Source: an uncultured Lachnospiraceae bacterium (GTDB lineage Bacteria; Bacillota; Clostridia; Lachnospirales; Lachnospiraceae). From it: DNA of 64,000 bases. Of this stretch, positions 1-64,000 are shown piece after piece; position 1 is the stretch's first letter; every line of letters starts with the position of its first letter. A program made the position numbers and the translations under genes. The stretch covers positions 17,033 to 81,032 of the forward strand of contig CAOKWI010000011.1 in assembly GCA_948473115.1 (NCBI GenBank), given 5' to 3'. Under the pieces are notes generated by a model that had not been told where the DNA came from, searched no databases, and worked only from the letters and a program-made list of their open reading frames with translations.

Positions 1-199
1 CGGCCATGTCCTTAAGGGAAGCCACGCGGATCATAAAAAATTCATCCAGGTTGGAAGCCGTAATGCTCAGGAACTTCAAACGTTCAAACAGGGGAATGCT
101 CTTATCTCTGGCCTCGTTCAGCACGCGGTGGTCAAACAGGATCCAGCTCAGTTCCCTGTTCGTGTAGTACTTGGAATTACTGAAATCTTTCTTAGACAT
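1..199 (-). CDS. ppk1: Polyphosphate kinase, N-terminal fragment (cut by window edge)
   Basis: The minus strand opens at an ATG at 199 and stays open to the window edge, giving 66 residues that begin [20 protein letters not shown]. The NRELSW motif, then FDHRVLNEA and [13 protein letters not shown], are the hallmarks of the N-terminal domain of polyphosphate kinase 1. That enzyme reversibly makes polyphosphate from ATP in the cytoplasm. The catalytic histidines lie beyond the edge and cannot be checked. Bases 200-266 hold only a short spacer to the next gene. The family call is secure from the NRELSW/NLDEFF pattern. Confidence 0.9.
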
Positions 200-266
200 A
201 ACCCTCACCCTCTGTTTCTGTTCATATTTTCTATATTGATACCTTTCCGCTGTTACGGCACACAGA

Positions 267-1628
267 TCAGTCTGTATCCCCGGCAGCAGAATCCTGACCC
301 ATCAGATAATCCACAAACTGCTGTGCCGTCCTGCCGGAGAGACCGCCGTGGGACAGTTCCCACCTGTTTGCCTCCAGCAGCAGTTCCTCCTCCGGCATGG
401 ACAGCCCATGGCGTCCTGCCAGCACTTTGACAATATTCTGAAACTGCTTCTTATCCGGCGCACCGAAATAGATCGTAACACCGAAGCGGGACACCAGGGA
501 CAGCTTCTCCTGCACCGTGTCACCCGTGTGCATGTCTTCCCTGATCTCCTCCCTGTCACTGTAGTTTTCACGGATCAGATGGCGTCTGTTGGATGTGGCA
601 TAGATCAGCACGTTTCCCGGCTTTTTCTCCAGTCCGCCCTCTATCACTGCCTTAAGATATTTGTATTCAATCTCAAAATCCTCAAAGCTCAGGTCATCCA
701 TGTAAATGATAAACTTATAGTTGCGGTTCTTGATCTGGCTGATCACATCATTGAGATCCTGGAACTGGTGCTTGTATATCTCTATGATGCGGAGCCCCTT
801 TCCGTAGTATTCATTGGCGATGGCCTTGATACAGGAGGATTTTCCCGTCCCCGCATCGCCGAAAAGCAGGCAGTTGTTCGCCTTTCTGCCCGCCACAAAA
901 GCGTCCGTGTTGTCCGTCAGCTTTTTCTTGGGGATCTCATAACCAACCAGCTCATCTAGCGTCACATGCGTTATGTTTAAAATAGGATCAATATGTACCC
1001 CCGTATTGTCATGGGACACACGGAAGGATTTGTGCAGCCCGAATTTTCCCACGCCATACTCTTTATAGAATTCCGTCAGAGTTTCCTTCATCTCCTCCGG
1101 CGTATGATCCCTGCAGAATTTCTCCGCCAGTTCACAGATGCGGGCACAGATCCTGGTATTGTAAACCCTGCTCTCCCGGCGGCTGCTGGCATAATCCTGT
1201 ACCAGGGAAAACTCAGGCACCTCAAGTGTCCGGACCATATCCGTGAAATCATAATCGAAAAACTCCTTAAAAATCACAATATCGTGCAGGGCAGCCTCAT
1301 TGATGGTGCCCTCGATCTCTCCCCTGATCTCACAGCCGCAGCTGTAGCTGTTCTCATTGTTCACCAGCAGATTGGTGAGATAACAATGCCACAGATTCCC
1401 GTGAAAACCATATCGTCCGGCCAGTTCGATCAGGCGGTGGATACAGTCGTAAAAAAGCTCCGCCATCCCTCCGCTGTCGCGGGGTCTGGTCTTTTCTCCA
1501 ATCTGGCGGAATAGGGCATCCGATATCTGGCGGGGAGCCGTATTGTAATTTGTCATCAGCCAAGCCATATCCTGGAGAAGATCACCCTCTTCCATATTTC
1601 TATATACAATCAGTTCCTTTTGACGCAT
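267..1628 (-). CDS. DUF815 family AAA-type ATPase
   Basis: A 453-residue protein starting [12 protein letters not shown] chose this ATG because GGGAGGAG lies just upstream; the longer frame to 1676 has no ribosome site. The C-terminal half has a Walker A motif GDAGTGKSS, a Walker B-like stretch [11 protein letters not shown], and a sensor region [10 protein letters not shown]. This is the DUF815 pattern of predicted AAA+ ATPases. The N-terminal half is mostly helical with no motif I recognise. The family's function is unknown; a cytoplasmic ATPase is all that can be said. It lies between ppk1 and pheA on the same strand. Confidence 0.85.
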
Positions 1629-1769
1629 TTTCCTCACTCCTCCCGGCTCTTTCCAAGTGCTCCGTTTTCCGATCAAACGTGCCGTTTCCCGGCAATTTCA
1701 TGATTATTTGCCTGATTATTTCCCGATAACTCTTCGTCCATTTATCGATCGCTCCCTGATCATTCCCCC

Positions 1770-1884
1770 GATCTGCACACCCCGCCTCGCGGCCTGTGGT
1801 GCCCCGATTTGGTCACCGCAGCCCCACTACGCCTCCCAAATCGGGTCTTGCACCCCAGGGAAAGCATTTTTCAAACACGCTCTA
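1770..1884. repeat. Palindromic interspersed repeat overlapping the pheA stop
   Basis: This stretch has a hairpin CCCGATTTGG / CCAAATCGGG and ends in the 19-base motif ATTTTTCAAACACGCTCTA at 1866-1884. The same 19 bases recur at 32299-32317, and a version with two changes lies at 6180-6198. The block at 1775-1800 (CACACCCCGC, CGCGGCCTG) resembles an inverted form at 6138-6160. The pheA TAG stop lies inside the motif. It looks like a dispersed repeat placed at gene 3' ends, perhaps a terminator or mRNA stabiliser. Confidence 0.5.
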
Positions 1885-3006
1885 ATAATTTCCCAGGACC
1901 TTCATATTGCGCGCTTCCTCCCGCAGTCCCCTGAGAGCGTTCTTCACGGCGCTATCCGCCAGGTTCCCTTCAAAGTCAACGAAAAACCGGTATTCCCAGT
2001 TGCGTCCTTCGATGGGACGGCTCTCGATCTTGGTCATGTTCAGGTTATTATAGATGAAGTGGGACAGCATGTGATACAGGGATCCGCTTTCATGGGGCAC
2101 TTCGAAGCAGATGCTGACCTTTCCGGCATCCTTCCGGAAAATCTTCTGGTTCGTCACTATGATAAACCTGGTGGAGTTGGTGCCGGAGTGGTTCACTCCC
2201 TTCCGGAGCACCTCCAGGCCGTACACCTGTCCCGCATACTCACTGGCAATGGCAGCCTGATCCTTCTTCTGTTCCTCCGCCACCTTCTTTGCCGCAAAGG
2301 CATTGTTCTGCATGCTGATCTGCTGCCAGTCATAATCGGCGAGGAAGCGGGAACTCTGCATCAGGGACTGGGGGTGGGAATACACCGTCCTGATATCGGA
2401 CAGCTTCGTGCCGGGAATCCCCAGCAGACAGTGCTCAATACGGATGATCTGTTCCCCCACGATATAATTTTCATATTCCTGCAGCAAATCGTAAATCTCA
2501 TTGACAATCCCCGCAGTGGAATTTTCTATGGGAAGCACCGCGAAATCAGCGCTGCCCTCGTCGATGGCGCTCATGGCGTCCCGGAAGGTATCCACATGGA
2601 AGCTGTCGATCTCCTCCCCGAAATACCGGGTCATCGCCGCCTGGGAATATGCGCCCTCCGCGCCCTGGAACACCACTCTCGCCTTCTCCGTCTCCAGCCT
2701 GTCCACGCCGATGAAAGGCAATTTCCCGAGACTGCCGTTCTCCGCCAGAAGCTGATACTGGAGTTTCCTGCTCATGGACATAATCTGCTCAAAGAGTTCC
2801 ACGATCCCGTGGCTGTTGAACTCGTTATGGGCCAATGACTTCACTTTGGCAAGTTTTTCTGCTTCCCGCTGCCTGTCAAAGACTTTTTTCCCCGTTTCTA
2901 TCTTATATTCCGCCACCTGCCTGCAGACGTCCATACGCTTCTCATACAGTTCCACGATCTGACTGTCGATGACGTCAAGTTCATCCCGCAATTCCAATAA
3001 ATCCAT
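1882..3006 (-). CDS. pheA: Bifunctional chorismate mutase / prephenate dehydratase
   Basis: A 374-residue fusion that converts chorismate to prephenate and then to phenylpyruvate in phenylalanine synthesis. Residues 1-90 are an AroQ-type chorismate mutase helical domain (LRDELDVIDSQIVELYEKRMD, then KKVFDRQRE). Residues 110-285 are the prephenate dehydratase domain, with FQGAEGAYSQAA at its start and the catalytic NSTRFIIV region near the end. The last 80 residues are an ACT domain (LSHFIYNNLNMTKIESRPIEG), the likely site of phenylalanine feedback. The length is normal for P-proteins. The start MDLLELRDELD has a GGAG-like site upstream. No other aromatic gene is adjacent. Confidence 0.95.
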   Translation of the reverse strand: MDLLELRDELDVIDSQIVELYEKRMDVCRQVAEYKIETGKKVFDRQREAEKLAKVKSLAHNEFNSHGIVELFEQIMSMSRKLQYQLLAENGSLGKLPFIGVDRLETEKARVVFQGAEGAYSQAAMTRYFGEEIDSFHVDTFRDAMSAIDEGSADFAVLPIENSTAGIVNEIYDLLQEYENYIVGEQIIRIEHCLLGIPGTKLSDIRTVYSHPQSLMQSSRFLADYDWQQISMQNNAFAAKKVAEEQKKDQAAIASEYAGQVYGLEVLRKGVNHSGTNSTRFIIVTNQKIFRKDAGKVSICFEVPHESGSLYHMLSHFIYNNLNMTKIESRPIEGRNWEYRFFVDFEGNLADSAVKNALRGLREEARNMKVLGNY

Positions 3007-3433
3007 GCCATCCGCTCCTTTTTTTCCAATATCAAATCACATAATTTCAGGGAAAACCAAAGTACAATCCTCCAGCGTTTCCGTATCATTTTCCGAAATG
3101 TAAATCTCCGCAGAAGCAGCCAAATCGTTTGCATGTGCCTGTCCTCGTAACAGTTCAGACAGGGCACTGAACTGTTACGGTGATGCACAAAAAATGAGTT
3201 TTCAACTCATTTTGGCGCCTGCAAGTCTCGCAAAATTGTATGGAAATGCAATTTTGACTTCGCGGGAGGGGCTGTCTGAACTGTTACCTGTCCCACAACT
3301 ACAATCATCTTATACCAAAACAAACTTGATAGCAAGTAAAAAGAGTTGTATACTTAAGGTTAGAGAGTGTCAGAGACATGATAGCCAGAAGGTGTCAGAG
3401 ACATTATAATCAGAAAGAATCGAGGCATTGATT
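3007..3433. other. Gene-poor spacer with a 141-bp inverted-repeat element
   Basis: No credible gene lies here. Bases 3147-3287 form an element bounded by 16-base inverted repeats, GTAACAGTTCAGACAG and CTGTCTGAACTGTTAC. A second inner arm CTGAACTGTTAC lies at 3167-3178, so the left arm could pair with either partner. The interior contains a small hairpin AAAATGAGTT/AACTCATTTT. The core GTAACAGTTCAG also occurs at 15466-15477 and near 61343, so it is an interspersed family. Bases 3288-3433 should contain the promoter of the next gene, but I see no convincing -35/-10 pair. Confidence 0.6.
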
Positions 3434-4453
3434 ATGAACAAAAAGCAGAAAAGTATTCTGATCGGTTTTGTGACAGCGCTCCTGCTGATCACCCTGTTTG
3501 CGGCGATGGCCTTCCTGAACCGCATACCCATGAATCCGCAGGGCACCATAGGCAATACTGCCGGCAACCTGAATAACAGCGGACTGTTTTGCGAGCATAA
3601 CGGCGCCGTATACTTTGCCAATTCCTACGACGGCAACAGTCTTTACGCCATGAACCCCGATGAAAGCGATATCCGAAGGCTGAATTCCCTGGAGGTACAG
3701 AATATCCTGGCCGGCGGAAAATATCTCTACTATTTCCAGACAGGCTCCAACTCCACCTCCGGCCTGGGGCAGGTGCAGGGCAGAAGGTCCTTTAACCGCT
3801 GTAACCTGAAAGGCAGGGATACCACTACCCTGACCACGGATGTAGTGGTGACGGCACAGCTGGTAGACAATTACCTCTATATGCTGACCTCCACCAATTC
3901 CGGTCCCTCCTTCTATAAGATGAAAATCGATAAGTCTGACAAGAAAGTGCTGGCAGCGATTCCCATCAATCCCGCCTGTGCCCAGGACAGCGTCATCTAC
4001 TATAACGGCGTGGAGACCGACCATTATCTGTATGCCCTGAATACTGCAAACGACACCCCCACGGAAGTGTGGGCGGGCAATCTCTGGTACCCCATTCTGT
4101 CGGATCATTACGTCTACTATATGGACGTGGCCGAAAATTACAGACTATGCCGCTATTCCCTGTCCCAGGGAGTGATCGAAGTGCTGACCAATGACAGGGT
4201 GGACTGCTTTAATGTGGGGAGCGGGTATATTTATTACCAGAAAAACAGCAGCACGCCACAGCTGATCTGCATGAGAACGGACGGCTCCAACGCTTTTGTT
4301 GTCGCCGAGGGGAATTACACTGACATTAACATGACTTCCCAGTACATTTACTTCCGGGCCTTTGACGACCCGTATACCACCTACCATTCCTTCATCGGAA
4401 GCAGTGGCTGCTCTGAGTTTACGGCAGCCCTGGAGGCAGTGCCTGCGGAATGA
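3434..4453 (+). CDS. DUF5050-like exported beta-propeller-type protein
   Basis: A 339-residue protein with a short cytoplasmic start (MNKKQKSILIGF), one hydrophobic helix at about residues 8-28, then an extracellular domain of repeated blades. The blades follow a pattern such as GAVYFANSYDGNSLYAMNPD and YLYYFQ, where a 'you see Y/F ... L..M..DG' unit recurs about every 45 residues. This resembles DUF5050/TolB-like propellers of Firmicutes, anchored outside the membrane. I took the ATG at 3434 because GAGG lies 8 bases upstream; an in-frame TTG precedes it. Substrate or partner is unknown. It runs convergent to the ArsR gene at 4476-4823. Confidence 0.7.
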   Translation: MNKKQKSILIGFVTALLLITLFAAMAFLNRIPMNPQGTIGNTAGNLNNSGLFCEHNGAVYFANSYDGNSLYAMNPDESDIRRLNSLEVQNILAGGKYLYYFQTGSNSTSGLGQVQGRRSFNRCNLKGRDTTTLTTDVVVTAQLVDNYLYMLTSTNSGPSFYKMKIDKSDKKVLAAIPINPACAQDSVIYYNGVETDHYLYALNTANDTPTEVWAGNLWYPILSDHYVYYMDVAENYRLCRYSLSQGVIEVLTNDRVDCFNVGSGYIYYQKNSSTPQLICMRTDGSNAFVVAEGNYTDINMTSQYIYFRAFDDPYTTYHSFIGSSGCSEFTAALEAVPAE

Positions 4454-4475
4454 CCCGGGCGTAAGGTTCCGTCTT

Positions 4476-4823
4476 CTATTCCTCGATATGATCCAGTCCC
4501 TGGCTGAGGATTGTCACAATATGGTCATCCGCCAGGGAATAGAAGATTGTCTTTCCATCCCTGCGGTTCTTCACCAGATCCATCTGTTTCAGCACCCTGA
4601 GCTGGTGTGAGATGGCGGATTGGGACATTCCCAGCACAGCCGCAATATCATAGACACACATTTCCGAGCACAGCAGCACATACAGGATCTTTAATCTCGT
4701 GCCGTCCCCGAAAACCTTAAAAAGCTCAGCCAGATCCTGTAATTCCTCCTCCGGCGGCATTTTCTCGTCTATCTGCTTCAATGTCTGTTCCTTTACATGA
4801 ATATAAGCAGGTGTCTCCATCAT
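4476..4823 (-). CDS. ArsR/SmtB-family metal-responsive repressor
   Basis: A 115-residue winged-helix repressor. The recognition helix is in MCVYDIAAVLGMSQSAISHQLRVLK and the wing in NRRDGKTIFYSLAD. The C-terminal helix carries D99, H101, H112 and E115, which is exactly the D-x-H-x10-H-x2-E spacing of the zinc-binding alpha-5 site in SmtB and CzrA. Zinc or a similar ion is therefore the likely inducer; the alpha-3 cysteine pair of the cadmium/lead sensors is only half present (MCVYD). The start has AAGGA upstream. No metal transporter is next to it, so its target must be elsewhere or one of the neighbouring genes. Confidence 0.88.
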   Translation of the reverse strand: MMETPAYIHVKEQTLKQIDEKMPPEEELQDLAELFKVFGDGTRLKILYVLLCSEMCVYDIAAVLGMSQSAISHQLRVLKQMDLVKNRRDGKTIFYSLADDHIVTILSQGLDHIEE

Positions 4824-5032
4824 TTTCTCTTCCTTTCGCTGTCTATATCATATCACAGTTCCCCATATTACCGCAAGCCAACAACAGTTCCGCCTTCGGC
4901 CAAGCAGCTACGCAAGTCAGCCCCGCCGCGAAGCCCCTCTTCATTTTTGCCTTATTTTTTGTTATAATCTATTTCAAGATCAATTCCACAGGTAATCCGG
5001 TATCCACAGATTGACGCATAAAGGAGATTTTC

Positions 5033-5575
5033 TTGAAAAAGCGATGGAATCATAAAGTCAATAACCCCGCTGCAAGCAACGGGGCATGGAGTTTGAAGCG
5101 CCCCAAGGGCAATGCGTCCATAGGACGCTATGGTATTGACCCTCGCGGCATTCGCCAACTGTCCGTGCAAGCACGGTCGCTTGGCTCATTGCCCGCGGGA
5201 ATAACAGCAGTTCTAATTACGCTCATGCTGTGCCTGATCCTGGGTATCAGCCTGAATGCCATATTGGCTCCCTCTTCCGGCGGCACAGACTGTGTGGCTG
5301 ACATTTATCAGGAAGGTGAACTGCTGGCAAGCTTCCCCCTGGACGGCTTCGATGCTCCTTACCGGTTTACCGTCACCGGTGAAAACGGCTGCGTCAATGA
5401 ACTGGAAATCCGTTCCGGCAGTATCGGCATGGTATCCGCGGACTGCCCTGACAAGCTCTGCGTCCACCAGGGATTTATTGACCGGCCGGGGCTTCCCATT
5501 GTCTGCCTGCCTAACAGGCTGGTGATACAGCTCCGAAAGGCGGATCCTGAGGAAATCGATGTCATTGCCCGCTGA
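5033..5575 (+). CDS. NusG domain II-containing membrane protein with repeat-encoded N-terminus
   Basis: A 180-residue protein. After MKKRWNH, residues 8-57 are encoded by the interspersed repeat at 5056-5204. One transmembrane helix follows (about 60-80, VLITLMLCLILGISLNAIL), then an extracytoplasmic NusG domain II fold with the typical CPDKLCVHQGFI motif. Such proteins are commonly followed, as here, by a Gx transporter gene, and often by a flavin transferase involved in Rnf/Nqr-type redox systems. The usual N-terminus is just a few residues before the helix, so the repeat looks like an in-frame insertion. The upstream site AAGGAGATT supports the start. Confidence 0.8.
   Translation: MKKRWNHKVNNPAASNGAWSLKRPKGNASIGRYGIDPRGIRQLSVQARSLGSLPAGITAVLITLMLCLILGISLNAILAPSSGGTDCVADIYQEGELLASFPLDGFDAPYRFTVTGENGCVNELEIRSGSIGMVSADCPDKLCVHQGFIDRPGLPIVCLPNRLVIQLRKADPEEIDVIAR
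5056..5204 (+). repeat. Interspersed repeat family E, copy 1 (149 bp), inside a gene
   Basis: Starts AGTCAATAACCCCGCTGCAA and ends GCGGGAATAA. It is nearly identical to 25300-25466 over about 120 bases, apart from a variable internal hairpin (GTGC-AA-GCAC here). The first 25 bases form a hairpin CCCCG..CGGGG. Shorter relatives that keep only the two ends lie at 18521-18575 and 59877-59932. Confidence 0.85.
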
Positions 5576-5612
5576 GGGGCATTCTCGGCTGCCCGCAAAG
5601 GAGGCTCTCCCC

Positions 5613-6122
5613 ATGAGTACTAAAATATCTGCGCAAAAACTAACCGGCCTTGCCCTGTATACCACGCTTTCACTGGCCGTCTATGCCATAGAGAGCGCCA
5701 TTCCCCCGCTGGTTCCCCTGCCGGGTGTCAAGCTGGGGCTGGCCAACATCACCACTCTGATCCTTCTGCAGCAGGATTCCGCGAAGGATGCTTTTACGGT
5801 GCTGATCGTCAGGCTGCTGCTGTCCACACTATTGTTCGGACAGATCTTAAGCCTGTTCTACAGCCTTTCCGGCGGGCTCCTCAGCTTCGCCGTCATGTAC
5901 CCGGTCAACCGCCTGCTGCAGAGAAAGCTTCCCTTCCTCACAGGCGCACTGGGCGGGCTCTTCCACAATCTCGGACAGCTTCTCACCGCTTTTGCCGTCA
6001 CCGCAACGGCGGGAGTGTTTACCTATTCTCCTTACCTTGCCGTAAGCGGTATCCTTACCGGCCTGTTCACAGGGTTCTGCGCCCACTTCGCAGGGCGGTA
6101 TCTGCTGCCACGTTTAAAATAG
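5613..6122 (+). CDS. Gx transporter family protein (heptaprenyl diphosphate synthase component I-like)
   Basis: A 169-residue polytopic membrane protein with about five helices. Motifs include the N-terminal LALYTTLSLAVYAIESAIPPLVPLPGVKLGLANI, where G-x residue pairs give the family its name, and the central GLLSFAVMYPVNRLL and LFHNLGQLLTAF. The family (Hpre_diP_synt_I) is related to ECF-type substrate-binding subunits; the substrate is not established. It follows the NusG-domain-II gene by about 40 bases and is probably in one transcript with it. AAAGGAGG lies 8 bases before the chosen ATG; the longer frame to 5559 lacks such a site. Confidence 0.85.
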   Translation: MSTKISAQKLTGLALYTTLSLAVYAIESAIPPLVPLPGVKLGLANITTLILLQQDSAKDAFTVLIVRLLLSTLLFGQILSLFYSLSGGLLSFAVMYPVNRLLQRKLPFLTGALGGLFHNLGQLLTAFAVTATAGVFTYSPYLAVSGILTGLFTGFCAHFAGRYLLPRLK

Positions 6123-6124
6123 CG

Positions 6125-6184
6125 CCTGCTTTCCAATGGTGTGCAGGCCGCAGAGCGGGGCGTACCGATGGCAGGAATGATTTT
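6125..6184. repeat. Palindromic interspersed repeat at the folBK 3' end
   Basis: The segment has GGTGTGCAGGCCGCAGAGC and GGCAGGAATGATTTTTCAAA and runs straight into the folBK stop. The block GTGTGCAGGCCGC..GCGGGGCG is an inverted relative of 1775-1800 beside the pheA stop, and the TTTTTCAAACA motif is shared with 1866-1884 and 32299-32317. No gene fits in it. Confidence 0.45.
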
Positions 6185-7012
6185 TCAAACATGCTCCAGG
6201 AGCTGTGTAATGGTCTTTCCCAGGATGGGATGCCTGTAATTAGGCGCCAGCATATGCAGGGGCTCCAGCACAAAACGGCGGTTTTCCATATCCTGGTGGG
6301 GGATCACCAGCGCGTCATCCTCATAAACCAGCCTGTCATAAAAAATAATATCCAGGTCCAGCGTCCTGGGTCCCCAGCGCAATTCCCGCACCCTTTCAGC
6401 AGCGGCCTCGATCTCATGCAGCGCCTCCAGCAGTTCCCGGGGCGAGAGCAATGTCTCTATCTCGATGGCGCCATTCAGGAAATCCTCCTGCGCAACGCCG
6501 CCATAAGGCTCCGTCACGATCAGCTCCGATACCCTGCGCACAAGGATCAGCGGATGCTCCCCCAATGCTTTTACAGCCTCCCGGATATACTGCCTCCTGT
6601 CCCCCATGTTGGAACCCACACTCAGGAATACCCTGTGCCACTGCCTGTGCACCTTCACGGAGACACAGCCGAAAGGCTGTTTGATCGGCGCCTCCGGCTT
6701 CCGGATCTCCAAGTCAACACCACATATTAAATCGTATCTTAACAAAACCGCCTCAGTCAATCTTTCAGCCACTGTCTCTATTAAATTGCACGTGTTTTCT
6801 TCCATCCATCCGGTGATGAACCCGCACACGTCCCCGTAATCCGTAGCTTGCTCCAGCCGGTCTGATCTGCCGGCCTTTCGCGTGTCCGTATACAGTACCG
6901 CGTTGACCAGAAAAGTCTGTCCTTCTCTCTTCTCTTCCGGAAACACTCCGTGATATGCGTACACCTCCAACAGTTCAATCCGGATTTCATCCTCTGCATT
7001 CTCCAGATACAT
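6185..7012 (-). CDS. folBK: Fused dihydroneopterin aldolase / HPPK
   Basis: A 275-residue fusion catalysing two successive folate steps. Residues 1-120 are dihydroneopterin aldolase (IRIELLEVYAYHGVFPEEKREGQ, then LIETVAERL), which makes 6-hydroxymethyl-dihydropterin. Residues 130-275 are hydroxymethyl-dihydropterin pyrophosphokinase, with VFLSVGSNMGDR, the RWGPRTLDLDIIFYD signature and VIPHQDMENRRFVLEPL. I start it at MYLENAEDE because AGGAGG precedes that ATG; the longer frame to 7093 is unsupported. It is the last gene of the leftward folate operon, about 90 bases after folP. Confidence 0.95.
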   Translation of the reverse strand: MYLENAEDEIRIELLEVYAYHGVFPEEKREGQTFLVNAVLYTDTRKAGRSDRLEQATDYGDVCGFITGWMEENTCNLIETVAERLTEAVLLRYDLICGVDLEIRKPEAPIKQPFGCVSVKVHRQWHRVFLSVGSNMGDRRQYIREAVKALGEHPLILVRRVSELIVTEPYGGVAQEDFLNGAIEIETLLSPRELLEALHEIEAAAERVRELRWGPRTLDLDIIFYDRLVYEDDALVIPHQDMENRRFVLEPLHMLAPNYRHPILGKTITQLLEHV

Positions 7013-7105
7013 GTTTTTCTCCGCCTCCTTCCAATAGCTGCCGTTCACTCCGCGACCATGCCTGCTTGCCAGGGCACGGTGCACAGGGACCACAAAGCAT
7101 CGGTT

Positions 7106-7912
7106 TCACGCGCGCAAAATCGCCTCCGCCATTTTAATCGCACGGACATTCTCCTTCACATCATGGACCCGCACAAACATACATCCCTTCATGACCCCCA
7201 TGACCGTAGTGACCAACGTGCCCTCCACCCGCTGGTCAACAGGCAGATCCAGGGTAAGACCCACCACGGATTTCCGGCTGCATCCCAACAGGAGCGGGTA
7301 TCCCAGTTTACCAAGCTTCTCCAGATGATGGACAATTTCCAGATTCTGCTCATAGTTCTTGGCAAATCCCACTCCAGGATCCAGAATGATCTTTTCCCTG
7401 TCAATACCCGCCTGCTGTGCCAGCCGCACCGACTCTGACAGATCCGCCGCCACATCCTCCAGGAAGGAAGCGTATTCAGGCCTCTTTCTGTTATGCATCA
7501 GGCAACAGGGCAGACCGTTCTTTGAAATAACTTCTGCAATTTTATCATCGTTTTTCAATCCCCAGACATCGTTGATCAGATCTGCTCCCGCGGCAATTCC
7601 CGCCTCTGCCACCTGTCCTTTGTAAGTGTCCAGGGATACAGGCACATCAAAATTTGCTTTCACTGCCTCGATCACCGGAACCACTCTGTAGATCTCCTCC
7701 TCTTCGGAGACCGGGATATGGCCGGGGCGGGTGGACTCCCCTCCGATATCGATGATATCGGCGCCCTCCCCCAGCATCTCCTCCACGTGTTTTAACGCCT
7801 GCTCCTTCCGGTTCCACTTTCCGCCGTCGGAAAAGGAATCTGGGGTCACATTCAGGATCCCCATCACATAAGTATGCCCTGTTGTAGCGTATTCCCTGCT
7901 GCCAATTCTCAT
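7106..7912 (-). CDS. folP: Dihydropteroate synthase
   Basis: A 268-residue TIM-barrel enzyme that joins p-aminobenzoate to the pterin pyrophosphate; it is the sulfonamide target. Both signatures are present: MGILNVTPDSFSDGG near the N-terminus and GADIIDIGGESTRPG at about residue 50. Later LINDVWGLK, LDPGVGFAKNYEQN and LGCSRKS are also typical. The start MRIGSREYATTGHTYVMGILN matches the usual length in Clostridia; an upstream in-frame ATG at 7945 would add 11 residues but has no better ribosome site. It lies between the HD hydrolase and folBK. Confidence 0.94.
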   Translation of the reverse strand: MRIGSREYATTGHTYVMGILNVTPDSFSDGGKWNRKEQALKHVEEMLGEGADIIDIGGESTRPGHIPVSEEEEIYRVVPVIEAVKANFDVPVSLDTYKGQVAEAGIAAGADLINDVWGLKNDDKIAEVISKNGLPCCLMHNRKRPEYASFLEDVAADLSESVRLAQQAGIDREKIILDPGVGFAKNYEQNLEIVHHLEKLGKLGYPLLLGCSRKSVVGLTLDLPVDQRVEGTLVTTVMGVMKGCMFVRVHDVKENVRAIKMAEAILRA

Positions 7913-7995
7913 TTCATCCACCACGCCTTTCCCTGCATATGGCATTTATCCCGCACCATTTTCACAGGTTACTTTCGACCAGCTCCTTATGCCGC

Positions 7996-8484
7996 TCAAT
8001 ACCGGATGCTGCGGTTCTTCTTATCGCCCTTCCAGTTACACTCCTTCTCCGCCTCACAGATAAAGCAGGGACGGCTTGCCTTATCCGCGCGGTAAAGGAT
8101 TCCTGTCAGCCCTCCGGCGGAAGCGGATGCACTCTCCCTGTGGGAAAGGATCGCACTTACTATAACACCTGTATCGTTTTCGTCAAACCCACAGTCATGC
8201 AGGATCGTCGGGGCAATCTCCGCGCTTGCCTGTTCGTGGGGGATCCCGCTGCTGTATTGCAGATGCTTTCCTATATCATGCAAAAGGCCGGCCGCATAGA
8301 TGACTTCTTCATCAAATCCCTGCTGCTCCTTCAGATTCAATATCATTCCGATCCTCGCCACATCCAGAAAATGCGCCATATCATGACGGCAGAAGCAACG
8401 CTCTGCTTCTGCCGCTCTGTTCGCATCCAAGTGTTCCATAAATAAATTATGCTTCAATATTCTGTCTATCCTGTCCATTTTCAT
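7996..8484 (-). CDS. HD-domain phosphohydrolase within the folate operon
   Basis: A 162-residue protein with the metal-binding HD pattern: H in CRHDMAHFLDVAR, HD in AAGLLHDIGKHLQY, a histidine in GIPHEQASAEIA, and a late D in LYRADKASRPCF. It ends with a short cysteine-bearing tail (CFICEAEKECNW) that looks like a small metal site. HD proteins usually remove phosphate from nucleotides. Its place between folE and folP suggests action on dihydroneopterin triphosphate or its monophosphate, a step with no dedicated gene here. That role is inference from position only. It is about 40 bases downstream of folE. Confidence 0.8.
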   Translation of the reverse strand: MKMDRIDRILKHNLFMEHLDANRAAEAERCFCRHDMAHFLDVARIGMILNLKEQQGFDEEVIYAAGLLHDIGKHLQYSSGIPHEQASAEIAPTILHDCGFDENDTGVIVSAILSHRESASASAGGLTGILYRADKASRPCFICEAEKECNWKGDKKNRSIRY

Positions 8485-8525
8485 TCCCCGAACTCTTCAT
8501 CTCTTCATCCCCCACACTACAGCCA

Positions 8526-9083
8526 CTATACCTGCAGCATCTGTAAAAAGCGGCTCTGCAGGCTGATATCCTGTTCAAAGACCCCCCTGGCGGCAATGCT
8601 CACCGTTTTGCTTCCGGGCTTCTTTACCCCACGCATGGTCATGCACATATGCTCTGCCTCCAGGACAACCATGACCCCCTGGGGAGTCAGCTCCCGCATC
8701 ATGGCATCTGCGATCTGCCCCGTCATCCGCTCCTGAATCTGCAGCCGTCTGGCATAGACTTCCACCGTCCTGGCCAGCTTGCTCAGTCCCACTACGTGGC
8801 CGTCAGGGAGATATGCCACATGGGCCTTCCCGTAAAAAGGCATCATATGATGCTCACACATGGAGTAGAATACAATATCCTTCTCCAGCACCATCTCATT
8901 GTGATCTACGGTAAATACCCTGGAAAGATGCTCTCCCGCATCCTCCTCCATTCCGGCAAATATCTCACTGTACATCCTGGCGATCCTGTCCGGAGTCTCC
9001 AGCAGCCCCTCCCGCGCGGGATCCTCACCGATCCCCTCTAACAGCAGCTTCACTGCCTCCTTTATTTTGTCCTGATCTACCAT
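8526..9083 (-). CDS. folE: GTP cyclohydrolase I
   Basis: A 185-residue enzyme that opens GTP to dihydroneopterin triphosphate, the first folate step. The zinc ligands sit in [21 protein letters not shown] and in [12 protein letters not shown]. Other family motifs are [17 protein letters not shown] and the C-terminal pair KPGSKT. The length matches the type IA enzyme. The start [22 protein letters not shown] is typical. It begins 4 bases after the folC stop, so the two are surely co-transcribed and probably translationally coupled. Confidence 0.96.
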
Positions 9084-9087
9084 TATC

Positions 9088-10578
9088 TTACTGCCTTTCC
9101 GGTTTTTCCACCTGCGGTCTTCTTTCCTGTGGTCCTTCTTCTATGGTCGTCTTTCCCGCAGCCCTCTTTCCTGCGGTCATCTTTCCCCCGATCTTCTTTC
9201 CCGCAGCCCTCTTTCCTGCGGTCGTCTTTCCCGCAGCTCTCTTTCCTGTGGTCGTCTTTCCTGCGATCTTCTTTACCCCGGTCGTCTTTCCCCCGGCCCT
9301 CTTCTCTACGATCTCCGTCAATCTGCCCAGATAGGACAGAGAGCCGAAAGCTATAATCACATCCTCTTTTCCGGCCAGCAGGGCGCTCATCTCCGCCGCC
9401 TCCTCCAGACTGTCCACCGCCGTCACCCTGGGATGTACCAGCGCCGCCTCCTGCGCCAGTTCATAAGCAGGCAGCGCCCTCGGATTGCCCGGCGGCGTCA
9501 CTGCGATGATATGTTCCGCAAAGGGAGCCGTCAGACGGAGGATCTTCCCGTATTCCTTATCTTTCAATACCCCTATTATATAGATAATTCTCTTATTTGT
9601 AAAATAAAATTCTATGGACTCAGCAAGCCTTCTCGCCGCGTCCTCATTGTGGGCGCCGTCTATTACAAAGCAGGGTTTTTTTCCTATCACCGTAAATCGT
9701 CCAAGCCACCTTGTCTCTGCCAGTCCCTGCCGGACGGCCTCCTCGGGTATGGATATGCCTCCCTTTATCAGCGTGTTGATGGTCTCCAGCGCCAGAGCCG
9801 CGTTCTCGGGCTGGTATTTTCCCGCCAGTGTAATCTCCATCCTCTTCCAGCTTCCGTAATCAAAACGCTGGCGGTCTAATCCATAACGTATATGCTTTAA
9901 TAATCGGGGATCTGCAACCGTCAGGGGACATCCCAGGTCATCTGCTTTCTCGGAAATGACCTCTGCCGCCCTGTCCTCCTGGCGCACGCTCACCACAGGT
10001 CTTCCCTTCTTCATGATTCCCGCCTTCTGGGCTGCGATCTCCGCCAGGCTGTTTCCCAGGAATTTCATATGATCCATGCTGATTGACGTGATCACTGCCA
10101 CCAGCGTGTCCTCCACTATGTTGGTGGCATCCAGAGATCCGCCCATGCCTGTCTCAAGGATCACAACATCACATTTCTTCTCCTTAAAATAGAGAAACCC
10201 CAGCGCCGTCCTGATCTCATACGCCGTGGGATGGGGCAGGCCCTCCGCAGCCATTTCGACACAGATATCCCTGATGCGCTCCAGTCCCTGGCAAAATGCC
10301 CTGACCGCGATATTCCTGTCATTGACCTGTATTTCTTCCCTGCAGGTAAAAACAGCGGGTGAAATATATTTACCCACCCTGTATCCGGCAGCCTTCAGCA
10401 CGGAAGCAAGATAAGCGCATACAGAACCTTTCCCGTTCGTTCCCGCCACATGCACAAATTTCAGTTCCTTCTGCGGATCCCCCAGGCGTCTGCAAAGTTC
10501 CCGGATACTGTCCAGCCCCGGCACAATTCCATAGCCGGCAGCCTCGCCTAAAAATGCCATCGCTTCTTTTTCATTCAT
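9088..10578 (-). CDS. folC: Folylpolyglutamate / dihydrofolate synthase with repetitive lysine-rich tail
   Basis: A 496-residue enzyme that adds glutamate to dihydropteroate and folates. Motifs are [20 protein letters not shown] (ATP loop), [24 protein letters not shown] and [15 protein letters not shown]. The family body ends at about residue 427 after [20 protein letters not shown] further 70 residues form a basic tail of about 4.5 ten-residue units of the type [10 protein letters not shown], encoded by 30-bp repeats at 9120-9300. Such a tail is not part of the family and resembles histone H1-like tails. The start MNEKEA has AGAGG 7 bases upstream. It heads the folate operon. Confidence 0.93.
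9120..9300 (-). repeat. In-frame 30-bp minisatellite in the 3' end of folC
   Basis: On the plus strand the units read like CTTTCCTGCGGTCGTCTTTC alternating with CCGCAGCCCTCTTT. About five degenerate units of 30 bases keep the frame and encode KTT(A/T)GKRAAG. The spread of substitutions between units suggests repeated expansion by slippage or unequal exchange. Confidence 0.85.
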
Positions 10579-11048
10579 GACCATACCTCTGTTACCCGCT
10601 TTATCGAGTGCTCATCTTTACACACTTCCCGTCATGCCGCCTCTGGCGGCACAAGCAATCCGCAAAAAAGCGCTGATTAAAGCGTTTCCCGCGCCGGATT
10701 TGCGTTGCGAAGCAACATTTACCCCTGCAAATCCGTGCGCATCCGCCGGAGGCTCTGAGGAAGCGATGATTTAATCAGCGCTTCCTTAGAAATTCTTTTC
10801 ACACTTTTCCCGTCATAAAATCCGGCTGACAGAACATACTAAGGAAACACTGATTCAACAATAGAATCCACGCTTCGCGAGTCTTCTATTGTCATGAACC
10901 ATGCTCACGACAGATGAAATCTGCCGTGAATATTGCTCCAACCGCAGCCGCAAAGCGGCATATTTCCTATGCGGTTGTGCTTATTATGTTATACTGGACG
11001 GTCAGTCTTTTTGACCGCCAGTACAAATCATGCAGAATGGGAGGAACC
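10579..11048. other. Gene-free spacer with modular hairpin repeat (family G, copy 1)
   Basis: No gene is seen. Bases 10621-10825 form nested hairpins. The outer arm AAGCGCTGATTAAA (10668-10681) pairs with TTTAATCAGCGCTT (10770-10783). Inside, CGGATTTGC pairs with GCAAATCCG, and GTTGC-GAA-GCAAC forms a small loop. The flank CTTCCCGTCATGCCG..CGGCACAAGCAATCCG is shared with 55286-55310 and in part with 23566-23590. Bases 10826-10960 contain a further weak palindrome around CTTCGCGAG. The promoter of the next gene probably lies just before 11040. Confidence 0.6.
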
Positions 11049-11495
11049 ATGAAAAAGACTCTGCCTACCTTTTTCCACAATTTCATAAAATGCGGCCTCA
11101 CCGGCTGGTGCATGGAGATCCTGTTTACCTCGCTGGATTCCCTGCGTCGTCGCGATATGACCCTCCGGGGAGTGACTTCTGTCTGGATGTTTCCCATCTA
11201 CGGCTGTGCCGCCGTTCTTTCCCCCGTTGGCCGCCTGTTAAAAAAAAGATCCTTCTGGTTCCGCGGTCTTACCTATATGAGCCTGATCTTCTCCGCCGAA
11301 TACCTCACCGGACGCTTTCTGGAGAAGAGAACGCTCTGTCCCTGGGACTATAGCCGCAGCCGCTGGAATATCAGCCATCTGATCCGTCTGGACTTTGCCC
11401 CTTTCTGGTTCGGAGCCGGACTGTTGTTTGAGCGGATCCTGATGCCGTCCTACAATCGCTCCTCCCCCAAAAACTGCTGCAATATCCCTGAGTAG
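11049..11495 (+). CDS. CmpB-like putative ABC-transporter type IV membrane protein
   Basis: A 148-residue membrane protein of the ABC_trans_CmpB family. The signature FIKCGLTGWCMEILFTSL is followed by RGVTSVWMFPIYGCAAVLSP, which is the family's 'RG.l.gP..PIYG.ga' motif, and by CPWDYSRSRWNISHLIRLDFAPFWFGAGL near the end. Three to four hydrophobic segments are visible. The family's role is not known despite its name. I chose the ATG preceded by GGGAGG; the longer frame to 10914 runs into repeat DNA. Confidence 0.75.
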   Translation: MKKTLPTFFHNFIKCGLTGWCMEILFTSLDSLRRRDMTLRGVTSVWMFPIYGCAAVLSPVGRLLKKRSFWFRGLTYMSLIFSAEYLTGRFLEKRTLCPWDYSRSRWNISHLIRLDFAPFWFGAGLLFERILMPSYNRSSPKNCCNIPE

Positions 11496-11518
11496 CCAGC
11501 GGTTTCCAGGCCATCAAA

Positions 11519-11552
11519 ATGCCCTACAGTACTGGTCTCACCATACTGTAGA
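11519..11552. terminator. Hairpin between convergent genes
   Basis: CTACAGTA and TACTGTAG pair around a 12-base loop that itself closes with TGG/CCA. It lies between the convergent CmpB-like and PH-domain genes. It lacks a clear T-run, so a terminator role is likely but not certain. Confidence 0.45.
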
Positions 11553-11581
11553 GCCCTGCATCCCCCCGGCAGTCTGCCGCC

Positions 11582-11956
11582 CTACGGCAGATCATCCGCA
11601 TCTGAAATATCTCCGGAGCCAATATCAAGCATATTTACGGTACGCCTCTTCAGGCGCGCTTCCTCTGATTTCTGCAAAATGAAATCCTTGACTTCCCTGG
11701 AATTCCTGATATGTGTCAGCACCAGGGTCGGGTGGGTGGTGTCACCGGTATAACAGGTCACTGTGCCCAGTCCCGCCAGCTTCTCCAGAACGGTGGCGCT
11801 GCGTTCCACGTCCTGCACCTTATACATATAGCAGTCGTTCTCCACCGTCTTTAATAATCCCTCATCTATCGTGATCATGTCCTCCCTGATCGTATACTTT
11901 GTAAAAGTAAAGGGAAGCCCTAAAAATAACCATCGTTTTCTTTCTACAAATTCCAT
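11582..11956 (-). CDS. Bacterial PH-domain (DUF304-like) protein
   Basis: A 124-residue protein that starts MEFVERKRWLFLGLPFTFTKYTIREDMITIDEGLLKTVENDCYMYKVQDVE. This matches a bacterial pleckstrin-homology fold, with strands ending in a helix at DFILQKSEEARLKRR. There is no transmembrane segment. The tail is acidic (GSGDISDADDLP). Relatives sit beside membrane proteins or alone, and the ligand is unknown. It is monocistronic and runs convergent to the CmpB-like gene. The spacer to its right holds a cluster of hairpins. Confidence 0.75.
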   Translation of the reverse strand: MEFVERKRWLFLGLPFTFTKYTIREDMITIDEGLLKTVENDCYMYKVQDVERSATVLEKLAGLGTVTCYTGDTTHPTLVLTHIRNSREVKDFILQKSEEARLKRRTVNMLDIGSGDISDADDLP

Positions 11957-12287
11957 CTAACCATCCATACCTTTCCGTGACCAGCGGGCACATCTGTACA
12001 TTTTGCGTTCTCCTTTATTATATCCTAATTCCGGCAATATTCAAGCCTGTTTTCCCATTTATGCTTGCATTTTCACTTATTGTGTGTGATGATAAAAAAG
12101 TGCCGCGAGCGGCACTTCGAAGAATGCTTCGCATTCTTCCCCGGTCAGGACGGAATTTCCTATAAGATAAAAAAGCGTCCCTGCGTGACGCTTGCAAGTT
12201 CGCCCGGCAAACTTGTGAATGCATGCGCCTGACGGCGCAGTCTCCTATAAGAAAAAGCAGAAATTCTTCGGGAAAGGTGCAGTAAAC
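11957..12287 (+). other. Gene-free spacer with five consecutive hairpins
   Basis: Five perfect hairpins follow one another: AAGTGCCGC-GA-GCGGCACTT (12098-12117), GAAGAATGC-TTC-GCATTCTTC (12119-12139), AAGCGTC..GACGCTT (12173-12193), CAAGTT..AACTTG (12195-12215) and TGCGCC-TGAC-GGCGCA (12224-12239). The phrase CCTATAAGA(T)AAAAA flanks the last three on both sides (12159 and 12244). This could be a structured 5' leader of the next gene or a mosaic repeat. I see no riboswitch class that fits. Confidence 0.6.
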
Positions 12288-14621
12288 ATGAAGAACATCA
12301 TTCAAAGCAGAGAAAAACTGATCCTCCTGTTTGTCCAGGGCATGATCATGGCGGCCGCTGTTTTATACTGGCTTGCCAGCCGCGGGAATGCCTTTCAGAA
12401 AACCTTTTCCCTGGAGGAATTTCAGGTCTCAGACTCCACTGTAGTGGTACAGGACGTGACCACGGACGAAACCATGTTCCAGGGCGGCGTTTTCATGCAG
12501 ACCCCTGCACTGGCGCTGGCCAGGGGCGTTTACCAGGTGGATATCGGCTACAACGCCAACCATCCCGGCAGCCGGATCGCCATCACGACCACATCCCCGG
12601 ATGACAGCCGGATCCATTGCAGAGATGCCATACTGAACCCTAATCTACATCGAACCACCCTCTCTCTGGAGCTGACCGAAGCCGATACAATTGTAATCTC
12701 CGCAGATTTTTCCGGCGATGGTTATCTGAGCATAACCAATGTCAGTATTTCAGAGACCAGCGCCCTATATAAAAGAACACTCTTTTATGCGTTCCTGCTC
12801 TGCCTGCTCATTTTTGCCTTCTACAGATTCCTTCGCAGCGCCAGGACGACAAAGGCCGTTTTCCTGGCCCTGTCCTGCATCTTTGCAATGTCAAGCTTTT
12901 TATTGTTCCGGGATCACCTCCTCTATGCGGATGACCTTTTCTTTCATTTGCTGCGGATCGAGGGGCTGCAAAAAGGACTGCATTCCGGTACTTTCCCGGT
13001 AAAGATCTATCCCGTCATGGCACAGGATTACGGGTATGCCGTAGGCGTTTTTTATGGCGATCTTGCCCTCTATTTTCCTGCATTGCTCCGGCTTTTGGGA
13101 TTCTCCGTGCAGTCTGCCTACCAGTTCTTTGTCGGAGCGTTGAACCTGGGCACGGTCATCATCTCTTACTTTTCCTTCCGCCGCATGTTCCACAGCCGTT
13201 TATCTGGAATATCAGGCTGTGCCCTCTGCAGCCTGAATCATTACCGCCTGCTGGATGTCTATCAGCGGGCAGCCGTGGGCGAATGCCTGGGCATTATGTT
13301 CTTCCCCCTTGCCCTGCTCTCATTTTACCTGATCTTCATGGAAACCACAGAAAAGAACTGGTGGAAGCACGCCCTTCTGACGGCTTTCAGCATGACCGGA
13401 CTGATACAGTCCCACATCCTGAGCTGTGAGATCGTATTTTTTTTAGTGTTGGTCACATGCCTGGTCCTGATCCGGCTGACATTACAGAAATACCGCTTCT
13501 TCGCACTTTTATCTGCAGCCGCCCTGTCGGTTCTTTTGAATTTGGGGTTTTTGGTTCCTCTTTTCGATTATTACCGGGAGGACATCCTGATTACCTCCCC
13601 TCAATGGCTGGAGCGCACCGCAGGCAAGGACCTCCAGGCCGTGGGACTTGACATTAATCAGCTGTTCACCCTGGTCAGGGAGGACGCCTTCACGGAAGCC
13701 CAGGGGTCTAGCCGGCTCCTCCCGCCCCAGCACGGGGTCGGCCTGGTGTTCGGCGCTGGCATACTTCTGTTTCTCATACTCCTTCTCTGCCAATGCATCG
13801 GGAGGCCGGATAAAAAGTTTCAGCCTGTGCTGCCGCGGCCGCAGTCCATCAGAAACTTTTTCCCAGCGCTCTTCTGCTTCGTCATGGGATGTGTCACATT
13901 ATTCATGTCCACCAGCCTGTTTCCCTGGAATGCGTTATCCAATACGTGCCCGCTGGCTGAAAAACTGTGCTACAGCCTGCAATTTCCCTGGCGGATGCTG
14001 GCTCCCAGTTCCATACTATTGAGTTTTCCCATTTGCTATAGCATTTCCTTCCTTCGGGAGCGCCTGAATATGCATGTCACCACAGCCATAACACTGGTTC
14101 TTGCGATCCTGCTCTTAGGTAACTGTGGCTGGTTCTTTGCCGAAAAGAGCCTTGCCGGCAGACCCCATGAAATTTATGCCACTGAGGATCTGGACACAAT
14201 GCTTCTGGGAACCAATGATTATTTTCCCACCGACACCGATGTGGATGCCGTTGAAGCCGGGCGGATCAACCAGTCATATATCAATTCCTATGACGCCTAT
14301 GACAAAAACGGCACGGAGATCCGGTGTCACGTTTCTGCCGGATCCCAGGACAGCTATCTGGAATTTCCGCTGAATTACTATAAATACTACGTCTGCACGG
14401 ATGATTCCGGACATTCCCTCCCCGTATCCTCCGGCAATAACGGCATGCTGCGGGTAAGCTTTCCGGAAGGTTTTGACGGGAATATCCTTCTGACCTTCCG
14501 GGAACCGCTGCACTGGCGCATTGCCGAAGGGATCTCACTGACAGCGGGACTGGGATGTCTCCTTGTGTTCCTTTTGCACCACAGAAAAAAACCTGAAGCA
14601 AATAATAAAATTTTCAATTGA
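12288..14621 (+). CDS. Large polytopic membrane protein, 6-pyruvoyl-tetrahydropterin synthase-related (PTPS_related)
   Basis: A 777-residue protein. A first helix (residues 10-28) is followed by an extracellular jelly-roll-like domain (to about 165), a helix, then a membrane core of about ten helices. The core has the PTPS_related pattern: LLRIEGLQKGLHSGTFPVKIYPVMA, YGYAVGVFYGDLALYFPALLRLLG and NHYRLLDVYQRAAVGECLG. A second extracellular domain follows (about 610-745), then a last helix. The layout resembles GT-C glycosyltransferases or YfhO-type proteins; cell-surface glycan work is a guess. The start MKNIIQSREK has AAAGGTG upstream. The name comes from an old family label and does not imply pterin synthesis. 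Confidence 0.75.
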   Translation: MKNIIQSREKLILLFVQGMIMAAAVLYWLASRGNAFQKTFSLEEFQVSDSTVVVQDVTTDETMFQGGVFMQTPALALARGVYQVDIGYNANHPGSRIAITTTSPDDSRIHCRDAILNPNLHRTTLSLELTEADTIVISADFSGDGYLSITNVSISETSALYKRTLFYAFLLCLLIFAFYRFLRSARTTKAVFLALSCIFAMSSFLLFRDHLLYADDLFFHLLRIEGLQKGLHSGTFPVKIYPVMAQDYGYAVGVFYGDLALYFPALLRLLGFSVQSAYQFFVGALNLGTVIISYFSFRRMFHSRLSGISGCALCSLNHYRLLDVYQRAAVGECLGIMFFPLALLSFYLIFMETTEKNWWKHALLTAFSMTGLIQSHILSCEIVFFLVLVTCLVLIRLTLQKYRFFALLSAAALSVLLNLGFLVPLFDYYREDILITSPQWLERTAGKDLQAVGLDINQLFTLVREDAFTEAQGSSRLLPPQHGVGLVFGAGILLFLILLLCQCIGRPDKKFQPVLPRPQSIRNFFPALFCFVMGCVTLFMSTSLFPWNALSNTCPLAEKLCYSLQFPWRMLAPSSILLSFPICYSISFLRERLNMHVTTAITLVLAILLLGNCGWFFAEKSLAGRPHEIYATEDLDTMLLGTNDYFPTDTDVDAVEAGRINQSYINSYDAYDKNGTEIRCHVSAGSQDSYLEFPLNYYKYYVCTDDSGHSLPVSSGNNGMLRVSFPEGFDGNILLTFREPLHWRIAEGISLTAGLGCLLVFLLHHRKKPEANNKIFN

Positions 14622-14659
14622 TTCTCCTTTCCTAAAGTGGTATCATTAAAAAAATGGCC

Positions 14660-14850
14660 GCCTGTGCGGTTGGACGCTCCATGGAGCATCCAACCTGACT
14701 TCCAAATTCACAAAACTCGCGCTTACGCGCTCCTGCGCCTGCTTACGCATCCGCGTTTTGCTCATTTGAAAGTGGGTTGCTAATCCAACGCCCTGCCTGC
14801 ATTGCCATAAATGGCATGCATTCAAGTCATTGGATTGCAACCGCACAGGT
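14660..14850. repeat. Palindromic element with 12-bp terminal inverted repeats
   Basis: CCTGTGCGGTTG (14661-14672) is repeated in inverted form as CAACCGCACAGG (14838-14849). Inside, TTGGA-GCTCCATGGAGC-TCCAA makes a hairpin at 14670-14693, and AATCCAA (14781) pairs with TTGGATT near 14836. The whole 190 bases can fold as a multi-arm structure. No transposase is present. The right end lies 25 bases before the nitroreductase start. Confidence 0.6.
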
Positions 14851-14874
14851 GGAAAAATGATTGGAGGATTTCAC

Positions 14875-15414
14875 ATGACGGCAAAAGAATGTATCACAGG
14901 ACGCAGAAGTATCAGATCCTTTACCGACCAGCCGGTGTCCCATGAACTGCTTGCCCAGATCATTGAGACGGCATCCTATGCCCCCAGCTGGAAGAATACG
15001 CAGATCACCCGTTACATTGCTGTGGAGGGTACGAAAAAATCAGAGTTGGCAAAATGCACCAGTATTTTCCCCGGGAACGGCGCTATCATGGAGAAAGCTC
15101 CCATGGTCATTGCCGTTACCATAATCAAAGGACGATCCGGTTATGAGAGAGATGGCTCTTTCTCCACCGTGAAAGGAACTGGCTGGCAGATGTATGATGC
15201 CGGTGTTGCCAGCGAAGCATTTTGTCTTGCTGCTTACGAGCAGGGTCTCGGCACCGTTATCATGGGGTTGTTTGATCAGGAAGAGGCGTCAAAGGCATTG
15301 GATGTCCCTGGGGACAGAGAACTTGTTGCACTCATTCCCATTGGCTATCCTGCAGAATCTCCCGCTGCCCCCAAAAGGAAGACCGTGGAGGATTTATTAA
15401 CATTTCAGGAATAA
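14875..15414 (+). CDS. Nitroreductase family protein
   Basis: A 179-residue FMN-binding protein. The N-terminal GRRSIRSFTDQPVSHELLAQIIETASYAPSWKNTQ is the usual nitroreductase entry, with the RRSIR phosphate-contact motif. YDAGVASEAFCLAAYEQGLGTVIMG and the proline-rich IPIGYPAESPAAPKRKTVEDLL complete the fold. It likely reduces nitro or quinone compounds with NAD(P)H; the true substrate is unknown. It starts at the ATG behind TGGAGG. A strong terminator follows directly, so it is monocistronic. Confidence 0.9.
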   Translation: MTAKECITGRRSIRSFTDQPVSHELLAQIIETASYAPSWKNTQITRYIAVEGTKKSELAKCTSIFPGNGAIMEKAPMVIAVTIIKGRSGYERDGSFSTVKGTGWQMYDAGVASEAFCLAAYEQGLGTVIMGLFDQEEASKALDVPGDRELVALIPIGYPAESPAAPKRKTVEDLLTFQE

Positions 15415-15418
15415 TGAA

Positions 15419-15448
15419 AGGTCGAAGAGTTTTCTCTTCGACTTTTTT
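15419..15448 (+). terminator. Rho-independent terminator after the nitroreductase gene
   Basis: GTCGAAGAG-TTTT-CTCTTCGAC forms a 9-bp stem followed by six T residues, starting 7 bases after the stop codon. Confidence 0.92.
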
Positions 15449-15586
15449 ACGCCGCCGTTAAACCTGTAACAGTTCAGCACTCACATTCCTGATAAGGCGG
15501 GCAGGCACTCACGCACAGCTTGCCAGTCGATTCATGGCCGGGCTGTTGCTCAAACTTTCAACACAAAGCAGAAACGAGGTATCACC

Positions 15587-16498
15587 ATGCGACACTTAAT
15601 GAGTCCCCTTGATTTTTCCACCGAAGAACTGGATAAACTGTTCGATCTCGCCAACGATATTGAGCAAAATCCTCAGAAATACGCCCATGCCTGCGATGGC
15701 AGGATACTGGCCACCTGCTTCTACGAACCCAGTACCCGCACCCGCTTAAGCTTTGAATCCGCCATGACACGGCTGGGAGGCAGGGTCATCGGCTTTTCCG
15801 ATGCCGCTTCCTCCTCCGCTGCCAAAGGGGAAAGCGTATCCGACACCATCCGTATCATTTCCTGCTATTCGGATATCTGCGCCATGCGCCATCCCAAGGA
15901 GGGCGCTCCCATGGTAGCCGCGGAGAGAGCCGGTATCCCTGTGATCAATGCCGGAGACGGCGGACACCAGCATCCCACCCAGACTCTTACCGATCTGCTG
16001 ACCATACGCAGTATGAAAGGCAAACTGGACAACTTTACCATCGGCCTCTGTGGTGACCTGAAATTTGGCCGTACCGTCCATTCGTTGATCAATGCACTGG
16101 TTCGCTATAAAAATATCCGCTTCATTTTTATCTCACCGGAAGAATTGAAAGTACCCGATTATATCACAGATATGTTAAAAGAAAGGAACATTCCCTATGA
16201 GGAGGTCATCCGCCTGGAAGACGTAATGCCTCATCTGGACATTCTCTATATGACCCGGGTCCAGAAAGAGCGCTTCTTTAACGAAGAGGATTATGTCAGG
16301 TTGAAGGACTTCTACATTCTGGACACCATAAAAATGACCCTTGCCAAGAAAGATATGCTGGTACTGCATCCCCTGCCCAGGGTAAATGAAATATCCGTGG
16401 AGGTGGATGATGATCCCAGGGCCGCATATTTCAGGCAGGCGCAGTACGGTGTCTATGTGCGGATGGCATTGATCCTGACACTGTTGGAATTAGCTTAA
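15587..16498 (+). CDS. pyrB: Aspartate carbamoyltransferase catalytic subunit
   Basis: A 303-residue enzyme that makes carbamoyl-aspartate in pyrimidine synthesis. The carbamoyl-phosphate motif [16 protein letters not shown] is present, as are [12 protein letters not shown] and [25 protein letters not shown]. The length and the adjoining pyrI show the two-subunit, allosteric type of enzyme. The start has GAGGT upstream. The leader 15449-15586 contains one GTAACAGTTCAG repeat arm (15466-15477) but no PyrR-type site or attenuator I can recognise. Confidence 0.97.
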
Positions 16499-16591
16499 GA
16501 ACTGTCAGAATAGGCTTGGGAACACTGCCTGAATCAGCTTGGAAACTGTCAAGAATAAATATACCGTTCCACAATACAGGAGGCAAATATC

Positions 16592-17026
16592 ATGTTAAAT
16601 GTCGGAAAAATTGAAGAAGGTTTTGTATTGGATCATATTGCCGCAGGCAAAAGCCTTTCCATCTATGAACACCTACAGCTTGACAAACTCGACTGCACTG
16701 TGGCGATCATCAAAAATGCCCGCAGCAACAAAAAGGGAAAAAAGGATATCCTCAAAGTTGAATGTGATATCAACACCCTCGATCTGGATGTGCTGGCATT
16801 CATTGACCACAATATCACGGTAAATGTGATTAAGAACGGCGAGATTGTGGAAAAGAAAGACCTGGTACTGCCAAGGCAGATCAAGAATGTGATCCGCTGT
16901 CACAATCCCAGATGCATCACCTCCATCGAGCAGGAGCTTCCCCATATCTTCTATCTGGCTGATGCAGAAAAAGAAGTGTACAGATGCAAGTACTGTGAGG
17001 AGAAGTATACGGAAATGGCAAAATAG
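16592..17026 (+). CDS. pyrI: Aspartate carbamoyltransferase regulatory subunit
   Basis: A 144-residue subunit that binds nucleotides and a structural zinc. The N-terminal allosteric domain begins MLNVGKIEEGFVLDHIAAG. The zinc domain has four cysteines in the order CHNPRC and CKYCEEKY. It follows pyrB by 93 bases and has a strong AGGAGG site. Together they form the ATCase holoenzyme, inhibited by CTP in known members. Downstream, 17040-17061 and 17078-17100 form two hairpins, the second a perfect 10-bp stem (CCAGGTCAGC / GCTGACCTGG). These probably end the transcript. Confidence 0.97.
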   Translation: MLNVGKIEEGFVLDHIAAGKSLSIYEHLQLDKLDCTVAIIKNARSNKKGKKDILKVECDINTLDLDVLAFIDHNITVNVIKNGEIVEKKDLVLPRQIKNVIRCHNPRCITSIEQELPHIFYLADAEKEVYRCKYCEEKYTEMAK

Positions 17027-17172
17027 CATGGTATACTGAGCAGGGAAGATCTTCTCCCTGCCCGGGCAAACAGCACACCAGGTCAGCCATGCTGACCTGG
17101 CTCATAGCCCGTCGGAACATAAAGGAAGTGTCAAAATCTCTGTAAAACAAGATCTTGGCACTTCCCATTGTA

Positions 17173-17247
17173 TCGGAGTGGCGGGATTCGAACTCGCGAC
17201 CTCCGCCTCCCTAAGACGGCGCTCTAACCAAGCTGAGCCACACCCCG
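17173..17247 (-). tRNA. tRNA-Pro with anticodon AGG
   Basis: The minus strand gives CGGGGTG, TG, a D-arm GCTC..GAGC, G, an anticodon stem CCGTC/GGCGG (one T-G pair), loop TTAGGGA, a 5-base variable loop, a T-arm GCGAG-TTCGAAT-CCCGC and CACTCCG plus A. The anticodon at 17210-17212 is AGG, reading CCU proline codons; A34 would need conversion to inosine to read more. The T-stem has one A-C mismatch. CCA is not encoded. The acceptor stem pairs fully, with one G-T pair. Confidence 0.85.
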
Positions 17248-17349
17248 TGAACATTTACCAGTATACTACGCCGTCGGAATAAATGCAAGCTTTTTTTCAA
17301 TTTTTGCTATTTTTTTTTGCTATTTTATTATTTTTGTACCTGTAACTTC

Positions 17350-18501
17350 CTATTTCCCCTTCTTTGCTTTCTTCGCATTTCGCCCGTTGACGCTCTCCCG
17401 GATCAATGCATAGACAGTGGAAAGCAGCGGAATAAAGAACAGCATGCCCGCCACACCGAAGAGACTGCCGCCAAGGCTTACCGCCATCAGCACCCAGATA
17501 GAGGGAAGACCCACGGAGTTCCCCACCACCCTTGGATAGATCAGGTTGCCCTCGATCTGCTGGATGATCAGGAACATAATGACAAACCAGAACGCCAGCA
17601 GCGGATTGTCGATCATGATCAGGAAAGCGCCTACAATACAGCCTATGAACGCCCCCACAATGGGGATCAGCGCCGTAAAAGCAATCAGCACTCCGATCAT
17701 CAAGGCATAGGGCATACGGAAGATCGTCATAAAGATCACAAACAGGGTTCCCAGGATCACTGCCTCCAGGCATTGACCGGTAATAAAATTGCTGAAATTC
17801 TTATGCAGCAGCGAACAGATCTCCAACATCCTGTTCCCCGCCTTCTCCGGCAGATATGCGGAGATAATCCTGGCACACTGGTCTCCCAGCTTTTCCTTCT
17901 GCACCAGGATATACAGGGCGAAAATAAATGCAATCACAATGTTGACAATTCCGCCGATAATACCGCTGGCCACACTGACTGTGGAAGTCAGCATATCTCC
18001 CGCGCCATTTTTTAAGAAATCGAAGACTGTATCTGTCAAGGCGTCCCAGTTGATCTCCAGGGACTCCAATTCCTCCACTTTCTCTGCAAATTCAGGATAA
18101 TTAGCTGCCAGATTATCCAGTTCCTCCGTCACCCTGTCCAGAAAGGCGGGAATCTTTTTCCCCACCTCCGCAGCCGTGACCGTCACCTGCGGAACCACCG
18201 TGCCAATGACGATGGTGACGACCAGAAATACCGCTACAACAGACAATGTCATACATACAGGGCGTTTTAGTTTAGCTGCCGCCTTGCCCTTCCATTTCCG
18301 CAGTAACTTATTCTCAAATGCCTTCATGGGCAGATTCAGAACAAAGGCAATGACCCCTCCGTACAAAAAGGGTCTGGCGATCCGAAAGGCAAACCCGATT
18401 CCGGCAAATACACTGCTGCTGTACAGAATGCCAAGAACCAGCACTGCTGCCAGAACCATCAGCCATCTGATCTGTTTTATTTTTTCTTTGTCAAAACCCA
18501 T
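17350..18501 (-). CDS. AI-2E family (PerM-like) transporter
   Basis: A 383-residue membrane protein with about seven or eight helices. The arrangement is family-typical: two N-terminal helices, a basic loop (LLRKWKGKAAAKLKRP), a long periplasmic segment (about 90-155), then the cluster IIGGIVNIVIAFIFALYILVQKEKLGDQ and YPRVVGNSVGLPSIWVLMAVSLGGSLFGVAGMLFFIPL. Members export small molecules or ions; the substrate here is unknown. The lysine-rich end (RNAKKAKKGK) is normal. AGAGGA precedes the start. A T-rich stretch at 17290-17340 lies beyond the stop. Confidence 0.9.
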   Translation of the reverse strand: MGFDKEKIKQIRWLMVLAAVLVLGILYSSSVFAGIGFAFRIARPFLYGGVIAFVLNLPMKAFENKLLRKWKGKAAAKLKRPVCMTLSVVAVFLVVTIVIGTVVPQVTVTAAEVGKKIPAFLDRVTEELDNLAANYPEFAEKVEELESLEINWDALTDTVFDFLKNGAGDMLTSTVSVASGIIGGIVNIVIAFIFALYILVQKEKLGDQCARIISAYLPEKAGNRMLEICSLLHKNFSNFITGQCLEAVILGTLFVIFMTIFRMPYALMIGVLIAFTALIPIVGAFIGCIVGAFLIMIDNPLLAFWFVIMFLIIQQIEGNLIYPRVVGNSVGLPSIWVLMAVSLGGSLFGVAGMLFFIPLLSTVYALIRESVNGRNAKKAKKGK

Positions 18502-18520
18502 AATACTATCCTCTTTTTCC

Positions 18521-18575
18521 TAAGCCAACGCCCCCGCTGCAGGCAGTAACTTGACCCGTTGCCCACGGGAGTCAC
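18521..18575. repeat. Short derivative of repeat family E
   Basis: AAGCCAACGCCCCCGCTGCA begins it and CCCACGGGAGTCA ends it. These are the two ends of the 149-167 bp family E repeat with the middle missing. A second short copy lies at 59877-59932. Confidence 0.5.
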
Positions 18576-18584
18576 AGCAGCATT

Positions 18585-20063
18585 TCAGCTGTCCTTCTGT
18601 TCCAGTAAAGCCACCAGGTACTCCCAGACCCGTCCGGTGGATGAAATGCTCAGGGTCTCCTCCGTGGTATGGATCGCCGTCATCTGCGGCCCCATGGAAA
18701 CACAGTCCAGGTCCTTGATCTTACTGCCCAGGATACCGCATTCCAGACCGGCATGGATAGCCTCCACCTTTGGCGTCACTCCATACATCTTCTCATACAG
18801 GGATACCATCTTATCCCGCAGGGGGGAATCCTTGCGATAAGCCCAGCCGGGGTAATCTCCTGTCACCTCATTGCTGCCTCCCGCCAGTTCCGTAACGGCA
18901 TGCAGCTTATCAACCAGCGCATATTTCGCGCTCTCCACGCTGCTCCGCACGGAAAATTCCGCCAGCAGAAACGGTCTTCCGTCTCCGGACGCGTCGCTTT
19001 CCATGGCGTCAAATGCCAGTATTCCCAAATTCAGCGAAGTTTCCACCAGCCCGGGCATATCCGCGCTCATAGCCTGCACGCCGCCCGGCAGCGCTATCAG
19101 GAAATCCGCCGCCTTCCTTGTCTCCGCCGCACTGGCACAGCAGCATGTTTTCTTTTCGCTCTCCGCCCTGATATGGAACCCGGGATCCTTTGTGGCAAGT
19201 TCCGCCCTGATCTCCTTCTCTGACCGGGCGAGGATTTCCATAAAGGTATCGCGGTCCTGTTCCTCCACCATCAATATTCCGGATGTCTCACGGGGAATCG
19301 CATTATCCGCCAGTCCGCCTTTCACCTGGCAGAGACAGACCGGAATCCGGTCAGACACTTTCTTCAGCAGCCTTCCGAACAGACAGTTGGAGTTGCCCCG
19401 CTCCTTGTGGATCTCGCCGCCGGAGTGGCCTCCCAGGAGTCCTCCCACCGTCACCTGATATGCGATCCCTGTACGCTTCCCTGCGGAAAGCGGCAGCCTG
19501 CACTTTACTCTTGCGCCGCCTGCACAGCTGGTGAGAAAAATCCCCTCGTCCTCCGAATCCAGATTGATCATTCTGTTTCCGGTCAGCATGGATAAGTCAA
19601 TCGCCCTGGCGCCGTCCATGCCCACCTCCTCGTCCACAGTGATGATTACTTCCAGCTTAGGGTGTTTGATCGTATCGGAATCCAGCAGTGCAAGGGAATA
19701 GGCTACCGCAATGCCGTCGTCGCCGCCCAGGCTGGTGCCCTCCGCATAGACCGCATCACCGTCAACCGCCAGCCGCAGTCCTTCTGTCCTCATATCAATT
19801 CCACAGTCCGGCTTCTTCACCGCCACCATATCCATATGTCCCTGTAAGATCACGGCAGGCTCCTCCTCGTACCCGGGAGCGGCATCCTTGACAATGATCA
19901 CATTCTTCATTTCATCCTGGATGCAGAAAAGATTCCTCTCCCTGGCAAAATCCACCAGGTAATCGCTGATCTGTTCCACATTCCCCGAACCGTGCGGAAT
20001 CCCCGCTATCTCCTCAAAAAAGTGAAATACGTTTTTCGGCTCCAACTCGGATAATACGCCCAT
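18585..20063 (-). CDS. pepD: Aminoacyl-histidine dipeptidase (M20 family, PepD)
   Basis: A 492-residue cytosolic metallopeptidase that cleaves beta-Ala-His and Xaa-His dipeptides. Metal ligands sit in ILQGHMDMV, SLGGDDGIAVA, ITVDEEVGMDGA and LDSEDEG, and a late histidine in MTAIHTTEETLS. The dimerisation domain (about 205-390) contains GLLGGHSGGEIHKERGN. I chose the ATG behind AGGAGG; the frame runs 6 codons longer to overlap the previous gene's stop. It follows the chemotaxis receptor gene by 14 bases and is probably co-transcribed. Confidence 0.93.
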   Translation of the reverse strand: MGVLSELEPKNVFHFFEEIAGIPHGSGNVEQISDYLVDFARERNLFCIQDEMKNVIIVKDAAPGYEEEPAVILQGHMDMVAVKKPDCGIDMRTEGLRLAVDGDAVYAEGTSLGGDDGIAVAYSLALLDSDTIKHPKLEVIITVDEEVGMDGARAIDLSMLTGNRMINLDSEDEGIFLTSCAGGARVKCRLPLSAGKRTGIAYQVTVGGLLGGHSGGEIHKERGNSNCLFGRLLKKVSDRIPVCLCQVKGGLADNAIPRETSGILMVEEQDRDTFMEILARSEKEIRAELATKDPGFHIRAESEKKTCCCASAAETRKAADFLIALPGGVQAMSADMPGLVETSLNLGILAFDAMESDASGDGRPFLLAEFSVRSSVESAKYALVDKLHAVTELAGGSNEVTGDYPGWAYRKDSPLRDKMVSLYEKMYGVTPKVEAIHAGLECGILGSKIKDLDCVSMGPQMTAIHTTEETLSISSTGRVWEYLVALLEQKDS

Positions 20064-20077
20064 GATATCCTCCTGAT

Positions 20078-21559
20078 TCACTCTAAATTTCTCTCCGGCG
20101 CCGAATGCAACACTCCAGAGAGTTGTTCCATTCCGCTCTGTACCTGCTCCATGGACTTCATGATATCCGTAACTCCCGCTGTCTGCTCTTCCGTCGCCGA
20201 ACTGATCTCTGTCATGGTAAGCACGGAGCTCTGTGAAATCTGTTCCACCTGCTCCATGGCTTCCGACAGACGATCTTTGATCGATACTATATTTGCCAGC
20301 TCCTCTTTCAACAGATCCGTCACCGATATGATCTCCTCGGAAAAGTGAAGCATACTTTCAAAGGTTTTAACCGTATCATTCAGCTTTTCGTTAGATTCTT
20401 CCACGATCAGGGTATTCTTATCCATCACTCCGTTGACATCATTCACGGTGGATGTGACATCCTTCAGGATAGCGTCTATCTTCTGAGTCGATGCGGCGGA
20501 TTCGCTTGACAGCTTATTGATCTCATCCGCCACCACCGCAAATCCCTTTCCGGCTTCTCCGGCTCTTGCCGCTTCAATGGCGGCATTCAGGGCAAGAAGG
20601 TTTGTCTGCTGCGCGATCTGGTTGATGCTCACAACAATCTCACCGATGGAATTGGATTTCTGTACCAACGATTCCACGCCCTCCAGGGCCACATGTGTGG
20701 ATGCAATATTCTCCTTGAACTTCTTATGCAGAACCTCGATGGCCTGAATGCCCTCGTCGTTCTTCTCCTTCAGCTTCTGCACGGTTTCAACTGTCTGAAT
20801 GACCTGACGCTCCGAACTCTCAATCTTGCTGTTCAGGTCGCCGAAAATATCCAGGCTTCCCTTTACCTGTCGTATCTGCCGGTCCGCGCTGTCCGCGATC
20901 TGGCTGGTAGACGCGGCGATTTCCGCAGTGTTGGCCTCAAAATTATGTAAGGAATCATAGATTCTCCCCGACGATTCCTCCAGGCCCTCAAAGGCCTTGC
21001 GCACATTTCCCAGCAGACCTTCCACCTCATGTTCCTTGCTCTCCACCGTCAGGAACAGGGACCGCGCCCGCTGTATGATAAACACTGCCACTGTGATCGC
21101 AAGGGCATACACAAGCCAGATAAAAATCCAGATGGAAAGGCTGTACATGGCAAGGTAGGCATCCGGAAAGACAAACAATGCGACCAGATTCGGCAATACG
21201 GTACATGCCGCGCAGACAGCTATCACAGAGACATCATAATAAGGGACAGCCAGGAACAGTACCAGGAAATACGCCTCTGCCATGGCTCCATAAGAAGCCG
21301 GATTCCCACAGACAATGGTCACCACCCCACAGATAGGCAATATGGCGATATACAGGTATTTTGCATATTTTCCCAACACCTTTTCCAGTAATTTCACAAT
21401 GACATCCGCCAGTACCATGATAAGAACGATGCAGTCCCTCGCCGACCCACCGTTAAACAGCAGCACGTATCCCATCGCCACACAGGGAATACAGGCCAGA
21501 AACAAGAACATAATCAGATTCATTCTTTTCTCTTCGTTCTTTAAAATTGACAGCTCCAT
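20078..21559 (-). CDS. Methyl-accepting chemotaxis protein
   Basis: A 493-residue receptor-type protein. About six hydrophobic helices fill residues 14-175, with no periplasmic sensor domain, so it may sense something in or near the membrane. A long coiled coil follows. The signalling hairpin tip is clear in [40 protein letters not shown]. There is no HAMP domain that I can recognise. No che or flagellar genes are nearby. The start [10 protein letters not shown] has AAGGAGG 7 bases upstream, in a short GAAGGT repeat. Confidence 0.92.
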
Positions 21560-21695
21560 TCCATCTCCTCCTTCACCTTCACCTTCTCCTGACATTCGGG
21601 TCGGTTTACCCCCTTTTCCGGCGGATATTGCTGTAGCCGGAATTACTTTTGATTATATCATTATCTTACATATTTATCCAGTGTTTTTAAATTCT

Positions 21696-22799
21696 TCAGC
21701 TGTCCGTCCCCATCATTTTCCCCAGCTGCTCCACGATCCCGGCACTGCCGTTTACGGAGATCTCGCCCACCTTCTCACAGATCTTTTCCAGGTACTCAAG
21801 TTCCTTCAGCCTGTAAAGCGTCTGGTTTTCGTCCATAAGCTTCGCCGTGTTGAGCAGGGATCTGGTGGAAGCCACCTCCTCCCTCCTGGCGATCACGTTG
21901 GCCTGGGCCGTCTTCTCCGCCACAAGGACGGAATTCATGATCTCCCTGATCTCGCCGGGCAGGATAATGTCCCTGATTCCGGCGGTAAGGAAATTCACAC
22001 AGAACATCTCCTCCCTTTTCAACAGCGTCTCATAGATCTCCCTGGAAATCTGCTCCTTTGCCTCCAGGATCTCATCCAGCTTATAGTTACCCACGATCTC
22101 CCGGATGACCAGCTGCACCGCGGGATAAAGCTGCCCCTTGAGATCCGAGATCCTGGAGACGAACTCCACCGCATCCCGTATCTTATACATGCAGGCCACA
22201 TTCATCCTGATGCCGATCTTGTCTTTTGTCAGGATCTCCTGTCCCAGGATATCCATTTCCTTCTGCTTCATATCAAGTACACAATAAGTAATCACATGGT
22301 CGTAATTCCAGAACCGGTACACGCCCTTGGAAAGCTGCTCCTGCATCACATTATCGTAGTAGACCAGGCCAATCTCCCCCTCTCCCACCGACACTTCCGT
22401 GTAGAGGTGCTTCGGCACCAGTGCAAGCATCTGCTTTGTCACTTCTGCGCCGATCCTTGTTCCTTCCATGGATACAATCTTTATCTCATACCGGTCAAAT
22501 ACGTTCCAGAAAACGTACTCTTTCCGGCTTGCAAAGGAAGTCAGTTTTCCGTTCACATAGAGAAAACCCACAGATCCGTCCGGTATTTCCATATGTGCGG
22601 TGGATTTCACAAACAAGGGATCCCTGGAAAGCACCTGGTAAGGGACATCCAGGTAATTCATCTCTCCCAGCATTTCCTCAACCACCACCTGATATCCCGT
22701 CATTTTAGGGAAATAATACGTTCCCGCCGTGATCATTTTCTGGAACACGCCGCTTTTCACTACAAATCCTGCCTGATTGTCTCTTATGATATATTTCAT
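21696..22799 (-). CDS. Slipin / SPFH (band 7) family protein
   Basis: A 367-residue protein without a clear N-terminal membrane helix. It has an extra N-terminal domain (to about 150), then the SPFH core: VGEGEIGLVYYDNVMQEQLSKGVYRFWNYD, MKQKEMDILGQEILTKDKIGIRMNVACMYKI and VQLVIREIVGNYKLDEILEAKEQIS. The C-terminal part is helical (EKTAQANVIARREEVASTRSLLNTAKLM). Bacterial slipins are often linked to rtcB RNA-repair loci, and rtcB lies on the same strand about 900 bases upstream. The start MKYIIRDNQAG has GGAGGT 7 bases before it. Confidence 0.85.
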   Translation of the reverse strand: MKYIIRDNQAGFVVKSGVFQKMITAGTYYFPKMTGYQVVVEEMLGEMNYLDVPYQVLSRDPLFVKSTAHMEIPDGSVGFLYVNGKLTSFASRKEYVFWNVFDRYEIKIVSMEGTRIGAEVTKQMLALVPKHLYTEVSVGEGEIGLVYYDNVMQEQLSKGVYRFWNYDHVITYCVLDMKQKEMDILGQEILTKDKIGIRMNVACMYKIRDAVEFVSRISDLKGQLYPAVQLVIREIVGNYKLDEILEAKEQISREIYETLLKREEMFCVNFLTAGIRDIILPGEIREIMNSVLVAEKTAQANVIARREEVASTRSLLNTAKLMDENQTLYRLKELEYLEKICEKVGEISVNGSAGIVEQLGKMMGTDS

Positions 22800-22823
22800 G
22801 ATAAATACCTCCATTTTCGTCTT

Positions 22824-22928
22824 CTGTCTCCGCTCCGGGGTCGTTTTCTCCCGATGCTCTGTCTCCGCTCCGGGGTCGTTTTCTCCCGATGCTCTGCCTC
22901 CGCTCCGGGGCTGTTTTCTCTCGATTCC
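22824..22928 (+). repeat. Three tandem 35-bp units
   Basis: Units start at 22824, 22859 and 22894 and read CTGTCTCCGCTCCGGGGTCG followed by TTTTCTCCCGATGCT. The third has a few changes. There are no spacers. They lie just upstream of the slipin ribosome site and could modulate its leader. Confidence 0.9.
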
Positions 22929-22986
22929 TTTTGTCTGTAATACTTTTATCCCTCTTTCACCAGTCCCTGGCGGAAGCTTCGTTCAG

Positions 22987-23055
22987 CTTGCCGTGGGGAG
23001 GAAGGACGGTCTGACGGAACTTCCCTGGCAGACCGCTGTTCCCCCTTCCGGCAAG
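22987..23055. other. Long imperfect hairpin
   Basis: GCTTGCCG plus GGGAGGAAGG pairs with CCCCCTTCCGGCAAGC, closing an inner stem CGGTCTG / CAGACCG. It may be a terminator-like or repeat structure between the tRNA-like RNA and slipin. There is no T-run on either strand. Confidence 0.55.
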
Positions 23056-23078
23056 CGGTATCCCCAACCTTCAAGGCC

Positions 23079-23242
23079 CTAGTGTACTGACGTGTTCATA
23101 TTTCGCCGAATGACTTGCCCGAATTTCCATCTGCCGCGTTGTCATCGGTCAACGATGCAACCGCATCGCCTCCCTCCTCCGCCTTACAGATGGAAATTCA
23201 TTCGGCGTCATTTGGCTGAAAATGAATGCATCAGCACACTAG
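23079..23242. repeat. CTAG-bounded hairpin element, copy A (164 bp)
   Basis: Begins CTAGTGTACTGACGTGTTCA and, read from the other end, begins CTAGTGTGCTGATGCATTCA. The arms pair along most of their length, including AATTTCCATCTG. The centre is the shared core GTCAACGATGCAACCGCATC followed by GCCTCCCTCCTCCGCCTT. Related copies are at 32315-32480 and 36289-36454, with a fourth at 36151-36477 interrupted by the third. Confidence 0.8.
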
Positions 23243-23336
23243 ACTGATTCGGCGTCTTCACGCCCTCCCCCGGCAGGCGCCTCACCGGCGCTCTTCCAAA
23301 GGGCTGCGGGATCCGCCCGAAATCAGGATAAAAGCA

Positions 23337-23466
23337 TTCCATAGTGCGGAGTCGAACCGCAGACGTTACGTCTTGCCATAACCATGTGCACTCTACCACT
23401 GAGTTACCGTTTACACGGAAGGGATTCGAACCCTTGCATCACACATTCTCTTAACCCCATGTTAAG
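23337..23466 (-). ncRNA. tRNA-like (Y-RNA-like) structured RNA downstream of rtcB
   Basis: Read on the minus strand: a hairpin CTTAAC-ATGGG-GTTAAG (23450-23466), strand ATGTG (23442-23446), a T-arm AAGGG-TTCGAAT-CCCTT (23419-23435), an acceptor-like hairpin CCGT-GTAA-ACGG (23407-23418), TA, a D-arm ACTC-AGTGGTA-GAGT (23390-23404), G, then CACAT (23384-23388), which pairs with ATGTG. This is a permuted tRNA with a closed acceptor and an open anticodon stem. A further hairpin AGACG-TAA-CGTCT (23361-23373) and a second T-arm TGCGG-TTCGACT-CCGCA (23345-23361) follow. Bacterial Y RNAs are known to mimic tRNA this way, and some lie beside rtcB. No Ro60 gene is seen in the window. Whether it is transcribed with rtcB is inference. 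A canonical tRNA does not fit: the 5' strand TAAACGG cannot pair with CTATGGA. Confidence 0.65.
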
Positions 23467-23479
23467 CTTGGTGAAATAT

Positions 23480-23566
23480 TTATGGGATACCGGACAGCAC
23501 GCTGCCGGCACCGCCGGGCAGGGAGTAACTCCCGATACCCGCGCTCAATAAATTATTTCCATTTAC
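23480..23566 (-). pseudogene. Possible 3' remnant of an unidentified gene
   Basis: An open stretch on the minus strand ends NGNNLLSAGIGSYSLPGG and GSVLSGIP before TAA. The glycine/serine-rich composition looks protein-like. Just upstream the frame runs into the family G repeat at 23566-23725, so any gene here has lost its 5' part. It may equally be part of the leader of the tRNA-like RNA. I do not recognise a family. Confidence 0.2.
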
Positions 23567-23725
23567 ATTGGCGGCAGCACAGACAATCCATGAACTTGCC
23601 GCAAGTCCGGAAGAACGCCTTCCTTGGGCATTCTTCCGTGTGAGAAAGGCGCTGTCCCTGCGCCGTAGAACTTCTTGGCGTCCCATCCTATGATGGGACT
23701 CCTTAGAAGTTCTTCTCACACTCAG
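23566..23725. repeat. Modular hairpin repeat, family G copy 2
   Basis: GGCGGCAGCACAGACAATCC, then GAACTTGCCGCAAGTCC and GGAAGAACG..CATTCTTCC, shared with 55286-55360. Nested stems follow: TAGAACTTCTTGG..CCTTAGAAGTTCT around GTCCCATC-CTAT-GATGGGAC, with GTGTGAGA and TCTCACAC outermost. Its right end overlaps the rtcB stop. Confidence 0.6.
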
Positions 23726-24954
23726 CCCTTCACCACACCCACCGTTTTCAGCTTTCTCACCGGTGTCACCATGTCCGACTGCTGTGCCATGACCTGGTCG
23801 ATGTCCTTGTAGGCAAACCGACACTCCTCGGCAACATCGTTTTTCTTACGTTTTCCCAGCACAACATCCTGTTCTTTTAAATCCAGCATAACCTGTTCCA
23901 CGCTGAATGCTTTCATTGCCCCTGACCGGGAATAATTCCTTCCGGCGCCGTGGGAGGAGGTGCAGAAAGATTCCCTGTTTCCCTTTCCTTCCACTACATA
24001 GCTGTAGGATCCCATTGCCCCCGGTATGACTGCCATTTCCCCTTCCCGCACCCTGGTGGCTCCCTTTCTGTGTACCCAGACATTTTCGCCATAGTGGTTT
24101 TCCAGCGCCGCGTAGTTGTGGTGGCAGTTGATCTCCTCCCCGAACTCCACGGTATGTCCTGTATGCTTCTCTATCAGTTCCTTTACAATGGCACAGGTCT
24201 TATCCAGCATACGGGCGCGGTTCTCAAAGGCATAGTCCATGGCCAGATTCATCCAGTTGATATACTGCTGCCCTTCCTTCGACCGGACAGGCAGAAACGC
24301 CAGACGGTATTCCTCCTTTACCTCGCTGTACCACTGTCTGTTCAGTTCCCCTGCCATCTTATGGAAATGGTCACAGACGGCCTTCCCCAGATGACGGCTG
24401 CCGGAATGGATCATAATGCAGAGATACCCCTCCTGATCCTCCTGGAGCTCAATAAAATGATTGCCGCCTCCCAGGCTTCCCACCTGGAAATACCCGTCTC
24501 TGATCAGGGGCACCAGTCCCGGATTCTGCTCATACTTCTCCATCTCCTGCTGCGCCCTGTCCATCACCCTGGACTCCTGGGGAAGCTTATATCTTTCCGT
24601 GTTTAAGGGGATCGCCCTCATGATACTGCCGATGATGGCCTGGATCACGGTGCCGTTTCCGGTCTGTATCCCGCGGATATCCTCCACCCGGATATTGGTG
24701 GGAATGAAATCCATGCCGCATCCGATATCCACGCCCACCGCATTGGGAATGACCACTTCCTTTGCGGCGATGACACCGCCGATTGGCATTCCCTTGCCCG
24801 CATGGGTATCCGGCATGAGGCACACCCATTTATGTATGAAAGGAAGCTGCGACAGGTTATATGCCTGCTCCAGACAGTTCTCCTCCAGCCGGCTTTCGTC
24901 CTCCAGCCATACCTTTACCGGAAATCTAGTTTTCTCATTATATAATACAAACAT
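23722..24954 (-). CDS. rtcB: RNA-splicing ligase RtcB
   Basis: A 410-residue RNA ligase that joins 2',3'-cyclic phosphate or 3'-phosphate ends to 5'-OH ends using GTP and manganese. Ligands and catalytic parts are visible: GVDIGCGMDF (cysteine metal ligand), SLGGGNHFIELQ, HSGSRHLGK, NCHHNYA and the guanylylated histidine in SSHGAGRNYSRSGA. The C-terminus ends in VTPVRKLKTVGVVKG. I start it at MFVLYNEKTRFPVK, which fits family length; the frame to 25044 is too long and basic. The tRNA-like RNA and slipin lie downstream on the same strand, and a WYL regulator is divergent. A TATAAT sequence at 25062-25067 could be its -10. This context indicates RNA repair. Confidence 0.93.
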   Translation of the reverse strand: MFVLYNEKTRFPVKVWLEDESRLEENCLEQAYNLSQLPFIHKWVCLMPDTHAGKGMPIGGVIAAKEVVIPNAVGVDIGCGMDFIPTNIRVEDIRGIQTGNGTVIQAIIGSIMRAIPLNTERYKLPQESRVMDRAQQEMEKYEQNPGLVPLIRDGYFQVGSLGGGNHFIELQEDQEGYLCIMIHSGSRHLGKAVCDHFHKMAGELNRQWYSEVKEEYRLAFLPVRSKEGQQYINWMNLAMDYAFENRARMLDKTCAIVKELIEKHTGHTVEFGEEINCHHNYAALENHYGENVWVHRKGATRVREGEMAVIPGAMGSYSYVVEGKGNRESFCTSSHGAGRNYSRSGAMKAFSVEQVMLDLKEQDVVLGKRKKNDVAEECRFAYKDIDQVMAQQSDMVTPVRKLKTVGVVKG

Positions 24955-25525
24955 ATCCTCGCCATCCTTTCCTGCTGTTTTACGGTTTTCATCGACCATC
25001 CTCCGTTGCCTGCGGGTTTTCTGACCTGCCTTTCCGCGAGGCATCCGGTTGAACTGATTACATTATATGAAACCTTCCCGGCCAAATCATTTCAAAAAAG
25101 TTGCGAGGTTCGGAAAATTGTGCCATATTATAAACGGCTCAATCGCTTCTCGGTTCTTCCGCAGATGCCACAATTTATGGTATAATGACCTTATTCAAGG
25201 CAATCAGCGGCCGGATAGCCATCATCTGTAATCATGGTACAATGACTTGGAAATCAAATGTCTGCTTCGCGGCCGTTTGATTTCCTGCAACCATGGTACA
25301 GTCAATAACCCCGCTGCAAGCAACTGGGCATGGAGTTTGAAACGCCCCAAGGGCAATGCGTCCATAGGACGCTATGGTATTGGCCCTCGCGGCATTCGCC
25401 AACTGTCCAAGCCAGCCATTGGCTGGCTTTGTGCACGGCCGTTTGGCTCATTGCTCGCGGGAATAAAGAACCCGGCAGACTTCCGACCGCAACAGATACG
25501 CTCCCGGGGCAGAATGAGAGGAAAT
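24955..25525. other. Divergent spacer of rtcB and WYL gene with repeat and promoter-like sites
   Basis: No separate gene is seen. On the minus strand TATAAT lies at 25062-25067 (rtcB side). On the plus strand an extended -10, TGGTATAATG, lies at 25178-25187 and may drive the WYL gene with a leader of about 330 bases. The sequence ATGGTACAATGAC recurs in variant form three times (25176, 25232, 25292). GGAAATCAAA (25250) pairs with TTTGATTTCC (25276). The family E repeat occupies 25300-25466. Confidence 0.5.
25300..25466 (+). repeat. Interspersed repeat family E, copy 2 (167 bp)
   Basis: Same ends as 5056-5204 (AGTCAATAACCCCGCTGCAA ... GCGGGAATAA). The internal hairpin is longer here: AAGCCAGCC-ATT-GGCTGGCTT. 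The reading frame that encodes the NusG-protein insert is also open here and in phase with the WYL gene downstream, with no stop between 25247 and 26798. Confidence 0.85.
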
Positions 25526-26800
25526 ATGTCAGATTTTCAGGAGCTTGTGAAGAGCTTTCCCAAAACAAGAGAATACGTCCGTGATTTCTTTGTGTACGGC
25601 TTCAAGACCAGGGACGAATTTCAGGACAAGAGTCCCCGTACCTACGACAATGAACGGCGGCGGCTGGAAAGCTGGCTGGGGGAATATGTGCGGAAGGACC
25701 ATGTGTCAAACGGTGCCAACATCTCCCTCGCCATCGACAGCAACCTCCTGGACACCAACCCCCTGTTCCGGGTGTGGAAGACAAAAAGCTTTACCGACAA
25801 CGACATTGTACTGCATTTCCTGATACTGGATCTGCTGCAGGAGGGCATGAAGCTGACGGCGGAAGGAATCACGGAATGCCTGCTTGCGGAATACGAGGCT
25901 TTCTTTGACGTCCAGACCGTCCGCAGGAAATGTAACGCCTATGAAAAAGAGGGGTTGCTACAAAAAAGGAAGTCCGGCAAAACCGTGGTCTATTCCCTGG
26001 ATCACTCCCTTGCCCACTGGATCAGCACCAATGAAAATATGTTGGACGCCCTGGCCTTTTACCAGATGGCAGGCTGCTTCGGTATCGTTGGCAATCATCT
26101 CACGGAACAGCTGGATTTCCACAATCAAAGCTTTCGCGTAAAACACAGCTTCTGCGTACATACCCTGGAAGAAGAAATTCTTCTGGCCCTCCTGGATGCC
26201 ATGAACAAAAAGACAAATGTCCGCCTGGAAATGAAAAGTTCCAAAAGCGGAACCTCTAACACCGCAGACTGCACGCCGCTGCAGATTTTCACCAGCACCA
26301 GAAGCGGCCGGCGTTTCCTGTGCGGTTATGGGAGAAAAAGCCGACGCTTCTCCTGTTACCGGCTGGATACCATCAAAAGCGTCACCTCCCTGGAACCGTC
26401 GGAGGAATATGACGAACTGGCGGCCAGACTCGAGCGGAACCGTAACCGGCTCTGGGGCGTTTCCTTCCAGGGAAAGGACCGACGCCATCTGGACCGGCTG
26501 ACCATGACGGTACAGGCGCTGGAACCCACTGAAAATTATATTGTGGAACGCCTGAGGCGGGAGGGACGGGGCGGTACTGTCACCAGGATTGACAGGGATA
26601 TCTACCGATATGATGTGGAGGTCTTCGACTGCAATGAAATGCTGCCCTGGCTGCGCACCTTCATCGGCAGGATCCTGTCCCTGGAATGTACTGCCAAATC
26701 AGTGGAGCGGCGTTTCTACCAGGATTTACAGACCATGTACCGGATGTACAATGTGCAGGATGCGGACATGGCGGATGCGGCGTCCCCACAGGAACCATAA
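25526..26800 (+). CDS. WYL-domain transcriptional regulator (divergent from rtcB)
   Basis: A 424-residue protein starting MSDFQELVKSFPKTREYVRDFF. The N-terminal 200 residues contain two predicted winged-helix parts (LTAEGITECLLAEYEAFFDVQTVRRKCNAYEKEGLLQKRKSGKTVVYSLD). A WYL-type domain follows at about 240-320, with LQIFTSTRSGRRFLCGYGRKSRRFSCYRLDTIKSV; the WYL tripeptide itself is replaced by RFL. A WCX-like C-terminal region ends the protein. WYL regulators bind nucleic acid or nucleotide ligands and control stress and defence loci. AGAGG precedes the ATG. The frame runs further upstream into repeat DNA, so the true start could be earlier. Confidence 0.75.
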   Translation: MSDFQELVKSFPKTREYVRDFFVYGFKTRDEFQDKSPRTYDNERRRLESWLGEYVRKDHVSNGANISLAIDSNLLDTNPLFRVWKTKSFTDNDIVLHFLILDLLQEGMKLTAEGITECLLAEYEAFFDVQTVRRKCNAYEKEGLLQKRKSGKTVVYSLDHSLAHWISTNENMLDALAFYQMAGCFGIVGNHLTEQLDFHNQSFRVKHSFCVHTLEEEILLALLDAMNKKTNVRLEMKSSKSGTSNTADCTPLQIFTSTRSGRRFLCGYGRKSRRFSCYRLDTIKSVTSLEPSEEYDELAARLERNRNRLWGVSFQGKDRRHLDRLTMTVQALEPTENYIVERLRREGRGGTVTRIDRDIYRYDVEVFDCNEMLPWLRTFIGRILSLECTAKSVERRFYQDLQTMYRMYNVQDADMADAASPQEP

Positions 26801-26829
26801 CAGATCTTCTACAAGGAGGCGAAAACCCT

Positions 26830-27477
26830 ATGGAAAGAATAAACCGTGAAGATATGCTGGAACTCACCAGGCGCATGACTTTGAAAAGAAATTGCTTCGA
26901 CCGGATTGCAGGGGCATATATGGATGAAGATGGGTTTGTGGACGGAACCTTCAACCGGCATTTCCAGAAACTCACCGCCAGCGAGCGTCAGGTCAATCTG
27001 GACATTGCCAAAGCGATACCCTTTTCGGATACCAATGTGCAGCTGAGGGAATATGTAATCCCGGAGGTGGGCAGGCAGCGCGGAAGCCTTTGGCAGCTCC
27101 TCATGGCATTGAAAGACTGCGAACTGAAAAACGATGCGATGCTGGATGTCTTTTATGAGGAATTTGGGAGCAGGTACCGAAACCGGACAAACGGCAGCTA
27201 TGCCGTTATCTTTTTCCACGGAAGTTATGACGTGCCCCTGAAAGCAAGCGACAAAGAGAGTCTGTGGGAATCAGAAGAAGTCTTCCGGTTCCTGATCTGC
27301 GCCTTCTGCCCGGTCAGCGGAGATTACGAGCCGGGGAAACCCGACTGCGGTTTCCTGTTTCCGGCATTCAGGGGCAGAAGCAGCGATATACACCGGATCG
27401 ATGTTTTCCGGGAGGACGGCAGATTTTCAGCCGTGGAAAGATGGGAAGACATTTTGTTTCATTCCCGCAAGCAATGA
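26830..27477 (+). CDS. DUF4317-like protein
   Basis: A 215-residue protein. Its opening (MERINREDMLELTRRMTLKRNCFDRIAGAYMDEDG) and its end (YDVPLKASDKESLWESEEVFRFLICAFCPVSG, then GFLFPAFRGRSSDIHRIDVF) resemble the DUF4317 family of Clostridia. No function is known. It has no membrane segment. It follows the WYL gene by 29 bases with an AAGGAGG site, so the two form an operon divergent from rtcB. It may act with the regulator, but that is inference. The family assignment is from memory of the motif order. Confidence 0.6.
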   Translation: MERINREDMLELTRRMTLKRNCFDRIAGAYMDEDGFVDGTFNRHFQKLTASERQVNLDIAKAIPFSDTNVQLREYVIPEVGRQRGSLWQLLMALKDCELKNDAMLDVFYEEFGSRYRNRTNGSYAVIFFHGSYDVPLKASDKESLWESEEVFRFLICAFCPVSGDYEPGKPDCGFLFPAFRGRSSDIHRIDVFREDGRFSAVERWEDILFHSRKQ

Positions 27478-27519
27478 ACCAGGCCAGCCCTGCTGTCTTG
27501 GATACATCAGGATTACTGG

Positions 27520-28308
27520 TCACAACAGCGGTAAAATATCCTCCATCTCCCATTCCTTTGCCGGGAGAATCACCGCCCTGACGCCGATTACTTCCCTGAT
27601 GATGCACATTTCCAGCTGCTGCCTGTGCCTGAAATGGGCAATGATGTCATCAAAACCATTATATCCATGCTTCTCCCCGTAGGGTGAGTGTATCAAATAT
27701 TCCAGCAGCAGCGGATACCACAGTTCATTTCCCTTGTCATCACAGCGTTCCTTTCGGATGTCCCCAATAGTTTCTTCCAGCCTGTCGCTGTATAAATACA
27801 GCAGCAGAAACTGTTCCTGATTCACAGTCCCATATAATTCACGGTAAAATTCTACGATCTCGTCATCCGTCAGCATATGATACAAGAGCAGATCCTCTAT
27901 GATATTTTGGAAAAAAGCACACTCAAACAGATAGCCTGTACCCGCAAAATTCCTATATCTTGTTAAGACAAGTTCCCTCAGTTCCCCCAGGGTTTTTCTT
28001 CCATTATATACCTCATATTTCTCCAGTTCCTTATGGAAATGCGGGATATCCGTAAGAATCCTGGTATATGAAATGATAAAATGCTCCCTCTCGCTGACAG
28101 TATTCTTCACAATTTCATCGCGGATCGAGCCATAACGCTCCAGAACCGTTTCGTACTCCTCCTTTGTCATCCACGTACACCATGCCAGATCCACAGGCGA
28201 GTAGTCGCCCTCCCTGCAGACACGCAATTCCGGTACGACCGCCGTCAGACGGTTTACCAATGTGGATTTCCCCATCCCCTGTATTCCTTCCACAAAAACA
28301 TTCTTCAT
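27520..28308 (-). CDS. P-loop kinase-like protein (thymidylate-kinase-like fold)
   Basis: A 262-residue protein with an N-terminal Walker A motif in MKNVFVEGIQGMGKSTLVNRL. The following pattern YSPVDLAWCTWMTKEEYE and the helical middle resemble nucleoside/nucleotide kinases. There is no clear lid arginine motif. The substrate is unknown. It starts 17 bases after the stop of the AAA/PD-(D/E)XK gene on the same strand, so the two are probably co-transcribed. It interrupts the run between the two WYL genes. Confidence 0.65.
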   Translation of the reverse strand: MKNVFVEGIQGMGKSTLVNRLTAVVPELRVCREGDYSPVDLAWCTWMTKEEYETVLERYGSIRDEIVKNTVSEREHFIISYTRILTDIPHFHKELEKYEVYNGRKTLGELRELVLTRYRNFAGTGYLFECAFFQNIIEDLLLYHMLTDDEIVEFYRELYGTVNQEQFLLLYLYSDRLEETIGDIRKERCDDKGNELWYPLLLEYLIHSPYGEKHGYNGFDDIIAHFRHRQQLEMCIIREVIGVRAVILPAKEWEMEDILPLL

Positions 28309-28325
28309 GATCTGCCTGCCATTCC

Positions 28326-29912
28326 TTACCTGTCTTTCTCATACCTCTCAATCTTGCACCGGTGCTTTCTTGCCCCCGCCGGATCTTCCTTGGAATAGCT
28401 GATCCCCACCAGCAGGACATCGCCCCCATACTCCCTGAGAGCCTCCGGATACCGCCTGTCCCGGATCTGTTCAATGGCGCTTTCCGCCGACTGGCTCCAT
28501 TTCAGTTCAACGACCAGGGCAGGCAGCACACTGTCTTTCTTTGGAAGATATACCATATCCGCGTAACCCGCACCTGCGGGCAGTTCCTCAAACATTACAT
28601 ATTCATCCCCATAACTGAAATATGCCCTTTTGATCACGCTTCGCAATGCCTGCTCATTGTTATAGTACAGGGAAGATTCCTCTTCGTGAATCTTCTCTAT
28701 CTGCCCTGCAACAGCATCCTCCTTTCCATGAACGGTATCTTGAATAAGCTGTTCACTTTCCCGCACTCTCCTGATGGTATCATCCCGCCTTACCTGCCGG
28801 ATGGCCCTGGCAAATTCCATCCGGATCTCTTCATTGGGGATATGCACCTTCTGCGTTGTCTCGTCATAGGTCAGATATCCCAGATGGATCAGCAGCGTCA
28901 GCACATCATCCCTGTCACGGAAAGTGACCAGGTCATTGGCAAACCCCTTTGTGTCCACCTTTGCCCCCACGCCGCCGATCAGATCCGAAACCGTCCTGCC
29001 CAGTCCGTCAAAATCCAAGCTGATATATCCCATCAGGCTCTCCGCAGCAGAAGTCTGCGTCCAATAGGAATCAAAGTCATCATTCCGGATTGCCTCCATC
29101 ACAGAATTGGGATTATAGACAGACGCTATCTCCCGAAACGCATATCCGTCGTACCATTGCTTCATCTTTTCGAAATTGTTGCCGTGTTCCTGACAAAGTT
29201 CTCTGACCTCATCCTCCGTGAACCCCACATACTTTCCAAACTGCCTGGGCTTGATCATGGTATATTCCTTAAAGTCCGATATGGCTGACTGTGAACCATC
29301 CTTCTTAATGGGCAGAATACCAGTCATATATACCGCCGCAAATATTTTGTCTGTCATCCCACTGTTTTTGAACAGGGCACGCAGGAATTCCAGATATTTT
29401 CTCTGCTGGTCAGGATGCCCTGCCGCCTCCCTGATGGGCGCATCCCACTCATCAATGATCATGATGAACTTATTTCCTGCCGTTTCCGCCGCATTGGCCA
29501 GCGTTGCGGCAAAGCCCTCCGCCACGATCAGATCCTGATACTGTTCTGTCAGTTCCCGGACCACATTCCTCTGGATATAGGGCACAAGCTCTGACATGGA
29601 AGCCTCTCCTATCACCCCTGTCATATCCAGATAGATCACATCATACCTGTTCAGATGATCCCTGTACCGGGCATCCCTGGCTATCTCCAGATCGTCAAAG
29701 AGCCCTGTTGAATCACAGGTCTTGTCATAATAGGCACATAGCATTTTAGCCGCAAAGGACTTTCCAAAACGCCGGGGGCGGCTGATACATGTCAGACACA
29801 TCGACGTATTGATTGTCTGGTTGATCAATCCGACCAGACCCGACTTATCCACATAAGCACTATTCCTGATTCTGGCAAATCCGCTGTTGCCAGGATTCAA
29901 ATAATTTCCCAT
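28326..29912 (-). CDS. AAA-ATPase-like / PD-(D/E)XK nuclease fusion protein
   Basis: A 528-residue protein of a type expanded in Lachnospiraceae and Bacteroidetes. The N-terminal AAA-ATPase_like domain has NSGFARIRNSAYVDKSGLV, a P-loop in ISRPRRFGKSFAAKML, and FIMIIDEWDAPI (Walker B). The C-terminal PDDEXK_9-like domain has the core GYADMVYLPKKDS followed by ALVVELKWSQSAESAIEQI, with D, E and K in the expected positions. Its role is not established; toxin or mobile-element links have been suggested for the family. I chose the ATG 10 bases after AGGAGG. Confidence 0.85.
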   Translation of the reverse strand: MGNYLNPGNSGFARIRNSAYVDKSGLVGLINQTINTSMCLTCISRPRRFGKSFAAKMLCAYYDKTCDSTGLFDDLEIARDARYRDHLNRYDVIYLDMTGVIGEASMSELVPYIQRNVVRELTEQYQDLIVAEGFAATLANAAETAGNKFIMIIDEWDAPIREAAGHPDQQRKYLEFLRALFKNSGMTDKIFAAVYMTGILPIKKDGSQSAISDFKEYTMIKPRQFGKYVGFTEDEVRELCQEHGNNFEKMKQWYDGYAFREIASVYNPNSVMEAIRNDDFDSYWTQTSAAESLMGYISLDFDGLGRTVSDLIGGVGAKVDTKGFANDLVTFRDRDDVLTLLIHLGYLTYDETTQKVHIPNEEIRMEFARAIRQVRRDDTIRRVRESEQLIQDTVHGKEDAVAGQIEKIHEEESSLYYNNEQALRSVIKRAYFSYGDEYVMFEELPAGAGYADMVYLPKKDSVLPALVVELKWSQSAESAIEQIRDRRYPEALREYGGDVLLVGISYSKEDPAGARKHRCKIERYEKDR

Positions 29913-30051
29913 CGACCGCATCCCTCCTGATATTTCCCATACCGCAACGTATTCCTGCCACATGTCCGGCCTGGCTTTTCATGCTTATGCTTCTATTATA
30001 CCCTTGACATAACCGTTGCACAATGAAATTATGTAAGGCATCGTCTCTCCC

Positions 30052-30369
30052 TTATCCGTTTTCACAGTCCCACAGGCAGCGTTTCAGGTCAACATGATAT
30101 TCATCCTTCAGTGACACCCCTTCCTGCCGCAGCAGATATTCCTGCTCCCTCCATCCGGGAACCAGCCTCCCCGCATGATTGACAACCCTGTGACAGGGAT
30201 ACCTCCCATAAAACTCTGCCATACTGAGGACTTTCCCCACAAGGCGTGCATTTCTATCCCTGCCGATCAGTTTTGCGATCTGCCCATACGTCGCAACGCA
30301 TCCCTCCGGGATTTCCTCTACTACGGAAAGAATCTCATAAATAAGTGACTCATTTAGAATATGTCCCAT
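30052..30369 (-). CDS. MGMT-family DNA methyltransferase domain protein
   Basis: A 105-residue protein that is only the DNA-binding, active-site domain of O6-alkylguanine transferases. The PCHRV motif retains the acceptor cysteine (YGRYPCHRVVNHAGRLVPGW), so it could take up alkyl groups, unlike ATL proteins where the cysteine is tryptophan or alanine. The helix-turn-helix region is GCVATYGQIAKLIGRDRNARLVGKVL. The short form lacks the N-terminal domain of Ogt. AAGGGG precedes the chosen ATG. It is divergent from the second WYL gene. Confidence 0.85.
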   Translation of the reverse strand: MGHILNESLIYEILSVVEEIPEGCVATYGQIAKLIGRDRNARLVGKVLSMAEFYGRYPCHRVVNHAGRLVPGWREQEYLLRQEGVSLKDEYHVDLKRCLWDCENG

Positions 30370-30494
30370 TTCTATAACGCCCCTTGACAAAAACTGTTTT
30401 TTGCATTATCACTATATCATGAATCTTCGATTCATGATCGTCATTCGCCGTTCGCCGAATGTGACAACTGAAATCCTGGGAGAGGTGGATCGTC

Positions 30495-31676
30495 ATGGAA
30501 CTATTTTCGGAAATATATAGCTGCTATTATCAGGTGTTACGGCATTTGCTGTGCAGCGCTGACCCCCTGACCATAGAGGACATCCGCAGCCGGATCTGCG
30601 GCGAAGGCTTTGAGGAAAGCCTGCTCTCGATCATACCAAAGCTGGAGGACGGTACGTGGAATTTATTCGAAAAGGAAGGGAAGCTTTACCGTTCCAGAAT
30701 TTCTTCCACCTTTATCACCCCTGTATCCGGACTGGAAAAAGCATATCTGAAAGCGCTGCTGTCAGACCCCCGCATGGGGCTGTTCCTGGACGGCGGACAG
30801 CGGGATGCCCTGGATCAGATGCTAGAGGGCGTCACTCCCCTCTGGAAGCCGGGACAGTTCTATTATTTTGACCGTTTCTCCGACAGCGACCCCTATGAGG
30901 ACGAAAATTACCGCCGCTGCTTCCGCACCCTGCTTCGGGCACAGAAGGAAAACCGGTTTGTGGATATTGATTACACCTCGCCAAACGGGAACCGCGTGCA
31001 TCACCATTACGTCCCCGCCCGCCTGGAATACTCGGTAAAAAATGACAAGTTCCGTCTTCTGTGCCTGAGACCGTCCCGTTCCGGTGATCATTCCCACGGA
31101 CAGTGGCGTCGTAACAGGATACCAGATACCGGATTCACCAAAAACGCCGAAACAACCGATCCCGGTTTAGACCCCAATGGCTTATACCCCAATACACAGA
31201 GCCTGCTGCGCGAAAACACCCCTCCGGCCATCATTCCGGCTTCCTGCTGCCCTGAACAGACCGGCGGAAAAATGAGACTGGAAATCCTGAACGTGTCCCG
31301 TATCCAGAATGTCCTCCCGATGGACAAAATCCTTTCCTCCCCTGCGGATCTGAATACAGTGATCCGGCGTTCCTACTATCAGGAACCGCTGAGGCTGCGC
31401 ATCGTGGACAGGCGCAATGCCCTGGAAAGGGCCATGCTGCACTTTGCAAACTATGAGAAGAATACCACAAAAATAGATGACGACACCTATGAATGCCTCA
31501 TTTATTACAACCAGGGCATGGAGACGGAACTGTTGATTGAGATCATGTCCTTCGGCCCCATGCTCACCGTGCTTGGAAATGAGCGATTCCTGAGCAGCCT
31601 GAAAGCGAGGCTACAGAGGCAGAGAAAGCTTGCTGCAGAAATGGTTTCCGCTCAAAGCATACAGACAGAGCAGTGA
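30495..31676 (+). CDS. Second WYL-domain regulator
   Basis: A 393-residue protein. Residues 1-75 look like a winged-helix segment, and 135-190 hold the WYL region (ENRFVDIDYTSPNGNRVHHHYVPARLEYSVKNDKFRLLCLRPS). The C-terminal part (VLPMDKILSSPADLNTVIRRSYYQEPLRLRIVDRRNALERAMLHFANYEKNT) resembles a WCX extension. A middle segment (about 195-250, RSGDHSHGQWRRNRIPDTGF) looks like a low-complexity insertion. GAGAGGT precedes the ATG. The upstream spacer has hairpins at 30418-30436 and 30442-30461. It may form a pair with the WYL gene at 25526. Confidence 0.75.
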   Translation: MELFSEIYSCYYQVLRHLLCSADPLTIEDIRSRICGEGFEESLLSIIPKLEDGTWNLFEKEGKLYRSRISSTFITPVSGLEKAYLKALLSDPRMGLFLDGGQRDALDQMLEGVTPLWKPGQFYYFDRFSDSDPYEDENYRRCFRTLLRAQKENRFVDIDYTSPNGNRVHHHYVPARLEYSVKNDKFRLLCLRPSRSGDHSHGQWRRNRIPDTGFTKNAETTDPGLDPNGLYPNTQSLLRENTPPAIIPASCCPEQTGGKMRLEILNVSRIQNVLPMDKILSSPADLNTVIRRSYYQEPLRLRIVDRRNALERAMLHFANYEKNTTKIDDDTYECLIYYNQGMETELLIEIMSFGPMLTVLGNERFLSSLKARLQRQRKLAAEMVSAQSIQTEQ

Positions 31677-31722
31677 TAAGCCCTGCCTGTGAATCACGAA
31701 TACAGGTCATTCTGCCTTTACC

Positions 31723-32277
31723 CTATCCCATCCGACGGATCATCATATACTCATTTAGCAGTGTTCCGTCCTTTAAGCGGATCGCATTCGGGCGCACCCC
31801 GGAAATACGAAAGCCCATTTTTTCATACAGATGCCTTGCGCGGGTATTTCCCTCTATAAACTCCAGTTCCAATTGAAGAAGCCCCTCTCTCTCCTGCGCA
31901 ATTCTGATCATTTCTTCAAACAGGCGCGTGCCGATACCCTGATTCCAATATTCGCCAAGGATTGCAATGGCGACAGATGCCCTATGCATTGTTTTTAGTT
32001 TATTGTTAAAATTGATCTGGCAGTTTCCGGCGACCCTGCCATCTACAAGGCAAACCAGCATCGCATCATTTTCCGAAGCATTCAGACGTTCAAATAACTG
32101 CTTTTCACTTTCGTATGTATATTTTGCGCATTCTTCAGGATATCTCAATATAAAATCTGTCTCTCCCGCAGAAATAACAAGGTAATCAAGCATCCCCTGT
32201 ATGTCTTCTTTCCTTGGGCTGCGAATCAATGCCTTTCGTCCATCTTTCATGTCAAACCATATATCTTCAATAATCAT
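31723..32277 (-). CDS. GNAT family N-acetyltransferase
   Basis: A 184-residue acetyltransferase. The acetyl-CoA-binding motif is in VAIAILGEYWNQGIGTRLFEEMIRIAQEREGL (R/Q-x-x-G-x-G/A), followed by LELEFIEGNTRARHLYEKMGFRISGVRPNAIRLKDG, typical of the RimI/RimJ-like set. The acceptor is not predictable. I chose the ATG with TGGAG 7 bases upstream; the longer frame to 32403 runs through a CTAG-bounded repeat. It is probably monocistronic. Confidence 0.88.
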   Translation of the reverse strand: MIIEDIWFDMKDGRKALIRSPRKEDIQGMLDYLVISAGETDFILRYPEECAKYTYESEKQLFERLNASENDAMLVCLVDGRVAGNCQINFNNKLKTMHRASVAIAILGEYWNQGIGTRLFEEMIRIAQEREGLLQLELEFIEGNTRARHLYEKMGFRISGVRPNAIRLKDGTLLNEYMMIRRMG

Positions 32278-32314
32278 AATTTTTCTCCATTCCATTTCAT
32301 TTTTCAAACACGCT

Positions 32315-32480
32315 CTAGTATAATCCACTCTAATTGCCCGTATGTTTGGCGCAGGATAAATTTTCATCCTGCAAGGCGGCTGAACGAAGCGATGCGGTGG
32401 CATCGTTGAGTGAAGCCAACGCAGTCAGGTGGAAATTTAGACAAGCGAAACATAGGGATCATTTAAGTGGATTATACTAG
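32315..32480. repeat. CTAG-bounded hairpin element, copy B (166 bp)
   Basis: Both ends read CTAGTATAATCCACT inward. The arms also share TATGTTT and a TAAATTT(T/C)CA(T/C)CCTG block. The core GCGATGCGGTGGCATCGTTGA is the reverse orientation of the core in copies A, C and D. It begins inside the 19-base motif at 32299-32317 and lies upstream of the GNAT gene. Confidence 0.8.
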
Positions 32481-32513
32481 GCAATTGCAAAAGTCCGAAT
32501 TAGAGTGACGCCT

Positions 32514-35500
32514 TCAGTCCCCTGCCAGTTCCTCCCAGAGTTCCTCATAGGGGCGGGGCTTCACCGGCTTCTCGCCCGCATATTCCGCGAACCGGCCTGT
32601 GATACGGGCAGGATCATCCAGATTTGCAAGCAGCAGTTCCAGGGCGTTCCGCAGCGGCGTCACACCGTCATGGACCAGATAGGCAGGAACAGTCCGCCCC
32701 TGGAAAGTGTCTTTTGGATACTTCCTCCCCTCCACGTCCATATATGTCCCGGTATCCGCCACATGATACTGCACAGTCCGCTTTTCCTCCTCCAGCCAGG
32801 CCATCAGGAAACGACCTCTCTCCTGAAGCAGGACGATGTGTTTTCTCCTGCCCGCTTCCCCGCCAAAGGTCAGGCGCATTTTGCAGAATCCTCCCTCTAA
32901 AAATCCAATCATCATCTGCTGCAGCCTGCCCCGCCTGGCCTGGTCAACCTCCAGCTTTTCCACACTGCCCCGCTCGTCCACACGGGCAGCGGATTCCGGA
33001 TACATGAGAAAGTAGAACGGGGCATCCGGACGGTTATGGGCGCGTTCCATGGGGAAATCAGCCAGAAGCTGTTTGTCCAGGTTATATTTGCTCCTCCCGT
33101 TGGAAACATTAATGGCATAATCCCAGATCCCACCCGCCATGTAATCCACATTGCCGGGCCAGCTGACCTGCCTGAAAATCACATCCAGCCGTCTCCTTAT
33201 GCTGGAAAAGCTTCTGTGTATCACCAGGTTGAACAGCTTCCCCTGGCGAAAAGGAACGAATTTCAGCCTGCCGTCCGTCCTGCCGTACAGATCCGGTCTC
33301 TCCAGGAGGGCAAAGGATTTTGCCCGGAAGTCGTCAAAGTAGAGACAGACGTATCCAAGGCTTCCTTTCATGAACACCAGGGAGCGTCTGGCCTCATAAT
33401 CCTGTTCCTCCCCCACTGGCGGTACTATATTCCAGGACAATTCCAGCCGTGTCAGCCGATCATTGGCGAACTGAGTCAGCAGTTCCTCCAGTTTTTCCCG
33501 GGTGACGGCTTTCCCCGGTATCCCCCCTGTCTTCTGTTCTGCCCTACCGGCAGACTCACTTGTCTTCCGTTCCGCTCCACTGGCTGTCCCGTCTGGCTCC
33601 GCTCCTGCCCCACCGGCAGACTCACTTGCCTTCCGTTCCGCTCCACTGGCTGTCCCGTCCGTCCCCATCTCCGCCTCGCTGTCTGCTTTCCCCAGGAGTT
33701 CCACAGGTCTGCTCCAGAAAGCCATGGCATCCTGCTCCCTGGAAATCGCATGAAGGTCAGGCATGGCATACACCGCATCCGGCAGATTCACCAGCAATTC
33801 CATGGGAAGCCGGGGCGGCGCTATCGTTTCCTCCAACATCTGCCTGGCCAGGGTTATCGCCTCCCGGGCATCTGCCACATCCTCCCTCCAACCGTCCCTC
33901 AGTCTCTGACGCCCGATCGGGAGCTGCTCGAACAGCAGCAGGGTCTGACTTCTCTCAATCCATTCGCAGCCGTAAAGATGTTCCGCATCCTCGGCAAACA
34001 GTTCGAATGGCAATACACTCTCCGGCGGCAGGGAACAGATCTCCGGCGGCTCGTCCTCTGCCCAGTCCCATCCCTGTCCGGCTTCTCCCGGCACAGGAAG
34101 GCTGCAAATCTGTCCCGCCAGGCAGGCAGCAATCCACTGACGCCCATCCTCAGGTGCGGCGGTATGCTCCAGACGTCTCAGGATCTCCCTTTTCACCGGT
34201 TCATATTGGTCATAAGTAGTCACAGTGACAGGAAGACACAGGAAAAAGGAATCCCCCTCCCCCAGACCTGCCACCTTCTCCCACGTCAGGCAGGGACGGT
34301 AAACCGGTTCCCCGTTCAGCAGGAACTCCATATAGCGCAGATGGAAACGGGCTTCCACGGTGTCCCCGCCAAGGGCAAAGACAGCCTGTCTGGGCGTGAT
34401 TTCCTTCCCTGTCACCCCCAGGAATCCCCTGCTCCACTCAGGCAGATATGGCAGTTCGCGGTTCAGATATTCCAGCAGCCCACGGCCGGACTCCGGATCC
34501 CTGGCCTGGTAAAAGCCTGTATTCAGCCAATGACGGAAGAACGGGCTGCTTTTCAGGCTTAAGGGATCCTCTGATACCTCTGCTTCCCGGTCCCTTCGCT
34601 GGCGGTCTGCATGTTCCTGGTATTTCAGCATTTCCCTTGCCCGGTCGATGACCCGTCCGGCGCAGGGCGCACTCTCATGTTCCATATAAAACTGAATGAC
34701 CTTCCTGAGGTAAAGATCACATCGATCCTCATTCACCCAGGTATGAAGCATTTCCTCCTCCACGAAACGGCGGTCCAGCAGTGCCCGCTGAAAGTCCGCC
34801 CGGGCGAAGAAATCCTCCGTCCTCCGGATATCCTCTTCCGTGGCTCCGGCATTTTCGCCATGAAGCTTACAGGTGCTGACGGCATAGGTATGGAACGCTT
34901 CCCGTAATTCCGTGAATTTTTCCCTCTGCTGGCCGGCCAGTTCCGGCAGCCGTTCCAGAATCAGTTCACGCAGGACGCCATAAAAAATTTTCTCACGCCC
35001 CATAATGGCAGTCTCCAGATTCAGCCTCTGCCAGGTAATACGGTATAGTTCCTCCGGCAATCCCTCCTGGCGGAAGAAATGGGCCATCAGCCGCAGACCG
35101 GCAGGATGACGCTCGTGATCCATATCTCCCCTCTGCTGGCATTTGTCCGTGATATAAATTGCCGCATAACAGCCTATGATTTCACTGTATTCCCCTATCT
35201 CCTGCTCGCTCCAGACATCCCTCTCCGCCATGGAAAGCAGGCGGCGGTACTCCGAGAAGCTTTCCGTTACCGCCAGTTCATTGCCCTTTGGATATTTAGG
35301 TGCCGGCCCTTTTGTGACAATCTCAAAAACAGACTGCAGCCCGTCAAATTGTGCCCCCATCCGTGTCTGGAACTGGAATTCCACCCTTTCACTTCCATCC
35401 GGATTACGATAGACAGACCTATGTACTGTAAACTGATACGCGACACACAGCCAGATCAGAAACTCCCGGTTCACCGGATATTCCGTTTCCAGCCGAGTGA

Positions 35501-36134
35501 CATGTTCCAACAGCAGTGCAGTAAAGCGTCCATCCCAGGCTACATCCAGAAAGGCGTTAGAAGTAAAATAATCCAGCCACCGCTTCTGGTCTTTCCGCTG
35601 TCTGCCGGTATAGAGATCCAGAAAACTCCGGATGGCCTCATGGTCTGTATACGGATTGGGATCAGCCCCATATTTCGGGTTTTCCGCAAGTGCCCAGCCC
35701 TCATCCTCCGCTTCTGAGGCATATGGCTCTCCGACATCCTGTTCCGTGGCGTCCGCTCCTTCCGCATCCATCCCGGCCCTGTCCGCTCCGTCCGCACCTG
35801 TCCTGGCTCTGTCCGTTCCTTCCGCATCCGTCCCGGCCCTGTCCGTTCCTTCCGCATCCGTCCCGGCTCCGCCTGATCCTGCCGTGTCAGCCTTCCCCGC
35901 ATCTGCCCCGGCATGGCCTGCTCCTCCCGCTCCCGAATCCGCAATGGAGCCGACGAAATCCCCGGTCTCTCCCTCCGCATAATCCATTGCCTCCCGATAG
36001 GCCTTCCGCAGCTTCAGAAAGCCCTCCGGATTCTCCTCGGGATGGCAGACCAGGGTCTTTTGGGCATAAGCCCGCCGGATAGCGGAAATGTCCCGGGTAG
36101 GCTCCAGTTCCAATATTTCCCAAAATCCACTCAT
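32514..36134 (-). CDS. Very large J-domain protein (Hsp70 partner) with minisatellite linkers
   Basis: A 1206-residue protein. Residues 1-50 are a J domain (FWEILELEPTRDISAIRRAYAQKTLVCHPEENPEGFLKLRKAY), but the essential HPD is HPE here. Residues 55-125 are a low-complexity linker of ten-residue units like GTDAEGTDRA. A long helical, tryptophan-rich region follows with no known domain. A second repeat of two 22-residue units (GTASGAERKxSESAG) lies at about 855-900. The C-terminal 300 residues are well conserved-looking (DYMAGGIWDYAINVSNGRSKYNLDKQLLADFPMERAH). It follows an Hsp70 gene on the same strand, so it is likely that protein's co-chaperone. GGAGG lies before the ATG. Confidence 0.75.
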   Translation of the reverse strand: MSGFWEILELEPTRDISAIRRAYAQKTLVCHPEENPEGFLKLRKAYREAMDYAEGETGDFVGSIADSGAGGAGHAGADAGKADTAGSGGAGTDAEGTDRAGTDAEGTDRARTGADGADRAGMDAEGADATEQDVGEPYASEAEDEGWALAENPKYGADPNPYTDHEAIRSFLDLYTGRQRKDQKRWLDYFTSNAFLDVAWDGRFTALLLEHVTRLETEYPVNREFLIWLCVAYQFTVHRSVYRNPDGSERVEFQFQTRMGAQFDGLQSVFEIVTKGPAPKYPKGNELAVTESFSEYRRLLSMAERDVWSEQEIGEYSEIIGCYAAIYITDKCQQRGDMDHERHPAGLRLMAHFFRQEGLPEELYRITWQRLNLETAIMGREKIFYGVLRELILERLPELAGQQREKFTELREAFHTYAVSTCKLHGENAGATEEDIRRTEDFFARADFQRALLDRRFVEEEMLHTWVNEDRCDLYLRKVIQFYMEHESAPCAGRVIDRAREMLKYQEHADRQRRDREAEVSEDPLSLKSSPFFRHWLNTGFYQARDPESGRGLLEYLNRELPYLPEWSRGFLGVTGKEITPRQAVFALGGDTVEARFHLRYMEFLLNGEPVYRPCLTWEKVAGLGEGDSFFLCLPVTVTTYDQYEPVKREILRRLEHTAAPEDGRQWIAACLAGQICSLPVPGEAGQGWDWAEDEPPEICSLPPESVLPFELFAEDAEHLYGCEWIERSQTLLLFEQLPIGRQRLRDGWREDVADAREAITLARQMLEETIAPPRLPMELLVNLPDAVYAMPDLHAISREQDAMAFWSRPVELLGKADSEAEMGTDGTASGAERKASESAGGAGAEPDGTASGAERKTSESAGRAEQKTGGIPGKAVTREKLEELLTQFANDRLTRLELSWNIVPPVGEEQDYEARRSLVFMKGSLGYVCLYFDDFRAKSFALLERPDLYGRTDGRLKFVPFRQGKLFNLVIHRSFSSIRRRLDVIFRQVSWPGNVDYMAGGIWDYAINVSNGRSKYNLDKQLLADFPMERAHNRPDAPFYFLMYPESAARVDERGSVEKLEVDQARRGRLQQMMIGFLEGGFCKMRLTFGGEAGRRKHIVLLQERGRFLMAWLEEEKRTVQYHVADTGTYMDVEGRKYPKDTFQGRTVPAYLVHDGVTPLRNALELLLANLDDPARITGRFAEYAGEKPVKPRPYEELWEELAGD
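33546..33677 (-). repeat. Two tandem 66-bp in-frame units in the J-domain gene
   Basis: ACCGGCAGACTCACTTG recurs at 33546 and 33612, followed each time by CTTCCGTTCCGCTCCACTGG. The units encode 22 residues and preserve the frame. Confidence 0.85.
35745..35900 (-). repeat. 30-bp minisatellite in the 5' part of the J-domain gene
   Basis: Units such as CTGTCCGTTCCTTCCGCATC plus CGTCCCGGCC repeat about four to five times, encoding the ten-residue GTDAEGTDRA linker. The period equals that of the folC tail minisatellite, though the sequence differs. Confidence 0.85.
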
Positions 36135-36150
36135 AAACACATCCTCCATA

Positions 36151-36477
36151 CTAATACATCATTGCATTAATTCCTGAGCAATCAGCACTCGCTGTTCACA
36201 TCATTGCTGCGTTGTTGTCGGTCAACGATGCCACCGCATCGCCTCCCTCCGCCGCCTTGCATATGAAAATTCATTCTGCGTCATATGGCTAGTACTGCAT
36301 TGCGGAAATTTCGATGAATTCAGCCCCCACTCTATGCGCCAGTGCTGCGTTGTCGTCAGTCAACGATGCCACCGCATCGCCTCCCTCCTCCGCCTTGCCC
36401 TGACACAAATATTGGGCACTGATATTCACCGTTATTTCCACAATGCAGTACTAGAAACTTATTTTTCGATGTACTAG
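36151..36477. repeat. CTAG-type hairpin element, copy D, split by copy C
   Basis: The left end CTAATACATC (36151) matches the right end read inward, CTAGTACATC (36477 leftward). The core GTCAACGATGCCACCGCATC lies at 36221-36240. If the 166-bp copy C at 36289-36454 is removed, 161 bases remain, the family's usual size. So D was probably intact before C inserted at or beside a CTAG. Its left end lies 2 bases from the J-domain gene's ribosome site. The whole 36135-36548 spacer contains no gene. Confidence 0.65.
36289..36454. repeat. CTAG-bounded hairpin element, copy C (166 bp)
   Basis: Begins CTAGTACTGCATTGCGGAAA; the other end read inward is CTAGTACTGCATTGTGGAAA. The arms match over about 35 bases. 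The central core is GTCAACGATGCCACCGCATC and CTCCCTCCTCCGCCTT. It sits inside copy D, in the spacer between the Hsp70 and J-domain genes. Confidence 0.85.
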
Positions 36478-36548
36478 CATACCCCGGATCCAGATGCTCG
36501 CCAAAAGACAGCGGCGGCGGTCAGTGTCCCTCCAATTGGCTGTGACCG

Positions 36549-38456
36549 CTATAGCATATCCGGTTCCTCCGGTTCATCACACCAGAATCCGTCGGCCAGG
36601 GGATCGGCCTCAGTCTGGGCCTCCAGTCGATCCAGCCGCTCCCTGATCCATTCATAATTCCGCTCCCGCCCGATCAGGTCTCCCTGTTCCATCAGCCGCT
36701 TCCAGTATTCGATCAGTCCCGCCGCCCTTTCCCGCCGTCGTCCTGTGGTCTGCTCATAAAGCCGCAGGGCGCGTTCCAGCAGAAGCTGTTCCCTTTGGGA
36801 ACCCTGGGCTGCCAGCCGGATCTGATGAATCCGTTCCATGGCCTTAGCCGTTTCCTCCTCCGTCAGATGCAGGCCGGGATTGAGAATCAGCTTATCCCGG
36901 TAGTCACCGCCGCTGCTTTTGGCGCTGACATGGAGAATGCCGTCAATATCATATGTAAAAGTAACCAGGGCCGAGTGCTCTCCCGCCAGTCCGGGCGGAA
37001 CCTGGACTTCCAGTTCCCCCAGCTTCAGATTATCCGAAACGTAATAGCCTTCTCCCTGATAGATTTCAAACCGCAGACAGGTCTGCTCATTATGTAATGT
37101 ATAAAAGCGTTCCTGACGGCTGGCAGGCAGCATACTGCTGCGGGAAATCAGGACGGCCATGTGCGGTGTCCTGTCCCCGGCGTAACTGTATGTGGCAACC
37201 CCAAGGGAAAAAGGACAGACGTCGGTCATCACCAGATCCTGCAGGTCATCCGCCCGCTCCTTGATGCCCGCGCACAATCCTACACCCCTGGCCACGATCT
37301 CGTCAGGCTTTGCCGCCACATGGGGACGGCGGCCAAACAACTCCTCCAGGAAATCACCGAATACGGCCAGCCGGGAAGAGCCTCCCACCAGGATCACATC
37401 CTTGATCCGGCCTCTCCTCTCCCGATCCTTCATGACCCTTACGATCACATCCCGCACTCTCTGAAATACCGGCTCGCACAGCTGACGCAGCAGCTGATTG
37501 GTAAGGACAAGACTGTACTGCGCCTCTTCCTGCCGGACAGTGATGGTCACCGCCGGAACACCGGAAAAGCCGCCATTCGCTGTCTCCTTCCGGATGGAGA
37601 CATCCGTCTCCAAAGTACCACACAACGCAGTCTTCTCTATCTCCTCCCGGATGGCAGCATCTGTCTCCGAACCGCCAGGCAATGACGCCTTCCCCGCATC
37701 CTCCCGAAAAGGAATGGCTGCCGAATCATTGGACAGCGCAATCTTCGCCGCTTCCGCCTGGCGGTAGAGGGACGCCCGCAGGGATGGCTCCAGCCGGTCC
37801 TCCGCCAGCCCGTTCTCTTTACAGAAATACGCCACTATCGCCCTGTCAATATCATTGCCTCCCAGCCGGTTATCCCCGGCAATTGCCGTAATCTCAATGA
37901 TATTCTCAAAGCAGTCCACAATACTCACGTCCAGGGTTCCGCCGCCGAAATCCACGATCATCATCTGGCTGTCACCGCCCTGAGTGCTGTAGCGATGATA
38001 GAGGGCTGCTGCAGAAGGCTCGTTAATCAGCCGCTTCACAGTCAGCCCCGCCAGCTGCGCAGCCAGCTTCGTGGCACAGCGCTGGTCATCGTTAAAATAA
38101 GCGGGAACGCTGATGACCGCCTCCTCCACCGGCTCCCCCAGATACCGCCTGGCGTCCTCCAACAGCTGCCGGAGCACCAGGGCGGACAATTCCTCCGGCT
38201 TGAACTGCCGTGTTCCCAGGGTAAGCTTCTTTTCCGTCCCCATCCAGACCTTGAAAGAAGCCGCCGTGGCTTCCGGATGGGATATCAGCCGCTCTTTCGC
38301 TGCCGCTCCCACCAGAACAGAGCCGTCCTCCATCACACTCACCGCGCTGCTTGTCAAATACTCTCCCAGTTCATTGGGAATCAGTTCCGCCTGACCATTC
38401 CGGTAAACACAGGCCAGACTGTTGGTAGTACCCAGGTCAATTCCAATGATTGCCAT
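36549..38456 (-). CDS. Hsp70 family chaperone with in-frame repeat insertion
   Basis: A 635-residue DnaK-like ATPase. Nucleotide-binding motifs are IGIDLGTTNSLACVY, MMIVDFGGGTLDVSIVD and VILVGGSSRLAVFGDFLEELFG. A substrate-binding beta domain follows (TDVCPFSLGVATYSYAGDRTPHMAVLISRSSMLP), then a helical lid. An insertion at about 215-270 contains two 20-residue repeats (SETDAAIREEIEKTA, LETDVSIRKETANGG), placed where subdomain IIB normally continues. It precedes the J-domain gene, so the two likely work together. It is not the housekeeping dnaK, given its divergence and neighbours. GGGAGG precedes the chosen ATG. Confidence 0.85.
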   Translation of the reverse strand: MAIIGIDLGTTNSLACVYRNGQAELIPNELGEYLTSSAVSVMEDGSVLVGAAAKERLISHPEATAASFKVWMGTEKKLTLGTRQFKPEELSALVLRQLLEDARRYLGEPVEEAVISVPAYFNDDQRCATKLAAQLAGLTVKRLINEPSAAALYHRYSTQGGDSQMMIVDFGGGTLDVSIVDCFENIIEITAIAGDNRLGGNDIDRAIVAYFCKENGLAEDRLEPSLRASLYRQAEAAKIALSNDSAAIPFREDAGKASLPGGSETDAAIREEIEKTALCGTLETDVSIRKETANGGFSGVPAVTITVRQEEAQYSLVLTNQLLRQLCEPVFQRVRDVIVRVMKDRERRGRIKDVILVGGSSRLAVFGDFLEELFGRRPHVAAKPDEIVARGVGLCAGIKERADDLQDLVMTDVCPFSLGVATYSYAGDRTPHMAVLISRSSMLPASRQERFYTLHNEQTCLRFEIYQGEGYYVSDNLKLGELEVQVPPGLAGEHSALVTFTYDIDGILHVSAKSSGGDYRDKLILNPGLHLTEEETAKAMERIHQIRLAAQGSQREQLLLERALRLYEQTTGRRRERAAGLIEYWKRLMEQGDLIGRERNYEWIRERLDRLEAQTEADPLADGFWCDEPEEPDML

Positions 38457-38754
38457 ATTTTCCTCCCTGTTTCCGCCGGATACATCTCTGATTTCTGAAA
38501 CAAAGTGATTACCCCACATTCCTAACCCGGACAAGTCGGCATTTACCATTCTGCACAAAAATGTTTATTAGGGCCTAAGGACCTCTGGCAGATGCAGACG
38601 GAATTGAAATCGGACAAAGCTCTGTCTCTTTCTAAGAAAGCGCTGATAAACTCAGCGCTTTCCTCTATGTGATAATCAAAATCCAATATTCTTTTTTCAT
38701 TATATACCATATACCGGGATAAGTATAGATATTTTTATACATAAATCATCCCCC
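38457..38754. other. Spacer without recognised gene
   Basis: AAAGCGCTGATAAACTCAGCGCTTT at 38636-38663 forms a hairpin like that in the family G repeat at 10668-10783, possibly a terminator of the small membrane protein gene or a shared repeat module. I see nothing else in this stretch. Confidence 0.45.
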
Positions 38755-38992
38755 TCATCCATCTACATTTTGTTCCTTTTCATATTGCTCCAATATCCGA
38801 TGCAGTTCCTCCAACTCTTCCTCCGAGTGTTCATCCAAAGCGCCCCGGATTTCCAAATAATAATATTGTGACCCCCATCTTCTCAAGGTTCTTTATCCAA
38901 GACCAGGATATGTATATATTTCCCACCACCAGAGATATGAAACAGCAAATAAGATAAACACCCAGTAAACCTTCCGCAAAAATCCTTAGCAT
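38755..38992 (-). pseudogene. Small single-helix membrane protein, frameshifted at a G tract
   Basis: AAAAGGAG lies 8 bases before an ATG at 38992. The frame reads MLRIFAEGLLGVYLICCFIS and ISWSWIKNLEKMG, one membrane helix, then continues to a stop at 38831. Skipping one base in the run GGGGG (about 38872) gives SQYYYLEIRGALDEHSEEE and LEELHRILEQYEKEQNVDG to a TGA at 38755. That charged tail looks genuine. So the gene carries a +1 change, either a true mutation, a sequencing error, or a phase-variable tract. The function is unknown. Confidence 0.55.
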
Positions 38993-39188
38993 AATAGCAT
39001 CTCCTTTTCAGTATACTCATTATCGTTTTTCAGAATGGCAATGTTGATAAATCAACCGTCTATAATTTGCGTCCAATGTCTCACTTTGACATGCGCATAT
39101 AAATACATATATCATTATAGATATATTTGTAAGTATATTCAAGTAATATTTCTCAATCCATAATATGTTTAATAGGATGGATGCAAGA

Positions 39189-39395
39189 ATGGTAAATTAC
39201 AAACCGCTTTGGGAAATCATGAACAAACAGGGAATTACGACCTACACACTGATTAACAAACATGGGTTCAATCCCAGAACAATTAACAATTTAAAGCATA
39301 ATAAAGGGATTACTGTTTACACGTTAGAACGTTTATGTATGGTCTTGAATTGCACACCCAACGATATTTTAGTATTTGAACCTGATCAATTTTAA
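39189..39395 (+). CDS. Small XRE-family (Cro/CI-type) regulator
   Basis: A 68-residue protein that is a helix-turn-helix domain only: MVNYKPLWEIMNKQGITTYTLINKHGFNPRTINNLKHNKGITVYTLERLCMVLNCTPNDILVF. This is the common small XRE regulator seen in Firmicute accessory regions. The local DNA is more AT-rich than its surroundings. Of three in-frame ATGs (39165, 39177, 39189) the third matches relatives best; the ribosome site is weak. The target is unknown. Confidence 0.8.
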   Translation: MVNYKPLWEIMNKQGITTYTLINKHGFNPRTINNLKHNKGITVYTLERLCMVLNCTPNDILVFEPDQF

Positions 39396-39445
39396 AATAC
39401 AACAATTGCAAGTCAGCACATTGCCTTGCAATTGTTGTATTTTGC
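39396..39445. terminator. Strong bidirectional terminator
   Basis: AATACAACAATTGCAAG and CTTGCAATTGTTGTATT make a perfect 17-bp stem with a 12-base loop, directly after the XRE stop. Confidence 0.85.
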
Positions 39446-39524
39446 AGAAAAGGCAGCCTGGTCCGACGCCATAGAACTGCATAGAAATGCAATCGAAGTC
39501 TCGCAGAAATAACCGTCCGAACGG

Positions 39525-40979
39525 TCACGGAGAATCCAGGGGACGCTGTGCCGGTTCATCCAGTAGATGACCGTCCTTGTCAAACCGGGAGCCATGGCAG
39601 GGACAGTCCCAGCTTTCCTCGTCCGGGTTCCATTCCAGCCTGCATCCCAAATGAGAACACCTTGTCCAGCGCTTCTCCCCCGTCTCCTCCTGCCTCTTCC
39701 AGGGACGGAGCCACCCTTTGGAAAGCCCCCTGACACTCTCTCCAATGTCCGTGATAAGGTTCCCCGCCGCCGCTTTGATCAGAAGCCGCTGCGGGGTGAA
39801 CAGATTTTCATACTCATTTTCCCTGCCTGTCACCAGATCGGCCAGAAGCAGCGAGGCCGCCATGGCGGAAGTCATGCCCCATTTTTTATATCCGGTGGCC
39901 ACATACCAGTCCCGGTTTCCAGCAAAGAAACCTCCCAGGCCGGATGAACCATGTCCCTTCCTGCCGTCTCCATTTTCACCAGCTCCGGAATGCTCCTCAT
40001 TTCCCGTCAGGCAGGAATACCTTCCCACAAACGGAATCCCGTCATGGGGCATACAGTCCTGGGCTGACCAACGGCCGACCGCCTGGCTGTCCTTATAATA
40101 TTTCCGGGCAATCCCTTCAAGGCTGGCATAGGCGCCGCCCCGCACATTCCTGCCGGTCCTGTGGGAATTTCCTCCCAGCAGCAGGATATCCCCCGCACTC
40201 CGGAAAGATAGGCCGTCCGCATCCGCGCTGTAATACATTCCGTTTAAGCGCCCACACCCCGCCAATGCCAGCACGTAACTGCGCTCCTGATGCTGACGCA
40301 GGAAATACATTCCCGGAAAATTGACAATGGGGTAATGGGTGGCAAAAATGATGGTCTGCGCCGACACCTTTCCCCCGTCAAAGTAGACAGCGTTTCCACT
40401 CACCTTCTTCACCGGCGTATTTTCATAGATTTCCAACCCCTCCGCCTGGGCACGGATAAATTTCAGTGGATGGAACTGCGCCTGATTTTCAAAGCGGACC
40501 GCTCCTTCTGTGGGAAAAGGCAGCTCGCTGACTGACACCATTTCCGCAGCAATGCCCAGGGCTTTCGCCGCCTCCGCCTCCTGCCTCAGCAGATCCGTAT
40601 TTACTGTTGAATACAAATAAGCTGGCAGACGCCGGAAATCACAATCTATCTGCCGCTCCTCTATCATGTCCTCATAGGCATCAATGGCCTCCTGATTCGC
40701 TCTCGCATAAAGCTTTGCCCGTCCAAATCCTGTATCACTGATCAGACTATGATAAAAGAGACCGTGCTGGCTGGTGATTTTTGCCGTCGTCCGCCCGGTC
40801 TGCCCTCCGGCGATCCTTCCCGCCTCCAGGACAGTCACCTGTTTTCCCCTGCGCTGTAAGTGACATGCTGTGAGAATCCCTGTCATTCCCGCACCGATCA
40901 CCACGACCTCCCGCTCCAGGAGGCCCTCCGCCCTCTTTCTTTCCGGTATTACAATGTTCTCTCTCCAAATCGATTCCAT
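39525..40979 (-). CDS. FAD-dependent oxidoreductase with C-terminal Rieske domain
   Basis: A 484-residue protein. The N-terminal DAO-type FAD fold has VVVIGAGMTGILTACHLQRRGKQVTVLEAGRIAGGQTG. The C-terminal 60 residues are a Rieske [2Fe-2S] domain, with CSHLGC at one end and CPCHGSRF at the other, giving the C-x-H / C-x-x-H ligands. A glycine-rich insertion (SGAGENGDGRKGHGSSGLGG) lies at about 340-365. The substrate is unknown. It starts at the ATG with CGGAG 8 bases upstream. It stands alone, about 60 bases downstream of the esterase gene. Confidence 0.88.
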   Translation of the reverse strand: MESIWRENIVIPERKRAEGLLEREVVVIGAGMTGILTACHLQRRGKQVTVLEAGRIAGGQTGRTTAKITSQHGLFYHSLISDTGFGRAKLYARANQEAIDAYEDMIEERQIDCDFRRLPAYLYSTVNTDLLRQEAEAAKALGIAAEMVSVSELPFPTEGAVRFENQAQFHPLKFIRAQAEGLEIYENTPVKKVSGNAVYFDGGKVSAQTIIFATHYPIVNFPGMYFLRQHQERSYVLALAGCGRLNGMYYSADADGLSFRSAGDILLLGGNSHRTGRNVRGGAYASLEGIARKYYKDSQAVGRWSAQDCMPHDGIPFVGRYSCLTGNEEHSGAGENGDGRKGHGSSGLGGFFAGNRDWYVATGYKKWGMTSAMAASLLLADLVTGRENEYENLFTPQRLLIKAAAGNLITDIGESVRGLSKGWLRPWKRQEETGEKRWTRCSHLGCRLEWNPDEESWDCPCHGSRFDKDGHLLDEPAQRPLDSP

Positions 40980-41039
40980 AGAAAAAGCTCCGTTCTCATC
41001 AATACATACCACAGTATTGACAAAAACGGAGACATCTAA

Positions 41040-42050
41040 TCATGGGCAATCTATGGGCATATAAGTTTCCAGATACTCCGTAACCTTTTCCATATAGACC
41101 CCATACAATTTGTTATCGTTCTGGAGGCCGTGGCCGGAGTGGGGAAATACAATGTACTCATGGGGAACATGGTGCTCCGTCAGGGCTGCATCCAGCCGCC
41201 TGGACGCGCCAAAGGCCTGCACCCTGTCCCATGCGCCATAGGCGCATACGGTGGGCACGGAATTTTCATCGATCCACATGGCCGCGGAAATGTCCTTCAC
41301 CCGCTCCAGGTACTCGCCCGTTGCAAACATATCCGCTGTGATCTCCTTCCCGGACATGGCATAAAAAAGTCCTGCAACTCCACTGTAATCCGTGTCGGGA
41401 TCCACAGGCTGCGGATGGTCGGGATCGACCCCCATATTGATCCAGTCCTCCAAATAGAAACAGGACGGTCCCACCGCGCCGAACACCATTTTCACCGGAA
41501 CAGGTGATACCTCCGCGTCCCGGTATGCGTACAGCATGGCAAGGGCATGGCCTGCGGAACCGCCCGCCACTGCCATTTCATCAATATGGTAGCCCAGCTT
41601 TTCCGCTTCGGCAATCACAGAGGGAATACTGTCCCTGATCTCCACGGACTGGGTATAAACATTGGCCTGGGGATTTTCCTCACTGAACAGGGTGTAATTG
41701 ATGCCCGCCGCCACATAACCTTTGGCGCAGAGCCACTGGAGCATTTCCGCATCACCGCTCTTGTCGCCGCTTGTGAAACCGCCCGCATGGAGGTAAATCA
41801 CCAGGCCATAATGCTCCCTGCCGCTGTCTGCGGGAACATAGAGATCGAACCGGTTGGCTTCGCCGTCCCCATAGGAGAGATCCGTGTAAACCGTTCCCAC
41901 TGTGCTGTCCCAATGGGTCACATACTTTCCCCCAAAGGGATCTACCGTCATCTTCAGGATGGCGGAAATAATAAATGACGCAATAAATGCGCCCATATAG
42001 ATGAATCCCCACATAATGCGCCCTTTCTTCCCTGCTCTCTCTTTCCTCAT
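41040..42050 (-). CDS. Alpha/beta hydrolase (BD-FAE/esterase-lipase type), membrane-anchored
   Basis: A 336-residue protein with an N-terminal membrane helix (about 14-32, WGFIYMGAFIASFIISAIL) and an outer hydrolase domain. It has the oxyanion motif LVIYLHAGGF, the nucleophile elbow AVAGGSAGHALAMLYAY, an acidic residue in CAYGAWDRVQAF, and the histidine in FPHSGHGL. It probably cleaves an ester at the cell surface; the substrate is unknown. The ATG at 42050 overlaps the stop of the preceding 44-residue gene as ATGA, which favours this start. A divergent TetR regulator controls the pair. Confidence 0.88.
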   Translation of the reverse strand: MRKERAGKKGRIMWGFIYMGAFIASFIISAILKMTVDPFGGKYVTHWDSTVGTVYTDLSYGDGEANRFDLYVPADSGREHYGLVIYLHAGGFTSGDKSGDAEMLQWLCAKGYVAAGINYTLFSEENPQANVYTQSVEIRDSIPSVIAEAEKLGYHIDEMAVAGGSAGHALAMLYAYRDAEVSPVPVKMVFGAVGPSCFYLEDWINMGVDPDHPQPVDPDTDYSGVAGLFYAMSGKEITADMFATGEYLERVKDISAAMWIDENSVPTVCAYGAWDRVQAFGASRRLDAALTEHHVPHEYIVFPHSGHGLQNDNKLYGVYMEKVTEYLETYMPIDCP

Positions 42051-42181
42051 AAAAAATTTCCCCCAAGCAGCGTGCCTCCCAGCAGCAGATTCATGACTGC
42101 CCTCACCGCCAGCCTCCCCAAAACAGCGGCGACAATCATTACAATGACCAGAATAAGAACGCGCCTTTGTGTTAACGTCAT
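42047..42181 (-). CDS. Small 44-residue membrane protein coupled to the hydrolase
   Basis: The minus strand reads MTLTQRRVLILVIVMIVAAV, then LGRLAVRAVMNLLLGGTLLGG and ends NFL. It has one long hydrophobic helix and a basic flank. AGGAG lies 7 bases before the ATG, and its TGA shares bases with the hydrolase ATG (ATGA), so the two are translationally coupled. No family is recognised. It may be a small subunit or anchor for the hydrolase. Confidence 0.75.
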   Translation of the reverse strand: MTLTQRRVLILVIVMIVAAVLGRLAVRAVMNLLLGGTLLGGNFL

Positions 42182-42196
42182 CTAAAATCTCCTCCC

Positions 42197-42225
42197 TTGA
42201 CAGAATGATTTTCCTGTGTTACATT
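42197..42225 (+). promoter_or_regulatory. Promoter of the TetR gene
   Basis: TTGACA (42197-42202), a 17-base spacer and TACATT (42220-42225) make a good sigma-A promoter pointing to the TetR gene. The -10 overlaps the operator half-site TGTTACATT. Confidence 0.6.
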
Positions 42226-42277
42226 AGTTAAAATTCTTTGATGCTACAAATGTATCAGCAACACAAATGTAACAGCA
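42217..42277. promoter_or_regulatory. Probable TetR operator
   Basis: TGTTACATT (42217) and AATGTAACA (42266) are inverted halves. Two direct copies, CTACAAATGTATCAGCA (42244) and CACAAATGTAACAGCA (42262), lie beside them. The location between the divergent TetR and small-protein/hydrolase genes fits autoregulation and control of both. Confidence 0.6.
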
Positions 42278-42308
42278 GAACCATCTTTTGTCAATGGGAG
42301 CAGGGAAA

Positions 42309-42851
42309 ATGGAACAGAAAGCAAAAAGTGTTTCACCGTTTAGCAATCAGAGCCGTAACGCTTACGTGACAGAGCATCTCACGGATGCCCTGTTGGCGCT
42401 GCTGGCGGAAAAACCGGTCAATGAAATCTCCATCAGTGAATTATGTGACGCCGCCGGGGTGGGCAGGACATCCTTTTACCGCAATTATGAAGCAAAGGAG
42501 GATATTCTCAAGGCGCATGTGAAGCACTTATTCCATGACTGGACGAAGGAATGTGAACAGACCCCGGAACTTCCTTTGGGCAGATTGATTTATCTGGTGT
42601 TCTCACACTTTGAAGCGAATTATGAATTTTACGGCTTGCTCAATCAACGAGGCTTAACTTATCTCCTGAAGGACATTCTTCTGGATCAGTGCGGCTTTAA
42701 CCCGGAGCAGGAAGTGGCAGCGGCTTATTCCTCCGCCTATGTGGCTTTCTTCCTGTATGGCTGGATTGAGGTCTGGTTCCGGCGCGGCATGAAGGAGACC
42801 GCTGCCGAACTGGCAGGCTACCTGAGGAATGAGCCGCAGTTTCCTATATGA
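42309..42851 (+). CDS. TetR/AcrR-family repressor
   Basis: A 180-residue regulator. The helix-turn-helix is EISISELCDAAGVGRTSFYRNYEAKEDILKAHV. The C-terminal ligand domain (about 80-175) is of the TetR_C type seen in small Firmicute members (FEANYEFYGLLNQRGLTYLLKDILL). It is divergent from the small membrane protein and hydrolase genes and probably represses them and itself. GGAG precedes the ATG by 8 bases. A terminator follows the stop. Confidence 0.9.
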   Translation: MEQKAKSVSPFSNQSRNAYVTEHLTDALLALLAEKPVNEISISELCDAAGVGRTSFYRNYEAKEDILKAHVKHLFHDWTKECEQTPELPLGRLIYLVFSHFEANYEFYGLLNQRGLTYLLKDILLDQCGFNPEQEVAAAYSSAYVAFFLYGWIEVWFRRGMKETAAELAGYLRNEPQFPI

Positions 42852-42855
42852 CCCA

Positions 42856-42885
42856 AAAGCGCTCCGGAAGCCCGGAGCGCTTTTC
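42856..42885. terminator. Bidirectional terminator between tetR-type gene and glgD
   Basis: AAAAGCGCTCCGG and CCGGAGCGCTTTT form a 13-bp stem with a 4-base loop, with T and A runs on both sides. It serves the convergent TetR and glgD genes. Confidence 0.9.
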
Positions 42886-42916
42886 GATCACTTTCCTTAC
42901 TATACAACCAGTCCTT

Positions 42917-44059
42917 TTATACCGTCTGGTGCTTCCCAATATAGACAGGGAACGTATCCGTACCTTTCATGGATTTTCCGGCGGAAACCGTGACATTCTT
43001 GTCCATCACAAGATACTCCACATCCGCGCCCGCCTCGATCACGGAATCCTGCATCAGAATACAGTTCTTGACCTTCGCGCCCTTTGCGACCTTGACGCCA
43101 CGGAACAGAATGCTGTCCTCCACCTCACCCTCGATCACGCAGCCGTCAGCCACCATCACATTCTGGACTTTCGCGCCCTCGATATACCTGGTCGGATTGT
43201 CGTCACGGATCTTTGTGTATATCTGCTGCCCGGCGAACAAAGCATCCAGGTTATGGTCATCCAGCAGCTTCATATTTTCGTCAAAGTAACTCTTCATATC
43301 ACAGATACGCGCCACATATCCGTCGTATTTATATGCCTGGATATTCAGCTTATTCAGCTGCGGCATCAGGACGTCACGCTCGAAATAAATCTGTCCGCGG
43401 ACAGAAGCCGTATTGATCAGTTCGATCAGTTTCTCACGCTCCAGGACAAACATGCTCATTGATAGATTCTGGATTCCTGTCTTTTTGGAATTTACATAAA
43501 TCTGTGTTACCCTGCCGTCCTCAATACCCAGCGTATAATAATAAGCAAGCCCGCTTTCCTCGATTTTCATCATGCCGGCCGGGATCTCCTGCTCATTATA
43601 AGCCATGGTCACGTCCGCGCCGCTCTCTATGTGTGCCTTGATCAGGGCATTGAAATCAAAATTCACCACAATATTGGTATCGGTCAGCACCACATACTTT
43701 TCCTTCTGGTTCCGCAGGAAACCAAGAATACTGGCAATCGCACCCACACGGCCTGTATAAGGCTTTACGCCTTTCTCCACAAAGGGCGGGAAGATATGCA
43801 GACCGCCATTCTTGCGGACCAGATCCCACTCACGGCCGGAACCAAGGTGATCCATCAGGGAATGGTAATTGTTGTTCACCATAACCGCTATATTGTCAAT
43901 ATCACAATGTGCCATGCTGGACAGGATAAAATCAATCAGACGGTAACGGCTGGCAAAGGGAATAGAAGCCATCAAACGCACGTTTACCAGATCGGGAACC
44001 AACACATCATAACTGTTGGGGAATACAATGCCAAGTGCACTTGTGTTTGAATTTACCAT
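42917..44059 (-). CDS. glgD: Glucose-1-phosphate adenylyltransferase subunit GlgD
   Basis: A 380-residue regulatory partner of GlgC in Firmicutes. It has the nucleotidyltransferase fold ([34 protein letters not shown]) but lacks the GGxGxRL phosphate loop, as usual for GlgD. A left-handed beta-helix closes the C-terminus ([37 protein letters not shown]). Its start overlaps the end of glgC by 7 bases. Together they make ADP-glucose for glycogen synthesis. glgA and glgB are not in the window. Confidence 0.95.
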
Positions 44060-45261
44060 TCTTCTCCACCGCCTTCCACGTTCTTTCTCACCATAGCTTT
44101 CGGGCCTACCTTCGCATTGTCGCCAATCGTAACGCCCTCGCCTACGGTCGCAACACCGTTCTCCTCCTCCGTAGGCATCGCGCCCACTACGGCATTCTCA
44201 CCGACGGTAACATTCTCCGCCACAATACAGTGCTTTACGACAGCGCCGGACTTGATGACCGTGCCGCCCATCACTACCGCGTCCTCTACCACGGCGCCTT
44301 CTTCCACCCTGACGCCTGCGAACAGAATGGAATGCTTTACCTCGCCTTTCACACGGCAGCCGTCTGTGATCATCGAATTCTCCACCACCGCGCCGGCGCT
44401 GATCTTATGTCCGGTCATACCGCTGTTACGGCTGTAGATCTTCCAGTCTTCGTCAAACAGATTGATTCCGCTGTGTTCGGGATCCAGAATCTCCATGTTG
44501 GCCTCCCACAGGGAAGAAATGGTTCCTACATCCTTCCAGTAGCCGTCAAAGTGGTATGCATACATCCGGCGGTTGTCCTTGAGAAGGTTGGGAATAATGT
44601 TATTACCGAAGTCATTCTCGGAATTGGGATCCGCCTCGTCCTCCTCCAGATATTTCTTCAGGATGTCCCAGTTAAATATGTAGATACCCATGGAAGCCAG
44701 GTTGGACTTGGGATTCTTGGGTTTCTCCTGGAATTCCGTGATCCGGTCGTCCCCGTCCGCCACCATCAGGCCGAAGCGGGAAGCCTCCTCCCAGGGAACC
44801 TCCATGACAGCCACGGAAAACTCCGCGTTCTTCTCCTTGTGGAATTTCAGGAAATCGCTGTAATCCTGCTTGCAGATCTGGTCGCCTGACAGGATGATGA
44901 CATACTCCGGATCATACCGCTCGATAAAAGAGATATTCTGGTAGATCGCGTTCGCCGTCCCCTTGTACCAGTCGGAACCGCTTGCCTTCTGGTACGGAGG
45001 CAGCACATGCACCCCGCCATAAAGACGATCCAGATCCCAGGGCTGGCCATTGCCGATATACTCATTCAAGACCAAGGGCTGGTACTGAGTCAGGATACCT
45101 ACCGTGTCAATCCCCGAATTGACACAGTTTGACAGCGGGAAGTCAATGATACGATATTTCCCGCCAAACGGAACTGCCGGCTTCGCAAGCTTCTCGGTCA
45201 AAGCGTACAGACGGGATCCCTGTCCGCCGGCCAAAAGCATTGCAATCATTTCTTTTGCCAT
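44053..45261 (-). CDS. glgC: Glucose-1-phosphate adenylyltransferase
   Basis: A 402-residue catalytic subunit that makes ADP-glucose from ATP and glucose-1-phosphate. The catalytic loop is [62 protein letters not shown] and YIFNWD follow in order. The C-terminal beta-helix ends with [24 protein letters not shown] precedes the ATG. An extended -10 element lies 34 bases upstream. It is the first gene of the glgCD pair. Confidence 0.96.
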
Positions 45262-45294
45262 AGTATACCCTCCTAAATAATATTCTTATCTAGG

Positions 45295-45303
45295 ATTATA
45301 CCA
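45295..45303 (-). promoter_or_regulatory. Extended -10 upstream of glgC
   Basis: TGGTATAAT on the minus strand lies 34 bases before the glgC ATG. No good -35 lies at 17 bases, as is allowed for extended -10 promoters. Confidence 0.45.
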
Positions 45304-45413
45304 TAAACTCCCATTATATGTATAGGGAATCATGGCAAAATTTCAGACAAAAAACAGCAGGGCAGATCGTTTTCACACTTTTTATTTCAGCCGGAAATTC
45401 TTCTATTTCAATA

Positions 45414-45442
45414 TTGGCATATTGCATTTCATAATATATAAT
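45414..45442 (+). promoter_or_regulatory. Strong sigma-A promoter of the 43-residue gene
   Basis: TTGGCA (45414-45419), a 17-base spacer and a consensus TATAAT (45437-45442). Transcription should start near 45449, at the first of the three 16-bp repeats. Confidence 0.8.
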
Positions 45443-45446
45443 GTAT

Positions 45447-45494
45447 TTAGTCCAGACAATAATTAGTCCAGACAATAATTAGTCTGGACACTAA
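45447..45494 (+). repeat. Three adjacent 16-bp repeats at a transcription start
   Basis: TTAGTCCAGACAATAA occurs twice in direct succession, followed by TTAGTCTGGACACTAA. The third differs so that TCCAGAC and GTCTGGA become inverted partners. Position and periodicity (1.5 helical turns) suggest an operator for an unknown regulator. Confidence 0.75.
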
Positions 45495-45532
45495 GGATGA
45501 ATGACTAAAAAAGAAAGGAGAGGTAGAAGGAT

Positions 45533-45664
45533 ATGACAGATAAGCAGCTGGAAGTTATCATGAATCTCGTAGCCGATAAATTTGAAGGTTGTAAGGATAT
45601 GGAGGAAGTCAGGAAGGCCATCCAGGAGGTCAGGGAAATGGCGAAAAAGGAAAGGTCTGAATAA
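45533..45664 (+). CDS. Small 43-residue hydrophilic protein
   Basis: Reads MTDKQLEVIMNLVADKFEGC, then KDMEEVRKAIQEVREMAKKE and RSE before TAA. It is highly charged and helical, with no membrane segment. AGGAGAGG precedes the ATG, a strong promoter with repeats lies upstream, and a good terminator follows, so it is an independent gene. I know no function; similar short 'MTDKQLE' proteins occur near Lachnospiraceae operons. It is too short for most gene finders. Confidence 0.75.
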   Translation: MTDKQLEVIMNLVADKFEGCKDMEEVRKAIQEVREMAKKERSE

Positions 45665-45680
45665 ATCCTGGAATAAAAAC

Positions 45681-45720
45681 GGGAAACCCTGCGGACAGGG
45701 TTTCCCACATTCTTGTTTGT
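45681..45720 (+). terminator. Terminator of the 43-residue gene
   Basis: GGGAAACCCTG-CGGA-CAGGGTTTCCC is an 11-bp stem followed by a T-rich tail, 16 bases after the stop. Confidence 0.85.
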
Positions 45721-45821
45721 GATATACATTTCCGCAACTCTGTACGAGCCACTAAGGAAACGATGATGAAAGCGCTTCCCTAGATCCTGTGCGGCCATCC
45801 GCAGACCTGGACATGCCGCTC

Positions 45822-46688
45822 TCAGTCCAGTTCCACCAGTTCGTATTCCCTGCTGCCCACGCCCAGATCCGCCGCAGCCTCAACGGTATGCACGCCGTTT
45901 TTGGACTCGATCCTCTCCAGGAGATGATCCCTGCCGGGATCCTTGGATGCATAGACCAGATCAAGGCACGCCTGATCCAGCGCCACAGGATCCGTGGAGG
46001 AAAGGATTCCGATATCCGCAATGGCGGGATCCTCCGCCACGGCGCAGCAGTCACAGTCCACGGACATATTTTTCATGACATTCACAAAGACAATGTTCTC
46101 CCCGAAATGATCCACAATGGTCTTGCTGGCATCCGCCATTGACTCCAGGAAGGAATCATGATCCGATGTCCAGAAGGCGTCCACATCTCCCACGCCGTGA
46201 ATATAAGCTTTACCGTGTGAAGATGCCAGGCCGATGGAAATATTTTTCAGCGCGCCGCCAAAGCCTCCCATGGGGTGTCCCTTGAAATGGGACAGCACCA
46301 GCATGGAATCATATTTCTCCAGGTTCACTCCCACAAAATTCTTCTGGATCTTCTTTCCCCCGGGCACCAGCAGTTCTATCTCTCCCTCGGCATCCAGGAT
46401 ATCCACATCCGCGATCCCTGTCCAGCCATGGAGCTTCATGGTCTCCCAATGCGCCTCTGTGGTGTTTCTCTTTCCCTCATATGCGGTATTACACTCTACA
46501 ATCGTACCCTTCACATGGTCGATGACCGGTTTCATAAAGTCGGGGCGCAGGAAATTCTGATTGCCCACCTCGCCGGAGTGCAGCTTGACTGCCACCTTCC
46601 CCGGAAGCTTCACACCCATAGCCTCATACATCCGGATCATCGCCTGGGGCGTGATCTCTTTCGTAAAGAAAACCTTTGCTTTTGACAT
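45822..46688 (-). CDS. DUF362 domain-containing protein
   Basis: A 288-residue protein. The DUF362 pattern is clear: KVAVKLHSGEVGNQNFLRPDF near the N-terminus, SHFKGHPMGGFGGALKNISIGLAS in the middle, and the cysteine-rich VDCDCCAVAEDPAIADIGILSSTDPVALDQACLDL toward the end. The family is linked to iron-sulfur proteins; the reaction is unknown. No ferredoxin domain is attached. AGGAGG lies 6 bases before the ATG. A LysR-type regulator gene lies upstream on the same strand. Confidence 0.88.
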   Translation of the reverse strand: MSKAKVFFTKEITPQAMIRMYEAMGVKLPGKVAVKLHSGEVGNQNFLRPDFMKPVIDHVKGTIVECNTAYEGKRNTTEAHWETMKLHGWTGIADVDILDAEGEIELLVPGGKKIQKNFVGVNLEKYDSMLVLSHFKGHPMGGFGGALKNISIGLASSHGKAYIHGVGDVDAFWTSDHDSFLESMADASKTIVDHFGENIVFVNVMKNMSVDCDCCAVAEDPAIADIGILSSTDPVALDQACLDLVYASKDPGRDHLLERIESKNGVHTVEAAADLGVGSREYELVELD

Positions 46689-46794
46689 ATTGAACCTCCT
46701 GTCTAAATGTTTCCAACCACACAGCTGGAAATGTTTGTTATTGTACGCGCCCCCCTGTAAGCCATAGTACCATACGCTGCCGTCCCCGGTCAAG

Positions 46795-47712
46795 CTACAG
46801 GTCTTCGCAGGCGTGCGGAAACCGCGCCCGCCCGGTTATGTATCTGTAGAAGGTATCCGCCGCAGGACTCCTCCTCCGTTCCCTGTCCAGGGCGATCTGT
46901 ACGGCACGCCCGGGAATCCCGCAGCAGAGTTGGATATGCACCAGCTTCCCTTCCGCCAGCAGGGGTGCTGCCAGCTTTTGCGGCACAAAGCCGACCCCCA
47001 GGTTATTCTCGATCAGCGGCAGCATAAGGCCGGATGTTTCGACTTCCATATCGGGCTCCAGATCCAGCCTGTTTTCTATAAAGAAATTCTGATACAACTC
47101 ATAGGTTGCGCTTCCCCTGCCCAGACCTATCCACGGATATCTCCTGACATCCTCCAGCTCCATTGGCTTTTCCGCCAGGGCGGCATACTGTGTCCCCCCT
47201 ACCAGTATCTCTTCAAAGTCCAGGGCTTTTACACAGGAGACCGTTCCGGGCGTCTCAAAGGGCGTGGTGATCAATGCCAGGTCAACCCTGCCGCTGACAA
47301 GATGTCTGATGGTCTCCGGAGTGGTATGGTTATGGATCCGGATCCGGATACCGGGGTACTCCTGCTTAAAATCGCGCAGCACATTCAGCAGGAAAAGGTG
47401 CAGGGCCGTCTCCGTTGTGCCGATCTCCACAGTACCGCAGCCCTGCGAACCCCTTGAAAATATTTCTTCCTGGGCATCCAGCAGATGTCTGCAGGCAACC
47501 TCCACATGGGAATAGAGACGCTCCCCCTCCTCCGTCAGGCTGATCCCCCTCGCCTCGCGGAGAAACAGCCTGCAGTCCAGCTGCGCCTCCAGCAGCTTCA
47601 TCACCCGGGTCACGTTGGGCTGGCTGCTCCCCAATGCCCTGGCAGCCTTTGTGATGTTCCCGTATCTTGCCACATAATAAAATATCTTATAGTATTCAAA
47701 ATTAACATCCAT
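46795..47712 (-). CDS. LysR-family transcriptional regulator
   Basis: A 305-residue regulator. The N-terminal helix-turn-helix is YYKIFYYVARYGNITKAARALGSSQPNVTRVMKLLEAQLDCRLFLREARGISLTEEGERLY. The effector domain follows from about 90. I chose the ATG at 47712: relatives begin MDxNFExYK, and the promoter -10 at 47769-47774 puts the transcript start near 47762, so starts at 47754-47763 are unlikely. The start's ribosome site is weak. It is divergent from the MATE gene and may control that gene, DUF362 downstream, or both. Confidence 0.9.
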   Translation of the reverse strand: MDVNFEYYKIFYYVARYGNITKAARALGSSQPNVTRVMKLLEAQLDCRLFLREARGISLTEEGERLYSHVEVACRHLLDAQEEIFSRGSQGCGTVEIGTTETALHLFLLNVLRDFKQEYPGIRIRIHNHTTPETIRHLVSGRVDLALITTPFETPGTVSCVKALDFEEILVGGTQYAALAEKPMELEDVRRYPWIGLGRGSATYELYQNFFIENRLDLEPDMEVETSGLMLPLIENNLGVGFVPQKLAAPLLAEGKLVHIQLCCGIPGRAVQIALDRERRRSPAADTFYRYITGRARFPHACEDL

Positions 47713-47768
47713 AAGCTTTTTATATTTCTCCAATATATTATATATATTTTTCATATCTGACAAGGCGT

Positions 47769-47797
47769 ATTATAATACACTTTCGGAGAGATGTAAA
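47769..47797 (-). promoter_or_regulatory. Promoter of the LysR gene
   Basis: On the minus strand TTTACA (47792-47797), a 17-base spacer and TATAAT (47769-47774). The -10 lies in the palindrome TATTATAATA. The site is in the divergent spacer to the MATE gene. Confidence 0.7.
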
Positions 47798-47830
47798 CCT
47801 GCCGGATGCTATTGGAAAGGGGATATGATA

Positions 47831-49159
47831 ATGAATAAAGATCTGACAACAGGAAAACCGGAAACGGTATTATGGAGATTCTGCCTTCCGCTGTTTGGAA
47901 GCATTGTCTTCCAACAGCTCTACAATATTGCGGACAGTCTGGTGGCCGGTAAATTCATCGGGGAAAACGCCCTTGCCGCCGTGGGAAACAGCTATGAGAT
48001 CACACTGATCTTCATCGCCTTTGCCTTTGGCTGTAATATGGGCTGCTCCGTCATCGTCTCGCAGCTTTTCGGGGCAAAAGATTACGGAAGACTGAAGACG
48101 GCAGTGTCAACAGCCTGTATTTTCAGCGCCCTGCTCTGCGGAGTTCTGATGCTGACCGGTATTTTCGCATGCAGCCCCCTGCTTCGGCTGATCCGCACAC
48201 CCCAGGAGGTATTTTCAGATTCACAGCTGTATCTGGACATTTATATCTGGGGACTGCCTTTTGTATTCTTTTACAATATCGCCACGGGCATTTTCTCCGC
48301 CCTGGGCGATTCCAAGACACCCTTTTATTTCCTGGCCGTGTCCTCCGTGTCCAACATTGCCGTGGATATCCTGTTCGTAAAAGCCTTTGACATGGGAGTC
48401 GCAGGCGTGGCATGGGCGACCTTCCTCTGCCAGGGGGCCAGCTGTGTCCTGGCGGTCCTCGCCGTCTGGAAAAGGCTTGGACAGATCCAGGCCCAGGGGA
48501 AGGCACAGCTGTTTGACTGGAGCCTCCTGAAGAAGATCCTGGTGGTCGCCATCCCCAGCATCCTGCAGCAAAGCTTTATCTCTGTGGGAAATATCCTGAT
48601 CCAGAGTGTGATCAATGGCTTCGGTCCTTCTGTCATGGCAGGCTATTCCGCCGCGGTAAAGCTGAACAATCTGGTGATCACATCCTTCACCACCATCGGC
48701 AACGGCATCTCCAACTTTGCCGCCCAGAACCTTGGTGCCCGCAAATATGAACGCCTCCGTGAGGGCTTCCGCGCCGGTATCAAAATGGTATGGTGCCTGT
48801 GCATCCCCTTCTGCATCCTTTACATATTCTTTGGCAGATATCTGCTCCTGCTCTTTATGGAAAAGGGGTCTGCCGCCGCTCTCATGACCGGCAGGCAGTT
48901 TCTGTGGATCCTTTCCCCCTTTTATTTCGTGGTATCCGCCAAGCTGGCTGCAGATGGCATTCTCCGGGGAGTCAGCGCCATGGGGCAGTTTATGGCCGCC
49001 ACCTTCACGGACCTGATCCTGCGCGTGGTCCTCGCCTTTCTCCTCTCCGGCTGGACCGGTTCCCCCATGGGCATCTGGTGCGCATGGCCCATCGGCTGGA
49101 CGGTGGCCATGGCGCTCTCCGTTTTCTTTTACCGCAGGAAATGCCGGGACATGCGGTAA
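47831..49159 (+). CDS. MATE family efflux transporter
   Basis: A 442-residue membrane protein with about twelve helices in two halves. The N-terminal half has FCLPLFGSIVFQQLYNIADSLVAGKFIGENALAAVGNSY, and the second half has VAIPSILQQSFISVGNILIQSVINGFGPSVMAGYSAAVKLNNLVITSFTTIGNGISNFAAQNLGARKYERL. Such carriers export drugs or metabolites by Na+ or H+ antiport. The substrate is unknown. Two ATGs (47825 and 47831) both lie behind GGAAAGGGG; the second has better spacing. It is divergent from LysR. Confidence 0.92.
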   Translation: MNKDLTTGKPETVLWRFCLPLFGSIVFQQLYNIADSLVAGKFIGENALAAVGNSYEITLIFIAFAFGCNMGCSVIVSQLFGAKDYGRLKTAVSTACIFSALLCGVLMLTGIFACSPLLRLIRTPQEVFSDSQLYLDIYIWGLPFVFFYNIATGIFSALGDSKTPFYFLAVSSVSNIAVDILFVKAFDMGVAGVAWATFLCQGASCVLAVLAVWKRLGQIQAQGKAQLFDWSLLKKILVVAIPSILQQSFISVGNILIQSVINGFGPSVMAGYSAAVKLNNLVITSFTTIGNGISNFAAQNLGARKYERLREGFRAGIKMVWCLCIPFCILYIFFGRYLLLLFMEKGSAAALMTGRQFLWILSPFYFVVSAKLAADGILRGVSAMGQFMAATFTDLILRVVLAFLLSGWTGSPMGIWCAWPIGWTVAMALSVFFYRRKCRDMR

Positions 49160-49264
49160 AAGGAATGCCAAATTGGCAACCCATGGATCATATCCTATTG
49201 ACTTTAAGCTCCTTCCCCTACTAAAATGATGTAGTGGAACAAATCATATAAGGAGCAATATCGT

Positions 49265-49936
49265 ATGGAGCGTATTCTGATTATTGAGGACGAAAAGGAT
49301 GTCAATCAGCTATTGGCACAGCATTTACAGGACAATGGATATGAAACCGTATCCGTCCGGGATGGGCTTGAGGGTATCAGGCAGCTGCGCGGCCAGCGCT
49401 TTGACATGGTATTGCTGGATCTGATGCTCCCCTACAAGAGCGGGGACGAAGTGTTAAGGGAAATCCGAAAGGACTGTGACATTCCGGTCATTGTGATTTC
49501 AGCAAAAGACCTGGTGGGCACAAAGATCGACCTGCTGACATTAGGGGCAGACGATTATATCACAAAGCCCTTTGACCTGGGGGAAGTAACCGCGCGGGTC
49601 GTTTCCAATCTGCGTCGATACCATATGAAAAACCGGAAAAAGCTGCTCTCCTATCAGGAATTGACTCTGGATACCGAGAGCAAGACGCTCACGGTCAATG
49701 ACGCTGAGCTGGAACTGACGGCAAAGGAATACGGCATCCTGGAATTACTGCTTCAGTCCCCAGACAAGGTCTTTTCCAAGGCATACCTCTATGAGACGGT
49801 CTGGGGATATGAATACCTGGGCGACGAGAATGTCATCAAGACACATATCAGCAACCTGAGGGCCAAGATCAAAAAGCACAGTGGAACCGAATACATTGAA
49901 ACCGTGTGGGGACTGGGATACCGGCTTTCAAAATAG
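49265..49936 (+). CDS. OmpR-family response regulator
   Basis: A 223-residue regulator. The receiver domain has IIEDEKDVNQLL, the phosphoacceptor aspartate in FDMVLLDLMLPYKSGDEVL, and VISAKD. The C-terminal winged helix has LELTAKEYGILELLLQSPDKVFSKAYLYETVWGYEYLGDENVIKTHISNLRAKIKK. The matching kinase is the last gene of the cluster. AAGGAG precedes the ATG. It likely controls the ABC genes that follow, in response to a cell-envelope-active peptide. Confidence 0.95.
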   Translation: MERILIIEDEKDVNQLLAQHLQDNGYETVSVRDGLEGIRQLRGQRFDMVLLDLMLPYKSGDEVLREIRKDCDIPVIVISAKDLVGTKIDLLTLGADDYITKPFDLGEVTARVVSNLRRYHMKNRKKLLSYQELTLDTESKTLTVNDAELELTAKEYGILELLLQSPDKVFSKAYLYETVWGYEYLGDENVIKTHISNLRAKIKKHSGTEYIETVWGLGYRLSK

Positions 49937-50104
49937 AACTTAACCTTTTCTTTACAGATTGGCGCAGCTTTCCCGATTTTCTTAACGTTTATCAAACCTT
50001 TGGGGGCTATACTTTCCGTCATAAGAAATCATTCTTTAAAACCTACATAACGGAAAGGAAATGTTACAGTCCGGCAGAATGAGACTGTGACAGGGAAACA
50101 AATC
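49937..50104 (+). promoter_or_regulatory. Probable response-regulator controlled region
   Basis: The CTTAAC phrase occurs twice (near 49939 and 49980), followed by TTTAC and TTTATC, a direct-repeat arrangement like OmpR-family boxes. A TATACT -10-like hexamer lies near 50009. The exact promoter is uncertain. Confidence 0.35.
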
Positions 50105-51028
50105 ATGGGCAATCTTATTTTGGAGACAAGGGATTTGTCAAAACAGTACAAATCCCAATGGGCATTAAACCATGTCAACCTGAGCCTGCAGCAGGGAAAG
50201 ATTTATGGCCTGATCGGAAAAAACGGCGCCGGGAAGACCACACTGATGCGGATGATCGCAGGGCTCGGGTTTCCGACGCAGGGCAGCATCCTGCTCTTCG
50301 GCACAGAAAACCGCAGCGGACTGGAAGCAGCGGGGAAACGCATCGGCTCCCTGATCGAAGCCCCGGGACTGGTGGCAGGCATGTCCGCAAAGGAAAATAT
50401 GCGCCTGCAATGCCTGATGAAGGGCATACCGAATTATGAAATCGAAGAGAAGCTGCTGGAACTCGTCGGACTGAAGGATGCCGGAAAAAAGAAGGTCAAA
50501 AACTTTTCCCTTGGAATGAGACAGCGGCTGGGAATTGCCACCACCCTGATCGGTAATCCCGACCTGCTCATGCTGGACGAACCCATCAACGGCTTAGATC
50601 CCGCCGGTGTCATTGAGATACGAAATCTGGTCAAAAAACTAAGTGAATATGAAAACAAAACCATTCTGGTCTCAAGCCATAACCTTCCGGAACTGTACCA
50701 GGTCGCCACGGATTTCATCATTATCCATGAAGGTGAAATCCGCCAGGTCCTCTCCCACGAAGAGCTGGATGACCGGTGCCGATCCTATCTTTCCCTGGAA
50801 GCCGTCAATGCAAATCAACTGACAGCCGTACTGGAGGAAAAGCTGCGCACCCGGAACTTCCAGGTAATGCCGGACAACAGCATCAGGCTGTTTGATTTTC
50901 TGGATGAAAGGGAACGGTTGGCACAGGTACTGCATGAAAATGACGTCATTCTCACAAAAATTGCCGTGTGCGGGACAAGCCTGGAGGATTATTTTATGAA
51001 TGTGATCGGAGGAAATAAAAATGCTTAG
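50105..51028 (+). CDS. ABC transporter ATP-binding protein (bacitracin/lantibiotic type)
   Basis: A 307-residue ATPase. Walker A is GLIGKNGAGKTTLMRMIAG, the signature FSLGMRQRLGIATTLIG and Walker B LLMLDEPINGLDPAG; a switch histidine lies in VSSHNL. A C-terminal extension of about 90 residues fits the BcrA/LanF type. It ends overlapping the permease start by 8 bases. GTG at 50087 is possible but ATG at 50105 fits relatives. It probably powers removal of an antimicrobial peptide from the membrane. Confidence 0.93.
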   Translation: MGNLILETRDLSKQYKSQWALNHVNLSLQQGKIYGLIGKNGAGKTTLMRMIAGLGFPTQGSILLFGTENRSGLEAAGKRIGSLIEAPGLVAGMSAKENMRLQCLMKGIPNYEIEEKLLELVGLKDAGKKKVKNFSLGMRQRLGIATTLIGNPDLLMLDEPINGLDPAGVIEIRNLVKKLSEYENKTILVSSHNLPELYQVATDFIIIHEGEIRQVLSHEELDDRCRSYLSLEAVNANQLTAVLEEKLRTRNFQVMPDNSIRLFDFLDERERLAQVLHENDVILTKIAVCGTSLEDYFMNVIGGNKNA

Positions 51029-51800
51029 TTTATTACGCTGTGAATGGTATCAGGTGCGGAAATCGCTGCCTTTGAAAATTGTGGTTATCATTATGGTGGC
51101 TGTATCCATCGGATTCGGATCCAGCTTTATAGCCCCGGACAATGTGTCGTATCTCAAGACATTAAACAGGATGTATGAGCTCTATTTCGGAGGCGTTATA
51201 TGCGCCGCAATGGAGGACGGCGCAATGGTTCTGCTGCTCGCCAGTTTAGCTGCAGGATGGATGATCGGCGGGGGCTTCGAGAACCGTGTGATCCAGGAAT
51301 CCATCTCCTATGGGAAAAAACGGAGCACTGTTTATCTGGCTAAAATGTTGGTGTACTCTGCTACAGTGACGGTACTCTGTCTGGTCTACTGGTGTGGGAC
51401 AGCGCTTCCGGCAGGGTTCAAGAACGGCCTTGGCACAGCGGATATCTGCGGAAATTTAACCCAGGTTCCCTATATTATAGGGATGATTGCCGCCGGCAGC
51501 GCTGCATATGCCAGCCTGTTTACAATCTGCGGCATTATCGCATTCTTTGTGCGGAAAATCGGAACCACAATGGGCATTTGCCTTGCAGCCATTTTAGTCG
51601 GAGGAAATCTTCTGGCATCCATCCTTCCCGAAGAAGTCATAAAGTTCGTCAATTACACCCCGCTTGGGTTATATCGCCACGTACTGAAATTAGACGTGAC
51701 CTTGTCTGATCTCTGCCAGACAGTTGGGATCAGCCTGATATGGATTATCCTCTTTGGGACGGTTGGATATCTGAAATTCCGAAAGACGGAGTTAAAATAG
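51021..51800 (+). CDS. ABC transporter permease
   Basis: A 259-residue membrane protein with about six helices, in the layout of ABC-2 type permeases of bacitracin/lantibiotic immunity systems (N-terminal WYQVRKSLPLKIVVIIMVAVSIGFGSSF, an outer loop, then MVLLLASLAAGWMIGGGFENRVIQESISYGKKRSTVYLAKM). It overlaps the ATPase gene and precedes the kinase gene by 22 bases. It is a single-permease system. Confidence 0.88.
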   Translation: MLSLLRCEWYQVRKSLPLKIVVIIMVAVSIGFGSSFIAPDNVSYLKTLNRMYELYFGGVICAAMEDGAMVLLLASLAAGWMIGGGFENRVIQESISYGKKRSTVYLAKMLVYSATVTVLCLVYWCGTALPAGFKNGLGTADICGNLTQVPYIIGMIAAGSAAYASLFTICGIIAFFVRKIGTTMGICLAAILVGGNLLASILPEEVIKFVNYTPLGLYRHVLKLDVTLSDLCQTVGISLIWIILFGTVGYLKFRKTELK

Positions 51801-51822
51801 AGTAAAAATCAGGGAGGGGACG

Positions 51823-52755
51823 ATGAAACTGGCAGTTCTTGTCATCAGTGTGTTATGGATTGTTCTTATCATCTATTTTGTGGGGCTGAAACTGCAGCTG
51901 CGCAGCCTAAGACGTCAACTGGAATACCGGGTCAACGCCCCCATCAAGAAACCACTCTCACTGGAAATACAGGATAACGACCTGATGGCAATGACTGCCG
52001 CCTTCAATCAGATCTTCAGACAGGACGAGGAGTTCCGCCAGATCCAGAACAGGAACGAAAATGAATACAAGGAATTGATCACCAATATTTCCCACGATCT
52101 GCGGACTCCCCTGACCGTCCTGAAGGGATATCTGCAGCTGCTGGAGCGCTGTGAGATCGATGATACAGGCAAAGAGTATCTGTCCGTCTGTTTCCGGCAT
52201 ACGGATGAATTGGAGCAGCGGATCAGGCAGTTTTTTGAATACTCCTACTGGACGAACCAGGAGCAGGAGCCGCAGCTGAAATTATGTAACATCACCAACC
52301 TGATCGTCGATACCATGACAGATTTTATACCAATGTTTGAAGAAAAGGGGCTCACCATGCGCCTGGCTCAGGACACTGTCTGCAAGGGACTGGCGGAGGA
52401 AGAACTGCTCGGGCGGGTGATGCAGAATCTTCTCAAAAACTGTCTGCAATACTCTGTGGGGGAAGTGGTGGTTTCCATCACACAGGACACAGATACATCT
52501 GCGCCACTTCCTTATGGCCACGCACCCAAGAGCCGCATCCGTGTCTGTGTCCAGAATCCCATTGCCAGGGATTCCGGTCTGGATCCCGACAGGATATTCC
52601 AACGGTTCTATGTGGAGCGGAAAGAGCGCAACCATTCTACCGGTCTGGGATTGTCCATCGTGAAACTCCTGGTGGAAAAAATGCAGGGGGAGGTATTTGC
52701 CATACGCGATGAAAACCTGCTGCGTATTGGGTTTTATCTCCGGGGAACGCTTTGA
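51823..52755 (+). CDS. Sensor histidine kinase
   Basis: A 310-residue kinase. One N-terminal membrane helix (about 3-22) with no sizeable outer domain suggests an intramembrane-sensing or partner-sensing kinase. The phosphorylated histidine is in NISHDLRTPLTVLKGYLQLL; the N box is NLLKNCLQYS and the G box STGLGLSIVKLLVEKMQG. It is the last gene of the response-regulator/ABC cluster, so the ABC proteins may help sensing, as in BceRS systems. The start follows GGGAGGGG. Confidence 0.93.
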   Translation: MKLAVLVISVLWIVLIIYFVGLKLQLRSLRRQLEYRVNAPIKKPLSLEIQDNDLMAMTAAFNQIFRQDEEFRQIQNRNENEYKELITNISHDLRTPLTVLKGYLQLLERCEIDDTGKEYLSVCFRHTDELEQRIRQFFEYSYWTNQEQEPQLKLCNITNLIVDTMTDFIPMFEEKGLTMRLAQDTVCKGLAEEELLGRVMQNLLKNCLQYSVGEVVVSITQDTDTSAPLPYGHAPKSRIRVCVQNPIARDSGLDPDRIFQRFYVERKERNHSTGLGLSIVKLLVEKMQGEVFAIRDENLLRIGFYLRGTL

Positions 52756-52764
52756 CCGACTCGC

Positions 52765-52876
52765 CGAAATAGCGACACAAAACACCTAAATCCAGGATAT
52801 CCTTAATCTTTTGAAGGATTACGGGGAGATTCCGGATGCCTTGGCGGAAAAACTCCACACCGCCTGCCTTCCCTAA
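52765..52876 (+). pseudogene. Possible 3' remnant of a transposase/nuclease-like gene
   Basis: In the frame FDRLAEIATQNT, stop, IQDILNLLKDYGEIPDALAEKL, then HTACLP and a stop. The DYGEIPDAL phrase resembles the C-terminal part of Rpn-like/PD-(D/E)XK transposase-related proteins common in this group. A stop codon and the lack of an upstream body suggest decay. Evidence is thin. Confidence 0.25.
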
Positions 52877-52922
52877 CCAGAAATGCGTACTCCTTATTGG
52901 GTATCAGGTGCCCCAAATCATG

Positions 52923-52953
52923 AACCACCAGCACTGCTGGTGGTTTGTTGTTG
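52923..52953. terminator. Bidirectional terminator between kinase and alpha-galactosidase genes
   Basis: AACCACCAGC-ACT-GCTGGTGGTT is a 10-bp stem followed by TGTTGTT. It lies between convergent genes. Confidence 0.7.
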
Positions 52954-52956
52954 GCT

Positions 52957-55143
52957 CTACGGGCTGTTTTCTTCCAGGTAGATCTCAAATGCCGCATCGT
53001 CCCCCGCCATCCAGGGAAGCAGGATCCCTCCTGCCATGAGCGCCGCCCCTGTATAGACGGCACCGCTCTCCCTGTCACGGTAATAAGCTTCCCCGTCCAG
53101 CCCCGCCAGGCGCACCCTTCTCCTCAGGGAATTCGGCACTGCCCGGAAGACCACTCCATGCACCAGCGCCTGCTTCCGGTCTTCGGAAACCCAGGACCAC
53201 ACCGACATACCGTCCTCAAAGGGATTGCTGAGACGATAATACCCGCCGTCATGAATCAGCTTCCGGTATCCTTTATACTTTCTCACCTGCTCCGCGACCT
53301 CCGCCTTCTCCTCATCGGTCAGGCAGTTCAGATCCAGCTCATAGCCAAAGCTCCCCGCCATGGCAACGATCCCCCTGGTCTGCAGCGGAGTCGTCCTGCC
53401 GGTCTGATGGTTGGGCACGGCGGACACATGGGAGCCTACCGCAGAGACAGGGTAAAAAAAGCTGGTTCCATATTGGATAAAACATCTTTCATAGGCATCC
53501 GTGTCGTCACTGCACCATATCTGCGGACAATAATAGAGCATTCCCGCGTCGAAGCGCCCGCCGCCGCCGCTGCAGCCTTCAAACAGCACTTCCGGGAAAT
53601 CCTCCGTCAGCCTTTCCAGAAGACTGTATAAACCGAGGACATACCTGTGGGGCATTTCCATCTGGCGGGGTCCCGGAAGCCCCGCCGTATACCAGTCGCA
53701 AATGCTCCTGTTCATGTCCCATTTCACATATTCTATATGATTCTCCCCCAAAATTTTACTGATCACCTGATATAAATAATCCGTCACTGCCGGATTGGAC
53801 AGATCAAGGATCAGCTGATACCGCCCTCTCACAGGTTCCCTTCCGGGAATCTGAATGGCCCAGTCCGGATGTTCCCTGTAAAGCCTGCTTTCCTCCGACA
53901 CCGCCTCCGGCTCAAACCACAGCCCGAATTTCATTCCCATCCGATTCACCTGTGTGATCAGGTTCTGCAGGCCGCCCTTTAGCTTCTTCTCATTGACAAA
54001 CCAGTCTCCCAGCCCGGAATTGTCGGAGTCCCTCTCCCCAAACCATCCGTCGTCCAGCACCAGCATATCGATTCCCAGCTCCGACGCCTGCCTTGCTATC
54101 TCTAAAATCTTCCCCTCGTCAAAATGAAAATAGGTGGCCTCCCAGTTATTGATCAGAACCGGTCTTTCCGCCAGCTGATATCTGCCCCTGCACACATGAT
54201 TCCTGATCACGGAATGGAACTGCTGTGACAGCCTTCCCATCCCTTCCGCGGAACAGGACAGGATTGCCTCCGGCGTGTAAAAGCTCTCCCCGACCTCCAG
54301 CCTCCACGAAAAAGTGTCCGGCTGGATTCCCATCACAAGGCGCACCTGGTTCAGCTGATCCTTCTCAATGCATGCCTGGAACCCGCCGCTGTACATCAGC
54401 GCCGCGCCGATACAGAGGCCGGTGCTTTCCGTACAGGAGCTCTCGCACAGGAGCACCGACGGGTTCTGCTGGTGGCTGGAAGTCCCCCTTCTGCTGCCGC
54501 ACTCCTGGATACCGTGTATCAGCGGCGCACGCTCCACCTGGCGCTCCATATTGTGGCGCCCGTGGAAATGTACCCATTCCCAGTCGCCGCAGGGGACGTC
54601 CAGACACAGGCTGTGCGCACTGTTCACGGTCACGGCGTCCTTTCCGGCGTTCACGATGACCGCACTCCGCGTGATCACGTCAATCCGCTCCAGGACACCA
54701 TATCTTAAAATAACCTCCACCCCGGACGCCCGGTCGCCCAGGACGATCTCCAGCGTTTCCGCCTCATCCTCCCCCGCATACACCGCGGGAAGCCCCGGGA
54801 TGGAATATTTGCCCTTTGTCAGACGGTATTCCCGGAACCTGAGATCCAGCGCGGTACTGCCGTCGCCGTGGGTAACAGAGACTGCGGAAACCCTGAAATC
54901 GCCCGCCCCCGCCGCAGCATACTCCAGGGGCAGCGTATCCAGCGAATAATCCCTTCTGTTACCCGCATCATAAGGGCTCCCCGAAAAGCCCACATCAGGA
55001 TAATCCAACAGATAGTCCATACGGCAGCCTGTTTTTTCCCCATACCAGAGGTGATACAGCACACCGTATTCATCCGTCTTCATCTGGTACAAGGTATTCT
55101 GGGTCTCAATCGAAAAAATATTGTCCTTCACCTTAACCGCCAT
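52957..55143 (-). CDS. Alpha-galactosidase (GH36)
   Basis: A 728-residue glycosidase of GH36. The N-terminal beta domain (to about 320) is followed by the barrel. The nucleophile aspartate is in YVKWDMNRSICD, the acid-base in IWCSDDTDAYER, and the glycine-rich EGCSGGGGRFDAGML loop and MLVLDDGWFGERDSD motif are present. It acts on raffinose-type sugars and galactomannan side chains; without a signal peptide it is cytoplasmic. The neighbouring MsmEFG-like importer and AraC regulator support that. AAAGGA lies upstream of the ATG. Confidence 0.95.
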   Translation of the reverse strand: MAVKVKDNIFSIETQNTLYQMKTDEYGVLYHLWYGEKTGCRMDYLLDYPDVGFSGSPYDAGNRRDYSLDTLPLEYAAAGAGDFRVSAVSVTHGDGSTALDLRFREYRLTKGKYSIPGLPAVYAGEDEAETLEIVLGDRASGVEVILRYGVLERIDVITRSAVIVNAGKDAVTVNSAHSLCLDVPCGDWEWVHFHGRHNMERQVERAPLIHGIQECGSRRGTSSHQQNPSVLLCESSCTESTGLCIGAALMYSGGFQACIEKDQLNQVRLVMGIQPDTFSWRLEVGESFYTPEAILSCSAEGMGRLSQQFHSVIRNHVCRGRYQLAERPVLINNWEATYFHFDEGKILEIARQASELGIDMLVLDDGWFGERDSDNSGLGDWFVNEKKLKGGLQNLITQVNRMGMKFGLWFEPEAVSEESRLYREHPDWAIQIPGREPVRGRYQLILDLSNPAVTDYLYQVISKILGENHIEYVKWDMNRSICDWYTAGLPGPRQMEMPHRYVLGLYSLLERLTEDFPEVLFEGCSGGGGRFDAGMLYYCPQIWCSDDTDAYERCFIQYGTSFFYPVSAVGSHVSAVPNHQTGRTTPLQTRGIVAMAGSFGYELDLNCLTDEEKAEVAEQVRKYKGYRKLIHDGGYYRLSNPFEDGMSVWSWVSEDRKQALVHGVVFRAVPNSLRRRVRLAGLDGEAYYRDRESGAVYTGAALMAGGILLPWMAGDDAAFEIYLEENSP

Positions 55144-55239
55144 AGCTTTATTTCCTTTCAATAGTTCTCTATATTTTCTCCCCTATCTTACCAATTCTAC
55201 TGTTGGAATGCAAACAAAAAATCCCATGGAACTCTGTTC

Positions 55240-55430
55240 CCGGAAGAACGCTGTTCTTGCGTTCTTCAGTGTGAGATTTAGAACTTCCCGTCATGCCGGC
55301 ACAAACAATCCGTGAACTTGGAGCAAGTCCGGAAGAATCGCTCCGGCGATTCTTCCAGGCGAAACTTAGATTTTCTTGGGCATCGCTTTTTGATGCCTTA
55401 GAAAATCTTTTCGCCTTTCACACTTATCCC
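55240..55430. repeat. Modular hairpin repeat, family G copy 3
   Basis: GAAGAACG-CTGTT-CTTGCGTTCTTC is followed by CCGTCATGCCGGCACAAACA, then GGAAGAATCG-CT-CCGGCGATTCTTCC, and an outer arm AGATTTTCTTGGGCATC / GATGCCTTAGAAAATCTT. The core is shared with 23566-23725 and in part with 10621-10825. It fills the spacer between the alpha-galactosidase and permease genes; no gene is present. Confidence 0.6.
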
Positions 55431-56263
55431 TTTACCGCTCCGTTTGCCACGCCGCTCAGGATCTGCTTCTGACACACGATATAGAAGATCAGGATCGGGA
55501 TCAGGGACAGGATATAGGACGCAAATGCCAGGTTATAATTGGTCCCGAACTGGGTCTGGAAATTCAGCTGCGCCAGGGGCAGCGTATTTTCTCCCGTCCC
55601 CGCCATGATCACCAGGGGCGTCATCACATCGTTCCATGTGCCCAGCGCGGTCAGCACTGCAACCGTGGCATGCATGGGGCTCATCATGGGGAAAATGATT
55701 TTCCAGTAGGTGCTCCAGGTGGTGGCGCCGTCAATGCCCGCCGCTTCCTCCATCACCGCAGGGATATTTTTCAGGTATCCCGTGTAGAGCAGGATGTTCA
55801 TGGGCATATAGAACACCAGATACAGCAGGATCACGCCCAGCCTGTTGCCCAGCCCCATCTGCGCCGTCTGCTTCACCAGGGGCATCATCAGAATGGAAAA
55901 GGGCACGAACATTCCGCTCACAATGTACAGATAGATGATCCTGAAACTCTTTTTCTTCGCCATACTCCTTCCGATGGCATAGCCGGCCACGGAATGGATC
56001 AGGATCGCCAGTCCGATGGTTCCCAGGGTGATCAACAGACTGTTGCCCAGGGAATGCCAGAAATCCGTTACCTCCATGGCCTGCCGGAAATTATCCAGGC
56101 TCCATTTCGCGGGCAGCGCCAGCGCCCCGGCCACATCGTTGGTCATCTCACTGGGCTGCTTGAAGGCGATGATAAAGGCCATATACAAGGGGAAAAACAC
56201 GGTGATCGTCCCAAGGATCAGTACGACGGTCAGGACCCAATTGATTCTTGTATCTTTTTTCAT
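55424..56263 (-). CDS. Carbohydrate ABC transporter permease (MsmG-like)
   Basis: A 279-residue permease with six helices. The conserved EAA loop is EEAAGIDGATTWSTYWKIIFPMMSP, and the N-terminal NWVLTVVLILGTITVFFPLYMAFIIAFKQPSEM is typical of the CUT1 inner subunit. It overlaps the end of the preceding permease gene by one base. It forms the channel with the MsmF-like protein for import of alpha-galactosides. The ATPase (MsmK) is not here; CUT1 systems often share one encoded elsewhere. Confidence 0.94.
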   Translation of the reverse strand: MKKDTRINWVLTVVLILGTITVFFPLYMAFIIAFKQPSEMTNDVAGALALPAKWSLDNFRQAMEVTDFWHSLGNSLLITLGTIGLAILIHSVAGYAIGRSMAKKKSFRIIYLYIVSGMFVPFSILMMPLVKQTAQMGLGNRLGVILLYLVFYMPMNILLYTGYLKNIPAVMEEAAGIDGATTWSTYWKIIFPMMSPMHATVAVLTALGTWNDVMTPLVIMAGTGENTLPLAQLNFQTQFGTNYNLAFASYILSLIPILIFYIVCQKQILSGVANGAVKG

Positions 56264-57144
56264 TATAGCTGTTCCTCCTTTTTACCCAGAACGGTCATCT
56301 GGAAAATGGATATTGCCACGATCACAATGAAGAAGAGCACGGCGTTTGCGCTCTGGAAGCCGAACTGCCCGCCGTCCATGCCGTTCCTGTAGATCAGGTA
56401 GGAAATGGATTCGGTGCTCTGGGCAGGGCCGCCCTTGGTCAGGGACATGATCTGGTCAAATACCATCAGCAGATTCTTGGTACTCAGCACCAGGTTGATG
56501 GTGATAAAAGGAACCACCAGCGGCAGGGTCACCTTGAAGAACTCCGTCCACTTATTGGCGCCGTCCAGCATACATGCCTCGTACACATCCTCCGGCACCG
56601 TCTGCAGGCCTGAGATATAGATAATCGTATTCATTGCCACCGCCTGCCATACGCCCACGATCAGCACGCCGATCCAGGCCGCCTTTTCGCTGGCAAGGAT
56701 GCTGTTCTGCAGCCAGCCGATGTGAAGCGCCGTACCCGCCGCCGGAAGGATATAGGTGAAGATAAAGCTGAAAATGAAACCGATCACCAGGCCGCCCAGC
56801 ACGTTGGGGATAAAGTAGATCCCGCGCAGCGCGCTCTTGAACCGGATCTTACTGTTCAGGCCCAGGGCCATGACCAGGCTCAGCACGTTCACCAGCACCG
56901 TGCCCGCCAGCGCGTACTTAAAGGTAAACAGGTAACTCTTTCCCACTCTGGCATCAGAGAACAGGTCAATGTAATTGCGCAGTCCCACATACTCATATGT
57001 ACCGTATCCGCGGTAATTCGTGAAACTGTAGACAAAGCCCTTGATCATGGGCAATGTGTTGAATGTGAAAAACAGGATCAATACCGGAATGGTAATTGCC
57101 CAATAGGTCTTGTCGCGGCTTGACATCTTCTTATTCTTTTTCAT
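56263..57144 (-). CDS. Sugar ABC transporter permease (MsmF-like)
   Basis: A 293-residue permease with six helices, the first subunit of the CUT1 pair. Features: WAITIPVLILFFTFNTLPMIKGFVYSFTNYRG at the N-terminus and the EAA loop EDVYEACMLDGANKWTEFFKVTLPLVVPF. Its ATG overlaps the stop of the binding-protein gene by 4 bases. It works with the next permease. Confidence 0.94.
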   Translation of the reverse strand: MKKNKKMSSRDKTYWAITIPVLILFFTFNTLPMIKGFVYSFTNYRGYGTYEYVGLRNYIDLFSDARVGKSYLFTFKYALAGTVLVNVLSLVMALGLNSKIRFKSALRGIYFIPNVLGGLVIGFIFSFIFTYILPAAGTALHIGWLQNSILASEKAAWIGVLIVGVWQAVAMNTIIYISGLQTVPEDVYEACMLDGANKWTEFFKVTLPLVVPFITINLVLSTKNLLMVFDQIMSLTKGGPAQSTESISYLIYRNGMDGGQFGFQSANAVLFFIVIVAISIFQMTVLGKKEEQL

Positions 57145-58436
57145 CTTGCTCCTCCCATCTCCTGCTGATACTCCTGTACTTTCCTGATCAGATCCCTGTT
57201 ATACCGCTTCCAGTCCGTGTCGAAGCGCTGCAGGAACGTGTCCGCCGCGCTGTCGCTCTGGTCCAGCAGGTACGTCTGGATCATGGCATCCACGCTCATT
57301 TCACTGGGATAATGATGATCCTGGTAGTCCGCCATCCTGTCGTCGCGGATATAGGCGCTCATATCCTCCAGCTCCGCAGGCAGTGCAAACTCCCCTTCCT
57401 TGCAGGCGATGCCGCCCTGGTCGTCCAGATAGATCTGTATGGTTGCATCCTCATATAAGAACCGCAGCACCTCATAGACCGCTTCCTTATTCTTGCTTTC
57501 CTTCATCACGCAGAACTGGAGGTCGATGCCGGAGTTCAGCAGATTGTCTGCCTCGTTCTCATTTGCCGGGAAGACAAAGGAACCGATATTCATGTCCGGG
57601 TTCACCGACTTGATCTGAGGGATGGCATAGCTGCCGATGGGATACATTGCCGTCTCCCCCCGGGCAAACGCCGTGCAGGCGTCATTGTAGCTGTAGGCGT
57701 AGGGATTGGGTTCCGCGTAATCCAGCAGCACCCTTATCTTCTCCGCCGTCTCCCGGTATGCCGCTTCAAACGTGGTGTTCCCCATGTTTACCTGATTGCA
57801 GGTATCGGAATCCGCAAGCCCTACCGCCAGCGCATTCCAGGGCGCCAGGCAGGTCCAGGTGTCCTTGTATCCCAGGTACAGGGGCTGGACACCGCTGTCC
57901 TGGATCTCCCCGCACAGCCCCAGGAACTCGCTCCAGGTCTGGGGCACCGTCCATCCATGCTCCGTGAACATATCTTTGTTGTAGAGGATTCCCGCCGCGT
58001 TTGCCACATAGGGCAGGGCGTAAGATCCTTCCGTGGGAATAAATTCCAGCTCCTCCAGCATATCCAGGTAGGAGGGCTTTACCTCCGCAAGCCCTTCAAA
58101 GTCGGAAATGTCCATGAACAGACCCGCATCCAGAAAATTGGAATAATTGATGTCCCCTCCGATCCCCACGATGTCCGGATAGTCCTCCCTGACAAAGCGT
58201 GTCTTCAGAATCGTCATCGCCTCGTTGGGAGATTCCACCGCCAGATAGATGTCATCATGGGTCTCATTAAAGCGCTGCGCGATCTGTTCAAAGGCCGCAA
58301 CAGCTTCCGGCTTATAAGAGACCAGCTCCACCTCAACCTTCCGGTCTGCCCTCTCCTGCCCGCAGCCCCACAGGCTGGTGGCACCCAGCGCCGCCATGGC
58401 TGCAAAAAAAACCTTTAAAATCTTCCTTTTCGCCAT
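57141..58436 (-). CDS. Sugar-binding lipoprotein of an ABC transporter
   Basis: A 431-residue extracellular solute-binding protein, group 1. The signal is AKRKILKVFFAAMAALGATSL, and a lipobox-like LWGC gives lipid attachment at about C25. The mature protein has NETHDDIYLAVESPNEAMTILKTRF and the typical NKDMFTEHGWTVPQTWSEFLGLCGEI. It delivers an oligosaccharide, probably raffinose or melibiose, to MsmFG. A 12-base palindrome lies just upstream of the gene. It is the first gene of the import operon. Confidence 0.93.
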   Translation of the reverse strand: MAKRKILKVFFAAMAALGATSLWGCGQERADRKVEVELVSYKPEAVAAFEQIAQRFNETHDDIYLAVESPNEAMTILKTRFVREDYPDIVGIGGDINYSNFLDAGLFMDISDFEGLAEVKPSYLDMLEELEFIPTEGSYALPYVANAAGILYNKDMFTEHGWTVPQTWSEFLGLCGEIQDSGVQPLYLGYKDTWTCLAPWNALAVGLADSDTCNQVNMGNTTFEAAYRETAEKIRVLLDYAEPNPYAYSYNDACTAFARGETAMYPIGSYAIPQIKSVNPDMNIGSFVFPANENEADNLLNSGIDLQFCVMKESKNKEAVYEVLRFLYEDATIQIYLDDQGGIACKEGEFALPAELEDMSAYIRDDRMADYQDHHYPSEMSVDAMIQTYLLDQSDSAADTFLQRFDTDWKRYNRDLIRKVQEYQQEMGGAR

Positions 58437-58454
58437 ATTCCTTTCTCCTATTCC

Positions 58455-58466
58455 AGTTTCGAAACT
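58455..58466. promoter_or_regulatory. 12-bp palindromic operator candidate
   Basis: AGTTTCGAAACT is a perfect palindrome 19 bases upstream of the binding-protein gene, in the spacer shared with the AraC gene. It could be bound by a LacI-type or catabolite protein. A TATACT -10-like site lies at 58476-58481. Confidence 0.45.
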
Positions 58467-58608
58467 ATTTTTTTAAGTATATTTACTATAACATGCCAAT
58501 ATGCTACCTATAAATATCTGGATTTTTCAACTTTTATACCAAAATGAGTTCTTTTGTGCTATAATGAATTATGAGGACGCATTTTGGTATATTTACAAGG
58601 AGGTGCCT

Positions 58609-59451
58609 ATGAGCGACTGGCTGTTTTCCATTTTTCCCAATGAGAATTTCATTGACCTGGGGCTGTATCAGTATGGCTGGGAGCATTGCGAACCGTCCCA
58701 TTCCTTCGGGCCGGCATCCAGAAACCACTATCTCTTCCACTATGTATTCTCAGGCACCGGGACACTGATGGCGGATGACGCGAAAGGCGTGACACAGACG
58801 TACTCGATCAAAAGCGGGGAGGGATTCCTGATCTTTCCCGGACAGATCACCACCTATATCGCGGACAAGAAGCTGCCATGGGAATATGCCTGGGTGGAAT
58901 TTGACGGACTGCGGGTAAAAGAGGCGCTGGACCAGACGGACCTGTCCAGGAACCAGCCTGTCTATCACTCCCGCTCCAAGGAGACACGTGAAAAAATGGC
59001 GGAGGAGATCCTGTATATCGCACGGCATTCCGACGAGTCGCCCTTTCATCTGATCGGGCATCTGTATCTCTTTTTTGATTATCTGATCCGGTCCACCAGA
59101 TCCGCCGCCCCTGCAGGCAGCAGCAAGATGAGTGATTTTTACATCAAAGAAGCAATCCACTATATCGAACAGAATTTTCAGAATAATATTACCATTGAGG
59201 ACATTGCCTCCGTCTGCGGGATCAACCGCAGCTATTTCGGGAAAATTTTCCATAAGTCCGTGGGAAAATCCCCCCAGGAATTTCTGATCAATTACCGCAT
59301 GGTAAAAGCCACGGAACTGCTGAAGCTGACCTCCCTCTCCATCGCAGACATCAGTTCTGCCGTGGGATACGAGAATCAGCTCCACTTTTCCCGCGCATTC
59401 AAATCCATTTACGGCGTCTCCCCGCGCAACTGGCGCAACCAGAACAAATAG
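58609..59451 (+). CDS. AraC-family regulator of the sugar operon
   Basis: A 280-residue regulator. The N-terminal cupin-like domain (to about 160) binds a sugar (HYVFSGTGTLMADDAKGVTQ, SGEGFLIFPGQITTYIADK). The C-terminal AraC DNA-binding domain has ITIEDIASVCGINRSYFGKIFHKSVGKSPQEFLINYRM and LSIADISSAVGYENQLHFSRAFKSIYGVSPRNWR. It is divergent from the ABC transporter and next to alpha-galactosidase, so it likely activates both. AAGGAGG lies 5 bases before the ATG. Confidence 0.94.
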   Translation: MSDWLFSIFPNENFIDLGLYQYGWEHCEPSHSFGPASRNHYLFHYVFSGTGTLMADDAKGVTQTYSIKSGEGFLIFPGQITTYIADKKLPWEYAWVEFDGLRVKEALDQTDLSRNQPVYHSRSKETREKMAEEILYIARHSDESPFHLIGHLYLFFDYLIRSTRSAAPAGSSKMSDFYIKEAIHYIEQNFQNNITIEDIASVCGINRSYFGKIFHKSVGKSPQEFLINYRMVKATELLKLTSLSIADISSAVGYENQLHFSRAFKSIYGVSPRNWRNQNK

Positions 59452-59849
59452 CCGTGCAAAAGCAGCGCCCCCAGCGCCGCCCCCGCCGTATTCAGGATCA
59501 GGTCGTCCAGCTCTGAGATCCCGGTGCCGGCCATATACTGCATTGTCTCTATGAGAAAGGACAGCGCGAAGCCAAGTACCGCCGCCCACAGGATCCCATG
59601 CCCCGCCTTCCAGTACCGCACATACATACCGAAGGGCACGAACCAGATGATGTTGCCCACAAACAGATAGATAATCCGGTCCCAGTCATTGGTCCGGATC
59701 AGCGGAAGGTACTCTGCGAAAAGCTTCAGGTTAATGACCCCGTCCGCACAGAAGCCATGGGCGCCGAACCCGCTGCGGAACACAGTGATCCGCAGGAGCG
59801 CCGCCAGGTAACACAGAAACAGAATATGGATCCAGCGTTTTCCCCGCAT
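59409..59849 (-). CDS. VanZ-like family membrane protein
   Basis: A 146-residue protein with about four helices. It fits VanZ: WIHILFLCYLAALLRITVFR, GNIIWFVPFGMYVRYW, FALSFLIETMQYMAGTGISELDDLILNTAGAALGALL. The ETMQ and DLILNTAGAALG motifs are the family hallmark. VanZ proteins give low teicoplanin resistance in some hosts; here the role is unknown. Its end overlaps the AraC gene's end by 43 bases on the opposite strand. GGAGG precedes the ATG. Confidence 0.9.
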   Translation of the reverse strand: MRGKRWIHILFLCYLAALLRITVFRSGFGAHGFCADGVINLKLFAEYLPLIRTNDWDRIIYLFVGNIIWFVPFGMYVRYWKAGHGILWAAVLGFALSFLIETMQYMAGTGISELDDLILNTAGAALGALLLHGYLFWLRQLRGETP

Positions 59850-59876
59850 GCGATATCCTCCCTCCTTTTCCCCTGG

Positions 59877-59932
59877 CCAAGCCAACACCCCTGCTGTAGG
59901 CAGCGGGATCGCTGATCCCTGCGGGAATCAGC
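59877..59932. repeat. Short derivative of repeat family E at the rlmD 3' end
   Basis: CCAAGCCAACACCCCTGCTG begins it and TGCGGGAATCAGCC ends it. It matches the ends of the family E repeat and includes the rlmD stop codon (59928-59930). Confidence 0.5.
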
Positions 59933-61127
59933 CGCGCACCTTCAGCGAGGTTACGCTCTCGATACAATCCGTGAAAGGAAACATGTCCACCGGCACTGAC
60001 TTTTCCACCGCATAGCCATGCTTTGTGAGGTATTTCAGGTCGCGGACCAGCGTCTCCGGATCGCAGGAGATATACACCACCCGCCCGGGCTTGATCCGGC
60101 ATACCGCGCTTAAGAAAGCCTCGTCGCTCCCGCTTCTGGGCGGGTCCATGAAAAGCACATCCAGCTTAAAGCCCTGCTCTGCCAGATCCAGCATAAATTT
60201 TCCCGCATCATTCTGGTAAAATTCTATATTGGAAATATGATTGGCTTTCGCATTGTTTCTGGCATCCCTCACCGCATCCTTATTCAGTTCCACGCCCAGC
60301 ACCTTCCCCGCATGGTCACTGGCGATCATGCCGATGGTGCCAGTGCCGCAGTAAGCGTCCAGCACTGTCTTCTTTCCGGTCAGGCAGGCATATTCCATCG
60401 CCTTTCCGTAAAGCTTCTCCGTCTGTACAGGATTGACCTGGTAAAAGGATCTGGGGGAGATGCGGAATCTCTTACCGCAGAGTTCATCCTCAATATAACC
60501 CTTTCCGTAGATGACCTGCCCCTTCTCTCCCAGGACCATACTGGTATTGCGGTCATTGACATTGACCACCACCGTTGTAATCTCCGGGTGCAGCTTCAGC
60601 AGCGCCTTGACGAAATTATTTTTGGATGGCATGATGGGGGAAGACAGCACCAGCACCACCATGATCTGCCCCGTCGCATGTCCGGTACGGACCAGGACAT
60701 GCCGCAGCAGTCCATAGCCTGTGTCTTCATTGTAAGGCCGGATCTTAAATGACCTCAAAAGCCCCCTGATGGAAACAATGATCTCATCCGCCTTCCGGTT
60801 CTCCAGCAGGCAGCTGTCCACCGGCACAATCCTGTGGCTCTTTTCCTCATAGATGCCGGAAATGATATTGTGCCTCCTGTCTTCCCCAAAGGCCGCATGT
60901 ACCTTATTGCGGTAATGGGCAGGCTCTTCCATGGTGATCATGGGCTCCGGCCTGCCATAAGGCTCCATCAGCTTCCTGAAACGTGTGGACTTTGCTTCCA
61001 GCTGCTCTTCATAGCTTCTGTCGATCCACTGGCAGCCGCCGCATTTCTTTGCCACGGGGCAGAGCTTTCCTGCGCCGGGTCTGGATGTGTCCTCCTTCAG
61101 GGGTTTTCTCTGGAATTTCTGTGCCAT
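59928..61127 (-). CDS. rlmD: 23S rRNA (uracil-5-)-methyltransferase RlmD/TrmA family
   Basis: A 399-residue RNA m5U methyltransferase. The iron-sulfur cysteines are in CPVAKKCGGCQW with a later one in DSCLLENRKADE. The methylase fold has VLDAYCGTGTIGMIAS and LFMDPPRSGSDEAFL, and the catalytic cysteine is in VVYISCDPETLVRDLKYL. The TRAM domain is absent, as in many Clostridial members. The exact rRNA or tRNA uracil is not predictable. AAGAGGA precedes the ATG. Confidence 0.9.
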   Translation of the reverse strand: MAQKFQRKPLKEDTSRPGAGKLCPVAKKCGGCQWIDRSYEEQLEAKSTRFRKLMEPYGRPEPMITMEEPAHYRNKVHAAFGEDRRHNIISGIYEEKSHRIVPVDSCLLENRKADEIIVSIRGLLRSFKIRPYNEDTGYGLLRHVLVRTGHATGQIMVVLVLSSPIMPSKNNFVKALLKLHPEITTVVVNVNDRNTSMVLGEKGQVIYGKGYIEDELCGKRFRISPRSFYQVNPVQTEKLYGKAMEYACLTGKKTVLDAYCGTGTIGMIASDHAGKVLGVELNKDAVRDARNNAKANHISNIEFYQNDAGKFMLDLAEQGFKLDVLFMDPPRSGSDEAFLSAVCRIKPGRVVYISCDPETLVRDLKYLTKHGYAVEKSVPVDMFPFTDCIESVTSLKVRG

Positions 61128-61374
61128 AATGTTCCTCTTTTCTGTGCTGCTTCTTCAAGTACCCACAATGCCTTCTGAACTTTCTGAGCCGCCATATATT
61201 GATGATACCATGATTAATCATGGTATGGATGGCCAGTATAACACAAGCCAACGCCAGCCGGTTCAATTCTGCATCAGTAGAATCATTATAACACATGACA
61301 ACTGAAATGATAAACAGATTTGTTATGCTGTCAGCGTAGGGCGGTAACAGTTCAGTCTTCCGGCCGGGGTCTCC

Positions 61375-62145
61375 TTAATTTTTCCGTTTATTTTTAGCGG
61401 GTTTTTTATTTGCTTTTGCTGATGGCACTTTATTTTTGGAAAATAAAACCATAGCATTGCTGATAGCGAACATAAGAAACAGTATTCCTGTGCTTAAAAC
61501 TTTATTGCAGGCCGTTGTTTCACCATTTTGGTAATTGATCAGCGAAAGCCCCACAGTAATGGGATAAATACTGCCAAGGCCATGACCGGACGCAAATGTT
61601 CCTATAAATCCATAAAAGAAAGAGAATCCAACCCCAGCCATAAAGCTGCCTGCACGCTGCCCGGTGAATATAATAATCGGAAGGACAGCCACATAAACAA
61701 AAAGGTTCATTCCAATCATCTTAAAAAGAGCCGTCATCATCCCTGTAAAAGAAAAGCCCGGAAAACGGCTTATGAAAAATACACTCATGGTAAAAACAAA
61801 TTCTATGACAGCCAGAAGAACCGCCAAACCGCCAACGGCAATCAATTTGCCAGCCAGCAGTTTCCGAAACGTTATCGGGATAGCCAAAATATTTTTCAAT
61901 GTATCATCCACACGTTCCCTCTCAATGATATAACCGGCAATCATAGTAATGGTCGCCGGAAAGATCAGGCTAAAATTATTCCAGATCACACTGTCTGAAA
62001 AATTTTCAAGAGTATGGACAGCCCCATCCGATGCAGTTGCCATAAAGCGGGTAAGCAGAACAACCGTAAGCATCGTGGCAACGCCGATCCAGATAACAGA
62101 ATACCTTTTTAGTTTAGAAATTTCCGTTTTTGCGATTTTTAGCAT
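61375..62145 (-). CDS. LanG-like ABC immunity permease
   Basis: A 256-residue membrane protein with six helices, in the pattern of ABC-2 permeases for lantibiotic immunity (MutG/SpaG/EpiG): TEISKLKRYSVIWIGVATMLTVVLLTRF, then AGYIIERERVDDTLKNILAIPITFRKLLAGKLI. The C-terminus is strongly basic (KVPSAKANKKPAKNKRKN). It follows the other permease by 10 bases with GAGGTGA before its ATG. It is the third gene of the LanF-E-G set. Confidence 0.9.
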   Translation of the reverse strand: MLKIAKTEISKLKRYSVIWIGVATMLTVVLLTRFMATASDGAVHTLENFSDSVIWNNFSLIFPATITMIAGYIIERERVDDTLKNILAIPITFRKLLAGKLIAVGGLAVLLAVIEFVFTMSVFFISRFPGFSFTGMMTALFKMIGMNLFVYVAVLPIIIFTGQRAGSFMAGVGFSFFYGFIGTFASGHGLGSIYPITVGLSLINYQNGETTACNKVLSTGILFLMFAISNAMVLFSKNKVPSAKANKKPAKNKRKN

Positions 62146-62155
62146 TGCTCTCACC

Positions 62156-62941
62156 TCAACTTTCTCTCTTGCTGTAAATTTTTACGATTACTATATAGGA
62201 TATTGCTCCAATAGTGAAAACAGCAATAGCGGTAATCCATAGCGGCAGAAAATATGGCTCTATGATTGAATATGCCGGGGAATCCGGCGAAACAAACTGT
62301 GCTGCCTGCCACCGGTAAATAGTGGGGGCAGGAAAGATGTTGGAAATCAGTTTCATAGCTGGTTCTTTCGATGCAAACTGCCCGCCATACGCCAGCATAT
62401 AGTCAAACATAGTGTAGAAAAATGTCAATATGATTGAAAAGATATAAGAACGGTTCAGTCCAACAATCATAATGACGACCGGCAATGTGCTGGCCGTATA
62501 TAACAGGCCGGTAATAATGGAAATCCCTATCTTTTCACCAATGTTTACCAATTCGCTCCCGGCTATCATTCCCCCGACCATAGAGGATAGCAATGTTGCC
62601 AGCGAATAAATGAAGCCCAAAATGAAAAGAACAGCAATTTTGGCGCTTGCAATTTTGGCAGGGGAAACAGGAATGGTATGCAGGTTTTTCAGGGTGTCAT
62701 TATCACGCTCCATAAAAAACAGCATTGCTGACACAATCCCTAAAACGATAGGCAGCATAACCGGTTCGCCCAGCGTTACAAGCAGTCCAAAAACAGCATC
62801 AAAACCAGTAAAGCTTCCGACATTCCCTGCTAATACCAATGCTGTAAAGGGAATTGGAAAAAGCAGGGCTGCGAAAATCACAAAGGACACAAAATGCTTG
62901 CGCTTTAGTTTCCAGAACTCACATTGAATCAGTTTAAGCAA
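62156..62941 (-). CDS. LanE-like ABC immunity permease
   Basis: A 261-residue membrane protein with six helices: LKLIQCEFWKLKRKHFVSFVIFAALLFPIPF at the start, then MLFFMERDNDTLKNLHTIPVSPAKIASAKIAVLF, the LanE pattern. No ATG fits; a TTG at 62941, overlapping the ATPase stop by 8 bases behind AGGGGG, is the likely start. An ORF could extend to 63097, but that lies inside the ATPase gene. It pairs with the LanG-like permease. Confidence 0.88.
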   Translation of the reverse strand: MLKLIQCEFWKLKRKHFVSFVIFAALLFPIPFTALVLAGNVGSFTGFDAVFGLLVTLGEPVMLPIVLGIVSAMLFFMERDNDTLKNLHTIPVSPAKIASAKIAVLFILGFIYSLATLLSSMVGGMIAGSELVNIGEKIGISIITGLLYTASTLPVVIMIVGLNRSYIFSIILTFFYTMFDYMLAYGGQFASKEPAMKLISNIFPAPTIYRWQAAQFVSPDSPAYSIIEPYFLPLWITAIAVFTIGAISYIVIVKIYSKRES

Positions 62942-63857
62942 TCCCCTCACCCCCTGTAATTTTCTTGAAATAGTCCTCCAATGTATCCTCACAAAGATGC
63001 GCTTCCCCAATATCAATGCCGTTCTCCATAAAAATGCGGTTAATCTTTGCCACCGGCAGGGATGTATCATACAGATATAGATTGTAATCATCCGCAATCC
63101 GCATATTTTTTGTCCGGAACAGATTGCCTATGAGCTGCGCAGCCTTTTTTGCATCCGAAAGAATGAAGTGAACAAATTTTGCGTTCTTTTCCTCCAATTC
63201 TTTCAGACTTTCTTCTTCCAGCAAAACGCCACGGTCGATAATCCCAATATCGTCTGCCAACAAAGAAATTTCCGAAAGAATGTGGCTGGAAATCAGAATG
63301 GTCTTGCCTCCGCCATCACACAGTTCCCGGATAAATGAACGGACTTCCGCAATGCCAATGGGGTCAAGGCCATTGATCGGCTCGTCAAGTATCAGTACTT
63401 CCGGTCCATGCATGACAGCCAATGCAATGGCGAGGCGCTGTTTCATACCGAGGGAGTATTCCGAGAAGAGCTTTTTATCCCGGTACGGCAGATTAACAAG
63501 CCCCAAAGCTTCTTTGACATAACCAGGCTTGTTAATTCCACGCAGCTTTGCAAAAATTTCCAAATTCTCCGTTGCAGTCAGATTTGGATAGAACCCCGGC
63601 GATTCAATCAGACAGCCGATACGGGTCAGTATTTTATCCTCATTCCCCTGCATAGAGCGCCCGAAAATCCTGACTTCACCGGAAGTAGGGGCAGTCAATC
63701 CCAGCAACATTTTCATCGTGGTAGTCTTGCCGGCGCCATTGCGTCCTAACAGGCCGTAAATCCTTCCTTTCTTTACATGAATATTCAGATTGGAAACGCT
63801 CACCTGGTTTCCATATTGTTTTGTTAAACTGTGAGTTTCAATCATATATTCGCTCAT
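62934..63857 (-). CDS. LanF-like ABC immunity ATPase
   Basis: A 307-residue ATPase. Walker A is GLLGRNGAGKTTTMKMLLG, the signature YSLGMKQRLAIALAVMH, and Walker B VLILDEPINGLDPIG; SSHILSEISLLAD carries the switch histidine. It belongs to the lantibiotic/bacitracin protection type (LanF/BcrA). With the two permeases it removes peptides from the membrane. AGGAGG lies 9 bases before the ATG, and the same site is duplicated just upstream. No lantibiotic precursor gene is in the window. Confidence 0.93.
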   Translation of the reverse strand: MSEYMIETHSLTKQYGNQVSVSNLNIHVKKGRIYGLLGRNGAGKTTTMKMLLGLTAPTSGEVRIFGRSMQGNEDKILTRIGCLIESPGFYPNLTATENLEIFAKLRGINKPGYVKEALGLVNLPYRDKKLFSEYSLGMKQRLAIALAVMHGPEVLILDEPINGLDPIGIAEVRSFIRELCDGGGKTILISSHILSEISLLADDIGIIDRGVLLEEESLKELEEKNAKFVHFILSDAKKAAQLIGNLFRTKNMRIADDYNLYLYDTSLPVAKINRIFMENGIDIGEAHLCEDTLEDYFKKITGGEGIA

Positions 63858-63888
63858 ATCTGTTTACCTCCTTTTGTTTTTCGCCCAT
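63838..63888 (-). CDS. Short leader ORF upstream of the LanF-like gene
   Basis: A 16-codon frame MGEKQKEVNRYERIYD, ending in TGA inside the ATPase gene. It arises because the block GGAGGTAAACAGATATG is duplicated (at 63857-63873 and about 63888-63904). Its ribosome site is as good as that of the ATPase. It could couple or attenuate translation, or be a by-product of the duplication. Confidence 0.4.
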   Translation of the reverse strand: MGEKQKEVNRYERIYD

Positions 63889-63904
63889 ATCTGTTTACCT
63901 CCCT

Positions 63905-63940
63905 ATATTGTCAAGTGATTTTCCTTAAAAAATAAGGAAT
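63905..63940 (-). promoter_or_regulatory. Palindrome and -35-like site upstream of the LanF operon
   Basis: TTCCTTA-TTTTT-TAAGGAA is a 7-bp inverted repeat, followed on the minus strand by TTGACA about 5 bases later. It could be an operator or the previous gene's terminator. Confidence 0.4.
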
Positions 63941-63948
63941 TTTAAGTT

Positions 63949-64000
63949 TCATATCTCAGGTAAATGAGCCAGGGAGATGGACATTTCTCTGTATCTGGTA
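63949..64000 (-). CDS. Possible C-terminus of an upstream gene (cut by edge)
   Basis: The minus strand reads TRYREMSISLAHLPEI followed by TGA. LanFEG genes are usually preceded or followed by a response regulator and kinase, but 16 residues do not identify a family, and other frames are also partly open. Confidence 0.2.
   Translation of the reverse strand, partial: TRYREMSISLAHLPEI

Follow-up and report, generated by a model that had tools for sequence, protein, structure and literature searches.

In YrlA, a bacterial Y RNA, a tRNA-like domain binds PNPase while a stem holds Rsr (as described in passages of PMC8394870), and a neighbourhood with rtcB is known for this RNA in Salmonella (parts of PMC7790460). 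Large structured RNAs such as OLE, GOLLD and ROOL, in the sections of PMC12286853 devoted to them, are several hundred nucleotides long and rich in helices. The membrane protein OapA is a binding partner of OLE, tRNAs occur in the linker of some GOLLD RNAs, and GOLLD and ROOL are both described from phages and prophages, often near tRNA islands. At the level of operons, the rtc locus of Pseudomonas aeruginosa (RtcA/RtcB/RtcR) includes an SPFH protein, PaFlo8 (portions of PMC13086221), and passages of PMC4012209 note that RtcR carries a divergent CARF domain and discuss WYL and CARF domains together as predicted ligand sensors. The vault, finally, is described in part of PMC13174449 as a particle of MVP, TEP1, PARP4 and vault RNA.

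The locus reported here lies in a contiguous stretch of 64,000 nucleotides (the window) from an uncultured Lachnospiraceae bacterium, in which rtcB, a structured RNA element and a slipin gene follow one another on the minus strand (Table 1). As in the rtc operon, an rtcB gene, an SPFH gene and a nearby regulator with a predicted ligand-sensing domain are found together, with the difference that here the WYL genes stand on the opposite strand and an RNA element separates rtcB from the slipin. With respect to GOLLD and ROOL, the setting also differs, being an rtcB-slipin operon.

Table 1. Coordinates of the features discussed, in window positions.
Feature	Position	Strand	Sequence, evidence or remark
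SPFH/slipin protein	21696..22814	-	PF01145; maximum 19-residue hydropathy 1.14; model
Whole structured RNA element	22935..23560	-	626 nt; alignment of 32 intergenic regions, RNAalifold, pair counts
3' domain, long-range closing helix AAUGCUUUUAUCC / GGAUAAAAGUAUU	22935..23341	-	helices P11-P17
Palindromic MITE-like insertion, about 165 bp	23079..23242	.	inside 3' domain
T-arm 2 (GCGG TTCGACT CCGC)	23346..23360	-	30/30 rows paired, one two-sided change
Hairpin 2 (AGAC-GTAAC-GTCT)	23361..23373	-	covariation alignment, loops of relatives
Permuted tRNA-like module	23384..23444	-	GTGTG/T-arm 1/GTAA-closed acceptor/TA/D-arm/G/CACAT
CACAT	23384-23388	-	
G	23389	-	
D-arm	23390-23404	-	ACTC AGTGGTA GAGT
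TA linker	23405-23406	-	tRNA-like module
Acceptor hairpin	23407-23418	-	CCGT GTAA ACGG
T-arm 1	23419-23435	-	AAGGG TTCGAAT CCCTT
Hairpin H1 (CTTAAC/GTTAAG)	23450..23466	-	5/6 pairs two-sided, 87.1% paired
5' domain, closing helix P1 + P2, P3 (GGUGCC...GGUAUCCC)	23470..23560	-	A5 alignment, model R2
rtcB	23722..25044	-	PF01139 364 bits, positions 1-426/426
Promoter box CTCGCAACTTTTTTGAAATGAT-N18-TATAAT	25062..25110	-	conserved
Divergent WYL-domain regulator	25247..26800	+	PF13280; PADLOC WYL
Second WYL-like gene	30495-31676	+	PADLOC WYL

Against 299 genomes of the family, BLASTN returned the window itself and three long matches (L002-L004, E<=2e-25), all of them between rtcB and slipin and on one strand, and in 81 further genomes it gave short matches under 38 bits only. 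A profile search with the slipin yielded 35 named loci in Lachnospiraceae, including Blautia, Roseburia and Schaedlerella (L002, L003 and L004 coincide with L059, L056 and L036, respectively, and were not counted a second time). The association with rtcB and slipin that an earlier note on this DNA had pointed to holds among these relatives: rtcB stands upstream of the slipin in 31 of the 35 loci, and in the genome with the broken locus L032 a separate contig (L116) carries both rtcB and the 5' domain. Since the slipin was the route to nearly all loci, its link with the element is to some extent built in. Just downstream of the slipin, L049, L056, L058 and L059 have ordinary tRNA genes (Glu first).

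The RtcB domain is full length, and the start of its gene is probably internal, at MFVLYNEK (about 24954). To judge from hydropathy and a predicted model, the slipin has no transmembrane segment and carries extra beta repeats. A match to the first WYL gene was found upstream, on the opposite strand, in 23 of the 35 loci; five (L031, L032, L037, L040, L060) lack the upstream sequence, and in seven with more than 1.2 kb of it (L039, L046, L047, L057, L061, L064, L065) no WYL match was obtained at E<=1e-8. Between the two WYL-like genes of the window lie a DUF4317 ORF, a P-loop ORF and an AAA-ATPase/PDDEXK gene (26686-30390), while relatives such as L033 and L034 have two adjacent WYL matches. 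Upstream of rtcB, a box (TTCGCAACTTTTTTGAAATGAT, about 18 nt, TATAAT) is present in 27 of the 28 available sequences (window included; not in L063), counted on its 11-base core with one mismatch allowed. The same box stands directly upstream of the element in seven loci without rtcB (L055, L057, L065, L131, L141, L142, L143). Spacing and -10 are not uniform across the rows (a clear TATAAT is lacking in L131 and L141), and no match was found in L136, in L149 or on the relevant strand of L150. The P1 strand of L057 starts some 10 bases downstream of the -10-like box. In L055 it is P2 that starts 4 bases after the -10 box, and P1 is doubtful there, or may be absent from the transcript, because the stretch aligned to it overlaps this box. 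The box is evidence, read from the sequence, that the strand of the element is transcribed.

Between the two genes, the element fills the gap, which holds little else: a median of 64 nt separates it from the rtcB stop (n=27), a median of 59 nt lies between it and the slipin match (n=31), and its length in 31 relatives is 368-777 nt (median 534). The alignment of 32 whole intergenic regions (all but L032, L043, L053 and L065) has conserved blocks across the gap, and the RNAalifold helices, grouped into 17, comprise 122 pairs with 92.3% of cells paired. Changes on both sides affect 61 of the 122 pairs (shuffle mean 30, maximum 41) and 249 cells (shuffle mean 69, maximum 99), the shuffle controls being blind to kinship. 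The 5' domain is also supported by itself (A5, 32 rows: 95.6% paired, 11 pairs two-sided, a level reached by 0/500 shuffles), and its model R2 matches 33 of 34 locus genomes, once each but twice in G306. Long-range helix P11 has 13 pairs, 5 of them two-sided, as many as 37/500 shuffles reach; P17 stands out by two-sided cells and not by pair number; and the weakest helices are the D-arm (zero two-sided changes in the whole-element count), P9, P10 and P12. The 3' domain contains a near-invariant GGAUACC internal loop (33 of the 36 main-set gaps have GGATACC, as do 6 of the 12 distant ones). Its window copy also contains the MITE-like insertion, which has 43 matches across the genome that carries it, counting itself, some dozen of them close to full length, is absent from the close relative L031 and might impair this copy of the element. 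Tandem repeats of about 35 bp (CCCCGGAGCGGAGACAGAGCATCGGGAGAAAACGA) lie between the RNA and the slipin, at 22815-22930.

In size and architecture (several hundred nucleotides with conserved long-range helices), the element resembles OLE, GOLLD and ROOL. These families are absent from the 13 matches (E<=10) of the Rfam search of 22800-23720, as well as from the threshold matches of 20 further loci, and no Rfam 15 family at all reaches its threshold over the element in the window or in those 20 loci. We noticed no description of the element in the open-licence literature searched. The tRNA mimic is of a known kind, and what is unmatched in Rfam 15 at threshold is its embedding in a large, Ro-free element between rtcB and slipin.

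This mimic is what the earlier note had recognized as a tRNA-like RNA in permuted order, and all the elements listed there, including the second T-arm and the extra hairpin, are present on the rtcB strand. Its closing stem was proposed to pair CACAT with ATGTG; a pairing partner does exist, but relatives place the register at GTGTG (23440-23444) instead of ATGTG (23442-23446), which leaves a 4-nt variable loop in the module. A strict descriptor of the permuted order has one match in the 64-kb window and zero in 2.56 Mb of Markov-1 sequence, so that the module is more than chance. In the Rfam search, YrlA (RF02553) is the best partial match over the gap (23390-23436, E=1.7e-4), but with 30.7 bits it does not reach the gathering score of 69 bits; two tRNA matches overlapping it are weak (20.3 and 16.3 bits), and in L065 YrlA scores 25.6 bits. 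ARAGORN reports no tRNA at the element, its one tRNA within the window lying outside it, at 17173-17247. Folded alone, the 127-nt stretch is not more stable than its shuffles (z -0.36). Its minimum-energy fold contains H1, T-arm 1, the acceptor, the D-arm and T-arm 2; the closing stem takes the ATGTG/CACAT register there, and a different hairpin stands in place of hairpin 2. The centroid fold of the stretch does not show the module.

Comparison of 39 modules, together with the descriptor control, supports the permuted, YrlA-type topology. The set spans slipins of about 40-56% identity and L150, from another family of the class; it excludes L097 and also L129, where the module was recognized by eye and the pattern failed. 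Its 18 pairs are 98.0% paired; two-sided changes affect 13 of them (shuffle mean 7.7, maximum 12) and 87 cells (shuffle mean 14.2, maximum 24), and the compensatory changes anticipated for the closing stem and the acceptor are among them. Counted as minimum changes on the slipin tree (one-sided included), 11 of the 18 pairs changed type at least 4 times (AC 6, 2, 1, 2, 5; T 6, 8, 4, 0, 0; acceptor 4, 6, 4, 4; D 11, 0, 0, 4). The acceptor stem, as counted, has 3 to 8 bp (4 bp in 32 of 39 modules) and is capped by a GNRA loop in 29 of 39. Positions 8, 14, 15, 18, 19, 48, 54-56 and 58, which form the elbow in tRNA, are retained in nearly all modules. C48 occurs in 38/39, A14 and G15 in 39/39, UA at 8-9 in 37/39 and the D-loop GG in 39/39, and of these the search pattern itself demanded U8, G15 and a purine at 14, as well as UU54-55 and A58, leaving C48 and GG free. 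C48, GG, A14, G15, U8, U54-C56 and A58 together make a predicted complete tRNA elbow core.

Among 36 sequences (the 35 loci and the window), the strict descriptor matches 32, once each, with no other match in 665 kb (both strands counted); the module is thus present in the window and in 31 of 35 loci, and is missing from L032 (contig end), L040, L043 (Ns) and L057. The elbow appears dispensable in some strains, since L040 and L057 keep slipin and element without it. L038 and L040 are two rtcB-RNA-slipin loci of one MAG, one with and one without the module. The D-arm is absent in L141, L143 and L149, whose T-arm and closed acceptor stand without it, as if the elbow were undergoing reduction. 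Model R1 has no match in L131 and L136.

The proposal of a stand-alone, Y-RNA-like transcript of about 130 nt is not supported by this comparison, the module being embedded in the window in an element of about 626 nt, the rest of which L040 and L057 keep without it, as does L043, although with Ns at that place. As for Y-RNA identity, the module does resemble the YrlA effector module (the order T-arm, closed acceptor and D-arm, the closing stem at the anticodon-stem position, the vicinity of rtcB), but it differs in being an internal domain of a ~500-nt element with a second T-arm and hairpin 2. Because the Rfam cut-off is unreached and the long 5'/3' basal stem of the Ro60-binding type was not seen (a 5-bp stem closes the module, which is flanked by H1 and hairpin 2), it looks YrlA-like and is at most a candidate Y RNA. 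The absence of a Ro60 gene was confirmed by profile: TROVE/Ro60 (PF05731) has no match in 35 genomes, the bacterium's own and those of 34 relatives, although a Deinobacterium genome used as positive control was matched. This absence is not absolute, since completeness is 86.6% for the bacterium's genome and is not stated for those of the 34 relatives. A genome of the same genus has a separate stand-alone YrlA-like RNA (L097 2890-3000, below the Rfam cut-off), whose acceptor is a 7-bp stem with a GAAA cap; it lies upstream of the gene for a 706-aa protein that partially matches the MXAN_6230/SCO0854 family, under the family cut-off; no rtcB match occurs within the 6 kb read there.

Our preferred reading, held tentatively and with a little less than even confidence, is that the tRNA-like part belongs to a predicted structured RNA of ~370-780 nt acting as a scaffold, whose elbow would dock a tRNA-recognising protein, PNPase for example. 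The WYL proteins would switch the promoter on during RNA damage, and the RNA, stable and possibly cut from the rtcB-RNA-slipin transcript, would serve as a non-coding RNA. While the permuted elbow docks its protein, other RNA domains would bind the slipin ring or RtcB, and repair or decay of broken tRNA might thereby be concentrated on one particle. By analogy, the tethering logic would be that of YrlA-Ro60-PNPase, with slipin or RtcB in the place of Ro60. This scaffold is supported by covariation both in the element as a whole and in the elbow, the latter across slipins as divergent as about 40% identity, by the conserved tRNA-core positions, by rtcB upstream in 31/35 loci and the 5' domain in 33/34 genomes, by the filled gap, by the way the element follows the promoter box immediately in loci lacking rtcB there, and by the lack of TROVE in 35/35 genomes. 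Against it stand the loss of the elbow in L040 and L057 and of the D-arm in L141, L143 and L149, the single-sequence folding (z -0.36, centroid without module), and some helices whose two-sided pairs are not outstanding in number (P9, P12, P17, D-arm); moreover, nothing singles out PNPase.

Its position between two genes also speaks against a scaffold, since the element could act as mRNA only. A cis-acting leader of the slipin mRNA, in which the tRNA-like parts bind tRNA-processing or -sensing factors, so that the state of the tRNA pool decides slipin translation or cutting of the slipin mRNA, is a serious but rather unlikely candidate. Such a leader would fit an element that ends a median of 59 nt before the slipin, that stands upstream of it even without rtcB (L055, L057, L065) and that stays with slipin rather than rtcB in the loci seen (nearly all slipin-fetched); yet for a leader, an element of about 500 nt whose remote helices are conserved would be large, and the known example of the YrlA-type fold is a free RNA. 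The columns included in the fold stop short of the slipin ribosome-binding site.

Hairpin 2 suggests a further function, as a decoy or sensor for tRNA-cleaving nucleases: it would mimic an anticodon arm, and the elbow a tRNA, such that the nucleases are soaked up or their cuts sealed by RtcB. In 13 of the 30 rows of the A6 alignment, which leaves out L032 (contig end), L040, L043 and L057 (no module), L053 (near twin of L052) and L065 (distant), the hairpin has, by eye, an anticodon-like 7-nt loop, YUGUNAA, seen also in the distant L065, L134 and L135 and in L128, where the hairpin follows T-arm 2. Tyr, His, Asn and Asp tRNAs have anticodon loops similar to YUGUN. RtcB, moreover, adjoins the element, and parts of PMC7790460 propose a competitive-inhibitor role for YrlA. 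We nevertheless consider a decoy improbable, as 17 of the 30 rows, window included (5-nt loop GTAAC), are without the YUGUNAA loop, and the same parts of PMC7790460 report Salmonella YrlA fragments as undetected, implying that it is not a nuclease substrate there. As to descent, the module could be a decayed tandem tRNA pair (one contributing its T-arm, the next its D- and T-arm): genuine tandem tRNAs are also picked up by model R1, scoring up to 51.6 bits against 109.1 for the window, and the 29 best cross-reacting loci all (29/29) hold ARAGORN tRNAs. An origin of this kind is quite possible, but a functionless remnant is highly improbable, being disfavoured by the compensatory changes, the GNRA cap, a fixed place in one operon and the lack of any ARAGORN tRNA at the module in 38 loci.

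A bolder extension of the scaffold, which we regard as a long shot, would be a counterpart of the vault: a soluble SPFH cage with MVP-like repeats, shoulder and cap helix around the ~500-nt RNA, with the elbow bringing broken tRNA and RtcB inside. The slipin model has predicted beta repeats, an SPFH shoulder and a long helix, without a membrane segment, an arrangement that may resemble that of the vault protein; among the ten MVP entries listed, six align with it, from model residue 1 or 2 to 332-350. TEP1 contains a TROVE domain. If true, the vault reading would imply a damage-induced RNA-repair particle joining Y-RNA, RNA-ligase and vault biology.

What is understood of bacterial Y RNAs comes mainly from Ro60. 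A conserved mimic accompanied by rtcB and an SPFH gene, in genomes where Ro60 was not found, suggests that such an RNA can act with a different partner, and the question of what it binds becomes directly testable. If the RNA is stable, it would represent a new large structured RNA family of the Lachnospiraceae, with one further case confirmed outside that family yet within the class, and would be a candidate partner for a soluble SPFH ring.
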